Source of the DNA: Siphonodentalium dalli | Taxonomy: Eukaryota; Mollusca; Scaphopoda; Gadilida; Siphonodentaliidae | Direction: 5' to 3' | DNA: 64,000 nucleotides | NCBI GenBank assembly: GCA_032622095.1 | Contig: CP136063.1 | Location: 183,127,956 to 183,191,955 of the forward strand | In this document: positions 1 through 64,000 of the stretch, one piece after another | Layout of the letters: each line of letters begins with the position of its first letter | Numbering within the stretch: the stretch's first letter is position 1 | Program-made: the position numbers and the translations under genes | Notes under the pieces: model-generated | Database searches by the model: none | The model's input: only the letters and a program-made list of their open reading frames with translations | What the model was told of the DNA's origin: nothing

Positions 1-157
1 CTTACAATGTACAGGTAAATATTTTTAGGCCAATGCATTCTCTTATATATGCTAGGCTCCCTATGGGAGACTCACATGCTATAAGAGAATGCATTGGCAC
101 AGGGTTTTTCGCAAATTTTCAGGAAGCTCAAGTGATGGAAGTGTTAAGTGTAAGAAA
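1..157. mobile_element. P2-family MITE, right part, cut by the window edge
   Basis: Paired AATGCATTCTCTTATATATG arms around a CTCCCTATGGGAG tip, then CAGGAAGCTCAAGTGATGGA and GTGTTAA at about 151-157, the family's terminus. Confidence 0.75.
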
Positions 158-360
158 AATGAGTTTTATGATTCAAGCTTCAATATCTTGCTCTTTTATA
201 TCAACATTGGGGAATAATTAGTATTCAGTGTTTTGAGATAGAATTGAAATGAAATTATACCCTCAAGCAAAATTTTCAAAAGTTCCTCAGTTTCCAAGAC
301 AATTATCAGGGGTGTATGTACATGCTTGGCAATAATTCACTCAAAATACTTCTTATTATA

Positions 361-680
361 CACCCGTTTTGAAACAAAACGGGACGTATTATGTTATTGG
401 TTCTCCGTCTAGATGTCCGTCCTTTCGCTTTTTGCATTTCCGGATGATAACCTTAGTAGGTCAAGTTCAAATTCGGGTTCCACCCGCCAATTTTCACCAG
501 AGTTATGGCCCTTTTTGTTGGAATTTGCACACTTTCCGGATGATAACTTCTTGAGTACGTCTGAACTGAATGAAATTTAGTATGTGAGTTTTCTAGTCCA
601 AACTACAGGTGTGAAACCACACCAGAGTTATGACCCTTTGTTGAAATTACCACAGGCGTATTTTGCTATGCCCCAGCGAT
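361..680 (+). repeat. Dispersed repeat, AAACAAAACGGGACG type
   Basis: Starts CCGTTTTGAAACAAAACGGG, then two tandem-like phrases of TTTCCGGATGATAACTT and CCAGAGTTATGGCC type. It is kin to the CCGTCC-rich mollusc repeats. No coding content. Confidence 0.55.
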
Positions 681-944
681 GCTCTTGTTTTACATTACAT
701 TTTTGTTACAGAAACACAAATGGGTGAATGATTGCATAGCCCTAGAGGAGCAAATCAACATAGGCTCCTGGGTGTGCAAAGTGATGAATATAAAACCATG
801 AGGCTGGCAAATACAGATGTATATATGATGTCCATGCACCTTGAAGAAGATAGACAGCCTGGAAACTTGCACAAAAGCTGCCATATTACCAGGAATCTCA
901 AGGGTTTTGTGACAGGTTTTCTGTCTCGGGAGCCCATAGTGCAA

Positions 945-1362
945 GGCTGAAAATAGTGTGTCTTGTCATTTGCAGAATGAGGTCCCCAGAGGGTGAATTT
1001 AATGATGCTTTTCCACACAGCGGACTAGCATTACCAAATTCACCCTCTGTGAACCTCATTCTACTTAGGCCTCAACTGCTATGGGAGAACTAGGATCAGA
1101 TTGAAGTTCCCCAGTTGAAGTTGGTGATGTTCACCCATTAGTCACCTCGATAATACATTTTTATATTCTGCAAATTAGGGATATAGAAACTTCCCAAAAG
1201 GAACAAAGTAACTAATGTTAATTTGAGACTATAGTTCCCAGAAGATGATGCCTAAGCAGAATGAGGTCCCCAGAGGGAGAATTTGGTGATGCTAGCATGC
1301 ATCAGTAAATTCCCCTTCTGGGGACCTCATTCTTCAAATGACACAAACTGTTTTTAGGCTTG
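945..1362. mobile_element. GAATGAGGTCCCCAGAGGGTG family MITE, copy 1
   Basis: Two hairpins, each with GAGGTCCCCAGAGGG arms (about 975-1063 and 1258-1334), flank a conserved core with CTATGGGAGA, GATGTTCACCCATTAGTCAC and a TTCCCA.AAG block. The outer ends are AATAGTGTGTCT.GTCATTTG and its inverse. About 420 bp. Confidence 0.85.
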
Positions 1363-2012
1363 CCATAGTGTTATATTAGGAACATTGTGCCTAATGTTGA
1401 TGTAGCCTTAACCCTTGTTTACTGAATAGATTCTCCCATTCAGTTACAAAAGTATACTTTGGAAAGGTCAATTATCTATTTGGAGAAGTGTTTTGATAAT
1501 GCAAGTGCAGTAAAACTGGATTCCCATTAATACAGTCATAGAAAAAGTTCAGATTATAAGCTTAAAAGCACTTGGGGATTTCCGCTCCAAATACACCTAA
1601 TTATATTCGCTTTTGGTTATATTCCGGTATCGAAATAGATTGATAAATGCTTGAACTATCTTTCTAAGAGCATTATTTGTCCCGGAAGGATGTCATAATA
1701 ATACAACGTTGAAAGCGATGTTTGGGTCACCATCACCAAAAACCAGCCATTTGCACAGCATGGAAAAGAAAAGAGCATTCTGTGTTAGTATATTCCTGAT
1801 ATGGTAGAAATAAATAGCATTGGTTTCACTTCTGTGCGAAAAATTGAAAACAGCTGGAAAATGGCTGTGACCATGTAAAGTATTCGGAGCATATGAAGCC
1901 AGTATATCAATATTTCTTGTACTTGTTTCTTATTTCTTTATCTTATATCTCCTTTCTAATAACAAAGACAGAATTTGGAAGCTAGAATGAGCCATGTCCA
2001 TTGAACCTTTTC

Positions 2013-2220
2013 TACAGTAATGCACTAAATAATCGACTCCTTAACCACAGCAGAATGATGGATAATTTTTCAGGATTTAGTCAGAAATATGGCTTGTTGC
2101 CATTCATCTCGGTGAGAGCTTTCCCGTGAATGGCAACAAGCCATATTTCTGACTAAATCCTGAAAAATTACCCATAATTCTGCTGTGGTTAAGGAGTCGA
2201 TTATTTAGGGCATTACTGTA
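2013..2220. mobile_element. TA-flanked foldback MITE (Tc1/mariner-like), copy 1
   Basis: TA then CAGTAATGCACTAAATAATC, and the inverse at the right ending GCATTACTG then TA. The arms of about 95 bp pair almost perfectly (ACCACAGCAGAAT.ATGG; GGATTTAGTCAGAAATATGG). A TA target and a CAGT start fit Tc1/mariner. Confidence 0.9.
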
Positions 2221-2346
2221 TTCATGAACCAGATGAAGGATATCCACATGCAACAGGTTTTGTCCAGTCATCACAGGCTGGGTTAAGAGTCTTAAGACAT
2301 CTTTTGAATTAAGCTACCTCAGAAAATTAATGAACCTCAGTTGCAA

Positions 2347-2790
2347 GCTTGAGTCTAGTGTGTCTATCATTTGCATAATGAGGTCCCCAGAGGGTGAATT
2401 TAGTGATGCTATCCCGCATAGTGGGCTAGCATCACCAAATTCACCCTCTTGGGACCTCATTCTGTGTCTCATCTGCTATGGGAGACATAGACTCAGACTG
2501 ACTGAAGTTCCCAAATGGTGAATATTGTGATGTACACCCATTGAGAACCTCGATTATGCAATGTGTATTCTGTCAATTTGGGTTTTTAGAAAAACTAAAC
2601 TAAAAAAGAAATAGAATCTATGTGAAGAAATTTCTATAGAAATTTAATAATAAAGAAATTTTCCAGAGAAGATGAGGTCCCCAGAGGGTGAATTTAGTGA
2701 TGCCAGACCGCTATGCGGGATAGCATCACTAAATTCACCCTCTGGGGACCTCATTCTGCAAATGACAGGCACACTAAACTCATGCTTGGT
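2347..2790. mobile_element. GAATGAGGTCCCCAGAGGGTG family MITE, copy 2
   Basis: Hairpins at about 2378-2463 and 2672-2757, with the same core and outer ends. Confidence 0.85.
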
Positions 2791-3008
2791 CAGTGGAATC
2801 TATGTGGGGAATTCCATCTATGCGGGGAATAATCTGTGGTAAAGTTTTTAATAAATGGATGCTCCCACTCAGTTAGTTATAAAAGTAAAGATTGGAATGT
2901 TCTATTATTTATTTGGAGAGGCTTTTTGATGATACATATGCATAAGATATGCAGATTTATGTTATGTCATTTGGAGGGAATATTCAGATAATAAATTCAA
3001 CAAATGTG

Positions 3009-3360
3009 TTAAAGGGGTACTGTACACTAAATCCAGCCATTTATGGACCATCTCCTTTTATACTCAACAGAATATATCCAACAAATGAATGAATTTGAGC
3101 CATAGATTAGTGCAAAATACACAAAATGCTCTACGAACTATGCAAACAACATGGTAATTATAATGAAAATGAATTTATGACTCCAGCCATTTATTCATTT
3201 TCTTTATAATTACCATGTTGTTTGCATCATTCAGAGAGAACATGAGTGTATTTTGCACTAATCCTTGACTCAAATTCATTCATTTGTTGCATATATTCTG
3301 TTGAGTATAAAAGGAGATGGTCCCATAAATGGCCGGATTTAGTATACAGTATCCCTTTAA
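3009..3360. mobile_element. TTAA foldback MITE, family P4 (long palindrome)
   Basis: TTAAAGGGGTACTGTACAC at the left and its inverse at the right, TTAA borders. The arms pair over about 115 bp (the ATCTCCTTTTATACTCAACA block), around a second inner repeat with ACCATGTTGTTTGCAT. Confidence 0.9.
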
Positions 3361-3447
3361 GTCCCATGTGCTTGCTAATTATGTATAACCCAAATTTCTA
3401 TGTTAACAATTTGCTGCATAAACAGTCTGATGCAGCATCATGTTGTC

Positions 3448-3826
3448 TTAACCCTTTACCCAACAAACCGGCCAAAACCGGCCAAATAAAGCTTCAACAG
3501 CCTAAAATATCTTCGGTCTGTCTCAATAAAACCATACAAATATGGATATCATTGGAACCGGCTCATTGACCACATTGTGATGGTTACAGTTATGCCCTGT
3601 GCCAATGCATTCTCTTATATATGCGAGTCGACCATAGGTCGCCTCGCATATATAAGAGAATGCATTTAACACTTTTTACCATTTTTTCTTACATTCTTTA
3701 ACAATTTTATAATTTTTAATGTGTTAAGCCAATGCATTCTCTTATATATGCGAGGCGACCTATGGTCGACTCGCATATATAAGAGAATGCATTGGCACAG
3801 GGCCCTTCTGTTGGGTAAAGGGTTAA
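3448..3826. mobile_element. TTAA foldback MITE, family P1, copy 1
   Basis: The ends are TTAACCCTTTACCCAACA and its inverse, with TTAA at both borders (piggyBac-like target). Inside are two long hairpins whose arms are the AATGCATTCTCTTATATATG type, split by an AT-rich spacer with TTTTTACCATTTTTTCTTAC. Three more copies lie in the window. Confidence 0.93.
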
Positions 3827-4330
3827 TTTATTACTTTTATAATCCTGAATATCATGGCAGGGTACTGTGTGACTGATGCATAAAATAATCATTCACAGTG
3901 ATGGCAGAAAGTGATACTTTAAAGTGCTAAATTAAAATGTTTTTTGCCAAATGGAAATAATTTTGTTTTCTTTTGACACATGCATGAACCCTGTATGCAT
4001 ACCTTTGATTATTAAATAATTGAATTGTTGACAAATAATTGTCTTCCCCAACTTCTCTGAGAACGAACATTATTTATCAAAGTGTGCAATAGTGAACGAG
4101 TGACTCAGTCCTTTATCTTTTGTCAGTTTTAATCTGAAACAAAAACGCTGGTTGAAATTTGTCCAACACTTCATAATTAGTTCTGCTTGGTGAATATACT
4201 GTTTTAAGTTATGTTTAGCAATGAATTGAACTGAATATTTCAGAGAAAAATTTACCTGTGCTATGTGGGAATGAAAATAAATGTGTCAGAATGAGATATG
4301 CGATAAACAGCAAAATGTTTGCATAAAATA

Positions 4331-4533
4331 AAGTAATGCCCTAAATAATCGACTCCTTAACCACAGCAGAATTATGGGTAACTTTTCAGTATTTATGGCT
4401 TGTTGCCATTCATCGGAAAGCTCTCACAGAGCTTTCCAATGAATGGCAACAAGCCATATTTCCGACTAAACCCTGAAAAATTACCCATAATTCTGCTGTG
4501 GTTAAGGAGTCGATTATTTAGGGCATTACTGTA
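4331..4533. mobile_element. TA-flanked foldback MITE, copy 2
   Basis: Same family as 2013-2220. The centre forms GGAAAGCTCTCACAGAGCTTTCC. The left TA border is AA here. Confidence 0.9.
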
Positions 4534-4539
4534 CTTATT

Positions 4540-5580
4540 TTTGGCCGTCCAAAGTTAATTTATTGTTTCTCAGGCAATTATTTTGTTTCAGATCAGTGAG
4601 GGAGGGACGTTTTTATATTTATTATTTTTATTCCCAACTAAGGATGGTTGATGGTTGAATCCTATTATACGAGAGCCAAAATTAATATTCTAGATAATTG
4701 TAATCTCCCTACTGCTTTGTATTATATTGAGGACAGAATTTTCATTAGCGTTTAATAACTATGAACTAATCACGATGATGTATAGTGTAATTATGACTGA
4801 AAGAATTATAATAAAAAAGGCTGATGCTGCCAAATAAATGCCTGAGAAGCAAATAATTAATCTTGGAGAGCCTTATATTCATCAGGCCTTAAAATCCATC
4901 AAATTTTGCGAGAATCAAAACATAGCGTTTCTACAGGGAATCAAGACTTTTTACAAGAATCAAAATGAGAGTCATGATTTTGATTCTCGTCGGTATTTTA
5001 AGGCCAGTTCATGTTATTTGAATAATTTCACAAGAGTGAAAACATTCATAGTGCTTTATTATATAATTTATATTTATCATATGACTCAATCATTATTTAC
5101 GTTGGAAAGTATGTCATAAATCAATTTCATATGTACTACTAGTTCTTATCACCTTCCGATAATTTGATTGGTTTGATGAAAAAAAGTGTGTTCTGATTGG
5201 CTGAATGGCAGCCTGGGCCGAGCCGCATCTCTAACTAAATGCAGGACAAATTTGTGCGCGTCAATCAACGCGATGCCGAAATTCTCGCAATTATAATCTT
5301 GAAATATATAGTTTTGGACATTGTTATACGATAAATAGAATATGTAATTTGTATTTATCTAATAAACATACGATATAATGTCACAAACTGAGAACAGAAT
5401 AGCGCACTATATCTTCGCGTGCATATTATTTCTGCTAGTTCACCAGGTGTAATTGGGCTTCCGCTGCAATGAAGTGACGTCACATTAACCTTTTGCTGCC
5501 GATGTCATATAGCTATTTAGTGATTTGTGTGCGTTTTGGACATCATAATCAATTTATAGGTGTCATATGATAAATAGAAT
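4540..5580. other. No gene seen
   Basis: AT-rich. A 93-codon frame at 4838-5119 has no family resemblance or splice context, and no repeat family was recognised. Confidence 0.6.
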
Positions 5581-5589
5581 ATGTAATTC

Positions 5590-5710
5590 GTGTTTCTCTC
5601 ATATGATATTTATGAAACTTGTCACGAATTTTCAGTTTTCTCTCGCCGGAGGCTCGAGAGAACTGAAAATTCTTAGACCCGTTTCATAAATATCATATGA
5701 GAGAAACACT
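5590..5710. repeat. Palindrome, arms about 55 bp
   Basis: GTGTTTCTCTCATATGATAT is mirrored on the right, with a GAATTTTCAGTT stem and a CTCTCGCCGGAGGCTCGAGAG tip. Probably an old foldback element with unclear borders. The flanking 5.1-5.6 kb is otherwise unassigned AT-rich DNA. Confidence 0.85.
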
Positions 5711-6542
5711 CATTTCATATCCTCTATTTATGTATCAAATGGGATGCTGAGTCGATGAAGATCTCAGCTACCATGCAGCAAGGATTCCAAGCCTGAATTT
5801 AGAGTGACATTTGCAGAATGAGGTCCCCAGAGGGTGAATTTAGGGACGCTACCCCACATGATGAGCTAGCGTCACCAAACTCACCATCTCTAGATATTCT
5901 TCCAATGTGCTGTACGTGTATTTTTTCCACGACTTCTGATTTAAAAATCAGCACAAACGGAACGATCTCAAATTTATTGGAAAATATAAGAAACGAAACA
6001 TGTATTTTCAGTGCTTTATCGATGAATATGTTCGGAAATGTTCCACATAGGTATGTGTTGAAATTCCTCTTACTAAATAATGTATACAGGTACATAAATT
6101 TGGGATTCGAACAAGTCTTGTCTATTTAAAACAAAAAATCAGAGGATGGTCAAGAATCGGTATGTCAATAGATTGTTACAAATTTTAGCTCAACTTGACA
6201 AAGTTAGCAAATGCAAATGTTTTCTGTGTGTGCTTGTTATTGTACAAACAGCTATTTATATCATCTCATGGTTTTGATGGTGTGCAAACAGTATTTCCTA
6301 TGGCTTTGATACTATAAGGAACACAGTATGGGATTAAATTAATGTTTATTTTTTTTCTTCGATCTCTTTTTGGTTTGCCCCAGATATCCTAAGCAGAGAA
6401 TTGTCGGTAAAGATGATAAATTGCCAATGTGATCAATAACAAAAAAAAGTCTATGTTGCCATGCACCTTCCTCAGAATTCAAATTTATTTAAATAAATAA
6501 AACTTATTTGTTAACAGCCAACTCTCTCATGAAAATAGTCAC

Positions 6543-6737
6543 TTAACCCTTTCAGTGCCAAGTCCGATTTTTGTATCAACCCATATTCCCTTGATCATTT
6601 TTCAAATTTATTGATTATAATAATGTGATACATTGATGGAAAGAGCTCTAAGAGCTCTTTCCATCAATGAATCACATTATTATAATCAAGGAAATATGGG
6701 TTGATACAAAAATCGGCCATGGCACTGAAAGGGTTAA
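6543..6737. mobile_element. TTAA foldback MITE, family P3, copy 1
   Basis: An almost complete palindrome with TTAA at both borders, starting TTAACCCTTTCAGTGCCAAG and ending in the inverse. The arms are about 90 bp and the centre is AGAGCTCTAAGAGCTCT. Confidence 0.93.
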
Positions 6738-7283
6738 TAGTGCCTTTACACTCTTCGGTTTATCGCATGGTTCTTCCTCCAAGTTGAGAACAGACCATGT
6801 AAACACATGACATTCGTTAAATTTGAAACTCATTTATCACCGATCTGTCTGTCGAATGAAAATGTGTAGCGACCCATTTGCCTTATCAGACAGATGTATT
6901 TTAATGACGTGAAGCTATGTGGAGGCAACAAATATCAAATAAACTATGTATAGGAGGTATTATCTCTGTTCAATAATTTTGAATTATTTCTGTTAGGGCC
7001 ACACTATACCAACAGGATGGCCAAGAAGGATGCTAATATTAAGCTAATCACCGATGGTGACCAAACTACATGTTTAATCGAATTGTACCAATGGGAAATT
7101 GACCTGTGGAATACAAGTGGTAGAAATTCCACACAAAAGAATTCAGACAGGTTGCCTTGGATAAAGATTATAATTTCTAATTATCTTGCGCTAATTAATC
7201 GCTGTAGGATTATTTCAGATAGTTAAGACAGTAGCTCAGTCAGCTAGGGTGTTCCAGGCTATACTCTGCGAAAGCCACTGTTC

Positions 7284-7458
7284 TTAACCCTTTCAGTGCC
7301 AAGTCCGATTTTTGTATCAACCCATATTTCCTTGATCATTTTTCAAATTTAAGAGCTCTTTCCATCAATGTATCACCTTATTATAATCAATAAATTTGAA
7401 AAATGATCAAGGAAATATGGGTTGATACAAAAATCGGACTTGGCACTGAAAGGGTTAA
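7284..7458. mobile_element. TTAA foldback MITE, family P3, copy 2
   Basis: Same termini and arms as the copy at 6543, TTAA borders present, with part of the central stem deleted. Confidence 0.92.
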
Positions 7459-7829
7459 AGATGTGGAAAGTGTTCGCAGTACAATACGATTTCATACAGC
7501 TGGGAAATTAAAGAAACCAGTATAATCAAGAAGAACATGAAAAAATAGAAGGAATTTATTCTTATTTTCAATATTGATAACCCTCCAGTGATGAGATTTC
7601 CACATGTTGAAGCTATTGTTGACACATTACTGTAACATGGAAGCCAGTGTTATGTTTTCAGCAAGAACAATAACTCTAAAATACAAATTGCATTTATCAC
7701 GATCAGTTGCAGTGCATTGCGTATTTCCTAACTACATTAATTGTAACAGCAGCGGCAGCCCACTTAAGTCATCTGCTATTAATTCCTGTGTATTAAAACA
7801 CAAGAAAACATTAGTTGTAGCACTTTGCA

Positions 7830-8328
7830 TTAAAGGCACGTGAGGCCTTAGTTGTCGAAAATATTCATATTTGTTCCAATCACCGTAAACAGAAAAACAT
7901 TAAAATGCATACAGTTTCGTTCATATATACCATGACTATCGCGTAAACAGCATGTTATAAAGACCTACTATATTTTACCTAAGCAAGAGCCTGATTGTGT
8001 TACAGAAGACCGCACAATGCTACTGGCTAATCACACAAAAATGGCATAAACGCTCTTTATTTGTTCCATTTCAGGAATTCACCAACAAAGAACGCTCTTT
8101 ATGTTTACCATCATAATATAAACAAACACCAGAAAAGTAACTTTTTATGCTTTTGTTTACATAACAATGGTCAAACAAATGACAATAACATACTGTTTAT
8201 GCGATATTTCTTATTTGTATACGGACAAAGTCTGTATACATTTTGATGTTCTTTCTGTTTGTGACGGTTTTTGACGGTTGGAAATATTTTTACAGGATAC
8301 CCACCGCAAAGGCCAACCGTACCTTTAA
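7830..8328. mobile_element. TTAA MITE, family P5, copy 1
   Basis: TTAAAGGCACGTGAGGCC on the left and CCGTACCTTTAA on the right, TTAA borders. The subterminal region with AATATTCATATTTGTTCCAA matches the other family member at 28759 in inverted orientation. Confidence 0.85.
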
Positions 8329-8592
8329 TATTCTGGTATTACTTTTTTGAGTCAAATTTGGACATCTGAAGAAATACGAGGGATTTTAGGTAATATACAG
8401 ATACGATTTCATTCGAACAAGTTGTTATTTAATAGTTAAGCGGCCAAATTCCAAATAACTTGTAATTGACATAACGAACACCTTGTGGGGCTTTAATATT
8501 GAGTTTGGAATTATATAAACTTAATAGAAATTTAGATAGATTTATGTTGGTCTTGTAATCTACATTTATATTATAGACTTCTATGTCATACG

Positions 8593-8852
8593 GGGGGTCT
8601 CGGTGGCTCAATCGGTTAGGGGTACAACTCCAAGCCATTTTGCCATCCAGCGCTGGGGTTAAGGGTTCAAATCCACATGTTTCCATCGTGGACTTTGTAA
8701 CTCGAAATCGTTATCTGTGGAGAATTTATCAGCTATTGAAATCACTGTTAGATTAACCGTAAGTGTGTAGATTTCCTCCATCACTAAAACTTTCAATGTC
8801 ATGATGATATGGCCTTAGTTGCTGAAAGCGACATTAAACCTGAATCAATCAA
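8593..8852 (+). mobile_element. tRNA-derived SINE with 13-bp target duplication
   Basis: The pol III A box (TGGCTCAATCGG, 8604-8615) and B box (GGTTCAAATCC, 8664-8674) are separated by a tRNA-like distance. A non-tRNA body follows, then a 3' end of GACATTAAACCTG and an AATC repeat tail typical of mollusc SINEs. The direct repeat TCTATGTCATACG flanks it (8580-8592 and 8853-8865) and marks the insertion exactly. Confidence 0.9.
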
Positions 8853-9090
8853 TCTATGTCATACGACTGTCTATACACCCTTTTGTCTTTCACAATTCTA
8901 TTAAAAAGGCCCCTACTCCATCACTTATTCCCTGTATAATTGCCTGATCAGGTATCAGGTTAAACACACATTACATATCTCAAGCTTCATATACTTATAT
9001 AAACAAACTAAGGGAATATCCACACTTATCTAGATGAAGATTTTCAACAGCTGTGATTAGAATTTTGCTGAATACAAATAGTTTCTATGT

Positions 9091-9478
9091 TTAACCCTTC
9101 CATGACTAGAGCTTCCTGAAATTTTGCTAAAACCCTGTGACAATGAATTCTCTTATATATGCGAGTCTTCCGAGTCTGTCTGTAAAGATGCCTGGAAACT
9201 GTTTTGATGAAAAAATATTTTGATGTAAATTGGCTGGAAACTATTTTGATGAGAGAGTAGTAAATATTTACAATTGAGCGTAGTTCAGACGATGTTTTCT
9301 ATGGAGTGGTACAGTCGATTTGCTTCAGATTTTCGGCTTTGTTAGTAGAATGTTACATTCCTCCAATTGGCATAGCACCTGAATACTAACTTATCAGATG
9401 GGAAAGTCGCATATATAAGAGATTGCACTGGCACATGATCTTTAATGCTGCACCAGTGCTGCTCCTGTCATGAAATGG
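9091..9478. mobile_element. P2-family MITE, interrupted copy
   Basis: The left end TTAACCCTTCCATGACTAGA and the first hairpin arm (to about 9172) are separated from the matching right part (about 9402-9478) by about 230 bp of unrelated AT-rich sequence, so it is nested or rearranged. Confidence 0.65.
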
Positions 9479-9686
9479 ATAAGTTACCATACTTTCGATA
9501 TTTCTTTCCTCCACCATGTCCAAAAAAATTTTCCCCCTTTCAATTTCTTTTTCAGTTTTTCAATTTGCTAGTACGAATATGAGATAAAAAGTTTGTTCTT
9601 CATCTTCCCGTTGTCTCAAACTATTAGCAATCTGCACATTTGTTGTTTACCCGGGCATCATGTCAAGCTGAGCTATTTATCAGGAT

Positions 9687-9898
9687 TTAACCCTTTCATG
9701 ACGGGAGCCGCTCTGGTGCAGCATTAAAGATCATGTACCAGTGCATTCTCTTATATATGACAGTCTACCATAGGATTGTAAGGTCAAATTGTGAGGCCAA
9801 AGTATTCTCTTATATATTCAAGGCTCCCTGTGGGAATAAGAGAATGCATGGGCACAGTGTTTTCACAAAATTTCAGGAAGCTCCAGTCATGGAATGGA
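9687..9898. mobile_element. P2-family MITE copy
   Basis: Starts TTAACCCTTTCATGACGGGA and contains two TTCTCTTATATAT blocks. The right end (AAGCTCCAGTCATGGAATGG) has lost its TTAA. Confidence 0.75.
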
Positions 9899-10899
9899 TA
9901 TATACGGTAATCAAGTTCAATGCTCTCTCTAAAAATGAGTGTTGCACATCATTCTATAGTGTGAATACTTTAATAAATCTGTTTGACATTTTTACGAAAC
10001 ATAACAATGATTGCTTTAATACATACGTATGGCTTAGAACAATCAGAATTATAATATAATTATCATATTTATTTTCTTTAGCAAGCGTTCTTTTGATTCT
10101 GTTTTTGTGAAGGAGTGATATTGTTATATATTGGACAACCAACCCAAAAATTCTTCTTTTGACCACATAAGCTTCACTGGTCAGAATAGCCTTCAATCGA
10201 TCATTCTTTATGTACAATTGCTATGATAAATGACAATTGTCATTTTTAGCACTTGTGACAGTTATTGGACTGCACAGATTTTTGGAAATTCTGATTAAAA
10301 GAAATGTCAAAAAAATTGTTAAGGTGATTTTTCAATAATCATCGCTAATCAAGTAGTAAGTTCAAATATTTTTGTCAAAATTGGATTTTCAGAATTATCG
10401 TTTTTTTCAATGCTTTGGCCTCTTCCAATGTTAACCATCAATCTAATTAAACTTTGGTATTTTATTGGACTAATTGAACTTTTATTGGTAATTCCACTAT
10501 TTACATAACAAAGATTTTTACATGTGAAATCTCTCATTATTGCAGTATTGGAGATTTATTAATAAAGAAAATAAGAACAAAGTCAATCTATTTTTTCATG
10601 TACTTGTTGATGATAGCTGTTTTATGGACATTTATATTAATTCAGATGAACCCACATTGATGGTCTTGAATCCGATTAACCCTTTCTACACTAAATACTC
10701 ATTGATGAGTAGTTATCCTTTAGGAAATGTTCCGATAATAAGTTAAACAAATGATCATATCTAAAAAAAATAATCAGCAGCTTCTTTCGGTGAGATAATG
10801 TTAGGCCTCACCGCTGATGTGTTCTGCAGAATCTTGAGCTCTTGTATTACTTGAATTATTTCTTCATTGCAAACCCATCATCTAATCATGTTTGTTTAC

Positions 10900-11538
10900 T
10901 TAAAGGGATACTGTGATCAAATGTTGTTGTTGGTTTCTATCGTCTCTGCTTTGTAAAATAAGGTACCCAGATTTCCATTATTTGAAAGTCTGTTGAGTAC
11001 GAAGTAATATCACGGATGGCAGATTAGCCGGAATGCGAAAATATAACTATCTTCGTTGAATAATTTTGTTACAGTTTTCATATAATATATAATATATACA
11101 GTTTTCATATAATATATAAATGTATATATTTATGCATACTAGTCAAATGTAAATCATTTAAGTTACTGTATAGTCACTAGTCGGTGAGTGGCTTGAGTTG
11201 AGCCCCTTATCAACATAATTTTTTACACGATCATATGTGCCAGGCATTGCCCAGTCTGGGTGAACGTCGACTCTATATTTGAAATATTCAATGTTGTAAT
11301 GAATATTTAGGTATGAGTTTACTCAGACTGGGCATTGCCCAATCCACTCTGTCAGTTAATTTGATTATGTCTTGTACATGGAAATTCGAGCCAAAAATTT
11401 AATTATTTTCAAATTATTACCTTTGTAAACCTGAACATTTACAGAATACATCTTCAACTCAAATTACTTATTTTTCCATATATTATCGATATTCGATCGT
11501 TATTACTAGGAATTTATTGGCGTACAGTACCCCTTTAA
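10900..11538. mobile_element. TTAA MITE, P4-related terminus
   Basis: Left end TTAAAGGGATACTGT and right end ACAGTACCCCTTTAA, with TTAA borders. It holds a TATAATATATA repeat and an inner inverted pair, CCCAGTCTGGGTGAAC and ACTCAGACTGGGCATTG. No coding potential seen. Confidence 0.85.
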
Positions 11539-11728
11539 ATGAAAACATTGGTGAATCCTTGTATATTACTTTTTGCGCACTGGAAACAAACCAACTAGTT
11601 GCAGCCACTAAAGCTGAGATATCAATTTCTATGATGTCGTTCCTGATAAATATTCATTATATCGCTCAACAGTGCAGCACGTTTATTTGAAACACTAGAG
11701 CAGGCGAATCAGTGCTCATTTATGTTTA

Positions 11729-11923
11729 TACAGTAATGTCCTGAATAATCGACCCCTAAACCACAGCAGAATTATGGGAAATTTTTCAGGATTTAGTCGG
11801 AAATATGGCTCTCGGTGAGAGCTTTCTGATGAATGTCAACAAGCCATATTTCCGACTAAATTCTGAAAATTTTCCCATAATTCTGCTGTGGTTAAAGGGT
11901 CATATACTTCGGGCATTACTGTA
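11729..11923. mobile_element. TA-flanked foldback MITE, copy 3
   Basis: Same family; TA borders intact. An incidental 74-codon frame crosses it. Confidence 0.9.
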
Positions 11924-12159
11924 TATGTTGCCAGTTAGACCTATTTCAATTTTTGCGGTTCCCATCCATGCACATTTCCATGCAATTTTTCAGTTATTTT
12001 TGTGTGCATTTTTAATATTTTTGTTTTAGTTTCGGTTTTCTCGATGATCCCATATTTTGATTTCACATTTTAGCCCAAGTCTCTGAAAAATTAGCCAAAT
12101 AAATACAGAAAAGGCTAAAAGAATTCTCTGGCCAGTGTGAACCCTGTTCAAAGTGAACA

Positions 12160-12583
12160 AGTCTGCAAATAGCGTGTCCCCAGAGGGTGAATTTAGTGAC
12201 GCTATCCCGCATAGCGGGCTAGCATTACTAAATTCACCCTCTGGGGACCTCATTCTGCTTAGGCCCTCAACTGCTATGATAGACCTAGGATCAGATTGAA
12301 GTTCCCCAATTGAAGTTGGTGATGTTCACCCATTGGGCACCTCGATTATGCATTTTATCTGCTGCAAATTAGGGGATATAGAAACTTCCCAGAAGGGAAA
12401 ATGTAACTAAAAATAATGTTAATTTGAGACTATAGATACTTCCCAGAAGATGAGGCATAAGCAGAATGAGGTCTCCAGAGGGTGAGTTTGGTGATGTTAA
12501 CCCACTATGTGGGATAGCATCACTTAATTCACCTCTGGGGACCTCATTCTGCAAATGACAGACACGCTATTTGCAGGCTTGAA
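12160..12583. mobile_element. GAATGAGGTCCCCAGAGGGTG family MITE, copy 3
   Basis: Hairpins at about 12177-12255 and 12463-12550 around the core. The outer ends GCAAATAGCGTGTC and its inverse are present. Confidence 0.85.
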
Positions 12584-12851
12584 AGTGAATGATACAGTGA
12601 CCATTGATTGCAGTGAGCAACAAGAGTGAAGATACAATAATTCATTATGATAAATTTCATACAACTAAACAAACAGGACATTGTCAAGAGTGGTATTTCC
12701 AATGAAGAAGTAATTATGGTAATACAAATCATATTTTCAGATATGTGTGCACAGCTGTGACAATAAACTATACGCATTATTTGCGGAAAACTTCTTTAAA
12801 GGTACCAGTGTCGCAAAAATTGTACAATTCACATGCCGTCTAGAAAGTCCT

Positions 12852-13251
12852 TTAACCCTTTACCCAACAGAACGGCCCTGTGCCAATGCATTCTCTTATA
12901 TATGAGAGTCGACCATAGGTCTCTTGCATATATAAGAGAATGCATTGTCTTAACACATTAAAAATTATAAAATTGTTAAAGAATGTAAGAAAAAATGGTA
13001 AAAAGTGTTAAAAAAAGGATTTTTTTTAGGCCAATGCATTCTCTTATATATGCGAGGTGAACTATGGTCGACTCGCATATATAAGAGAATGCATTGGCAC
13101 AGGGCATAACTGTAACTATCACAATGTGGTCAAGGAGCCGGTTCCAATGATATCCATATTTGTATGGTTCTATTGAGACAGACCGAAGATATATTAGGCT
13201 GTTGAAGCTTTATTTGGCCGGTTTTGGCCGGTTTGTTGGGTAAAGGGTTAA
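12852..13251. mobile_element. TTAA foldback MITE, family P1, copy 2
   Basis: Same termini and double hairpin as the copy at 3448, inverted relative to it. TTAA borders are intact at both ends. Confidence 0.93.
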
Positions 13252-14334
13252 TGTCCAAATTTTTATATCCATATATTATGATGTATGAACCTATTTAAGT
13301 TCATCTTTTCAATGCGAGAAGATTTCATGCACAGAAAAAGTAACATGCAGTCTTTATTTATGTTGATCTTGTGTATAAATTTATTTAAAGTATATGTAAA
13401 CCTCGCTTTTTGTACAGAAATGAGCTATTGAGGAATTAAATGTATATACCGATCATTCTTGTACCCTTGATTTTCCTAATTTTATGCTTGAAGTGCCACA
13501 TGTACATATACTAAAACAACCCTAGCGCTGTCTTCTAACCAAAGAATGCTGCACATCGTTTTATTTTGCAGTATTTTAAATCCAGCCTGAGACTTGGTAT
13601 CAGGCCTATGCAGGGGACGGGACAATTCAACCAAACACCACCAACTGGTATCTGGTCTAAATATTCCAACTGGTGCCATACAGTCTAATTTTTATGTGTA
13701 CCCATACCATAGTATGGTACACATAGTGTCAACGTCTGGATTGAACATTTGTCAATCCGCCTCTCTGTGCGTCCGTAGACACTTTATGTATGTTGCGATA
13801 ACTGAAACATTTTCTATCCGATCGGAACCAAATTTTGTAAATGAGTTTCTCAGCCCAAAACACATATCAAGTTCGAATATTGGTTTGATCCAAGTTTTTT
13901 CAATGGAGTTGTGGCCCTTTTTCGGAAAAATAATAATAAATTGCCATTTTTTTTTTTAGATTGAAATTTTTTTTAATTAAAAACAAAAAATATTCAACTA
14001 AATTTCCGAGACTCATTTAAACATCTTCTCCTGAACCACCATGATGATTAATCTGACATGATGTGAAGGGGCCTTGGATGGAAAATATTCAGATTGCTAA
14101 AATGTGACAGTCTGTCAGAAAGAACCAGAGCTGGTATCACACTTTCCAAATGACCCTCCCACCTATCTACCCTCCCCTCCTCCCTACCTTCTCTCTTCTA
14201 TACCCCCCCCCCCCCCCCCCCAAATTCGTGTCAAAGTTATACCGCATCTCTTTCTTGCTTTGATAAAAATAAGCACAGTTAATTACTTATCTGACATATT
14301 TGAATAAACCATTCCACAGAGCATGGATACTATT

Positions 14335-16620
14335 TTTAGCTCACCTGAGACGAAGTCTCCGGTGGAGCTATAGTCATCATTCCTCGTCCGTCCGTCCGTC
14401 CGTCCGTCCGTCAACTTTTTTTTAAACAACTTCTCCTCTGAAACCATCATACCGAATTGGTTCATATTTGGTGTGGATGTTCCCTAGGTGACTCTCATTC
14501 AGATTTGTTCAAATGAGGTCACTGGGTCAAATATTTGCGAAACCAGGGCCATAACTCTATTCCTCCATAGTAATTCTTACAACAACTTCTTGTCCATAAC
14601 CATTGTGCCGATTTAGCTAATATTTGGTATGGAGGGTCCTTGGGTGACTGGTGTTCAGATTTGTTCAAATGAGGTCACCCGGTCAATTAGTTGAGAAACC
14701 AGGGCCATAACTCATAGTAATTCTTACAATGACTTCTTCTAACAAAATATTGGTCGATTTAGCTTATATTTGGTACTGAGCGATCTTGGGTGACTGGGAA
14801 TCAGATTTGTTCAAATTGGGTCACTGGGTTAAATAGGGGCAGAGCCAGGGACATTTCTAAAAACAAAAAATTAAATATTTGCATTTTGACCTTTAATTTT
14901 TGTTTAGGACACATCACAGTCTCATATTTCTTACCTAGATTTTTCTTAGCATGTTCTTCATCTGTATGGATTTTGGTATTGTTTATTTAACCCCTTCCAC
15001 TCTTGTTTTGATATAGAATTCATCCAAGACAGGATTACTCAAACATTTTTCATCTGATCAACACCAAATTTGGTATATGAATTTTTGACACTTATATACA
15101 GATCAAGTTAAAATATGGGTTTGATCCGATATATTTTAACAGAGTTATGGCCATAATTCCCCAAAAAATAATAAAAAATTCAGGAACTCTTTGATCAATT
15201 TATGTAGCTATAGGCAGAGTCACCAGGGAGTGTATTCATGTCATTCATAATTTAAATGAGATTAATGGTGTTATCAATGAAGCACCCTTGTTGTTTACAT
15301 TATCACTCAGTGGTCATTAAAATCAGATTAATTTCATTTTCTCCAAGAGTGTCTGGCATTTGTAGTATGAGGTTCCCAGAGGGTGAATTCATGTTGCTCC
15401 ACACAGCAGGCTAGCATAACCAAATGCACCCTCTGAGAACCTTATTCTGCTAAGGCCTCATCTTCTGGGAAGTATCTAGAGTCTCAAGATCTCATTCTGC
15501 TTAGGCCTCATCTTCTGGGAAGTATCTATAGTATCAAATTTACATTGTTGTTAGTTAAATTTCCCTTCTAGGAAGTTTCTATATCCCCTAATTTGCAGAA
15601 GATAAAATTCATAATTGAGGGGCCCAATGGGTGAACATCAACTGGGGAAATTCAATTTTATTCTAGGTCTTCCATAGCAGTTGAGGGCCTTATCAGAATG
15701 AGGTCCCCAGAGGGTGAATTTAGCGTCACTAAATTCACCCTCTGGGGGACCTCATTCTGCAAATGACAGACACACTATCACACTATTTCAAGGCTTGTTG
15801 TATAATACATTGTGTTGCTTGAGGCCAGGCATGCACAATGTAGGAACAGACATTCTTTTTGTGATGCTATCCCGCACAGCAGGCTAGCATCACCAAATTC
15901 ACCCTCTGGCGACCTCATTCTGCTTAGGCCTCATCTTCTGGGAAGTATCTATAGTATCAAATTTACATTGTTGTTAGTTAAATTTCCCTTCTAGGAAGTT
16001 TCTATATCCCCTAATTTGCAGAAGATAAAATTCATAAATGAGGTGCCCAATGGGTGAATATCACCAACTTCAACTGGGGAACTTAATTTTTATCCTTATC
16101 AGATTTGTGAAAATGGGATCACAAAGTCAAATAAGGGCAGAGCAAGAGACTTAACTATTTCACTACATAGTAATTCTTAAAATATGTTTGCAAGAACTAG
16201 TTGGCTTATATAGAATGGAATGTTCTTCCTTGACTGCAATTCAGATTTTTTTAATGGGGTCACCTGGTCAAATAGGGGCCAAGCGAAGGACAGTTTCCCT
16301 CTTAATATGCTTCCTTCACAAGGACCATCAGGTCTATTTGACTGATATTTATGATATGTATGAAGGCTTCTTTGGTGTCTGTGATTCAAATTTATTCAGA
16401 TGGAGTCACCAGGTTAAATAGGGTGGGACCAGGGACATAACTATATGTCTCTATAGTAATTCTTAAAATGTCTTCTCAAGAGAGTTTGGACTATTTAGCT
16501 TACATATAGTATGGAGGAATCAGGAGGATCCTTTAGTGACTGAGATTCAGATTTGTTAAAATGAGGTCAACCTGTCAAGAAATGGCAGGCTATGGGGAGT
16601 TAACACTTTTGTGTATAATA
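14335..16620. repeat. Degenerate AGCTCACCTGAG / CCGTCCGTCC dispersed repeat
   Basis: TTTAGCTCACCTGAGACGAA, then GTCCGTCCGTCCGTCCGTCC, then repeated phrases of TCAGATTTGTTCAAATGAGG and CAGGGCCATAACTC type about every 150-200 bp. A 420-700-bp MITE block interrupts it at 15.35-16.1 kb. Such repeats are common in mollusc genomes. No gene seen here. Confidence 0.7.
15346..16080. mobile_element. GAATGAGGTCCCCAGAGGGTG family MITE, copy 4 plus partial copy 5
   Basis: A complete copy (about 15346-15798) is followed by a partial one (about 15860-16085) with one hairpin arm and the core in inverted order. The block CTTCTGGGAAGTATCTATAG occurs more than once. Confidence 0.8.
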
Positions 16621-17205
16621 AAATCATCGAAATACCAAATTCATTAAAACATCTACCTTGGAACCACCTGACTGATTGGTCTGACATACATGTATTGTGT
16701 TTTGGGTCCATGGATAATTGGGCTTCAAACATGTTTAAATGGTTTTAGAAAAAGGCGCTTGTGAGATTGGAAATTTCCAACAATTGAGAAAGTTTGAGGT
16801 GTCGGTTGTGAAATTCCAACCTAAGACTTGGGAGTCTGGATCCCGGTCGGGAGGGGACTTGTTGAGCTGGAGGAGGGGGGTGATCAGTATTGTACAGTTG
16901 GCAATTTCAAGGTGGATTTTTACCAAGCTACATACTTGAAGTCTCTCTAGCCACATATCCTGTTTAAATCTACTTCTTTTAAAGTGATTATGAAAAGTGC
17001 TGACTGTTTTGGTCTCCAGAGTCCCAGTCTTATCAGTCTTTGCAGTCTGGTGAGCGACCCCACAGTCATTGACTGTCTTGTTTATGTCTACTTGTGGTTT
17101 ATTAACCACCACTTAGCCAGGTGAATTTAAATAACTAGAACAATGGAGCTCTACTTTAGGTCCTTGGATGTTTGGACTTACCTTGGATCAAACAGGGCCA
17201 GAGAT

Positions 17206-17407
17206 GCAGTAATGCTCTAAGTAATCGACCCTTAACCACAGCAGAATTATGGGTAACTTTTTAGGATTTAGTCACAAATAAGTCTCCCCGAGAGCTTTCC
17301 ATGAATGGCAACAAGCCATATTTCCGACTAAATCCTGAAAAGTTCACTGAAAAGTTACCCATAATTCTGCTGTGGTTAAGGAGTCGATTAATTAGAGCAT
17401 TACTGTA
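17206..17407. mobile_element. TA-flanked foldback MITE, copy 4
   Basis: Same family. The right arm carries a short internal duplication (CTGAAAAGTTCACTGAAAAG). Confidence 0.88.
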
Positions 17408-18780
17408 GGAGATTAAATCACTTTAACCCATTCCATGTCACCTACCCTTTTCCATTATTAAATAACCATATTATTTTGATATCTCACATGGAAATGTTCA
17501 ACCATATAAATATAACTGCTTACACTATGATAGTTATGATAGTGGTGACAGGCTCTATAGTTTAGATGTTATATTAACCCTCTCTTTTGACCCATAACTT
17601 TCAATAATTTTGTTATTATATACATTATTGTCTACTAATTTACTACATATCAGTATACTCTATAATTCAACATCAAAACTCTAGATTATGATTACTATCG
17701 CTAAGGGGTGGGTTAAACATCTGCCGATCGTGATCGGCCTCTTGTTTATTGTAAACACTCCTTTAAATATCTCCCGTTATTTCGTCAATACAATCCTAAC
17801 CTCGACTGACCCCTGTTAGTCCAATTTAATACCAATCGCTATCTCATCTGAACTCCTATTAAGTATATTTCGTTATTCAATCGCGTGCGTATTGGCTGAT
17901 AGAACGCAACCAAATACAGCCCCCACCATTGTATCGAACAGCCCATGAACAAAAAATCTCGAAAAAGTAAGTCCCTCCCTGATATACTCGATGCTATCTT
18001 CCGATGTGGTAATCAGAATGTGATGAACGTTGAGAAGATATTATCTTATATTTTACCAACATATCGTAAAACTAATGATATAGTGCGTGGCTACATGCTT
18101 AAATGCGACCAATTTAATGGGAAGAAAAAGTTTATGAAAACAAAAAATCACTAAGAGGGAACATGTTCGCATATGTTGGGCATTCAGTCATGTTCAATGT
18201 CAGAATTCTTGGTTAACGACGTGTGAATCTCTCCTGGGTGACTTTGGCACCAATGGCACGGAAGGGAGCAACCCGTCTACACAAGGGTGGATAATGACAC
18301 TTAACGATATGACATTCCTCGTTTACTGCAAGAGGAATTGACAGCTCCGTGGCAGTATTGAATCGAGTGTCTATTCACTATGTACAATGAGGGTATCGTG
18401 CGTCTAAGTCTTTTCGTGAAACGGTTCGAACTAAGATGTTCTTCACATGAGTCTTTAAATGAGTTTTCAACACGCATAATGGTTTTATGACTTAGGAGTT
18501 GGGTCCTGCCACGCCACAAGCGGTTATCACTCAATTATGCAAGTGCTCAGCAGGTTGACATAGCTCCATTCATCAGCGCTAATATACTACATGTAAATTT
18601 CCCGACAATCTGCCTCAGGATTATTGAGATACAGTGTAAAATATGTGAGGGGGGCTTTAATACTTAGTTTTAGGTGTATAAGTATGTCATCAAACAACAC
18701 AACGCACTGTACTTTATATTTGTAATTATATATTATGCACTATATGCAGCAGATAGGTAGTTAGTCGCCAGATACGAGTT
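17408..18780. other. No gene seen; 3' flank of the temptin-monooxygenase gene
   Basis: A 69-codon basic frame (17945-18154) lacks any known motif. The 18.6-18.78 kb part should hold the 3' UTR of the minus-strand gene, but no canonical AATAAA is seen. Confidence 0.5.
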
Positions 18781-20532
18781 TTATGTCCTTACGAACACAG
18801 CCACTCCCAGGAAACAAACTGTCAGGACGACTGATGATACGTGCATGAATGATGCCTGTGACACGTGCGATGATCTCATGTAGTCTATTCTTTTCTGTTG
18901 GACTTCATAAGAACATGACTCCAGCTTGAACAAAAACTCTGAAAAGATTTTGAAATATTTTAACCTTAAGTGGTGCCATATATCTCCATGGAAACAGGGA
19001 TGTTCATATAGTCGATCTACCGCGCCCAGACACCCGGGAAGACACTCTTCAAATGCGCGACATTGTGATGTGGCAGTAGCAACAAGTCCGAGAATCTCTT
19101 GGTCATAATAATCTTTGTCTTCAAACCAGCGCTGCCTGCAACCTTGGATCGGGGTATCCCAAAAGGTCTCCGAATCCAACATACACGCTGGTAGAGACTT
19201 CCAAGAAGTGCAGATATGTGAAAGCACGCTTGTAGCAGGATACACAGTGAGGAATGAATAACACATTTCATTACCCGTTCCATCGCCCCAATGAACAGCT
19301 CCAATCGCAGTTTCAGTGTTATATACGCACGTGACTTTGAGTCGGTCACCTGGTCGGATTTCTATAGGCGATTTCATCTGGTGCATTTTTGGTTGGTCAT
19401 ACATGTATACTTCATCAACAGCCGTTGTTTCAACGAGTGTGCCATTTCTGAAGATTTCAACTTTGGCTTGCCTTCCATTATAATGCATGTGGTTGAGAAC
19501 AGAGACCACATACACGGGTTGTGACAAACTTAATGTGCTGCATTCCGTCGAGCATTCTCCGGTGTACTCAATATGCTTCTGCTGTGGTGGTAGACGGAGC
19601 CAGTTCTGGCCAATCGTGAGCATGACCATGTCGTTAGGTCGGCGATTGGGCGTGTAAAACAGTTTGAAGCCAGAGCTATCAGTCATCCCAATAATACGCA
19701 TAGGATTGTTCCAATGTATCTGTAGTGCTGCTTTTATAAACCCGCCCGTGAGGTGATTACCAACCCGCACGCCAAGATTCTCAGCAAGGCACTGTCCACT
19801 GACGCCCAATGTCCACAAGAAAATTATCGACTCGCAGTATCGGTGCGGCTTCATTCCACATTCGTATGCGGAATTCAGCGGAACATCACTCACATTTTTC
19901 GTTGGTTCGCATGCGAATACAATCATATGATGCGCTACTTTCCGGTTGTCGATGACCGCCTCAGCGGCAACCATGTGGTAATCTCCGTCGGTAGGTAAGT
20001 CGAACATAACACACGTGTAGGTGGTCTCTCTTGCTGGCACCGATACATTATCAAATTTGACTGTCATGTTCTTCATATCTGGTTGTTTCGTAGCATCGCA
20101 GTCGAACTCAACGTGATCACAATCGACCCACTCATCTTGCCCGAAGCATGCTTCTGAGTTCACTGATTGCTCGCATATGCCTGGATGCGACAGCCCAGAT
20201 ATGTAAGCAGGGGTGTCACCTTCGACCCACACGCACTCGGGATCACCCAGTTCATCTCCGTTTGATTTTCCATCACCATCACTATCCATTCCACACAAAC
20301 CCTTGTTCCAAACCCTTCCAGCTTCGGCGAAGTCTTGGCCGAATTGGTTCCTGATACCACCGCCCATTACATTACGATGACCAACTCCATGCCACACGAA
20401 GTTGTCCTTGCATGGATGTGGAACCTTATATCCATTTGGAATCCTATCCTGATAACTACTGTAGGCAGAAACTCTTGAGTAGCAGATCAGTGCGGTGAAA
20501 ATTGCAAGTGCGAATGGATAAAGCCGGCACAT
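18781..20532 (-). CDS. Temptin-domain / DBH-like copper type II monooxygenase, single exon
   Basis: Seen: one open frame of 583 residues with an ATG start at 20532-20530. Residues 1-23 are a signal-peptide-like hydrophobic leader. Residues about 24-120 form a temptin-like Cys module with a Ca-binding-type acidic loop at 83-98 (DSDGDG then ELGDP). The rest is a copper type II ascorbate-dependent monooxygenase: the CuA ligands are H201-H202 (HHMIVFAC) and H273 (QIHW), and the CuB ligands are H348, H350 (NHMH) and M423 (NEMC). N-glycosylation sequons are at N155, N162, N213 and N363. The last 20 or so residues are hydrophobic and end in FVRT, so a C-terminal anchor or GPI signal is possible. Known: PHM, DBH and MOXD enzymes hydroxylate amines or glycine-extended peptides in the secretory pathway, and temptin is an Aplysia water-borne pheromone protein. 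Inferred: an active secreted or membrane-bound monooxygenase of unknown substrate. No intron or frameshift is visible, and no clear AATAAA was found downstream. Confidence 0.93.
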   Translation of the reverse strand: MCRLYPFALAIFTALICYSRVSAYSSYQDRIPNGYKVPHPCKDNFVWHGVGHRNVMGGGIRNQFGQDFAEAGRVWNKGLCGMDSDGDGKSNGDELGDPECVWVEGDTPAYISGLSHPGICEQSVNSEACFGQDEWVDCDHVEFDCDATKQPDMKNMTVKFDNVSVPARETTYTCVMFDLPTDGDYHMVAAEAVIDNRKVAHHMIVFACEPTKNVSDVPLNSAYECGMKPHRYCESIIFLWTLGVSGQCLAENLGVRVGNHLTGGFIKAALQIHWNNPMRIIGMTDSSGFKLFYTPNRRPNDMVMLTIGQNWLRLPPQQKHIEYTGECSTECSTLSLSQPVYVVSVLNHMHYNGRQAKVEIFRNGTLVETTAVDEVYMYDQPKMHQMKSPIEIRPGDRLKVTCVYNTETAIGAVHWGDGTGNEMCYSFLTVYPATSVLSHICTSWKSLPACMLDSETFWDTPIQGCRQRWFEDKDYYDQEILGLVATATSQCRAFEECLPGCLGAVDRLYEHPCFHGDIWHHLRLKYFKIFSEFLFKLESCSYEVQQKRIDYMRSSHVSQASFMHVSSVVLTVCFLGVAVFVRT

Positions 20533-21330
20533 GTTGTCAAAGCATCATATTAAGAACATTCGTCGCAGTTCCAATCTCCGATGCGGTTCCTGGTAACGTT
20601 ATAGAGACGGGTGACATCACAGTAGCAGTCTTGAATCCAAACTCGTCTCTATAGTGAACCAGATCAGAGGGGTTATGAGGGGAATGAAGTCAACTGTTGT
20701 GAAATCTAACACCAGACAAGGCATATCTACAGCGATATATTGGTCATGCGAGGAAGTTTGTCAGTGGGTAGAAATTAGCCTCGGCTACCCGCAGTATAAG
20801 GTGAGAAAAACGTACAACTTGTTTGTGTTTATAAAGTACTGTATGCCTACATATTTGGAAATTTTCAAAGTTAACTTTTTATAACATGAAGAGAAAAACA
20901 TATTTTTTTGACAAAATAATTCAATATGAAATTATTGCACTTATTTTTTTTCAATCCGTATGTTCACATACGAATATGTATGAGTATATACTATAAATAT
21001 GCGAGGGACATTTTACAAATTTATCCTAGGTATTTAGGCTTAATTTAATAACTCCAGAAACACGTCAAACGTTTTGCCGATTCAACCGAACAATCTCCCC
21101 AGATTACTGTTATTCCGTAACTATCCACACAAACATGTTTGACGGCGGGGAGGGTGTGTTCCGTCAGCCTGGCATGTCTGCCCCTCCGTCCGCTTAGTAA
21201 CAACCTTGGAGCTCCCTATCTCAGACATCATATTAGTCCAAGTTTCCTTCAAGTTCAACGTATACACCAGCTAGTGAAACCGGTTTGGATAATACTGGTT
21301 TACGTCGACGTACGGTTACCTTATTAATAG
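20533..21330. other. 5' flank of the temptin-monooxygenase gene
   Basis: Contains the presumed promoter and 5' UTR of the minus-strand gene. No TATA box or repeat can be assigned with confidence. An upstream non-coding exon is possible. Confidence 0.5.
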
Positions 21331-21551
21331 TAACCACTTGATTTTCGAGTTATCCATCTTACAACCGCAATTTGTCCGTTTTAGCACGTGGTTCTGGTCC
21401 ACATCTCCAAAAAATAACAAACTTCAAAAATCGATATCTGATCACTTTGAGCTTTGATGGGTGGGTTCCTCGACTCGAATCAATTTTTTTTTTTTACCCC
21501 AAAGCCAAAGAAATAGTAATAGGAGCGTCTAATCGGATTGAGTACCTTTAA
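21330..21551. mobile_element. P6-family MITE, truncated
   Basis: The right half only: ACTTGATTTTCGAGTTATCC, GGGTTCCTCGACTCGAATCA, AAAGCCAAAGAAATAGTAAT, ending GAGTACCTTTAA. The left terminus is missing. Another fragment lies at about 28160-28222 beside a poly-C run. Confidence 0.75.
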
Positions 21552-21619
21552 TGTGAAAAATATATTAGTATCTATGTCCACATAATTTCAAAAGAATACC
21601 AACTCATTTGACCTCGAGA

Positions 21620-23145
21620 ACTTCGTGACAGTTCGGGTCTTCTCCAGACGATTCGAATTTTCCTCCACCGAAGAGCAAAACTGTTGTATTCAACGAGAAT
21701 AAAAACTCATATGACCGCTCGGGAAGGATATGGAGGTTGGGCAATCAAACTATTCAGGAAGTTACAGAATGTGCCCATCTTGGTTTAATTCAGGACAAGT
21801 TTGCGAAGCAGGTCAATTCCGCCTCTTCTGTGTCGACAAAAATGAGGAATAACTTTGTCAATATCATGGGTAACAAACTTATGAAATCCACTACACCAAT
21901 CACCATGACAAATGTCCTCAAAACTGTTGTTCTATACCGAGAGCTCTCTACGGTGTCGAGGTGGTTCCTTTTTATCAAAGTTCCGCCATAACCATTATGA
22001 ACAAAGCCACCAGAACATGTCTCAAATACGCACAATCCCTTCCAAAACGAGCGTCAACTAGGCTATCGCTATGTCTTCTTGGATGTCTACCAATTGAATA
22101 TCAACTGCATATAAAAAAAACTTTGCTTCCTGGGACGTCTTATCCATCTACCGTTCGGCCATCAATTACCATTACGACTGTTTGTCCTGAAAGCACACCT
22201 GTTCAGACTATACAATCGCTCCAGTGGTTGTGTACAGGAAATGTTCTCCATATTAGCCAAATACGATCTTTTAAACTATTTGAACGACTACCTGGACTTT
22301 GGGATCTTCCCAAAACTGTCAACGTGGATAACTCTTGTGAAGGCAGCTGTCAGGGGAACGTTCATTTCCTCGTGGCAGACCAAAGTTTCGTCAGATCCAT
22401 CCTTGCGAATTCTGTGGAAAGTTCACCCTAATCCCCTATCAAACTGGGCAGTCTGGAAACTTCTCCATGGAAACGCTCACATGTTGAAATATCTCAAAAA
22501 CTTAGTACTGCTTCTCAACAGGACTACCTATATATTCCAACAATTTAGTGTGTCATCTCTGCAGCGAAGTGTACTCGAACGAAATCGACCACGCCATGTT
22601 CGTATGCCCCTCTCCAGCCGCACTCATTATTAGAAACTCTTTTTGGGAAGGGATTATCTCTCGTTTCGGCATACCCGAATATTCTCACCTTGCGTCGTTA
22701 GCCAGAGATGACCTGGTATCAACCCTCCTCGGAAGTTCTCTGGAAACCCTAACAGAACACATATCTCACTGCCTCAAGGAACTAGTACTATATTCTGCGA
22801 AGTTCCTGTACGTTCTCAGCACAATGATAAGGAATGGCATACAGCAACCCGTGTCACGTCCATTGTAATTATCTTCTCAACACCCACGCATGTTGTAACG
22901 AATAACTTTCATATCTGTTGGACAAATCAGATTTTCCTGCAACAAAAGCTGTAGTGAACATTCAAATGCATATATGCTTCACTCTCGTGGTTTCCAACAC
23001 CTCTCCATACTTGTACATAACGGCCCACCACACTGACCAGGGGAGCCCACTTTAATCCAACTGTATTTATATGTCATGTATATCGATCTCTCCTATACTT
23101 GGAGGTAATAAAGCTATATCTCGTGGTGGTGGTGGTGGTGGTGGG
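21620..23145 (+). pseudogene. Decayed 5'-truncated LINE, RT C-terminal part and 3' end
   Basis: Plus-strand frames with stops and shifts encode the part of LINE ORF2 after the RT active site: SKTVVFNENKN, ECAHLGL, VLKTVVLY, LPKRASTRLSLCLLGCLPIE, then a C-x2-C-x9-H-x4-C motif near 22.6 kb and a region ending in VLYSAKFLYVL. The order and residues parallel the LINE at 55-62 kb on the other strand, so they belong to one family. The 3' end is AATAAAG near 23109, followed by a TGG microsatellite (23124-23142). Confidence 0.82.
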
Positions 23146-23380
23146 TAATATCTACAATATCCGCCAGTCAATTGCCTATTTCGATAGCAATTAGAACAAA
23201 TAACAAAGAAAAGATACATGTCAGCTGAAAACAATTATAATGTCGTATAAGAGAACAGAGAAAATAACAATTTGGTGAATTTTCCGCGAGCTGGCAACAC
23301 GTCAACATAATAACATGTTAATCGTCAAGGCGTTTGTCATTTTGCTGGCAATGGGTGTTTGGTTATAACCAATAATATAT

Positions 23381-23672
23381 TGTCATTAATATAAAATGAT
23401 GTATTAGCTCATTCCATAGCTTTCGGCCATAGGCCTTCGTCAGTAGAAAACGATTAACACAGTAAAGTCTACATGTTGCTCTGACATCAACTCATTCGTA
23501 AATGCCAGACGGGTAAACAAACTCAATGAACGTACGTTATCCGTCTGGCATTTACGAATGAGTTGATGTCAGAGCAACATGTAGACTTTACTGTGTTAAT
23601 CGTTTTCTACTGACGAAGGCCTATGGCCGAAAGCTATGGAATGAGCTAATACATCATTTTATATTAATGACA
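23381..23672. repeat. Near-perfect 136-bp-arm palindrome with hammerhead-like cores
   Basis: Left arm 23381-23516 and right arm 23537-23672 are almost exact inverses around a loop of about 20 bp. Each arm holds a hammerhead-type core, CTGACGA, then AGGCC-TAT-GGCC, then GAAA: at 23610-23632 on plus and at 23443-23421 on minus. Penelope-like retroelement pLTRs are known to carry such ribozymes. No GIY-YIG or RT is seen here, so this would be a solo inverted pLTR pair. Confidence 0.85.
23610..23632 (+). ncRNA. Hammerhead-ribozyme-like core (plus-strand arm)
   Basis: CUGACGA (CUGANGA consensus), a 4-bp GGCC/GGCC stem II with a UAU loop, then GAAA. A possible AGCU/AGCU stem III follows with an 8-nt loop and a cleavage-type UA. 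A local stem I does not form, so activity is uncertain. The mirror copy is on the minus strand at 23443-23421. Confidence 0.45.
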
Positions 23673-24033
23673 ATTGGTCCCTTTATCTGGACTTTATACA
23701 TATACTTATTAATAATATATTGGTGTATCAATTGGAACGTATATATGCACCCTTTGTGAACATACGTGATGTATGTTTGTACATATTTCATAACTTTAGT
23801 GTGGTACGTCCGATTAAAAAAATGTGTTCATATGCTTTCTCACCAAGCACATACTATACACATACACGCACAAATTACATATAATCAATTATATATGTAC
23901 AGGCATTACCTTTATTGACATTTTTCACAATCACTACATTAAAGCTCGAATATATTATCAGTATATATGCGTAATATGATCTAGATGGCGTTACCATTTT
24001 TGACTATATGGTTTTCTTGTATTCTCATTGCAG

Positions 24034-24132
24034 GGGTGTTTCGAGAAGAATCATATAACTGGACGAAAGCTAATATCAGTGACGGCTTCATCAATGCCGA
24101 ACATGGGCATACACTCATTCGAACACATAACG
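24034..24132 (+). CDS. Candidate internal exon, unidentified
   Basis: A 99-bp stretch sits between a pyrimidine-rich tract ending TTGCAG and a GTAGGT donor. It is open in the frame FREESYNWTKANISDGFINA and then EHGHTLIRTHN. The length is a multiple of three. The composition looks more protein-like than its surroundings, but I do not recognise the family. It may be an exon of the same unknown gene as the terminal exon at 26640. It could also be chance, or part of a transposon. Confidence 0.3.
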
Positions 24133-24380
24133 GTAGGTTTAGGCCCGATGACTTTTATATATTCGTTATTTCTCTGATCCGTGAATTTTTTTTAAGAGAT
24201 TGAGACCTCCCGATTGACGTCTATCCGCGTCGTAATCACCATCATAATCAGATGACCCACGCGATCATCATCATCATCAACATAGTAGCACCATCAGGTT
24301 CGTCATCATCATCATCATCGTCGATCCGCAATCCGGTTATCGGTCTGCATTTTCCTACCCTGCTGAATTTCAAAACAAAC

Positions 24381-24857
24381 TTAAAGGTACTCAACCCGAT
24401 AAAACTCCTCTCAATTACTATTTCAATGGCTTCGGGGGTCAAAAATATTTGATTCGAGTCGAGGAAGTCACCCATCAAAGCTCAGATTTGTTAGATATCG
24501 ATTTTAGAAATCTATTATTTTTCATTATCGGGAATTCTTCCTGGCCCAGTACGTAGTCAATTATTACCACTTGATTATAGAGTTATCCATCCTTGTCTGT
24601 TTGAATAGAATTTTGGCGTAAAATCTCGAGCATGTTACCAAATTGACGGCAGTTATAAGTACTCATCTCAAGAACATAAGAATTTTCAAAAATCAATATC
24701 TAATAACTCTGAGCTTTGTTTGATGGGTTCCTCGACTCGAATCAAATATTTTTTACCCCCAAAGCCAAAGAAATAGTAATATAGGACCCTCTGATCGGAT
24801 TGTTATTGTTGGAATCTGTTGAGATGGGGACCCTCTTTACGGGTTGAGTACCTTTAA
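24381..24857. mobile_element. TTAA MITE, family P6, copy 1
   Basis: TTAAAGGTACTCAACCCGAT on the left and the inverse (GGGTTGAGTACCTTTAA) on the right. Inside are AAAGCCAAAGAAATAGTAAT and GGGTTCCTCGACTCGAATC, shared with other copies. Confidence 0.88.
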
Positions 24858-26206
24858 GCATGAGAATTGTCTCGCACACATGCAGTCCACGCAAAGGGCC
24901 TGCTGGCCATACATTTTGGTCAATGTCCTTACTTAATTATTATGGGTGTTTGGTGTAAAATACTGAAATATAGCTATATATTTTAAGTCCTACAAGGGAC
25001 ATAACCGTGTTGCGGGTGAATGGACAAATCTACAACGGACTATGGACCCTTTCTATACTGATCACTCATTGATGAGTAGTTATCGCTTAGGAAAATTTTC
25101 AGATAATAAGTTCAACAAACAACTTATTATCTGAGCATTTCCCTCCAATAAATATATCTGCAATTTCATTATGATATATATGTCGTCTGCTTATTTTTCC
25201 TGAATACGACACCAGATGAATAATAGACTGTGCCAATGTATATTTTATATGTGAGTGGGAGAATCCATTTAGTATAGAACGTGTTTGAGATTTGTGGAGT
25301 GATATTCACCACTGGCAGTGGAGACTATGCTATATATGGTTTACAATCGGCGATGCTTGACAGCCAGGGTATCATTGGCCATCGCTCTGTGTGACAGAAA
25401 TGCACTAAGGTTAATTATCTCGTCAAGGTGGTCATATGTGCCACATAACTGACTAGAAAACCAAAGTCAGAAATGGTAACGCCTTCAAGATCATATTATT
25501 AGCTATATATTTATATATAAATTATAATATAAAATATATTGGTTTCATGAATGCACCACCTCAAAATTCCATTAAAATAATTATCCTTCAAATTATTACA
25601 AAAACTATGGCTTATTACTGCAGATTTCTCATTCAACACACCAGAAAGCCTCTAAATGCGGACCAAAAATCTACTAATTGGATTAAATATACGCCCAGTA
25701 CTTCGCAATTCAACCTATATTCTACATTCCAACTGAGACAGACCTCATCAGCAAAATTAGCTTTTATATTATGGATTGTGTTCCCGCAATAAAATCATCA
25801 AGAGTGGCCCAGCCATTGTTCATACCTAAACATCGAGACCAATTAACAGTCATAAAAATTACATACTGCAACAATGGGACATCAACAAAAAACCAAAATG
25901 TGTTGTTCTGCGAAATATCCCCATCGGCCATCGCTGTAGCTTCATTGATGTGGCCATATCAGCCTCACTACAATTTCCTAAAATAACTCTCATTGCGTGA
26001 AACCAGAAATATGTTGTCCTGCCAGATATCCCATCGCCCATTGGCACGGCCAGATCAGCGTAGCAGTAAACACCCCTAGTATAGGGCGTAATGATGATGA
26101 GTGCAGATACCTTGATAATTATACCTGGAGCTACCAATTAACCATTTCTTTGGAAAATGGATTGTCCCATTGTTATAAAGTATACATTGGAATGATCTGT
26201 TATCCA

Positions 26207-26402
26207 TGTTTACCCTTTCGTGACAGCAGCTGCGCTGGTACAGCATAAAAGATCATGTGCCAGTACATTCTCTTATATATGCGAGTCTCCCATAGGAATC
26301 CTCACATATATAAGAGAATGCACTAGCTTACAAGGTCAAGGTAAATATTGTTAGGCCAATGTATTTTCTTATATATATATATGCGAGGCTACTTTTGGGA
26401 GA
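26207..26402. mobile_element. P2-family MITE, partial
   Basis: Begins with ACCCTTTCGTGACAGCAGC, holds two TTATATATGCGAG hairpin blocks, and stops without its second terminus. Confidence 0.7.
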
Positions 26403-26639
26403 CAATACAAACAGATAACACAAATGATTGATATTCTTTGGTGGGAAAGGTTCAGATAATGTTCAACAAATGACCACAAACTTATTATGTGAACATTTCC
26501 TAAGGGAACTACTCCTCAATGAGTATTCAATACAAAGAATGTGTTTAACATGCTATTTTATAAGAGAAATTCCCTGATGAAAATTGCTGGTGGTATTTAT
26601 TTGTATGGCTGTTTAATATTAAAATTATTTAAATTTCAG

Positions 26640-26816
26640 GATATATCAGCTGAAATTCATGAGCTGCTGGGCATCTCTGGAAAGTCGAAGGGTTCAACGT
26701 ATTCAACTGCAGATCCTCTAATCATGTATCTGGATACAATAAGGAGGACTGGAAAAATAACAGATGCACTATCATTCAAGGCCTTCTTGCGTCAGAACCA
26801 GAGCAAATTGAGATGA
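26640..26816 (+). CDS. Candidate terminal exon, unidentified
   Basis: After an AAATTTCAG acceptor (AG at 26638-26639) a 58-codon open frame runs to a TGA at 26814. It includes DISAEIHELLGISGKSKG, TADPLIMYLDTIRRTGKITD and ALSFKAFLRQNQSKLR. Amphipathic, charged and biased like real protein, it resembles the last coding exon of a plus-strand gene whose upstream exons are not resolved. The exon at 24034 cannot join it directly, because its end phase leads to an early stop. Family unknown; no function is claimed. Confidence 0.42.
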   Translation, partial: DISAEIHELLGISGKSKGSTYSTADPLIMYLDTIRRTGKITDALSFKAFLRQNQSKLR

Positions 26817-26902
26817 AGTACTTGGAGTATCTGTTTTCTACTATTATCAACCAATCGGAGGCTGTAATAATATGTAACAATGTGTATGTAGAGTACCAGA
26901 GA

Positions 26903-27285
26903 CAAGCTTGAAATAGTGTGTCTGTCATTTGCAGGATGAGGTCCCCATAGGGTGAATTTAGTGACAGCAGCAGACTAGTATCACCAAATTCACCCTTTGT
27001 GAACCTCATTCTGGTTAGGCCTCAACTGCTATGGGAGACCTAGGATCAGACTGAAGTTCCCCAGTTGAAGCTGGTGACGTTCTCCCATTAGTCACCTTGA
27101 TTATGTATTTTATCTTCTACAAATGAGAGGATATAGAAATGGTATGCTAGCCCACTTTGTGAGATAGCATCACTAAATTCACCCTCTGGGGACCTCATTC
27201 TGCAAATGAAAGACACACTATTTCAAGGCTTGCAAATAGTGTGTCTGTCATTTCCAGAATGAGGTCCCCACAGTCAGGGTCTTGT
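26903..27285. mobile_element. GAATGAGGTCCCCAGAGGGTG family MITE, copies 6 and partial 7
   Basis: A full-type copy with a shortened core (26903-27234) abuts the start of another (about 27232-27283), which breaks off. It begins about 90 bp past the stop of the candidate terminal exon. Confidence 0.8.
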
Positions 27286-27850
27286 TTCATTATTATCAAC
27301 CAAAATGAAGGTTGTAATGATTGTAGCTAATGTAGCAATGTGGTATGTAGATCTACAGTGTAGATACATGCAACAAATACTAGTAAGCTAATTTTGGGGT
27401 AAGATCAGGAAAACTAAATTGAATAAACAACATATTATGACTATTCTTTATTGCTAGAGGTCCATTATATCATACAATACTTTGGTAATTTTCTCTAACG
27501 CTCTTTCAAAAGTTTCTAATCCCAGGATTCTTTGATTGGGAACTTTAGAACAAATGCTGGACAAAACTGACTATTTAGCCACAAATGGGTTATCAACATG
27601 TTCAGAATATAATTGGTCATATGCTAATCGACAATGTGGCCATTGCAAGAAATTACCTTGCTTATCTGTATGTTTTACACAATCGGCGATTTTTATTTCA
27701 ACTGAAAACCATGTGATTCCTAGCCATAGTTATGTTACTTGAAAGTTGGTATTTAACAATACAATATTACCTTTGTTAGTACTGTTTATAGAAACATATG
27801 AACACGTCAAATTGGACATTGCAAGTTTAAGTGTATAACAATTTATTATG

Positions 27851-28006
27851 CAGTAATGCCCTAAATAATCGACTCTTTAACCACAGCAAAATTATGGATG
27901 AGAGCTTTCCGATGAATGGCGACAAGCCATATTTCCAACAAAATCCTGAAAAGTTACCCATAATTCTGCTGTGGTTAAGGAGTCGATTATTTAGGGCATT
28001 ACTGTA
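27851..28006. mobile_element. TA-flanked foldback MITE, copy 5, left arm shortened
   Basis: Same family, but about 45 bp of the left arm is deleted, so the hairpin is lopsided. Confidence 0.88.
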
Positions 28007-28758
28007 GTTCTATATATAAACACTGAGAAAAGCATAAAAAACACAAACACACAATCAAATTAACTTTTCTGAGATCTCAAATTGTTATCACTAATATGAC
28101 TAGAGGCATGGGTGATATATTTCTGTAATTGAATTATAAGGAGCCCCCCCCCCCCCCCCCCCCCCCCCAAAGCCAAGGAAATAGTAATTTGCGAGCATTA
28201 AATTGGATTATGCATCTTTAAGCTCGCATTTCAACTTGTTCTTTTTATACTAATATATATGTACAAAGTAGGCATGCACAATACGATGTAGTGGATATAA
28301 AATCTAATGATAATAAATAAATATCATAATAAATAAGCGTTTCAAACAAACAAACAAACAAATGAATAAATAAATTAGTTTGAATATGAGAAAGCAGTGA
28401 GTTTATGAATCACATTTCAGCAGCCAGCACACTTGAAGATTGTGCACATATTTGAGGTAGCATTAAGTTGAATTATTTCAACATTGATAGTGAATGAAAA
28501 TAGAAACCAAATCTTCTATAAGTTAAGCTACCTCTTCAAACTATTAAACTCATTGCTAAAAAACTAGAGCATTTTACTTGTGTTTTATTAGGTTTATTAT
28601 ATAGGTTTATTATCTTGAAAAAGTTGCTCTTAGGGCAAATTGCACAGTACTAAAAAAAAAAAAGTTAGTTGTTCCTACAAATGTGAATCTATTTGGACTA
28701 CTAAACCAATGTGTACTAGATCACAATTATTTTATGCTCAGAAACAAATCACCTAATT

Positions 28759-29285
28759 TTAAAGATACGGGCGGCGTTGGCAGTGGGTATGCTGTTAAAA
28801 TATTCACCTCCGTCAAAAACTGCCATAAACAGAAAGAATAAGAAAATATAGACAGACCTTGTTCTTATACCAATCAGAAAAATGGCATAAACAGTATGTT
28901 ATTGTCATTTTTTTCCCCTTTGTTATGTAAACAAAAGCAAAAAACGTTACAGAACCTGGCTTTTGTTTAGATCCGGATATGGTAAACATAAAGAGCGCTG
29001 TTTGTTACTGTTTTCCTGATATGGAGATAATAAAGAGTGTTTATATCATTTTTGTGTGATTAACCAATAGAATTGCGCTGTGTTATGTAAACAGAAGCAC
29101 AACTTATGTAACACGAGCAGGCTCTTGTTTACGTACACATCGTACGTCTTGACGACAATATACTATTTACGCGCTGATTATGTTTGGCATATGAACAAAA
29201 CTATATATATAATAATATTCCTTCTGTTGATGGCGATTTGAACAAATATGAATATTTCTGCAAGGAACGCCGCCCGTGCCTTTAA
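28759..29285. mobile_element. TTAA MITE, family P5, copy 2
   Basis: TTAAAGATACGGGCGGCG on the left and CGCCCGTGCCTTTAA on the right. Inverted relative to the copy at 7830. The GTAAACATAAAGAGCG blocks inside are shared. Confidence 0.85.
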
Positions 29286-29400
29286 CTGATGAATCATATC
29301 CCTTTGAATTCCAACAGTAGCTAAGATGTGCAGTTTACAATCAATACAAATCAGTGGCGTCAAATCTTCAGATTTTCCAGTTGCAATAAACTCATATTCA

Positions 29401-29561
29401 TACAGTAATGCCCTAATAATCAACTCCCTAACCACAGCAGAACTATGGGTCACCGAGAGCTTTCCGATGAATGGAAACAAGCCACATTTCTGACTAAATC
29501 CTGAAAAGTTACCCATAATTCTGCTGTGGTTAAGGAGTCGATTACTTAGAGCATTACTGTA
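29401..29561. mobile_element. TA-flanked foldback MITE, copy 6, left arm shortened
   Basis: Same family; the left arm has a deletion like that in the copy at 27851. TA borders present. Confidence 0.88.
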
Positions 29562-29715
29562 AGCTTCATATCGTTTATAAAGGAATTGCACATTAAAAGT
29601 AAATAGCGGAGTAGTTGAATTCGCCGAACAAATCAAAAATAATAATTATGGTATAAACATAATACACCAAATGTAGCCGAAAGTACAAAATTTTCACCAC
29701 TCGTGGTATGTGGTT

Positions 29716-29978
29716 TTAACTCTTCCATAACTGAAGGTTCCTGAAATTTTGCAAAAACCCTGTGGCAATGCATTCTCTCAAATATTCAAGTCTCCCATAG
29801 GGAGCCTCGCATATATAAGATAATACATTGGCCTAACAATATTTTACTTGACCTTGTAAGTCAGAACACTCTATTATATATGTGAGGCTCCCTATGGGAG
29901 ACTCACATATATAAGAGAATGCACTGGCACAGGATCTTTAATGCTGCATCAGCACAGCTCCCGCCATGAAAGGGTTAA
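29716..29978. mobile_element. TTAA foldback MITE, family P2 (full copy)
   Basis: Starts TTAACTCTTCCATAACTG and ends CGCCATGAAAGGGTTAA. It carries the same TTCTCTTATATATG hairpin arms as family P1, but with CTCCCTATGGGAG at the hairpin tip. A partial copy follows directly (29979-30055). Confidence 0.85.
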
Positions 29979-30227
29979 CCTCACATATATAAGAGAATGC
30001 ACTGGCACAGGATATTTAATGCTGCACCTGCACAGCTCCCATAATGAAAGGTGTAATCACAGTTCCAATCATGGTGAAAATTTTATACTCTCGGCTACTA
30101 TCAGTGTATTCTATATGAATTGGACAGAGGAGGAAGCAATTTACAACAGCATTATTTTTATTTAACCCCTTGGCGGTTGAGTACATCATATATAATGTCA
30201 TATCAATGGGTGAATATATTTTAGCAA

Positions 30228-30617
30228 TTAACCCTTTACCCAACAAACCGGCCAAATAAAGCTTCAACAGCCTAAAATATCTTCGGTCTGTCTCAATAGA
30301 ACCATACAAATATGGATATCATTGGAACCGGCTCCTTGACCACATTGTGATAGTTACAGTTATGCCCTGTGCCAATGCATTCTCTTATATATGCGAGTCG
30401 ACCATAGGTCGCCTCGCATATATAAGAGAATGCATTGGCCTAAAAAAAATCTTTTTTTAACACTTTTTACCATTTTTTCTTACATTCTTTAACAATTTTA
30501 TAATTTGTAATGTGTTAAGCCCATGCATTCTCTTATATATGCGAGGCAACCTATGGTCGACTCGCATATATAAGAGAATGCATTGGCACAGGGCCCTTCT
30601 GTTGGGTAAAGGGTTAA
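30228..30617. mobile_element. TTAA foldback MITE, family P1, copy 3
   Basis: Same orientation and structure as the copy at 3448, with TTAA borders. One GGCCAAAACC repeat near the left end is missing compared with the others. Confidence 0.93.
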
Positions 30618-31436
30618 ACTTGGTAATACAATGTATTGCAGAAATAAATCATGGAAACAACATTTTTAAAAGCATGATTCAATGTAAATACTGAAAATAA
30701 TTTCCTCCACATGATATCCATGAAAAGTTCCCATTTAGGAGACAATTTGTATAAGTTATTGCACAATAACAGAATATTTGAATTATGAAAAAAAGTGGTT
30801 TTAAAAAATAAAAACAACCATTTGTTCATGTAGGTCAATATCTATAGACAATTTGACAGGAAATATTAAGAAAAAACACACTGCATTATCTAGACTCTGA
30901 ACCCAACTGGGGTATGTGGTCAGTCTACCATCTGAAATCATGACTTTGCGAGAATATAAATAAAACATTTCTCATTGCATATTTTATTTTTTTGGTAGCC
31001 ATTTGCAGGATTAATGCAAAATTAATGCTATGGTCTTTTGTTCCTCTAAATAGTAACAAATATTGATCATAAAGGAGTATGATACAAGTTAGTTCTGAAC
31101 AAATTCCACACATTTCTATCAGATAAGCCCAATATTTGACTGTGAATTACATTGATGCTATAATTACTATGATTCAATTCATCAATGAATATCTGCCAAT
31201 TATTCTCACATCAATTAAAACTGATAGTTGACTTAATGTATGTTGTCTCTTTGACTACATTACCATAAATTAGTTCAGGCTTTAATGTCAATGTATGGGA
31301 AACCCAAATATTCATTCACAGATGATGATTTTGTTGAATGAATGTGCCTTGCACTAATGGCATGTGTGTGGAATAGAATTCTACATCAAACATGATAATC
31401 TCCTGCAAGATGAATTAGTGGGCTGAAATCTCTTAT

Positions 31437-31442
31437 TTTATT
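31437..31442 (-). promoter_or_regulatory. Polyadenylation signal of the FBXO39-like gene
   Basis: The minus strand reads AATAAA about 85 nt downstream of the F-box gene stop codon, at a normal distance for a short 3' UTR. The hexamer is common by chance in AT-rich DNA. Confidence 0.5.
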
Positions 31443-31526
31443 CATAAGAATCTAAAAACAAACAAAGCTAATTAAATGTTTTGTAAAATTTAGTCTGGAA
31501 CCTTGAAAACAACTGTTGCTAACATA

Positions 31527-32870
31527 TTACAGTACATTCATATAAAGCAAGTTATCATCCATCAAGAATGGATCAGTACACAGATGCCAATCAAACCCAA
31601 GCATTTGCGAGACAGCGGCCTCAAGATTACTCTCAGAACCACATGATGTCTTAAGCCAGCTCACAAAGTCATCAGTCCATTCTTGTTTGGCTGTCCAATC
31701 GAAGTCATAGGTGACTTCACTCCCGAGTATCAGAAGATTCTTTAGCTTTCTAGCTTTACTTATGAGTATAATAGATGTGGAAGAAATTGGAAAACGGTAT
31801 AAGAGCGTGTGAAGCTTGGTACATTTTTCTGCTAGTTCCACCAATGTGAAAGGGATTCTAGCATCAGCATCACAATTTGTGTCCATGAAAGACTTTGTAT
31901 AGGTGAAAGACTCTAGAGTATGTTGGCATGATGATATGACATCATCTAGAACACCTTTAGTTACTGCATTGACTAAATCATCGAGCACCAGTTTTCTAAG
32001 AGGTATGTTCTTCGGGAAAGAATCCCTTATAACCATGATGAATTTAAAAATGAGGTCCACTCGAAAGCTCGGACAAAATTTTCTAACATCTTTCCATAGA
32101 CTCTCTCTGAGCTGTTCACTGTCGTTCATCGGGAGTTCCTCATCTTGAATGAGGCTAAGCTCCAGTAAACCATTTTGCACCATTACCATTACAAGTTTAT
32201 CATTGACTTTGTCACGCCTGATGTGCAGTTTTCTCAGCCTTTTCAATTCGGAAGCAATGTTCATGTCCAGATAACCTTCAGCCTCGAACAGCGAATCATT
32301 TCCCAAATTCAGCTCTGTCAGCTTGGATAGCAATCCTTCACGATGAATGTGCTTGAGAGCACAATTATCGACATCATCTGACCACGTCATAACTGGGTGA
32401 ATCACAGCTATCTCACAGAGTTGCTGACATTTCTGCAGAACTTTACAAAATGAGCTGATGATGTTCTTCCCCCATGTGTAGCTCTCATCAACACCAAAGT
32501 GTAGTTCCTGTTCAATCTTGAATCTTTTCAGATTCGGACAATTATCGGCCATAGCTAACATAATTTGTATACCAGTCCTTCCAATTTTGTACCCAAAACA
32601 CAGCTCAATATTTCTCATGTATCGTCCAAACTTTTTGACAGTAATAAGAAATTTTGTTCTGCCTTCCCTTGCAAAATAGACATTCTCCTCAGCTTCACCG
32701 ATAAACTGAGTATATGACCATGCTTGGGTAGTTTGCAGTGACTGTAGTACATCTGGACAAATCTGCAGCAGATTGAGCTTCTCTTTATATGTCAGATACG
32801 ATAGAACGTGACTGATAGCGACTGATGGGAGATAAGCAAGAGGGAACTGGAGTGCATCTGTGTTTGCCAT
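31527..32870 (-). CDS. FBXO39-like F-box protein (main coding exon)
   Basis: Seen: an open frame of about 447 residues from the ATG at 32870 to the stop at 31527. An F-box lies at about residues 12-52 (LPSVAISHVLSYLTYKEKL, then the AW..TQF segment). VKKFGRYMRNIEL and, later, a segment with FIMVIRDSFPKNIPLRKLVL resemble the corresponding parts of vertebrate FBXO39/FBXO33. Leucine-rich, LRR-like segments such as LSKLTELNLG and LKRLRKLHI fill the middle. Known: F-box proteins are substrate adaptors of SCF (SKP1-CUL1-RBX1) ubiquitin ligases. The frame stays open upstream of the ATG to a splice acceptor (pyrimidine tract plus CAG) whose exon would start at 32896, so at least one upstream exon, coding or 5' UTR, is likely. 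A minus-strand AATAAA at 31442-31437 lies about 85 nt past the stop. The family call is firm; exact orthology is inferred. Confidence 0.85.
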   Translation of the reverse strand: MANTDALQFPLAYLPSVAISHVLSYLTYKEKLNLLQICPDVLQSLQTTQAWSYTQFIGEAEENVYFAREGRTKFLITVKKFGRYMRNIELCFGYKIGRTGIQIMLAMADNCPNLKRFKIEQELHFGVDESYTWGKNIISSFCKVLQKCQQLCEIAVIHPVMTWSDDVDNCALKHIHREGLLSKLTELNLGNDSLFEAEGYLDMNIASELKRLRKLHIRRDKVNDKLVMVMVQNGLLELSLIQDEELPMNDSEQLRESLWKDVRKFCPSFRVDLIFKFIMVIRDSFPKNIPLRKLVLDDLVNAVTKGVLDDVISSCQHTLESFTYTKSFMDTNCDADARIPFTLVELAEKCTKLHTLLYRFPISSTSIILISKARKLKNLLILGSEVTYDFDWTAKQEWTDDFVSWLKTSCGSESNLEAAVSQMLGFDWHLCTDPFLMDDNLLYMNVL

Positions 32871-32941
32871 CACTGACACCCTGCCTCGTGCATCACCTGA
32901 AAAAATGGTAAAACATACATGATTAGCAACTATTAAACAAA

Positions 32942-33347
32942 GTTAACAAGGATGCCCTAACAAGGGTTCACGCTGGCCGGGAAAATGTTTTTGGCCAATT
33001 TTGTTTAACATTTCTGATTTTTTTTTTAAACCATTTTTCAAAAAGTTTGGCCAAATTGAAAAAACTAAATAAAATTACATACTCTTTGCCGATGACAGCC
33101 TCCTATATCCAGCTGTATCAACAACAACTGACTGCCAGAAGAAAAAGTTAGTAAGGATGCCCTCACAAGGGTTCACGCTGGCCGGGAATTTATTTTGGCC
33201 AATATGTTTTACCATTTCTGATTGTTTTTTTTTTTACCATTTTTCAAAAAGTTTGGCCAAATTGAAAAAACTAAATAAAATTACATACTCTTTGCCGATG
33301 ACAGCCTCCTATATCCAGCTGTATCAACAACAACTGACTGCCAGAAG
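32942..33347 (+). repeat. 205-bp tandem duplication
   Basis: The segment 32942-33142 recurs at 33147-33347 with only a few differences. Each unit starts with GGATGCCCT and the phrase GGGTTCACGCTGGCCGGGAA, which resembles the hAT terminus at 54638. Each then runs into the LINE FADD region, so the copied unit spans a junction between two mobile-element fragments. Confidence 0.9.
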
Positions 33348-34105
33348 CTACAATCAGACCTCAACTCGCTAGTAAATTGGTCACACGTATGGCAAATGAA
33401 ATTCAATGCATCAAAATGTTATGTGCTCAGGATAATTCGTACAGAGAACCCGGTAATCTTTCCTTACACCATTGACAATCAAAAACTAACTTCAGTCAAC
33501 CAAAACCCATATCTAGGAATCCAACTTTCAAAAACACTATCATGGGACAATCACATAGAGAAAGCAGCTTCCAGGGAAAATCGTACACTGGGATTCCTAA
33601 GACGAAATCTTGTAAAACGCACAAAGGAAATTCGAAGACAAGCATATATAACATTGGTCCGTCCTCAAATGTTGAAGTGTAAGGGATCCACACATTGTTA
33701 AACACATTGATAAACTAGAAAAAAAACAGAGGTGGGCTGCCAGATTTATTTGAAGAGAATACGCCAGAAAGCCAGATACTGTCATCACTCTTCTAAAACA
33801 ACTAAAGTTACCACCACTCCAACAATGCAGAACAATATATCCAGATTACTTATTTTCCATAGAACAGTTTATAATACCATCTCAATTCCATTTCCAACAT
33901 ATATCCAACACTGCACAAAAGAAACGAGAAACTACCATCCACAACACTTCCATCACAATAGCACCAGATGACAACCAATATAAATTTGAACAGCTTTTTC
34001 ATACAAACCATCAGAGACTGGAATAATTTACCACTTGGATTCATGGACATTGGAGACTATGTCGTATTTCTTTCTACCATAGTGACAAGAAATTTGTTTT
34101 AACCT
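33068..34105 (+). pseudogene. Decayed LINE fragment (RT active site to ORF2 C-terminus)
   Basis: Plus-strand frames include ILFADDSLLYPAVSTTTDCQ (the FADD catalytic box, present twice through a tandem duplication), WQMKFNASKCYVLRI, YLGIQLSKTLSWDNHI, RRQAYITLVRP, KQRWAARFI and, near 33.98-34.06 kb, RDWNNLPLG. This is the classic end of a jockey/CR1-type RT. It is 5' truncated, with several stops and shifts. It belongs to a different family from the LINE at 55-62 kb, whose active-site box is TDD. Confidence 0.85.
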
Positions 34106-34199
34106 GCACAATGTAATGAAAGTGACACTGTAGCTTAACTTGTGAAGGGGTTATTTTTTTACTGAACAATGAATAGAATGATAAAGAAGGAAAGAAAAC

Positions 34200-35700
34200 T
34201 AGAGGTCAACCCAAAGATTCACAATTATGAAGTTGGTGATGATCGGATGAGGGATGTGGTCTGTAGGGTGCACCAAAGGATTTAGTCATCCAAAGAGTAA
34301 ATCTCAAGATTGTCGCTGGTGGCCATGTTTTCAATGAATTTCGGTCAAAATAGGAGGCTCCCATCTAGAGGTCACCCCGAGGATCCATATGAAGTTTGGT
34401 GACCATCAGATGATGGATGTGGTCTGTAGGGTGCGCCAAAGGATTTAGTCATGCAAAGAGTAAAATTCAAGATGGTGGCCATGTTTTTCATTGAAAATTG
34501 TTCAAATTTGATAGCTCTCATCTGTAAATTTTCAAATCAATTCTCCAATAAATGCGGGCTGAGGGGTGTGCCGATGGATTCAAATTTGAAATTCAAGATG
34601 ACTGCTAGTGTCCATGTTTTTAAAAAAAAATTTGGTCAAAATAGGAGGCTCCCATCTGGAGGTCACCCCGTAGATCCATATGAAGTTTGGTGGTGATCAG
34701 ATGAGGAATGTGGTCTGTAGGGTGGGGTGCCAAAGGATTTAGTCATGCAAAGAGTAAAATCCAAAGTGGCTGCTGGCGGCCATGTTTTTCATTGAATATC
34801 ATTCAAATTTTATAGCTCCCATCTACAGATGATCACAATTGTGCCTGCAAAATTAAATTGAAGTGTCAATGACACTGTAGCTCAACTTGGCAATGAATAG
34901 AATGATAAAGAAGAGGGAAAGTAAACTAGAGGTCACCCCGAAATTCCATATGAAGTTTAGTGATGATCAAATGAGGGATGTGGTCTGTAGGGTGCGCCAA
35001 AGGATTTAGTCATACAAAGAGTAAATTCCATGATGACCGTTGGCAGCCATGTTTTCATCGAAATTTTTCAAATTTGATAGCTCCCGTCTAGAGGTGATTC
35101 TAAACATGCCTCTAAATTTTCAAATCAATTCTTCAATAAATGCGGGCTGCAGGGTGTGCTGATGGATTCATGTTTTTTTTTTAAATTTCGGTCAAAATAG
35201 GAGGTTCCCGAATATCCATCAGAAATTTGGTGATGATCGGATGAGAGATGTGGCCTGTAGGGTGTGCCGAAGGACTTAGTCACACAAAGAGTAAATTCCA
35301 AGATGGCCATGTTTTTCAACAAATATCAGTCAAAATAGGAGGCTCCTATCTAGAGGTCACCACAAAGTTCCATATCAAGTTTGGTAATGATCGGATGAGG
35401 GATGTGGTCTGTTGGGTGTGCCAACGGATTTAGTCATGCAAAGATTAAAATCAAGATGGCTGCTGGCGGCCATGTTTTTCATCGAAAATCATTCAAATCT
35501 ACAGGTGATCACGATGATACGACCTTAAATACGGGCTGTAGGGTGTGCCAATGGATTCAAATTTGAAATCCAAGATGGCTGCTGGCGGCCATGTTTTTCA
35601 TTAAAATACATATGAAGTTTGGTGAAGATCAGATGAGGGATGTGGCCTGTAGGGCATGCCAAAGGAAATTGTTAATGCACACACAGACGGCAACCCATGG
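34200..35700 (+). repeat. Degenerate array of about seven phrases
   Basis: The phrase GATGAGGGATGTGGTCTGTA then GGGTGCGCCAAAGGATTTAG recurs near 34239, 34402, 34699, 34969, 35239, 35394 and 35629, separated by AAGATGGCTGCTGGCGGCCA blocks. The spacing varies between about 150 and 300 bp. An inverted relative is at about 63840-63960. Frames across it are incidental. Confidence 0.8.
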
Positions 35701-36234
35701 CAATGTTTTTAATTGCACCATTGGATGATGTCAACACCAAAGTTAGACCTTGAGCAATGGATCTAAGATCCTTTTCAAATTACAAGTATTACAAGTTTTC
35801 AAGTATTATACAGATAGAGATAAGATTTTTAGGTTTCAAAATCCTGGTGGTTCGAAGACATGGGGAAACATTCTTGATCAAGTGGTAAAATGAATTTACA
35901 AAGTTACTATACCAATTGATATTTTTTCTTCCATCAGCTTCCCCACAAGCAGCCCTTGAAATTGTCATTTTTCTACTACGGCATTTCTTTATCAAGAACA
36001 GCATGAGATTTTATATTGGCTTCTTCAGCATTTTCTATGGCATTCCGTGTTGCCGTAGCTAAGTTTGATATATATCAGCACTATTAAATTTGAAAAAAAA
36101 CTTTATTCAAAATTACGTTGATATTGGTGACATAATTTCCGTAACACCAAGTTGCTGCCAACCTCGCACAGATTTTAACATCACTCTACCTTTTTTATTC
36201 TGCCGGATAACGGTAGTTCCAAATATAAACTAGA

Positions 36235-36835
36235 GGTGTGACTGTCCCAATGGGACTAAGGATACCCCCCCCCCCCCCTGTTTTTAAAATACTAAGATGT
36301 TTCACATGTCAGTAAACATTTAATTAAAATAATAAAATTACAGTTCCCATATTGCAGGTGCACAACCCTAACCCTAATCTTAAACATATTGACCGAAAAA
36401 TGTAGGAATAAAAGCTCAGACAAAATTATGCATGTTGCAAAAAAAGTCGAAAAAGGGGAATAACTCCACAAAAAAAAAGTCGGACACACATCATAATCGC
36501 AGGTGCACAGGTTCCCATGGTACTAAATATCAGTGCCAAGATTAAAAAACATTGACCTAAAAATGTAGGAATAAAAGCTCGGACAAAATTAGGCATGTTG
36601 CAAAAAAATTCTAAGTCGAAAAAGGGGGGATAACTCCACCAAAAAAGCCCGACAGACATCATAATCGCAGGTGCACAGGTTCCCATGGTGGTTGATGTCT
36701 GTGCCAAGTTTCATGGAAATTTATTAAAAAACGACTGAGAAAAACTCCGGACAAATTTGTGTCCACGGTACGACGGATGGACGGACAAGCTGACTCCAGT
36801 ATACCACCCCTAACTTCGTTGCGGGGGGTATAATT
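36235..36835 (-). repeat. Dispersed repeat, inverted partner of 50790-51355
   Basis: Contains GTGACTGTCCCAATGGGACT, two copies of ATTGACC.AAAAATGTAGG, GTGCACAGGTTCCCATGG and, at the end, ACTTCGTTGCGGGGGGTATA. The same order is found in reverse at 50.8-51.35 kb. Confidence 0.88.
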
Positions 36836-36970
36836 ATATAATACAATTAGGTGGTTCCCTTATTTGTGCGTGTATGAGCACTGGTGTGAGGGGGGATTTT
36901 TAGGACATGCAGTTGCTATGAGGGAATGTTGAATCAAGGAGTGAGACTCTTTTAATATGAACTCCACCTT

Positions 36971-37009
36971 CAAATTGATACAGTATAGCAGCTATACTGT
37001 ATCAATTTG
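36971..37009. repeat. Short perfect hairpin
   Basis: CAAATTGATACAGTATAG and its exact inverse around a 3-nt loop. It stands alone in AT-rich DNA. Confidence 0.85.
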
Positions 37010-38132
37010 ATTAGCAGTGGTTATTTAAAAGGGCACACAGCTATTTGTGAAAAAATTATTATAGGTGGACTATCCCTTGTCTTCTTGACACATTGAAATC
37101 ATGGATATGTCGGCAATGAGTCAGAGTGTTGGGTGAACTGCCATTCCCTCTGTATATGAGGTAATCTGGGATGGTCATATAATTTTTAATCTGGTAGCAA
37201 ATTCTGTGGTGTGCAGGTCTATCCATGAAAATATAGAGTGCCGGTATCACTGTAGGTGAAACCTGAAAGTGTGCACACCCGTGTAATCAATAATGAGTAG
37301 TATTTTTCTAACAAAATCTGATATTTTCGGAAAACACGCTACCATACACCAACAGGTCTTAATTAAAACCTTGTTAATTGCGCTTCACTTGAGTTTGTTG
37401 TTTCTTTGTAGTCGTGATACTGATAGCGGTATCTGGTACCCAACTAATAAATGGTAATGAAATTTTGAAAGTCAATTCCCAAATTGCGTTTTTTTCATGC
37501 TATTTTCGAAAATTGACAGAGGCATGTAAATCACATCAAAATGTAGCTCAATCAGTCTATGATAGACAAAACCACCTATATACTAATATAGCTCATTTTG
37601 GATAGGTGCCTAACCTGATCATTGTAATTCATTGGACACGCGAAACATAAAAATAGCGCAAGGAAAATCACGGACAAAGATAAACAAGTAATTACGTCAT
37701 ATTTTGGCTGGCCCTATCCAAGATGGCAATGTTAACCTTGTAACGTCCGTTGGCGATTATCGCAATACGATACTCTCACCTACCAAATAATAGTGCAGGC
37801 CAAATTATAGTGCAGGGCTGTATTTTCGGCTAAAATTAATAATAGTGCAGGCAATTTCACTATATGTCTCATTGCCTATTAATAGTGCAGGATTGTATTT
37901 TTGACTGAAATTAAATAATCATGCATGCACTATTATTCAGCAGGGGAGAGTATGTAACACTCAGACATTCATACTCAGATATAATCAAATTTTGTACCTC
38001 GCTTGCCTGTCCTAAGTTTCACAGGGAAATAGCAATAAATTTGAATCTATTTGTAGTTATAAAAAAAATATTTAATATTCCTTTTCATGAAAATAAAATA
38101 AAACAAGTTGAAGATGATACATTTAAAATTTC

Positions 38133-38585
38133 TTAAAGGTACTCAATCCAATCAGACAGTCCTCATATCATCAAGTTACAACAACAATATTGCTTCAAAA
38201 TACGCTTTTTTATTAGTTTATATCAGAATAGATTAATTACAACAAAATAATTCTAACCGCTGTCAACTATGGTATAAAATTTCCCAAAACGTGTTATTTA
38301 TCAACATGTTATTCAATGAAATACAGCTGTATTATAACTTGATTATCACAAAATTTGGCTGTATTACCAATTGATTTTAGAGTTATTTATCTTCATCTGC
38401 AAATTGGTCGGTTTGACAAATATTTGCCAGGCGGATAAAAATACATATCTCGAGAAATAACAGATTTCAAAAATTGATATCTGTATTCTGATCACTGTCA
38501 GCTCGAATCAAATATTTTTCATCCCCGAAGCCAAAGAAATAGTCATTAGGGGAGTTTAATCGGTTAAACTTTAAAGCATCTTTAA
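38133..38585. mobile_element. TTAA MITE, family P6, copy 2
   Basis: TTAAAGGTACTCAATCCAAT on the left and a decayed CATCTTTAA on the right. It has the AGCCAAAGAAATAGTCATT block and the AATTGATTTTAGAGTTATT block of the family. Confidence 0.82.
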
Positions 38586-38701
38586 GCATAAAATTGGCGA
38601 TAAGTTGTTCCCAGAGTCCATTATACTTGTGATAGTTACTAGTACACACACAGTGTTCCCCTATTGTATTATGATAATCACTAAGTGTAAGCTAGGTCTT
38701 A

Positions 38702-39105
38702 TTAACTTAATTAAGTGAACATTCAGATGACAATGATTCAATCGTAAGTGGAGGAATCAGCCCTGACAAAATCGTTATTAGTTTGTTAACATGATTGCGA
38801 TGTCATCATAGATATCATGGGTTGCTCGTAAGCATATGACTGACTACCCTATAATCTTTCCAGCTACGATTTTTACATACACACGACTGCGATTATGTCA
38901 CAACTTACACAAGTGCAGGTAGCCAAGCATACGTCACAATTTCACAGCTGAAATCAATCACTGCTTGATATCATTTTTTGACTTGCGATCTTGACGTGAC
39001 CATGCACAGTCCAAATACCTTTTCTTCCTACGTCAGAAATCTTTCCACTTACGATTGAATCGTTGTCGTCTGAAGTTGAACGTTCACTAACTTACTAAGT
39101 TATTC
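38702..39105. mobile_element. MITE with about 50-bp inverted ends
   Basis: The left end, with AAGTGAACATTCAGATGAC then GATTCAATCGTAAGTGG, is mirrored at about 39045-39105. About 400 bp with no open frame. The family is not assigned. Confidence 0.8.
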
Positions 39106-39109
39106 TTAT

Positions 39110-40870
39110 TGATAAAAATACATCGCGACAATAGGCAACTAGTAGATGTTGTTTATTATCATTATGAGACCATAGAATCGTACCAAACTGTCGTCATGAG
39201 AAAATACAGATATGGTGGTCGATTTACAATGGAGATTCTTATTTTGTTACAATATAGGCTCGATAATGCTAATTTTGACAATTCAATTTGCTTGCGAATT
39301 TCGTTGTTCACCCTGACCTTCACCTTGGGATTTCAGAAGCTATTTAAATAGGCCAACTGTGTAGACAGATGTGTTGACTCAACGCAATTTTAAATACATC
39401 ACTAGCGGCGTCGCCGAGGGTGGATTACGGCGGATCACCGCCCCCTCTCTGACACCCCCTTTGAACTAAACTGAATATTGTACTTGATATCTGCGGTTAA
39501 TATTTCAAATTCAACCATACATACATGTATGCCTGATTGTTCACACCACATCGCACCATTTTAAAATTTGTATACCGCATTTATGATTCTTATGTCACAT
39601 GTGTGATTCTGAATAAACCTATTGATTGATTGAGTCATGTGTGTTTACACAACGATATGTTTAATCAGTGGAGGTACTGATTACTAAGTGCTTTAATCTA
39701 TATAGGGCTTTAATTTTATCGTTATAATGAGGTACCGGTATCCAAGATATTGAAGCATTCGTTTGGGAAGATTTTATTGAATAAAAAATATTTGGATATA
39801 TGTATTAAAATTGTATTGTTTAGTTCTTGTTGTTTTAATTTACTGTCCGCCGTCCTGGAAACTTTACTAGAAGGGATTGTCGTAGTCTTTGCCGTTCGTT
39901 TTCTTTACCGTTGTCCTATTTTTCCCCCTGCACGTCTTACAGCTGCAATTAAGCATCAACCTCTGGCCATCTGTTGTTCTCATCATCTTCCCATGCTTGC
40001 ACTGGCTTTATTTCCCGTAGAAATCTATTAAAATGTTTGTTTCTCACTTGTGTTGATTTTGTATTCGAAATTTCCGGGCGAACATAGAATTTTGCGAACT
40101 CCTGTGTTAACGTAAACTGTCCGAATCCAAATAAACTACCGGTAGGTCCTACGTTGCAATTCCTTGTATAGGCCTATACTCCGTTAAATGTTTTGACTTA
40201 CATCAACTGCCTGTATTTATAGATGACTCACTACAACGACTCACAATTGTGATTGGTCCAGATGGGCAGTTTCGAAAATTTCCGTAAACAGTGGCTTCAT
40301 CCTTCAGAATCCTATGTTCAGTCGAACACTGACATGTTATCTGCATGCCGTTGTTATACATGTACCATGTTCGCCGAATATTTCATCTAGAATTACATTT
40401 CTTTGTGTCGTAGTCGTTACTATAGATCGAATCCCTTAACTTATGAATTACGTTGTTCTTGAAGGCAAATGTGGCTCCAAGTTAATTCACAGCCTTATCG
40501 TCGTCGGTGCCGATAATCGAATGTGAAGGACAGTCGGAAATGAAAGCTGCGATTTCAGAGAGTTCACATGCAAATTTGAATCAACAATAATTTTTGTTCA
40601 ACATTAGTATCAATATCATCAACATTTGAATCAAAAACAGCAATTTGTTCAACATTTGCATCAATATCATCAACATTGCATTGATAATATCATCAACATT
40701 TGGGTGATTCTATGGTAAATGAAAATTTTTCGCTCCTGAGTTTACCCGAAATTGAAAATTGACTCCATTGTCAGATGTGGCTGAATTATGACTAACTAAG
40801 TAACGTCTAAATAACGAGAAAATAGAGCTGGCAAAAATTATGTTCTAACGTTTTTCTCGATATTTCGATT
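39110..40870. other. No gene seen
   Basis: Low-complexity AT-rich DNA with a short direct repeat, ATTTG.ATCAA.AAT.AT (40575-40705), and frames of up to 93 codons without motifs. Confidence 0.55.
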
Positions 40871-41326
40871 TTATGGCGTTTGGGTACAAATTAAACGTCA
40901 TTACCCAAACGCCCTTTCGCAGTAGTATAAATGCGCCTTATTCGAGAAATTGGTCAAATAGACCAAACTCAGTCTATGTAAACATACACTCAGATTCATA
41001 CTGATACTATTTTTATATGTGGGTATGTAGTTTACTCCAGACTGGACCAAACTATGCTATTTTATTCCATATTTTGGATACTATTTGATAAAATAGCTCG
41101 TTTCAAATAACTTCTTGGTGTATATGGTGTCATTTCGCTTATTTAACAAAGACATTGGGCCCTATTTATATAGAAATTAGTGATAATTATTCCTGATATT
41201 TCGCGGATAAGCAAAAATAATGAGCAACTTCGGTGCGCAAACGCATTGCAAATTTACTTATATATCGACGGTGTAATCGTAAAACTTTGAGTCGTTTAAT
41301 AAAAAATCTGCAAACCGATGATTTTT

Positions 41327-42857
41327 GCGTTTGGGTAATGACGATTTTGTTTGGGTAATGCGCATCGTGTGTATATAATGGCCCTGGTCGGTCTTGTTTG
41401 CAACATGGATTCAACGAATTCCAGGTGAAACAGTCGTATATATGGCGTTAATATTCGAATTGTATATCCACTTGTATGTTAAACCACAGGATCTTGGAAT
41501 TTGGTCAAAACCCCTCTTTTATTGGCAGAACCACCACCCGGGACCATAGGTCACGGAAGGAACGAAACACGAATTTGTTGCCACCCATTTTGAACTCAAC
41601 TGTATTCCTACAAAAAATATATTTTCACTAAAAACTTTTGGTACCTCTTACACCTTAGATGCCAATCTACAACATTCCATAGGTATATTTTTCCAGTTCT
41701 TCGAAAACCTCACTTTATTTCGGTAATGTATTGTAAATTCACCAACGAACACAAATCTGCGACACCTCCATCACCCGTTGTAGAATCTGAGTAGCGGAAA
41801 TGGTACCGAAATATGCGGAAACTTTAAAACTATGATCCGGAGACGGATAGCATGAAAGTACCGTTTATAATTTCGAACATAGCTGCTGATTACATGTTTA
41901 TTACATGACCGAAACTGATAAATTGTGTCAAATACAATTTAATATATGTAATTCTGCGTCAATCATACGTCGTGGTTGGTATAACACAATTTTTAACCAA
42001 GAATTCGAAGAGATCCTGACCAGGTACGTATTATACAAAGTACGGACATTTTTAAGGGAAAAAAAGGCGTGGACTGAGAATTTTTTCTCTGAAACAAAAT
42101 CAATTTATGATCGATTTAATATTTTTGTGGGGTATTTTCGACTTTGAGAAAAACAATGCCATGTGGCGGCTAGCTGTCTTGAATTTCCAATTCATGAGCA
42201 CAGGCTATATAATCATATGCCTAAAGCCATTCTTTGAGAGTTTTGGTGATGATTCGTTACGAGCCACGAGTGACGTATACTATTTATATATCCTGGTTGT
42301 GATACAATTGACAATACTTATAGTTGCTTATTAAATAAAATTTATGTTAGCGAGTTTATCACTAACTCAAATTTATAAACTAGTTATTCGGTAAACCAGT
42401 TTGCCTTTCAACTTGTACAAATAAAACGTATACCGTAAAGAACACGCAGGATAACATGAAAGAATCTTATTACATTTTGTTACTATATTTGGCATATTAT
42501 GATATAAATGGCGAGCTTTTGTACCCTACATTGACAATTTTGAATTTCGCGAAACTAAACACTCGTTCTATATATCGTTACCTAACTGAAGAAACATGTT
42601 TTCTCTCGTCAACTAAGACATGTATTTGTTCGTCAGAACTAGTAAAAAACAGCATTTTATGTGGAAATAATCAAAATATTCTGGCAACGAATATGCACCA
42701 AAACGCACAAAGGAATCGCTTCATGCATAGGCATATATATACCAGGCCTCCCCGTGAGTCTATATATCTTTTTTTTCTTCTACTATGTGATATTCGATCA
42801 GTGGGTTGATTTACTATTACTATTATATGATGGATAGTTTAGGTCTATAAACAGATC

Positions 42858-42903
<46 letters not shown>

Positions 42904-42945
42904 AGAGAGAGAGAGAGAGAGAAGAGAGGAGAGAGAGAGAAGAGA

Positions 42946-43012
<67 letters not shown>

Positions 43013-43806
43013 GTGGTCCCCTTATGACCAATCATTGCAACCAGTAGCATTACCAAGTCAAGTAGTACATAGGCCTACCGGTGCACAACGAACATAAAAA
43101 AAACCAATACCACGTGGTCGTGCCATAAATAGAAATAAATTATATTTAAAATATTTGTACTAATTACCATTCAGTCAAATGAAGAATATCTTCTTGGACA
43201 GTCGTCATTTTCATCAGATGATAACAGCAGACAGACTAATACAAAATTTTTCAAGAAAATACACAAAACATCAGGATAAGATCATCAAAAACGCGCATAG
43301 TATGACGCAAACATAAACTGATTTAAGTTTTCTGGCGCCTAAGTTCGAAAACCGCACGCACTTTCAAATATTTTTGAATTTCGCGGGCTTTAAATTTAGG
43401 TTTCGATTTTATTTCGTTCCGACTTTGTTATTCCGGAAAAAATGGTTTTGTGCCATTTGTCATTCAGATTCTAGAACGGGTGATGGAGGTGTCGCATATT
43501 TGTGTTCGTTGGTGAATTTACAATACATTACCGAAATAAAGTGAGGTTTTCGAAGAGCTGGAAAAATATACCTATGGAATGTTGTAGATTGGCATCTAAG
43601 GTGTAAGAGGTACCAAAAGTTTTTAGTGAAAATATATTTTGTGTAGGAATACAGTTGAGTTCAAAATGGGTGGCAACAAATTCGTGTTTCGTTCCTTCCG
43701 TGACCTATGGTACCAGAGGGGTTTTGACCAAATTCCAAGCTCCTGTGGTTAAACTGCGTATATATAACGATATAGTGAAAATAAAAATCGTCATTACCCA
43801 AACGCG
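41327..43806. mobile_element. Foldback element with long inverted arms
   Basis: Arms 41327-41805 and about 43445-43806 are inverted copies. They start with GCGTTTGGGTAATGACG and share the AAACCACAGGA.CTTGGAATT and CCTCCATCACCCGTT blocks. The centre holds two AT-rich frames (41905-42147, 80 codons; 42107-42334) with no recognisable family, and a GA microsatellite. It is perhaps a non-autonomous or decayed transposon. Confidence 0.75.
42862..43010 (+). repeat. GA microsatellite, about 149 bp
   Basis: An impure (GA)n run with GGGGGG and AAGAGAGG breaks. The Ser-Leu frames read from it on the minus strand are not genes. Confidence 0.98.
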
Positions 43807-44042
43807 TTCAGCGATTCTGCAATGGCGCTTTGTGGTAATGACGTGTTTGGGTAATGACTATTTTCACTTTGTCGTGCCAGTATATTTCGAATATTTCCCC
43901 AACACTGGAATAAACTAATTTATGAACACATTTACCTTATGTGCGTCCAACCACAGTTTTATCATTAACCTCCAGCATATATAATTAGAATTATCTGCTT
44001 TCAATATAAAAGTTGCGTCATTACCCAAACGCTAAATAGCGT

Positions 44043-44476
44043 TTGGGGGCTTCTAGACGTTTCGTACCATGGTCGTTTCGTACCTGGACGTTTCGTACCA
44101 TCTGGTCGTTTCGTACCATATTTTTTGGTCGTTTCGTACCGCATTGTTTGGTCGTTTCGTACCATGTAGAAAATCAATTGGTCGTTTCGTACCATGTAGA
44201 AAATCAATTGGTCGTTTCGTACCGTGTGTTGTACCATGTTGGGAATGGGGGGAAACAGTATTCATTTCATACTTTATTCTTTATTTTAAAATAACAATAA
44301 CATATTAACATTAACAACATTATTTCCAACACACGGTACGAAACGACCAATTGATTTTTTACATGGTACGAAACGACCAAAGAATGCGGTACGAAACGAC
44401 CAAACAATATGGTACGAAACGACCAGATGGTACGAAACGACCAAGTACGAAACGACCATGGTACGAAACGTCCTGT
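44043..44476. mobile_element. Foldback element with GGTCGTTTCGTACC arrays in both arms
   Basis: The left arm (44055-44225) has eight copies of GGTCGTTTCGTACC or a close variant. The right arm (44333-44470) has seven, inverted, in matching order with matching spacers (AAAATCAATT, CATCT, TTTGG). The centre is about 110 bp. It is bordered by GTTTGGGGG on the left and CCCCCGTTTGG on the right. Confidence 0.88.
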
Positions 44477-45564
44477 ACCCCCGTTTGGCTAATGAAGCGT
44501 TTGGGTAATGACGATTTTCACTTTGTCATGCGCTCATATTTCAAATATCTTCCACCCACGTAATACAACTAGTTTATGTGCGAATTGACACTATGTGCGT
44601 TAAAAGACACTCAGTCCTTCACCTTGGGTTTATTTAAAATCCAAATTGTACGCGTTTGGGCAATGACGCTGAATAAACCTACGATTTCGATTTCGACTCT
44701 CAAAATCGGAAAGATAGAAATTGCACGACGATATGACACTCGGTTATATTTTTTTCGACAAATCATAACACACGCCTCACTCTACAGCTCTAAAGAAATG
44801 CAAATTTATTTTTCTTGCGAAAGTACAAGCCGTCTTTCACATGCGTTTGGGTAATGATTCTTGAGAACCGGACAGGTTTTTTGGAAGGAAGTGCGAGGTT
44901 TTTACTAATATTATGTTAATTTTCGTCACAAAATTCAATTTTTATAGCATTCTGTCCAAAATTCCACACCTGGATGTGGATATACATCGAGGAAACAAGT
45001 TCGCCGGCGATCAGGGGAATTCGGGGAATATTTATAGCTCTTGGTTGGGACATGCTATTTCTTGATATATAGCCGAGTTCAGTCATTGAAAAAATAAACG
45101 TTGGTACTTCGATACCAAACCCGGCTTATCCCTAATTAATGCTCGTAACATCAGCTAAAAGAAGATACACATCTCCTGGCTATAGGAAGGCTGGTGCAGT
45201 TTATATGAAGAACTAAGTTCGTGGGACACGGTTTTGATCATTTACTGGAGAATCACCCATTTGCATCAATATTAACATGTGCAAACATTGTTTTCTTTAA
45301 TAACAATATTGAGAAACATCTGCATAAGACACTGACCAGTGATGAAACAACATTTATCACTGGTGATGGAAACACATTTGATACTGGTGACTTAACCACA
45401 TTTGCATAAGACATCAATTGGTGATTTAGCAACATTTGGCACTGGTGATTGAACAACATGAATGTTTGTTACAGTTTGTAACAGCAATATCACAAAGATA
45501 ATTATTCTAATTATATTAACTGTAACTGATATATATATATATACAAATTCAAAAACATATAAAT

Positions 45565-46160
45565 CACTAGCAGGTGACCCGACTTCGGCCGGGCTTTGAC
45601 CTTGAATTGACCATTTTGAAGGTCAAGGTCAGGTCGGAATCACGATCCCTAGGTATCAAATTTCGTCGAAATCCGTCCGTTTTACCCGATTTTACCTTGA
45701 ATTGACAATTTTGAAGGTCAAGTCATATCGAGGTCACTATTTGACCAGTCCAAAACACTCCCCGAACAAAAGTATCCCTAGGTATCAAATTTCGTCGAAA
45801 TCCGTCCATTTTACCCGATTTGACCATATAAAATCGGATTGTGTACCTACCTTTAACGTCAAACCGCAATGTTAGGGAATCATGTAGGACCCGAAATACG
45901 TACACGCCCATGTATACCAAGAAACCGGACATGGACATGATGTCATAACTTCAAAACGTGACGTCGAACAGATACTGGACCAGACCCATGTCACCCGGAG
46001 TGCCGAAACATATCCATGCCAGATTTCAGCAGCGTCTTTTGAAGAAATGTTGTTGTTGTTGTTGGAATCTGATGATACACAATATCAAATCGAATTGTGA
46101 ACTGTTAACGTCAAAATGCGATGTTAGGAATCAGGACCCGAAATACACGCCCATAACGAT
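45565..46160 (+). repeat. Dispersed repeat with internal duplication upstream of LONP1
   Basis: GACCCGACTTCGGCCGGG opens the unit. CCCTAGGTATCAAATTTCGT then CGAAATCCGTCC occurs twice (about 45647 and 45774), and the GTCAAA.CGCAATGTTAGG block also occurs twice (about 45859 and 46109). This phrase type is common in invertebrate dispersed elements. No open frame. Confidence 0.7.
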
Positions 46161-46205
46161 AGAAATCGGATATATAAAGACTTTATATATCCGATTTATC
46201 TGAAG

Positions 46206-46280
46206 GTCCCAGTTAGCCAAGGTCCCAGTCAGCCAAGGTCCCAGTTAGCCAAAAGGTCCCAGTTAGCCAAGGTCCCAAAT
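46206..46280 (+). repeat. 18-bp tandem repeat upstream of LONP1
   Basis: About four and a half copies of AGGTCCCAGTTAGCCA, with small spacing changes, end about 130 bp upstream of the LONP1 ATGs, where a promoter or 5' UTR would lie. No function is shown by the sequence. Confidence 0.85.
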
Positions 46281-46412
46281 CAATATAGGAAGAAGAAAAT
46301 ATTCCCAATCCACTATCCGTTCTGTTTATGCACGTACTTCTTACGGGTGACTTTTAGCACTTTCCAAAAAAAAGTATCACGTTTGGAATACATTTTTATT
46401 TATCTGCAAAAT

Positions 46413-47006
46413 ATGTCCACCATGAATAGTTATCGGCGTCAAATGTATAGATCATTTCGAAAAGCTGTTCTTCTTTCCGAAAATTCTAAACGAGTATCAT
46501 GCCAGTTCGAAACTGTTCATCCAAAACACAAGGCTGGTTTGAATGACCCATTTTCGTGCAAAAGACAGCTCTCGATTTCATCATGCCGAAATGAATATTC
46601 CATTTATCATACCCGTCTGATTGAAAACAGATCTAATATTCCGATATATCGACTATCATCATATTCTAATCATGGTGGGAAGCTGAATTCTTTGCCTAGC
46701 TGTTATGGATGGTCAATTCAAAGAACGTTTTGTTCCGAGAGCTCGAGTGTGTCGGGTGACGGTGGTGATGATAATCAAAATCCAGATGATGCTGGTGATG
46801 ATAATCAAAATCCAGATGATGCTGGTGATGATAATCAAAATTCAGATGATGCTGGTGATGACGACATGCCTCCAGTTCCTCCAGAGCAACCATTTCCAAC
46901 TCTTTCAGCACTGACACCAATGTCAGTACCAGATTTTTTTCCAAAAGTTCCAGTGATTGCCATCAGTCGTAACCCAGTTTTTCCAAGATTTGTGAAAATG
47001 ATTGAG
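46413..47006 (+). CDS. LONP1: Mitochondrial Lon protease, exon 1
   Basis: Seen: an open frame ending in [19 protein letters not shown], which matches the start of the LONP1 N-terminal substrate-binding domain, followed by a GT donor at 47007. Two in-frame ATGs, at 46413 and 46422, are candidate starts; the second has the stronger Kozak context (CCACC before ATG). The N-terminus is rich in Arg and Ser and nearly free of acidic residues ([16 protein letters not shown]), as expected for a mitochondrial presequence. Residues 118-147 are three copies of a 10-residue acidic repeat ([10 protein letters not shown]), then a proline-rich linker and the domain start near residue 178. Known: LONP1 is the hexameric AAA+ serine protease of the mitochondrial matrix, which degrades damaged proteins and acts in mtDNA maintenance. 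Exon 1 carries the presequence, the linker and the first strand of the N-domain. Joined to the exons at 51390 and 53419, the reading frame is continuous. Confidence 0.93.
46764..46853 (+). repeat. LONP1: 30-bp in-frame tandem repeat in LONP1 exon 1
   Basis: Three nearly identical 30-bp units encode [10 protein letters not shown]; the third has Ser in place of Pro. A fourth partial unit follows (GDDD). The array lies in the poorly conserved linker between presequence and N-domain, so length change there should be tolerated. Confidence 0.95.
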
Positions 47007-47060
47007 GTAACTAAAATATATATTTTTTTCAAGACATCAACTGCTGACTTGTATGAGAGG

Positions 47061-47985
47061 TAGGCTTGCCGCGATTTTGGATTTTCAAAATCGATTAATC
47101 AGTGGCTATAATCGACGATTAATCGATTTTTCAACCCATGAAATTAAATCTCAAATAGAGATTTAATTTGTAGTAAATAGGTGGCAAAAAAGAGTTTATT
47201 AAGAGGTGCGTCTGGTAAGTGTAAGATGGTAAGTATAACTCCCGTTTTACTGGGCACTGCACGTCGGAAATGAAGGGCATTAGTTCTGAGAATTTGCTCC
47301 CATATAAATTCAAATGCCTCTATTAAACAATAAAAACAAAATAATTACTCGTAGTTTATGAACTTTATGTAAGCACTAAGCAGATTCAGAAATCATTTTG
47401 ATTAAACGAAAAAATCGGAAAAATACTCCCAACTCTCGTCGGGCCACGTGCTTCGTGAGCCTGTTCGTGAATTTGGGATCGTGCATTAATTGAATTTTAA
47501 GTTCGGGATTGTGCCTTAATTCAAAGTCGGGAATCTCTCAATTCATTCGATTGTCAATACCCATAACCAATTGAAAACTTCAAAAGCGGAATAGCACGTG
47601 ACCGCTGAACATCTGCTATCACGCGTGTCGCGGAGTATACACATGCGTCGGCACATTAAAACAAAAACCGCCGTGACGTGAAACCAAGACGGAACTAGAT
47701 TACTCTGTCGGCCCGACCTCAAAAGACGCCGCAACTGAAAGTTACATTGTCACAAATGTTTGCGTGGTGGGTTTCTGGGTTAGATTAGTGCTGTAAGTAC
47801 GGTGCAAAATATTGCCTCTTAAGTTGAGATAAGTTCTTTGCAAATACGCTGTATGCCAGCGTTCTTGTGTTGTTGTATAATATGCATTGTTATTTGAACT
47901 AAAAAAAGTCGATTTTCAAAATGAAAATCGATTAATCGGCACCACTGACGATTGTTCGATTATTCCCAAAATCGCGGCAAGCCTA
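47061..47985. mobile_element. hAT-type MITE in LONP1 intron 1
   Basis: The termini TAGGCTTGCCGCGATTTTG and the inverted CAAAATCGCGGCAAGCCTA are flanked by the exact 8-bp duplication ATGAGAGG (47053-47060 and 47986-47993). Subterminal copies of CGATTAATCG occur at both ends. 925 bp with no transposase frame: a non-autonomous hAT element, inserted 46 bp past the exon 1 splice donor. Confidence 0.93.
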
Positions 47986-48039
47986 ATGAGAGGCCTTTTT
48001 CACATTTATTAAATAATTGGACATATTAAGCATAATTGA

Positions 48040-49021
48040 ATTTCGCTTTTAAATCATGCTTTAAAAGCGCAAATAATTGCACTTAAAAGCGCAAATAATT
48101 GTGCTTAAGTACAATTAATTGTGCTTAAATGCAATTAGTTGTTCATGAACGTAATGCAATTAATGTTATGTTAAATCTTCTTCACTCACTCAATGACAAG
48201 CCACTGTCAAATTACGTTGCCATATGGCTGGCCCTCTTCACCGACGACATATTATTGTCATATTATTGTATTTAACATCAGTGGGCTTATATAATTTTAG
48301 AAAATTTTTCTGCCCGAGACCCATGCATTTCAAAGTTCACCATGCACCTGTTAGTTCATAGATCAAAATTTCCAATAAAATAGTAGTTAAATTAAGTGAC
48401 CCGATCAGCATCTTTGTCAATGTCAATACACAACCCCACTTTCTATGAATTTGCTTTGATACCGTATCAGACACACTCAAAAGTAATATAGACACCTCAG
48501 ATTGGTGGATGCTCTGGCCTGCCATAGACATACATGTGTGTCATTGCTTTAATTGCATCAACCATTTTGTCAAAAACATGATTGTTGCATATTCGGAAGT
48601 TAAAGTCCAAAATTAAATTGTAACTTGCTTGACGCCTTCCATCTGTTGTCTTGGTTCAGAAAATTGTCGTCAAATTGTTCTTTGAGGACGCTGCAATCAG
48701 CAATACTGCGGGTTGCAACAGCATCTTTGCCATATTAAATATAAAAATATTTTTCAATATAATTGTATAATGTCAGTTTCATTTTGATCAGTGAGCTAAT
48801 TATTTCAATCGAATGTCATTCTGTGTCATTTGTACAATTTCTCAAAATAAATAGGACAGAATGTGGGAAAGTAATACAGTGGAAATGTAATAACAGGCGA
48901 CGAGATATCCCAGGTGGTGATCTTCACCTACATGTACATGTAAGTGCACTTAAGCACAAATGGATTACGCTTTAAAAAGCACAATTGTATTATGCTTAAG
49001 TGCAATTATATTATTTTTAAG
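48040..49021. repeat. Possible MITE with GCTTAAGTGCAATTA subterminal repeats
   Basis: Several copies of an AATTGTGCTTAA / GCGCAAATAATTG phrase lie at 48047-48145. Inverted ones (GCACTTAAGCACAAATGG; TTAAGTGCAATTATATT) lie at 48945-49021. The borders are not clear. Confidence 0.4.
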
Positions 49022-49691
49022 CAGGGTTTCCATTTATGGCCTCATTCCTCTCTCCAAAGATGATATGTTTGAGACACATATACATGTACATTAGTAACAC
49101 TGTAACATTACCTAATGTCAATCCAGAAAATTTAAAGTGAAGGAATGCATTCATCTCGAAGGATGACTGACCCGGAACGCGCAGCAGGGGAGGGCATGAG
49201 AGGGGGGTTTTCACCTTTTGTTAGGTGGGGGTCTGGGAAAATATAAAAAAGGACATCAACGGAGGCACTTCCTCATGTCTCCCCACCATATAATCCACGA
49301 AAAATCCATGATAATTTCTCTTCAAAATGGTCTGTATATATGCATATATTCATAAAAATGCTTCACATTGACCAAACCTGCCATTCCCTTTCGTTCCTTT
49401 GGCCGAAAAAAGTGAGGGGACACCGTTTCCACGTGTTCCCACAAAAATCATTGACTCGTCAATCCCAATCTTTCCTAAAAATTCCGGCTACAAAGGGGAT
49501 GCAGGGGTTAAACGGAATGCTTGTCTAAACGCTCATCAAATGAGCACAGTGTGTTACAATTTAACCCTTAAAATAAAAGTGCCACACACTAAAAATGTTA
49601 TGTTTGGTGTGCAAACAAAGTACGACATTCTAAAACATACTCTTGGGCTCCAAATAAACATACATGCACGTTTATTATTTTCTTGGGAAAT

Positions 49692-49692
<1 letters not shown>

Positions 49693-49728
<36 letters not shown>
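49693..49728 (+). repeat. Poly-C tract, 36 bp
   Basis: An uninterrupted run of C in LONP1 intron 1. Shorter runs are at 14203-14221 (19), 28144-28168 (25) and 36265-36278 (14). Confidence 0.97.
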
Positions 49729-49974
49729 ATGCAGAGAGCTTATTTAGGTTTGCACGTTTATTAATTTTGAGGCTATAAAAATTGAAATCAGCGCAAATTC
49801 AAGATTTCTATATGATTCTGATACCAAAATGAGGAGCTTATAACTTTATGCATGTACCGTACATATTCAAGTATATGGCACACATGTGAACATTTAAATA
49901 TTGAATAAAACACCACATGACACATACTATGTTGATTCCTATACCTACATGTACTATAAAAATAACTGTCCCTC

Positions 49975-50075
49975 GAAAAATTTATTTTTGGGGGACTATA
50001 GAAACGGGGTCCGTCTGTCCGTCCGTTCTTCCGTCCGTCTATTCGTCGTTCCGTCAGTCCGTCCGTCACACTTTT
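49975..50075 (+). repeat. CCGTCC-type repeat fragment
   Basis: TTTTTGGGGGACTATAGAAACGG then GTCCGTCTGTCCGTCCGTTC: the start of another mollusc-style dispersed repeat in LONP1 intron 1. Confidence 0.65.
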
Positions 50076-50789
50076 GAGTACCTTCATGGTGTAATCATCT
50101 CCTGCTACAGATTTCATCCCAGAGATTTGAAACTTCAGAATATTGTTACCCATATATTGAAGATGTGCAACATGTATATAGATGACGGAAAAATTATTTT
50201 TTGACGGAGTTATTAACCCTTTTTGACTTAGAAAATTTCAACATTTTTTATAATTTTCTGTATGAGGGTACCTTCATGGTGTCATCATAGTCAGGATGAG
50301 TCTGCTCAATAATGACAATGTGCACTACCTGGCGTGTTCATTCCTGCGAAATTAGTCCGAATACCCGAGTCGGATGCATTCTTATCATTTGTTTGAACTC
50401 AATGCAGTGAATTTACTGAACAAATACATATAATTCTCTTCAGCTATGTATGTGCCTTGATTTTGCAATAATACAGATACGAGGATAAATCATAATACTG
50501 TAATCATAATACGGTAGCTCTACATGACCTATTACTCTCTCCTGTTATTTTAATATGTATTTTATTGAAATTGATCCATTCTTTGAATACATACATTGAA
50601 TTTTCTTCATTACTAATACTTTTTCATTTGATAGGGTTAATATATAAATGGTTTATAATAACTTTTCAAATAATGAAAATCTATTTTATAAAGGGAAAAG
50701 TAACAGATAACAGATTTAGATTGATTTTGAATGTGGTCATCATGACAAAAAGTTGTTAATCGGTGATTCATGTAGGTGAGCATCTTTTT

Positions 50790-51355
50790 AGCCCCTGCAA
50801 TGAAGTTGTGGGGGGTATACTGGAATCAGCTTGTCCGTCATCCGTCCGTCTGTCCGTGGACACAAATTTATTTTCTCAGTCGTTTTTTAAAAATAATTTT
50901 CCGTGAAACTTGGCACAGACATCAACCACCATGGGAACCTGTGCACCTGTGGTTATGACGTCTGTCAGACTTTTTTTGGTGGAGTCATCCCCCATTTTCC
51001 CCCATTTTTTTGCAACATACATAATTTTGTCTGAGCTTTTATTTCTACATTTTTAGGTCAATGTTTTTTAATCTTGGCACTGATATTTAGTACCATGGGA
51101 ACTTGTGCACCTGTGATTATGACGTCGGTCCGACTTTTTTGTGTGGAGTTATTCCCCTTTTTCGACTTAGAACATTTTCGCAACATGCATAATTTTGTCC
51201 AAGCCGTTATTCCTACATTTTACAGTCAATAAATTTAGGGTTAGGGGTTAGGGTTGTGCTCCTGCAATGGGAATCTGATATTTTATTATTCTAACTAAAC
51301 ATTTACTGACATGTGTATCCTTAGTCCCATTGGGACAGTCACACCTCTAGTTTAA
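50790..51355 (+). repeat. Dispersed repeat in LONP1 intron 1
   Basis: CCCCTGCAATGAAGTTGTGG, GTCCGTCATCCGTCCGTC, CCATGGGAACCTGTGCACC and AGTCCCATTGGGACAGTCAC: the inverse of the repeat at 36235. It ends 35 bp before exon 2. Confidence 0.88.
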
Positions 51356-51389
51356 AAAGACATTATGTTTTTTTTTATATATTTAACAG

Positions 51390-51478
51390 GTTAGTGACAA
51401 ACAATTAGTAGACCTCATCAAGAGAAAAATCAAACTTGGACAACCATATGCAGGTGTTTTTCTGAAACGGGATGACAG
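51390..51478 (+). CDS. LONP1: LONP1 exon 2 (N-domain)
   Basis: An 89-bp exon sits between a T-rich tract ending AACAG (acceptor at 51388-51389) and a GTAAGA donor at 51479. It encodes [19 protein letters not shown] and then VFLKRDD, the next block of the Lon substrate-binding domain as found in animal LONP1. It enters in phase 0 after the glutamate codon of exon 1 and leaves with a split AG|T serine codon completed by exon 3. Intron 1 (47007-51389, 4.4 kb) is full of mobile DNA, including a hAT-type MITE. Confidence 0.94.
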
Positions 51479-51584
51479 GTAAGACAACGTTGCACAAAAA
51501 CTATTGAAGATATTAAGTAGCTACCATAGATTATAACATAATTTTTAAATTTTACCTTACATTTAATGTGACAGTATTTGTAAT

Positions 51585-51802
51585 TTAACCCTTCCATGAC
51601 TGGAGCTTCTTGAAATTTTGCGAAAACCCTGTGCCAAAGCATTCCCTTATATATGCTAGTGTCTCATATATAAGAGAAAACATTGGCCTAAGATTATTTA
51701 ACTTTACCTTGTAAGCCAATGTATTCTCTTATATATGTGAGGCTTCCTATGGGAGACTTGCATATATAAGAGAATACACTGGCACAGTCATGAAAGTGTT
51801 AA
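51585..51802. mobile_element. TTAA foldback MITE, family P2, in LONP1 intron 2
   Basis: Starts TTAACCCTTCCATGACTGGA and ends CATGAAAGTGTTAA, with paired TATATAAGAGAA hairpin arms. It lies 106 bp past the LONP1 exon 2 donor. Confidence 0.85.
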
Positions 51803-52649
51803 GTTGTACATGATGCTAAATTCATATTTCATAGTGATATCTAAAGTCTGGTGTTTGTCTGATTGGAAATTATTGTGCTTTTGATGTCACCGAAAACCTG
51901 TGTAGTATATACCCTTATCTGGTTCTGTAGTGCTTTTGAAAACAAAATTGTGAACTAAGTTTTGTAAATGTATTCTTGTTTGATTGGTACAGCCCCTGCA
52001 ATTGTTATTATTCTTCTATATTGGTTTTTATGGCTTTTTCTTCAGAATTGCATTTTGCTTTAGCTTATTTCGATGGCTGGTTGATAGAAGTGTATTACAA
52101 CCAAACAGCACAATATATACCATTATATATGAGACTGTTCTTGCAAATAAAAGACTTGGTGTGTTCCTTCAGAAGATCTTGTGCTGTTTAATGCTTCCTA
52201 ACATGCATACTACCCTGTAAATAGTGTCATACACACTAAATAATTGTGTTAATTTGGTGTTTTACAATAAAGTAAGTGCTTTAGTGAGCAGAGCAATATT
52301 ACCATAATATTAGAAATGAAACTAAATGAATCTGATGCCTATTCAGTGAAAAATAGATTTTATTGTTTGTAAATTATTGTCAATGTCTTTGTTTGACTGT
52401 TTAATATAATATTTTCTGATGAAACAAGTACTATCTCATTTAATGCTGGGTACTTATATAAGGAATTGAGTTATTGAACAGAGATGGTGGCCTTTAGAGC
52501 CAGGTAGTCTGCTATTAAAGCAGATTTCACTGTATAATAAGATAAACATGTTTTAGCATTTAAAGAATGTCTACAAGAACATACTTTGCATGAGGATGAT
52601 TTATGGAACGTCAATATTTCTCAATAAACCCATCCTTAGTTTACAGTTT

Positions 52650-53373
52650 ACTCAATCCTTTCTATACTAAATGGATTCTTCCATTGAGTTATAAAAGTTT
52701 ACATTGGAATGGTGAATTATTCATTTGGAGGGGTGTTCATGAAATGTAATCAAACAACAGACAGTCAAACAGATAATACTACTAGTAGGGCTATAACGAT
52801 AGACTTGGTCACGACACATGATTAACGATATGATACATATGGATACATAGAGGATATCCACACTTTTTCACTGGATATGGGTTATATCTCATGAGTGATG
52901 ACAAAACATTGAATTTCCATGAGTGGCTTTAGCCACGAGTGGTGGATTATTCAAATGTCATCACGAATGAGATATAACCCATATCCACTGAAAAAGTGTG
53001 GATATTCTGTTTATTATATACTTTAGTTACTTGCTTATGGCCCCCAATGAATGTCAATACATCAGAAATTTCAAGCTGATATCACTCACTAGTGGGATAT
53101 CACTTATATCTCACTGCTAACACCTTATAATTCATGGGCAAGTATATAATAAATATGTTTATCACTGTTAACTAAATTGCAGTTTAATAGTTAACTAGGT
53201 GATTCAAATACATATATTGATGTTGAATGTGGATGACAGACAGACGAACAGTATTTTACTATTTATGATTTCTATTAATTGGTGGGAAAAGTTCAGGTAA
53301 TAAGTTCCCCTTTTGTTGATCTTATGATCAAGGGAACTATTCGTCAATGAGTATTTAGTATAGAAAGTGCTAA
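52650..53373. mobile_element. CCTTTCTATACTAAAT-type MITE with nested palindrome, LONP1 intron 2
   Basis: The left end CCTTTCTATACTAAATGG and the right end AGTATTTAGTATAGAAAG are inverse and enclose a 155-bp palindrome at 52852-53006 (GGATATCCACACTTTTTCA arms). Related pieces lie at about 1424-1580, 2839-3004, 10675-10760, 25041-25288 and 26440-26545. It ends 45 bp before LONP1 exon 3. Confidence 0.75.
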
Positions 53374-53418
53374 GGTAGCTGGTACCATTTATACTATTAA
53401 TTAAGTTTTTATTTTCAG

Positions 53419-53538
53419 TAATGAGAAAGAAGTTGTTGAGAAGATGAATGACTTATATGATGTGGGGATGTTTGTCCAGATTTCTGAAATGCAAGATCTT
53501 GGAGAGAAAATTCGATTGATTGTTATGGGCCATAGAAG
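53419..53538 (+). CDS. LONP1: LONP1 exon 3 (N-domain), last exon found in the window
   Basis: A 120-bp exon lies between a TTTTCAG acceptor (53417-53418) and a GTATGA donor at 53539. It encodes [20 protein letters not shown], then [20 protein letters not shown], the most recognisable part of the Lon N-domain (the EMQDLG.K.R.IVMGHRR block). The frame is continuous with exon 2. The rest of the N-domain, the AAA+ module and the Ser-Lys protease domain are not visible in the remaining 10.4 kb, so intron 3 runs past the window end and the gene is partial here. Confidence 0.94.
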
Positions 53539-54319
53539 GTATGATAGTACATTGTATCTTATAAACTTCAACTATTGGTGAAAGGTCCAACCTTATCAGT
53601 CCTAATAGTGGAGATAAAATATCACAGTTGAGTACATCAGTCTGAATATACAATGCATCAAAGACGAATTAGCCTCATTTCATTCATCGCCTCAGGCCTT
53701 TTTTTAAAGAAAAAATTGCAGCGCATCAGCGACATCCCTTTTTATGTGGCGATTTGTGGTCTGATGCTGTACCATCTTTTTGATAATTTACTTAAATAAT
53801 AGGTATATAGAATGAATTGTAGTAAGAACATGGCCACATAATTATATCATAAAAAATCTTTTGCGTTGATATCGGTGGGGAGCAAACTTGTGGGGGAAAA
53901 AAATAGAATGAATAAAATAAAATTATAATAACTAATAAACAAACAAAACATCTGCCCCTTCCCTGTTTATATGGAGGACCATTATACAGTTGTAATTCTA
54001 ATGTGTGCCCATCAGTTAATCATGGTTTGCAGACCAAATTGATTGGATTATACCGTATATGGAACTAACGCAAATTAGACAACTTATTTTCCGTGCATTC
54101 ACAAACAAATTAAATTCCGAAATATTCTTGGCGGTACAGAAGTTTATTTTAGATAGTGGCCGTTTCTCATAGATCACTTCAGGCGACGCGGCTCGATTCT
54201 ATTTGCCCTTTGTATGAACTGCTTTTTCTCCTCCGAGGTCATGACACATACATGCAAGTGATTTCCTCACTGAATGGATGTTGTTGTGTCGTTTTGTATC
54301 TAATGTATGTTGTGTCAAA

Positions 54320-54376
54320 CCCCTCTCTCTCCCTCTCTCTCACTCACTCACTCTCTCTCTCTTTCTCTCTCACCCT
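54320..54376 (+). repeat. CT/CTCA microsatellite
   Basis: CCCTCTCTCTCCCTCTCTCT, then CACTCACTCACTCTCTCT, with a second short CT run. Confidence 0.9.
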
Positions 54377-56255
54377 CTCCCTTAACTCCCGTATTACCCA
54401 TATCTCAATTTTAAATATGTAATAATATTCCAATCAAACAAAAACTATATATCCTGTCTGCTCTACCACAAGTGATATTTCCGTCACATGAGGTAACATT
54501 TATTCCACGAGGAGAGCACTTTAAAAAAGTATTTTGCTTGTTGTCCAATCCTCTTTCTAAATCACTATTTATCTATATGAGTATTGTGTTTGTGTAAAAT
54601 GTTTGATTTTTGAAAATAAATATTGTTTACACCAAACCAGTGTTCACGCTGTCGGTAGCCAAATTAGCCAATGGCTAATATTTTTCGAATTTGGCTAATA
54701 AAAAATTTATTTGGCTAAACTTTTGGCTAAACTTTTTTTGAACCCAAATGGAGACTGAAAGCATGGAGCCAGAAAGCTAATTAATAAAAGCGCTCAATAG
54801 ATCGATATTCAAGACGAAGTTAGGTGACGAAAGTATTTCATTATTTTCATACTTATGAAATATCGTACAAAGGGAAACCCGATCGACAACTCTATCAACC
54901 AAGCGATCACAAAGTGATATGCAATCATCTTTAGTTTTCACAAAACGGACATTCAAAGACGCATGGACATTAAACCGACCGTGGTTGAATTATGACAATG
55001 TGAAGAAAGCAATGTTTTGTACAGTATATATATATATCCTTTTATTGCCTCCACTATCGGAGAGTTACATTTAAATAACATAGTTACAAACAATTCTAAT
55101 ACAAAAATGACAGTGGAATGTATGCACATTTAAGGAATATGACAACACAAAATAAAGCGAGACAGTTACACGCACACACACTGAGTCTCAGGCACATGCA
55201 ACCACCCAGCCGCGCACAGGCGTACATGTAAACACGTCCAGACACGCCTAGGCTTAGATGATTTTACAGTCAAACATACATGCGAAAGAGACAGACAGGT
55301 AGACAGTCACATAAGTATCTAGACAGACATACATGCTGACAGATAAACATGCAGACAGGAAGAAACACGACTGACAGGCATGCAGATGCAAGCTGACCGA
55401 CACGTTCTACACATGCAAGTAAGTTTCATCAAAGATATGGGAATCTAAGATTTGACAATAGAGTCAGACACACGCGCACTCCCTCACCTAGCATTCAGTC
55501 GCACGCGAACTCACATACCCTCACACGCACCCTCACACAACCAAATGCACACGCACCCTCATTTAAAGATCCACACACATGCACACGACCTCACACAGCA
55601 TCACACACAAAATAGACATCAGTGTATATATATGCAACATTATGTCAAATGAACTCATCAAGGTGACATCAAACACAAATCCGATCAACTCAAATGGAAA
55701 CCGTTAGACATTGAGCCACTATTATAGACATCAACCCCACTGTCTTTCACGAATAATGTTTCCTTCAATTAGAATATGTAGTAGCCAAAAATCTGGATTA
55801 TTGGGGTTAGTTTTCCATCTGTAACTCAGTGACTAAGAGTTTCATATCGGACCGTAGATACCGTCAAAGGAACAAAAGTGTCAATTGGATAAGAAACTGC
55901 ACAGTAGCGTTTATTGGACAACAAATTGAGTAAATGTGAAAAGAATTTGCTCACGGAGTCCAAAGGTGGTAATTACCGCGTGTTATGTACGGAAACATCG
56001 AAAGCCGGACTCAGGTTGAGGCCGAATATTGAAAAATCGACGACCATGGGAAAACCAAAAGTGCCTGATCACGAACACGTTGCTGCAAAATTATCATTTT
56101 AGATGCAATAACGAGAGGGCACCTTTGACTGTATGGACAGGCGATGCGATATATTGAATACAAATAATATAAAAATGCATAATAATGGTGTGAATAAGTC
56201 AAGTGATGCACGATTTGCATAAAAATATCATTAAATCGTTCATTCAGACAACGGC

Positions 56256-59200
56256 TCATAGTCGACAAGGCATTTGAGAGCATGATTCATATAGCCTCCA
56301 AAGTTTTGCTGTATGCAACAAAAATGTGCGTGTAAAATCAGAAATATCCACTACTTCATCAGACAAATCAATTGGCATGGAACTCAGGAAGACAGCAAGT
56401 AAATCGTCCGAGTTTAGAGCCTCAAGCTTTAAATAACAAGGAATACCAAAGTGAGTTATGAAGTCATACCAGAATGTGTTACGGATACTGTTAAAGGCAG
56501 GGCAATACAAGATGACATGCCACACAGGATTGAGATACTCGGATCTACAAAGTTGACAATTCCCACCATCTTCGTATGTGGTACGAGAGACGAGTCTTCC
56601 TACAGTTAGGAAGGAAGCTTTATCTCTAGGGTACTTTTTGCAGGCTAACCAAAGAAGGCTCGTCTCTAGGCGAGGGTGAATTAATTTTAATATCGAAAGA
56701 GCGTTGTCTGCGTGAACGTCATATTCCCATTTCATGAGGTGAACAGTGTCAACGTTATCGCGAATCAAACTCTTCCAAATTTAGTTGGAAAGTGACCGGT
56801 ATTCGAGAAGTGCACGAGATGATTGAGTAGATTGTACTTTGACAACGTTTGGTGGAAGTTCTCGATAAGATGACTCTGTTCGCTCAATAAAATGGATTCG
56901 TTAAGTCTGAGAATGAATACCCTAGCAGATGTTTTCTCAATACTGGTCCTACATAGCATAGCAATAAATGACAGTTTGCGTCGTTCGATGACGTTGTACA
57001 GAGAAGTGATGCCCCAAAGGCCCTCTGCAAGTAGGGTGCGAGCTCTTGTGGGTAAACCCTGGATATTCTTCACGCAACAACGATGTGCTTTCTCGAGCTG
57101 TAGTATATTTGACTGTGATGGGTTGAAAAGAAGTTCTGACCCAAAAAGTGCTCTGGGAAGAACGACCGATTTATAGATTTTCACGCAGCTGGAAGGGGTT
57201 ATACCACCAGCATATAACCCGGCATTTGATAACATGAAATATGTGGAGAGCAATTTCTTGCATATGTTTTCTATGATAGCAGTTTGTTGAGAGAACTTGT
57301 GGATTGGGATGCCCAAATGAGTTGCGTGGTCGGATTCTTGAATACGGTGGTCGCATAGAGACCATGAGCGGATAGCACGGTTATAATCGGTGGGATTCAT
57401 TAAATACAATGCAGACAGATTTCGTCGGATTATATTGGAACCTCCATTTTCTGCTGTAGTCGGTACAGATATCACACATAGACTGCAGACCGGGACTAGT
57501 AAGTGAAAGGAGAGCCATGTCGTCGGTCTGAGTTGGGGACGAGCAGTTCAGAGACGAGATCGACAGACCATTCCCGGAAGTTGAAATCAGGGTTATGAGT
57601 TCATCAATATATAACATGTACATGAGCGGAGAAATTATGCTACCTTGTCTGGTGCCCTGCTTGACGTCGAACCAGTTTGAGAACACTCCGTTGTATCTAA
57701 CACAGCACGAAATTCCTGTTAGGACGTTTGCGAATACACGCCAAGCTTTACCTTTCAGACCCTTGTTATGTAATTTGTAAAGAAGGCCATTTAACCAGAC
57801 TGTATCAAAAGCTTTTTGTGTGTCAAGGAAACATGAATATAATTTGCTTGATTGCTGTTTCGTATAGGAGATACACTCTTGCAAAAAGTACGAAGTCGAG
57901 ATGGAATTCACGCCCTTCTGGAAACCGTGTTGTAGCGCATTTACATGGCAAATTTGGGGTGTGTTCGTTTCAAGTCTGTTGAGTAGTAATCTTTCGAAGA
58001 TCTTGTAAACGATAGGGAGGATTGTGATGGCTCTATAGTTATCAAATTTATGTCTGGATTTCGTACCTCCTTTAAAAAGGGGAACCATAACTCCTTTCTT
58101 GGCACTAGATGGGATCGATTCAAGTTTAATCATGTGGGTAAATAAGATTGCTAAGTTGTCGAAAAGACGCACACTCCCATATATGACATGCTCATATGAA
58201 AGTCCATCACACCCTTGAGCTTTCTTTTTACTGAGCGAAGGTATAATTGCGGTAATTTCCTCACGAGTCACATCGGAGCACAGTAATTTGTCAGTATTAG
58301 CCACATTTTGATCATTTGAAAGCTCATAGACAATGTCGTTTACGGAAATGAAGTGATCATTGTTGAAGGACTCGTCTCCAGATGGAGTGTAGATGCCCTC
58401 GAAGTAGGCTGCCCACGCATCATTTATTTGTGTTTCGGTACGCAAGATTTGAGAGTTGTGTTCAAAGTAAGTTGGTTGAGATGTGCCTAGTCTGGATTTC
58501 ATAGAGTTAAACGTGCGAAAGAATCTTTCTTGGTCGATTTCAGCGCAGTGGTCGAGTTTATCATCAGATTCGGACACAAAAGCCGAGACTCTTTGGCGAT
58601 GGTATTTACGGAATTCTCTTTTGGCATCCTTGTACCTCATAAATGCAATATCAAGATTTGAATGAATTCTACCAGAATAAATCCAACGTTTACGATATTC
58701 ACGCATTTCTCTATGGAGATGTTTTAGAGTTTGGTCCCAGTATGGTTTGAGATGTTTGTTGAATTTTTTACGGGGTATAGTTTGAGCGGATGCCGAATTC
58801 ATTGCTATAACGAGTTCATCATAGAAACTTTCCAAGGAGCTGTTATCGGATATTGCCATAGATGGGAGATGTGCGTCAATCGATTCTTGGTAGTTGAGAA
58901 GATGTTCATGTGAAGAATCGAGAAGCTCCCACTTGAAACGGACAGGGGTGTTTTGCATCGGTGCAGAGTGGGTAACAAACTGAAAGTTAAATGATGCAAA
59001 AAGTGGTCTATGATTCGATACGTTCAGTGCATCATCATCTAAGACAGACACATTGATTAGTGAGTGGATGTCATATTCAGACACAAGAATGTGATCGATA
59101 ATAGAGTTCCCATTTCCATTTGCGGATACAAAAGTTGGAATCGAGCTAGGAAGCCATTGTTTTGAGTTAACTGATCTGAATTTAAGTGGATGGCTATCCA

Positions 59201-59798
59201 TACAAAATCTGAATGCGTTATTGCAAGAGTCGGTTTTGTCGATGTTACCATTGAAATCACCCATTAGAATTATTTTTCCTAGGGTGGAGTAACTATTCAC
59301 GAGATTGGTTAATTTGTCCAAATACTCCTTATAGAAATCGACTGTGTAATTGGATGACGGAAGATACACTTGAAATATGTACAAGAACGTGTGATCGGTC
59401 ATTTGCAATTGAAGTCCAACTAAACGGTCGTCTTGTATGTCAAGTAAGGCAACTCTATTGGCATAGCGTTTATGCCAAAATAGAGCTACGCCCCCTTTGC
59501 CCCTACCAGGCCCACTGCCCCTTTGAAGTGGGAGCCTCTGCGAGTAATCACACACAACATGACATGAATAATGATCGCTCAAGGTTTGTAAGAAATGGGC
59601 ATTGTGGCTGGACAGCCAGTGCTCACTAAGGCCACACACATCAACAGTATCAGTGTTTAGAATTTTTGACAAGTAGGAACAGCTGGAAAATGCCCCAGTC
59701 ATATTCCACGAGAATATGGACAAGGCCATAATGCTGACACAGAGAATGCGAAAATAAGAGTGACGTAACATCGTATGGATCTCGAGAGTAAGCTGCAC
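56256..59798 (-). pseudogene. LINE ORF2: endonuclease-reverse transcriptase, frameshifted
   Basis: The main frame (59798-57381, 805 residues) has an AP-endonuclease domain with SWN at the start, LSEHWL, GGVALFW, LMGDFNGNI, IIDHILVS and SNHRPLF. The reverse transcriptase has FDNYRAITILPIVYKIFERL, LDTQKAFDTVW (catalytic D659), QGSIISPLMYMLYIDEL and TQTDD (D759-D760). The RT C-terminus continues in another frame from about 57390 (THLGIPI, SVVLPRALFGSELL). After a second shift near 56775 it continues to a C-x2-C-x9-H-x4-C zinc motif (56.5-56.6 kb) and a stop at 56256. Key residues survive, so decay looks recent. The layout fits the jockey/CR1 group of LINEs; the clade is not settled. Confidence 0.92.
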
Positions 59799-59843
59799 TT
59801 ATCGCGCATAGAGCTGTTATTTACAGCGGTACATGAAAACAGT

Positions 59844-61617
59844 TCACAAATCAGTGGGCAAAAGAGAACAATAGAGAACAATAGAGAAGCGAAGACCCCA
59901 TTCACTTAAACTGTTTTCAATAGATCTAATTGTCACATGGTCAGGGAAATTTGAAACATAGAATCGTTCAGTTTTAATAGGATTTGGGTTTCGAAGCTTC
60001 GCATTGTTAGTGCTCGACTGCCGATTAGATTGTGAATTACTATATCTACTCTTATTGTGGTCACGTGGCTTGCTGGTGGGATAGCGAGGTCGAAAGTCAT
60101 AACCATCCTCTTCTCCAATATCAAATTCAGAAGCTACACTATGGTTGATAACGTGTGATTCCAAACTAGATTGTTCGATGTAATTATCCGAGTCGTGGTT
60201 ATCAGTTGAATAAGGTCGCTTAACTTCGGTATACTGATCTTGGTTGTACACGTCACTGGTATCGTCAATAGCACTGTCACAAATAAATGGAGCTTGGTTG
60301 GCACTATTCACTCAATTTGCAGAGTCGGTTTTGATGATGGGAGAGGTTGTGTGGTGTCTGTTGTCGAGGTGAGCAGTGTATTAGAGATTCGAGCGTTTGA
60401 CGTCACTGGCGTTGGATCACATGTCAGGCCTGTTGCGTTGGTACTTTGCGATAGAGAGGAGTCGGAGTGAAAAGTTAGGTTTGAAGCAATTTCATCAATG
60501 CGCTTGTTCATTGAAGCGAATAATTCATTGACTTTGGACTGTGTGTGTTTGAAGCACTCGTCTTTGCAAATAGAGTGGGCTGATTTCTTATATGTATTAA
60601 AGTTATTGGATATTTTCTTCATTTCAGTTTTATTGTTACCAATAGCGCTACCGCAGTCGTTCAACTTCTTGACTAGACCGTCCATTGCCCCCAACATCTC
60701 AGCGAAGTTCTTTTTCAGGAATAGCATGTCCGTTTTCATCTTTGCAATTCCGTTTAGGCGGTCATCTTCACTGCGCTCAGCTGACAGTTTCAATTCCTCT
60801 TGGGTTTGTTCAATGGTATTGAATTTCTCATCGTTTTTAATTTGTTCTTCCATAAGACCATCGACGTTGGAAGTCAATGAGGGCATATCCTCGTGAAAGA
60901 ATTTTGATAGAGATTCATTCTGTACATTCATAACCACAACATCAGTTTTAACATCGGCAATTGCCTTAGCAAGAACATGGAATTCTGCCATTGTAATATA
61001 TTTCTGACCATCAATGTTGGCACTCGAGTCGTTTTGTAAGTGTTGACTGGGTAATGACAGTTGAGAATTTGAACACTTCGGGAAGAAGTTTACAATTTCA
61101 GAGAGATTGGACGAGTTATTGTCAAGAATAAACAGAAGAAGCTCATAAATATCCTTAGAAAGTTTGTCGGCAATTGCACCATTCTTTGAAACCCTTCTGT
61201 CTTCAATTCTGGATTTTTTGATGATGGAAATCTGGGCATAATTTTAGCTTCATTGAAGATTACAACACGAATCCTGTGTAGAGTTGATTTGTTCCGTTTA
61301 GACTCCATAAGGAAGAGATCTGTGATATGGTTTTTCGGAAATGAATGCATAAAGTCTAATAACCATACTATGTGAGCATGAGAGTTCGGAGCATATTTGT
61401 TAGATTGTCTTATGAAGTCTACGAACAACGAAACGGTGGATGACAAACTTGATGATGATAAGGATATGTCAGTAGATTTATCATTAACAACACAATCGCT
61501 GTTCTGTACTGGCATTGTCTTGTTTACCGTGTCGGTGATCAGTGATCCATGATTGGTGTTAGGATAAGTGCTGTTGAGAACAGCGTCGGTTTCCGTGAGA
61601 ATATTGTCTATTGTCAT
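59844..61617 (-). pseudogene. LINE ORF1, coiled-coil nucleic-acid-binding protein, frameshifted
   Basis: Three overlapping minus-strand frames read as one broken protein. The N-part starts at ATG 61617. A frame change near 61.2 kb leads into a frame passing the ATG at 60991 (MAEFHVLAKAIADVKTDV). A long charged helix rich in Glu, Lys and Asn follows, then a Ser/Thr-rich linker. A last shift near 60311 leads to a basic region with ERFYVSNFPDHVTIRSIENS, which resembles the start of an RRM-like fold seen in some LINE ORF1 proteins. Expected role: binding the element's own RNA. It is not a host gene, since it sits directly upstream of ORF2 on the same strand. Confidence 0.75.
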
Positions 61618-62819
61618 ATTTAGGTAAATAAAACGGACTTGCGTCGGCCCTATCCAACTGCTGGAAAGTTAATTAGAAATCGCTGAGCCGTGAAAATTCC
61701 AGCCAGACAGGGGTTGTCGACTGTGGTCGTTTTCAATTAGCAGTGAGTAGAGTTCATTAGTAACATGGCGTCAATAGGCGGAATACAATAGACCAATATG
61801 TAAACAATACCTCAGCATTTGAAAAAACATGTTTATATGGCAAAATCCCCAAAGAATGAACAAATGAAAACTGGCACAATCCAACATTATTACATCCTGG
61901 AGGAAGTACACAAATTCTTGATAACTAGAACTGTATAGAATTAAAGAAACTTTTGAAAGATAACAGAGCGAGATAAAAGACGACTGAATCCAATCACGAA
62001 CGATAACTCTGTCAATCCCTAATCCCCCATTCAGCCCATTGTCTGTCTGGTCACTCACGGCGCGCCTGCACAATGCATGTTTATGATGACATTGTATTTA
62101 TGACGGTCGAGATTTATGAGCACCAAGTGTAAGACAATAGCTTAATGAGCCAAATGTGAATCACGACAGATATTTTGTAGCTATTTGTCGTCAATACCGA
62201 TACAGTCAAAATAATATGCATGCTTTTATGACAGATTGTAATTTGATAATGGCGTAACAATATTAAGTTATTAGATTCCAGATGTCACTTAAATATTTTC
62301 GCAAGGATAAATATTTAATGATTTAAAAAAAGTTATTGATATAAAACAAAAAAATAATGACACTAAGAAGGACAATCCCGGGTTACCCCCCCCCCTGTGT
62401 CTGTTAGATTTTACGTTTTAATCATTAATTGTGAACCGACCAGAAAACGATGATTTAATTTGGCCAAAGTTTTTTTTAATTTGGCCAAAAAACATTTGGC
62501 TAAAGTTTTTTTCATTTGGCTAAACTTTTGGCTAAAGTTTTTTTTCAGTTCAGCACGAACACTGCACCAAACGCTGCATTAAATCGCCCCATAAAAGTCA
62601 ATCTAGTCTGACCATATGGCCAAATACAAAGGGTGGAGTACGGTCTTCATATGATATGTCTCATCGCATAGCGGAAAGGAATATCACACCTCAATCTCCG
62701 CAACTAGACATACAGATATTATTATTATACTAGGGGATTGCCCATAAAAAATGGTGGATATATAAATCTTCCTTGTTACTTTTTGGTGTTCGCTGGCATG
62801 AACAAATTCTCATATCTAA

Positions 62820-62998
62820 TATTAGAAACTTCCCAGAAGGGAAAAAGTAATTAAAAACAATGTTAAATTGAGACTATAGATACTTCCCAGAAAATGAGGC
62901 CTAAGCAGAATGAGGTCCCCAGAGGGTGAATTTGGTGATGCTAACCATCCGGGGACCTCATTATGCAAATGACAGACACACTAATTGCAGGCTTACTT
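62820..62998. mobile_element. GAATGAGGTCCCCAGAGGGTG family MITE, half copy
   Basis: The right half only, with the hairpin shortened to about 55 bp. A similar fragment with one arm is at about 5800-5890. Confidence 0.8.
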
Positions 62999-63294
62999 AG
63001 AAAGTGATTTGGTGGTGATAATCTATATTTATTCACATTTATTCAAATATTAAGTAAAACCTGTATCTTGGTGTTCGCGGTGACAATCTGTGATCTTCAG
63101 CGAAAACCCATGATTCACTGCGACAACAATGGCTATGTGTATTAATTCCGATGTCTGTGATATGCGGCAAATAAGTGGACTGATCGCCATGATGAGTGCA
63201 ATAAGACTGTTTCATTTGTCAGATATTGTAGGCAAATGGGCCTCATCTACAACAAAAAACAGCTAATTATGTAACTTGTTTGCAATTTTATTTG

Positions 63295-63694
63295 TTAACC
63301 CTTTACCCAACAGAAGGGCCCTGTGCCAATGCATTCTCTTATATATGCGAGTCGACCATAGGTCGCCTCGCATATATAAGAGAATGCATTGGCTTAACAC
63401 ATTAAAAATTATAAAATTGTTAAAGAATGTAAGAAAAAATGGTAAAAAGTGTTAAAAAAAGATTTTTTTTAGGCCAATGCATTCTCTTATATATGCGAGG
63501 CGACCTATGGTCGACTCGCATATATAAGAGAATGCATTGGCACAGGGCATACCTGTAACTATCACAATGTGGTCAAGGAGCCGGTTCCAATGATATCCAT
63601 ATTTGTATGGTTCTATTGAGACAGACCGAAGATATTTTAGGCTGTTGAAGCTTTATTTGGCCGGTTTTGGCCGGTTTGTTGGGTAAAGGGTTAA
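63295..63694. mobile_element. TTAA foldback MITE, family P1, copy 4
   Basis: Same family, in the orientation of the copy at 12852. TTAA borders and both inner hairpins are intact. Confidence 0.93.
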
Positions 63695-64000
63695 GCATTC
63701 AGTTTTAAGTGAATTTCAATCCTTTTTATTAGTTCAACAAAGTCAAGTTTGAGCTATTGCCATGGGTTGGTGTCCTTCATGCGTGTGTGTGTTCATCTGT
63801 CAACAACTTCCTTTGGTACATCTTACAGGCCACATCCCTTATCCAACTGTCACCAAACTTCATATGGATCTTCAGGGTGACCTCCAGATGGGAGCTTACC
63901 ATTATTATCTCCGAATTTTGTTTAAAAACATGGTTGCAAGCAGCCTCCTTGGATTTCACATTTGAGTCCCAAAATTATTGGCGTAATGTTTGAAAATTTA

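Follow-up and report, generated by a model that had tools for sequence, protein, structure and literature searches.

Results

Structure of the locus

The window, i.e. the whole stretch of DNA analysed here (64,000 nucleotides of contig CP136063.1 from the scaphopod Siphonodentalium dalli), carries at positions 44048-44480 a foldback element of 433 bp with two different ends, A and B. An earlier note, made from the letters of the window, had placed such an element at 44043..44476; the element proved to be there, and its limits were moved when the borders were refined from ends common to other copies. The features of the locus are as follows.

43790..44858, no strand assigned: older host repeat with 16-bp GTCATTACCCAAACGC motifs, within which the element appears to be inserted
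44040..44047, plus strand: left target-site copy CGTTTGGG (sequence; alignment of the flanks, once joined, with neighbouring unit 43770-43947)
44048..44480, plus strand: whole foldback element, A end left and B end right, non-autonomous (ends common to other copies)
44048..44054, plus strand: A terminal 7-mer GGCTTCT (233 exact A ends of the form GGMTTCT genome-wide, control 0)
44055..44223, plus strand: A arm, 8 motif units (starts 44055, 44071, 44086, 44104, 44127, 44150, 44180, 44210)
44322..44325, plus strand: probable junction of an internal deletion, ATTT being the 4-bp microhomology (homology limits in 35 longer copies)
44335..44473, minus strand: B arm, 7 inverted motif units (starts 44460, 44444, 44429, 44411, 44388, 44365, 44335)
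44474..44480, minus strand: B terminal 7-mer GGGTACA, read inward (193 exact B ends genome-wide, control 0)
44482..44489, plus strand: right target-site copy CGTTTGGC, 7/8 match, with an additional C at 44481 (sequence; family duplications of 8 or 9 bp)

The left side of the element is built of eight direct GGTCGTTTCGTACC units (a 14-bp motif; six exact, one with one mismatch and one with two), and the right side of seven inverted units (five exact, two with one mismatch). Shuffled windows contained on average 0.20 motif matches, and none of 100 reached 16. Both the unit numbers and the mirrored arrangement described in the earlier note were confirmed: in either arm the spacers measure, from outside inward, 2, 1, 4, 9, 9 and 16 bp, and the units start at intervals of 16, 15, 18, 23, 23, 30 and 30 in the A arm and of 16, 15, 18, 23, 23 and 30 in the B arm, the left arm having one additional 30-bp unit. 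The arms can pair with 93% complementarity over 152 nt. The two flanking 8-mers agree at seven of eight positions, the extra C lying beside the B end, and the window copy is without a perfect target duplication under a strict rule.

When the two flanks are joined (with the left copy kept), they align through the junction with a neighbouring unit of the host repeat, 43770-43947, at a score of 118, as compared with 39 for the left flank and 101 for the right flank taken singly. Since joining the flanks restores a neighbouring repeat unit, the element appears to have been inserted into an older repeat.

In the host repeat (40897-44858), the second motif, GTCATTACCCAAACGC, is found in either orientation; inverted arms at 41478-41790 and 43464-43754 are 90.7% identical overall and about 1.7 kb apart. 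Exact GTCATTACCCAAACGC motifs number 397 genome-wide (1 in the control). At three places the motif recurs in tandem arrays with a period of about 2.0-2.1 kb, some steps being near 2.24 kb; the motif stands 17 times at C2:84014425-84048433, six times at C1:199978510-199988791 and at least eight times at C3:106763935-106778425. In stretch L281, two adjacent GTCATTACCCAAACGC tandem units are 99.5% identical to each other and can be aligned, over some 400 bp and at about 68%, with the outer repeat of the window. Rfam gave no match to the tandem unit carrying this motif.

Several other features were observed in the window. A 587-aa open frame at 18781-20544 (minus strand) combines a Temptin C-terminal domain with a copper type II monooxygenase. 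A LINE-type open frame occupies 57381-59798; judged by these two frames, the window is animal-like. Another open frame, of 471 aa at 31527-32942 (minus strand), looks F-box/LRR-like by eye, and Pfam gave no match to it up to E 1. An element of about 400 bp with a self-complementary core is present in four copies, 91-97% identical (3447-3826, 12852-13251, 30228-30617 and 63295-63694), and a near-perfect 296-bp palindrome (95.7% self-complementary) occupies 23379-23674. A further short motif array, of AAGGTCCCAGTTAGCC, lies at 46203-46277, and an array of GGTCCCAATCGTCC adjoins the damaged B arm of the family copy L271 (at about L271:3370-3490); the two arrays possibly represent another foldback family.

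A dispersed family with target duplications

The genome examined comprises 2.23 Gb in 9 contigs. A genome search for motif clusters, which the earlier note had suggested, led to many loci: exact motifs number 2455 (1196 + 1259), against 62 (38 + 24) for a reversed-pattern control. The window element is thus one copy among hundreds of relatives. Arrays with the same or closely related spacing recur in most of the first 20 stretches on contig C1, decayed or differing arrays being found in L228-L232. Four decayed copies among these (L228, L229, L231 and L232) are mutually 85-97% alike over most of their length, flanks included, and because the likeness extends into the flanks, this element seems to have been multiplied within a larger repeat.

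In a search of the genome with the element's DNA, 40 of 1431 first-look candidates were scored. Besides the window copy itself, these comprise 39 copies that agree with its A side (query 1-279) at 98-99% and are spread over all nine contigs; given that degree of match, many family copies look recent. Among the fetched stretches, two-ended copies occupy 39 genome places, with ends 113 to 3734 bp apart. The check for target duplications was positive: 33 of these 39 copies have perfect ones, with a length of 8 bp in 25 copies and of 9 bp in eight, and six, including the window copy, do not. A 7-bp duplication, suspected from the window alone, was ruled out, other copies having 8-9 bp.

A satellite or a local palindromic duplication that is not mobile would also consist of short tandem units, and foldback elements can seed satellites (PMC4079207, in excerpt). 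Such a reading has next to no probability, as copies lie on all nine contigs and many independent insertions were found with duplications and with one A and one B end. Neither a single locus nor a satellite lacking mirrored arms elsewhere, the two outcomes that the earlier note had set against a foldback element, was encountered; mirrored A/B arms are present at 39 places.

Exact 14-mer scans of other contig sets returned 86 viral and at least 118 genomic stretches, in which the matches are single and scattered. A second match, with up to two mismatches, occurs in six of 204 such loci, and a cluster in none of them; these matches were rejected as chance.

Two different ends and a regular number of units

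In aligned borders, the A end reads GGCTTCT or GGATTCT, then AGA, then CGTTTCGTACC, and the B end reads GGGTACA, then GGA, then CGTTTCGTACC, with variants in some copies. Contigs C1-C3, for which the lists are complete, hold 85 exact A ends and 78 exact B ends. Where two adjacent exact ends on these contigs converge within 10 kb, which is so in 46 cases (267 bp to 8.8 kb apart), the pair is always A-B and never A-A or B-B; 39 of the 85 A ends and 32 of the 78 B ends are without an exact partner within that distance.

Eight units are present in 33 of 39 A arms, at intervals of 16, 15, 18, 23, 23, 30 and then 30 or 31, and seven units in 26 of 39 B arms, at intervals of 16, 15, 18, 23, 23 and 30. 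Therefore, the eight-versus-seven arrangement of the window copy is a rule of the family, and an origin of the eighth A-arm unit by a local slip was ruled out by its recurrence in those 33 arms.

Conservation of the motif

Divergence was lower in the motif than in the spacers in three sets of arms: 3.6% (82/2275 cells) versus 8.0% (89/1108) in 26 C1 arms, 1.9% (56/2879 cells) versus 6.7% (81/1210) in 30 B arms, and 0.2% (6/2940 cells) versus 1.3% (16/1230) in the 30 matching A arms. The C1-arm test, from which 3 of 29 arms were dropped as near-duplicates, is biased in that its copies were chosen by exact motif match; the fairer test is that on the B arms, whose copies were chosen by similarity on the A side. 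Column-level p values were 0.015 (C1 arms), 0.068 (B arms) and 0.44 (A arms), and cell-level Fisher p values, computed on cells that share ancestry, were 3e-13 (B arms) and 3e-5 (A arms). Thus, the greater uniformity of the motif, first noticed in the window, holds in direction in all three tests and falls short of column-level significance in two of the three.

The 14-bp motif contains two CpGs, and methylated CpGs would raise its mutation rate. The companion idea that the motif is a protein-binding site gains indirect support from conservation and fixed spacing; its role as a site is one that we infer, and the 14-bp units may be sites of the transposase. It might be argued that they serve instead a host protein, or act as promoter or silencer sites (e.g. 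an autoregulatory array), since the ends of plant MULEs reportedly hold promoters in addition to transposase sites (PMC3310237, in excerpt). Against host sites stand the arrays at both ends, with their mirrored order and fixed spacing, and the short-unit arrays also present in MULEs of hosts as distant as a mosquito and a nematode. We regard host sites as distinctly improbable and prefer transposase sites.

A linked transposase gene

Longer copies contain pieces of a gene whose reading direction is from B to A, and splice-like signals suggest that it has introns. When the adjoining exons of copy L271 were joined with introns omitted, a MULE domain (PF10551) was matched over positions 2-98 of 99 (E 2.2e-10; 41.3 bits, cut-off 27.6); the MULE match of the catalytic exon alone was under the cut-off. 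The first two exons matched a PHD finger (PF00628; 24.8 bits, cut-off 24), and an open frame of L274 matched FLYWCH (PF04500; 25.7 bits, cut-off 23.6), both scores being only just above the cut-offs. THAP had no match among the scanned exon pieces.

Exon remnants are present in 36 of 43 sequences (the 39 two-ended copies and four other stretches). The earlier note had proposed a search for an autonomous element with the same arms. The 43 sequences yielded these linked gene pieces and no complete, intact transposase gene, none of the 43 having all seven pieces and the best keeping six. In a separate observation, L279 contains inside its element a 342-aa open frame that by eye resembles part of a LINE reverse transcriptase, and it had no match in Pfam at E 0.001.

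A genome search with the catalytic exon gave 612 candidates, of which 150 were scored. On C1-C3, 24 of 42 close matches (>=60% identity) have an exact A end no more than 5 kb away and are oriented to it as expected, as compared with 0 of 20 distant MULE matches (<60% identity); three of the 42, including one of the 24, are second pieces of copies that had been counted once. The fraction expected by chance is about 0.0003, and 18 of the 42 are without an exact A end nearby. This difference (24/42 versus 0/20) ties the gene to the A/B ends.

These results bear on the likeness to Galileo that had been drawn from the window. A Galileo-like or other P-superfamily foldback, its arrays bound by a THAP-domain transposase, would agree with long, internally repetitive inverted ends, and the longest exact flanking repeat of the window copy (CGTTTGG, 7 bp) has the length of Galileo's duplication (PMC3573991, in excerpt). 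The family duplications of 8-9 bp and a linked gene with MULE and FLYWCH domains contradict this assignment, and the lack of a THAP match among the scanned exon pieces also speaks against it. Membership in the P superfamily thus fails, the gene being a MULE, and a Galileo-type origin is extremely unlikely.

The window copy as a probable deletion derivative

In 35 longer copies, the match to the A side of the window element ends at element base 278 (21 copies), at base 295 (nine) or elsewhere (five), and the match to its B side begins at base 275 in 29. The ATTT at 44322-44325 is probably the microhomology of a deletion junction, the exact position of which is less certain because nine A-side matches run further. 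Among 40 scored copies, the window copy alone matched the full 435-base query in one piece, and no two of the 39 two-ended copies have the same sequence. The copies seem to have undergone individual deletions and not to stem from the amplification of a single MITE. The window copy itself seems to be the product of an internal deletion and to lie nested within an older repeat.

Discussion

We conclude that the window element very probably belongs to a Mutator-like (MULE) family of DNA transposons with foldback-type ends, as a non-autonomous copy with an internal deletion. Muta1 and Tm1 are precedents for such a family. The foldback structure proposed in the earlier note is borne out by paired mirrored arms at 39 places, by duplications and by a linked transposase gene. 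The family shows what defines the Foldback structural class, namely long inverted ends that consist of short repeats and dispersed copies with target duplications (33 of 39 perfect), as well as the features of the MULE superfamily: a transposase domain, duplications within the range of 8-11 bp and a gene linked to the ends. By its listed features the element is probably of the Phantom/Tm1 type; it is not a Galileo.

For Phantom MULEs, excerpts of PMC6446971 list duplications of 8-10 bp and either no finger, FLYWCH or SWIM, and FLYWCH is listed also for other MULE groups. The linked gene has FLYWCH on the N-terminal side of the MULE domain, a Phantom feature that is not exclusive to Phantom. 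Rehavkus, the sister group among MULEs, is an alternative placement: the same excerpts list for it a PHD finger, which was found in the linked gene, and a minisatellite near one end, which we count as a likeness to the window family. They give Rehavkus 9-bp duplications, a feature not borne out by the family (mostly 8 bp, 25 versus 8), and list FLYWCH for Phantom and some other groups but not for Rehavkus. A Rehavkus-type element therefore appears rather unlikely, and the Phantom/Tm1 type is preferred.

The copies of the family are probably moved by the product of the Mutator-type enzyme gene in longer relatives. This transposase would bind the 14-bp units, pair one A end with one B end and then cut, and insertion would proceed with a stagger of 8-9 bp. 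Short copies such as the window copy may have arisen by microhomology-mediated deletion during gap repair and would be moved in trans; we infer the latter, because none of the 43 sequences holds all seven gene pieces.

A more speculative reading, to which we give some credence but less than an even chance by a good margin, combines two parts. The ordered, non-interchangeable ends would act as a ruler, the eight-unit A and seven-unit B arrays, with spacers widening inward, permitting only A-B complexes; and the gene, joining a PHD finger with FLYWCH, would mark a lineage that bridges Rehavkus and Phantom.

One genome presents a foldback family, a deletion series and transposase-gene fragments side by side. 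A-B pairing together with fixed spacing offers a clear case in which the role of the repeated sites of MULE ends can be tested. The set of domains may be of use in placing Rehavkus relative to Phantom.

Within the literature searched, the family looks new and of a known kind (a MULE foldback), and the set of PHD, FLYWCH and MULE domains may be new. The earlier note knew of no named family with the motif; in agreement with this, four 13-mers taken from the motif matched no paper in a text search. A text search combining PHD finger, FLYWCH, MULE and transposase returned PMC6446971 only, in the excerpts of which PHD and FLYWCH belong to different groups. A literature text search for sea-urchin TU elements found none, and a bivalve transposon paper mentions MULEs and, in its excerpt, neither foldback nor Phantom elements (PMC10294476).

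Comparison with known systems

The following comparisons draw on excerpts of the papers cited. Galileo of Drosophila resembles the window family in its long repetitive inverted ends and, putatively, in secondary transposase sites (PMC3573991); it differs in belonging to the P superfamily, in its 7-bp duplications (PMC3573991) and in its THAP domain transposase (PMC4079207). Tetris of Drosophila virilis, like the window element, is a non-autonomous foldback, attributed by its authors to Mutator, and its duplications of 8-10 bp are like those of the window family, whereas its units are of about 220 bp (PMC4079207).

Muta1 of Aedes aegypti, which transposes in yeast, shares with the window family duplications of 8 or 9 bp, inverted ends built of repeats (145 bp with 9 copies of a 12-bp repeat in Muta1) and a MULE gene, which has two exons in Muta1 (PMC5225508). 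Muta1 and other Muta families have over 300 putative derivatives and are called type 2 Foldback. Unlike the window family, Muta1 has a terminal motif that is a 10-bp imperfect palindrome, and its spacers are 3-4 bp, as compared with 1 to 16 bp here (PMC5225508).

Tm1, a Mutator/Foldback element of Meloidogyne root-knot nematodes, has asymmetric terminal 7-mers, then GGA, then 1-9 units of ~14 bp, encodes a FLYWCH-MULE protein and makes duplications of 8-10 bp, mostly 9 bp (PMC3169594). Its end motifs (CGGTTAA, CCTACCC) and its repeated motif C are unlike those of the window family in sequence, the ends having been compared by eye. The window motif was compared with motif C after the fact, and any likeness between the two is weak (shuffle p 0.02 for the M. 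hapla consensus and 0.20 for M. incognita). The number of units varies from 1 to 9 in Tm1 and is as a rule 8 at A and 7 at B in the window family, whose duplications are mostly of 8 bp and whose gene has a PHD finger, none being mentioned for Tm1 in the excerpts of PMC3169594. Tm1 and the window family both have asymmetric 7-mer ends, generally one of each (as in the 46 of 46 A-B pairs here), GGA followed by a repeated motif of about 14 bp, a gene with FLYWCH and MULE in some copies, and short gene-less copies; the arms of Tm1, like those of the window element, are about 93% identical (PMC3169594).
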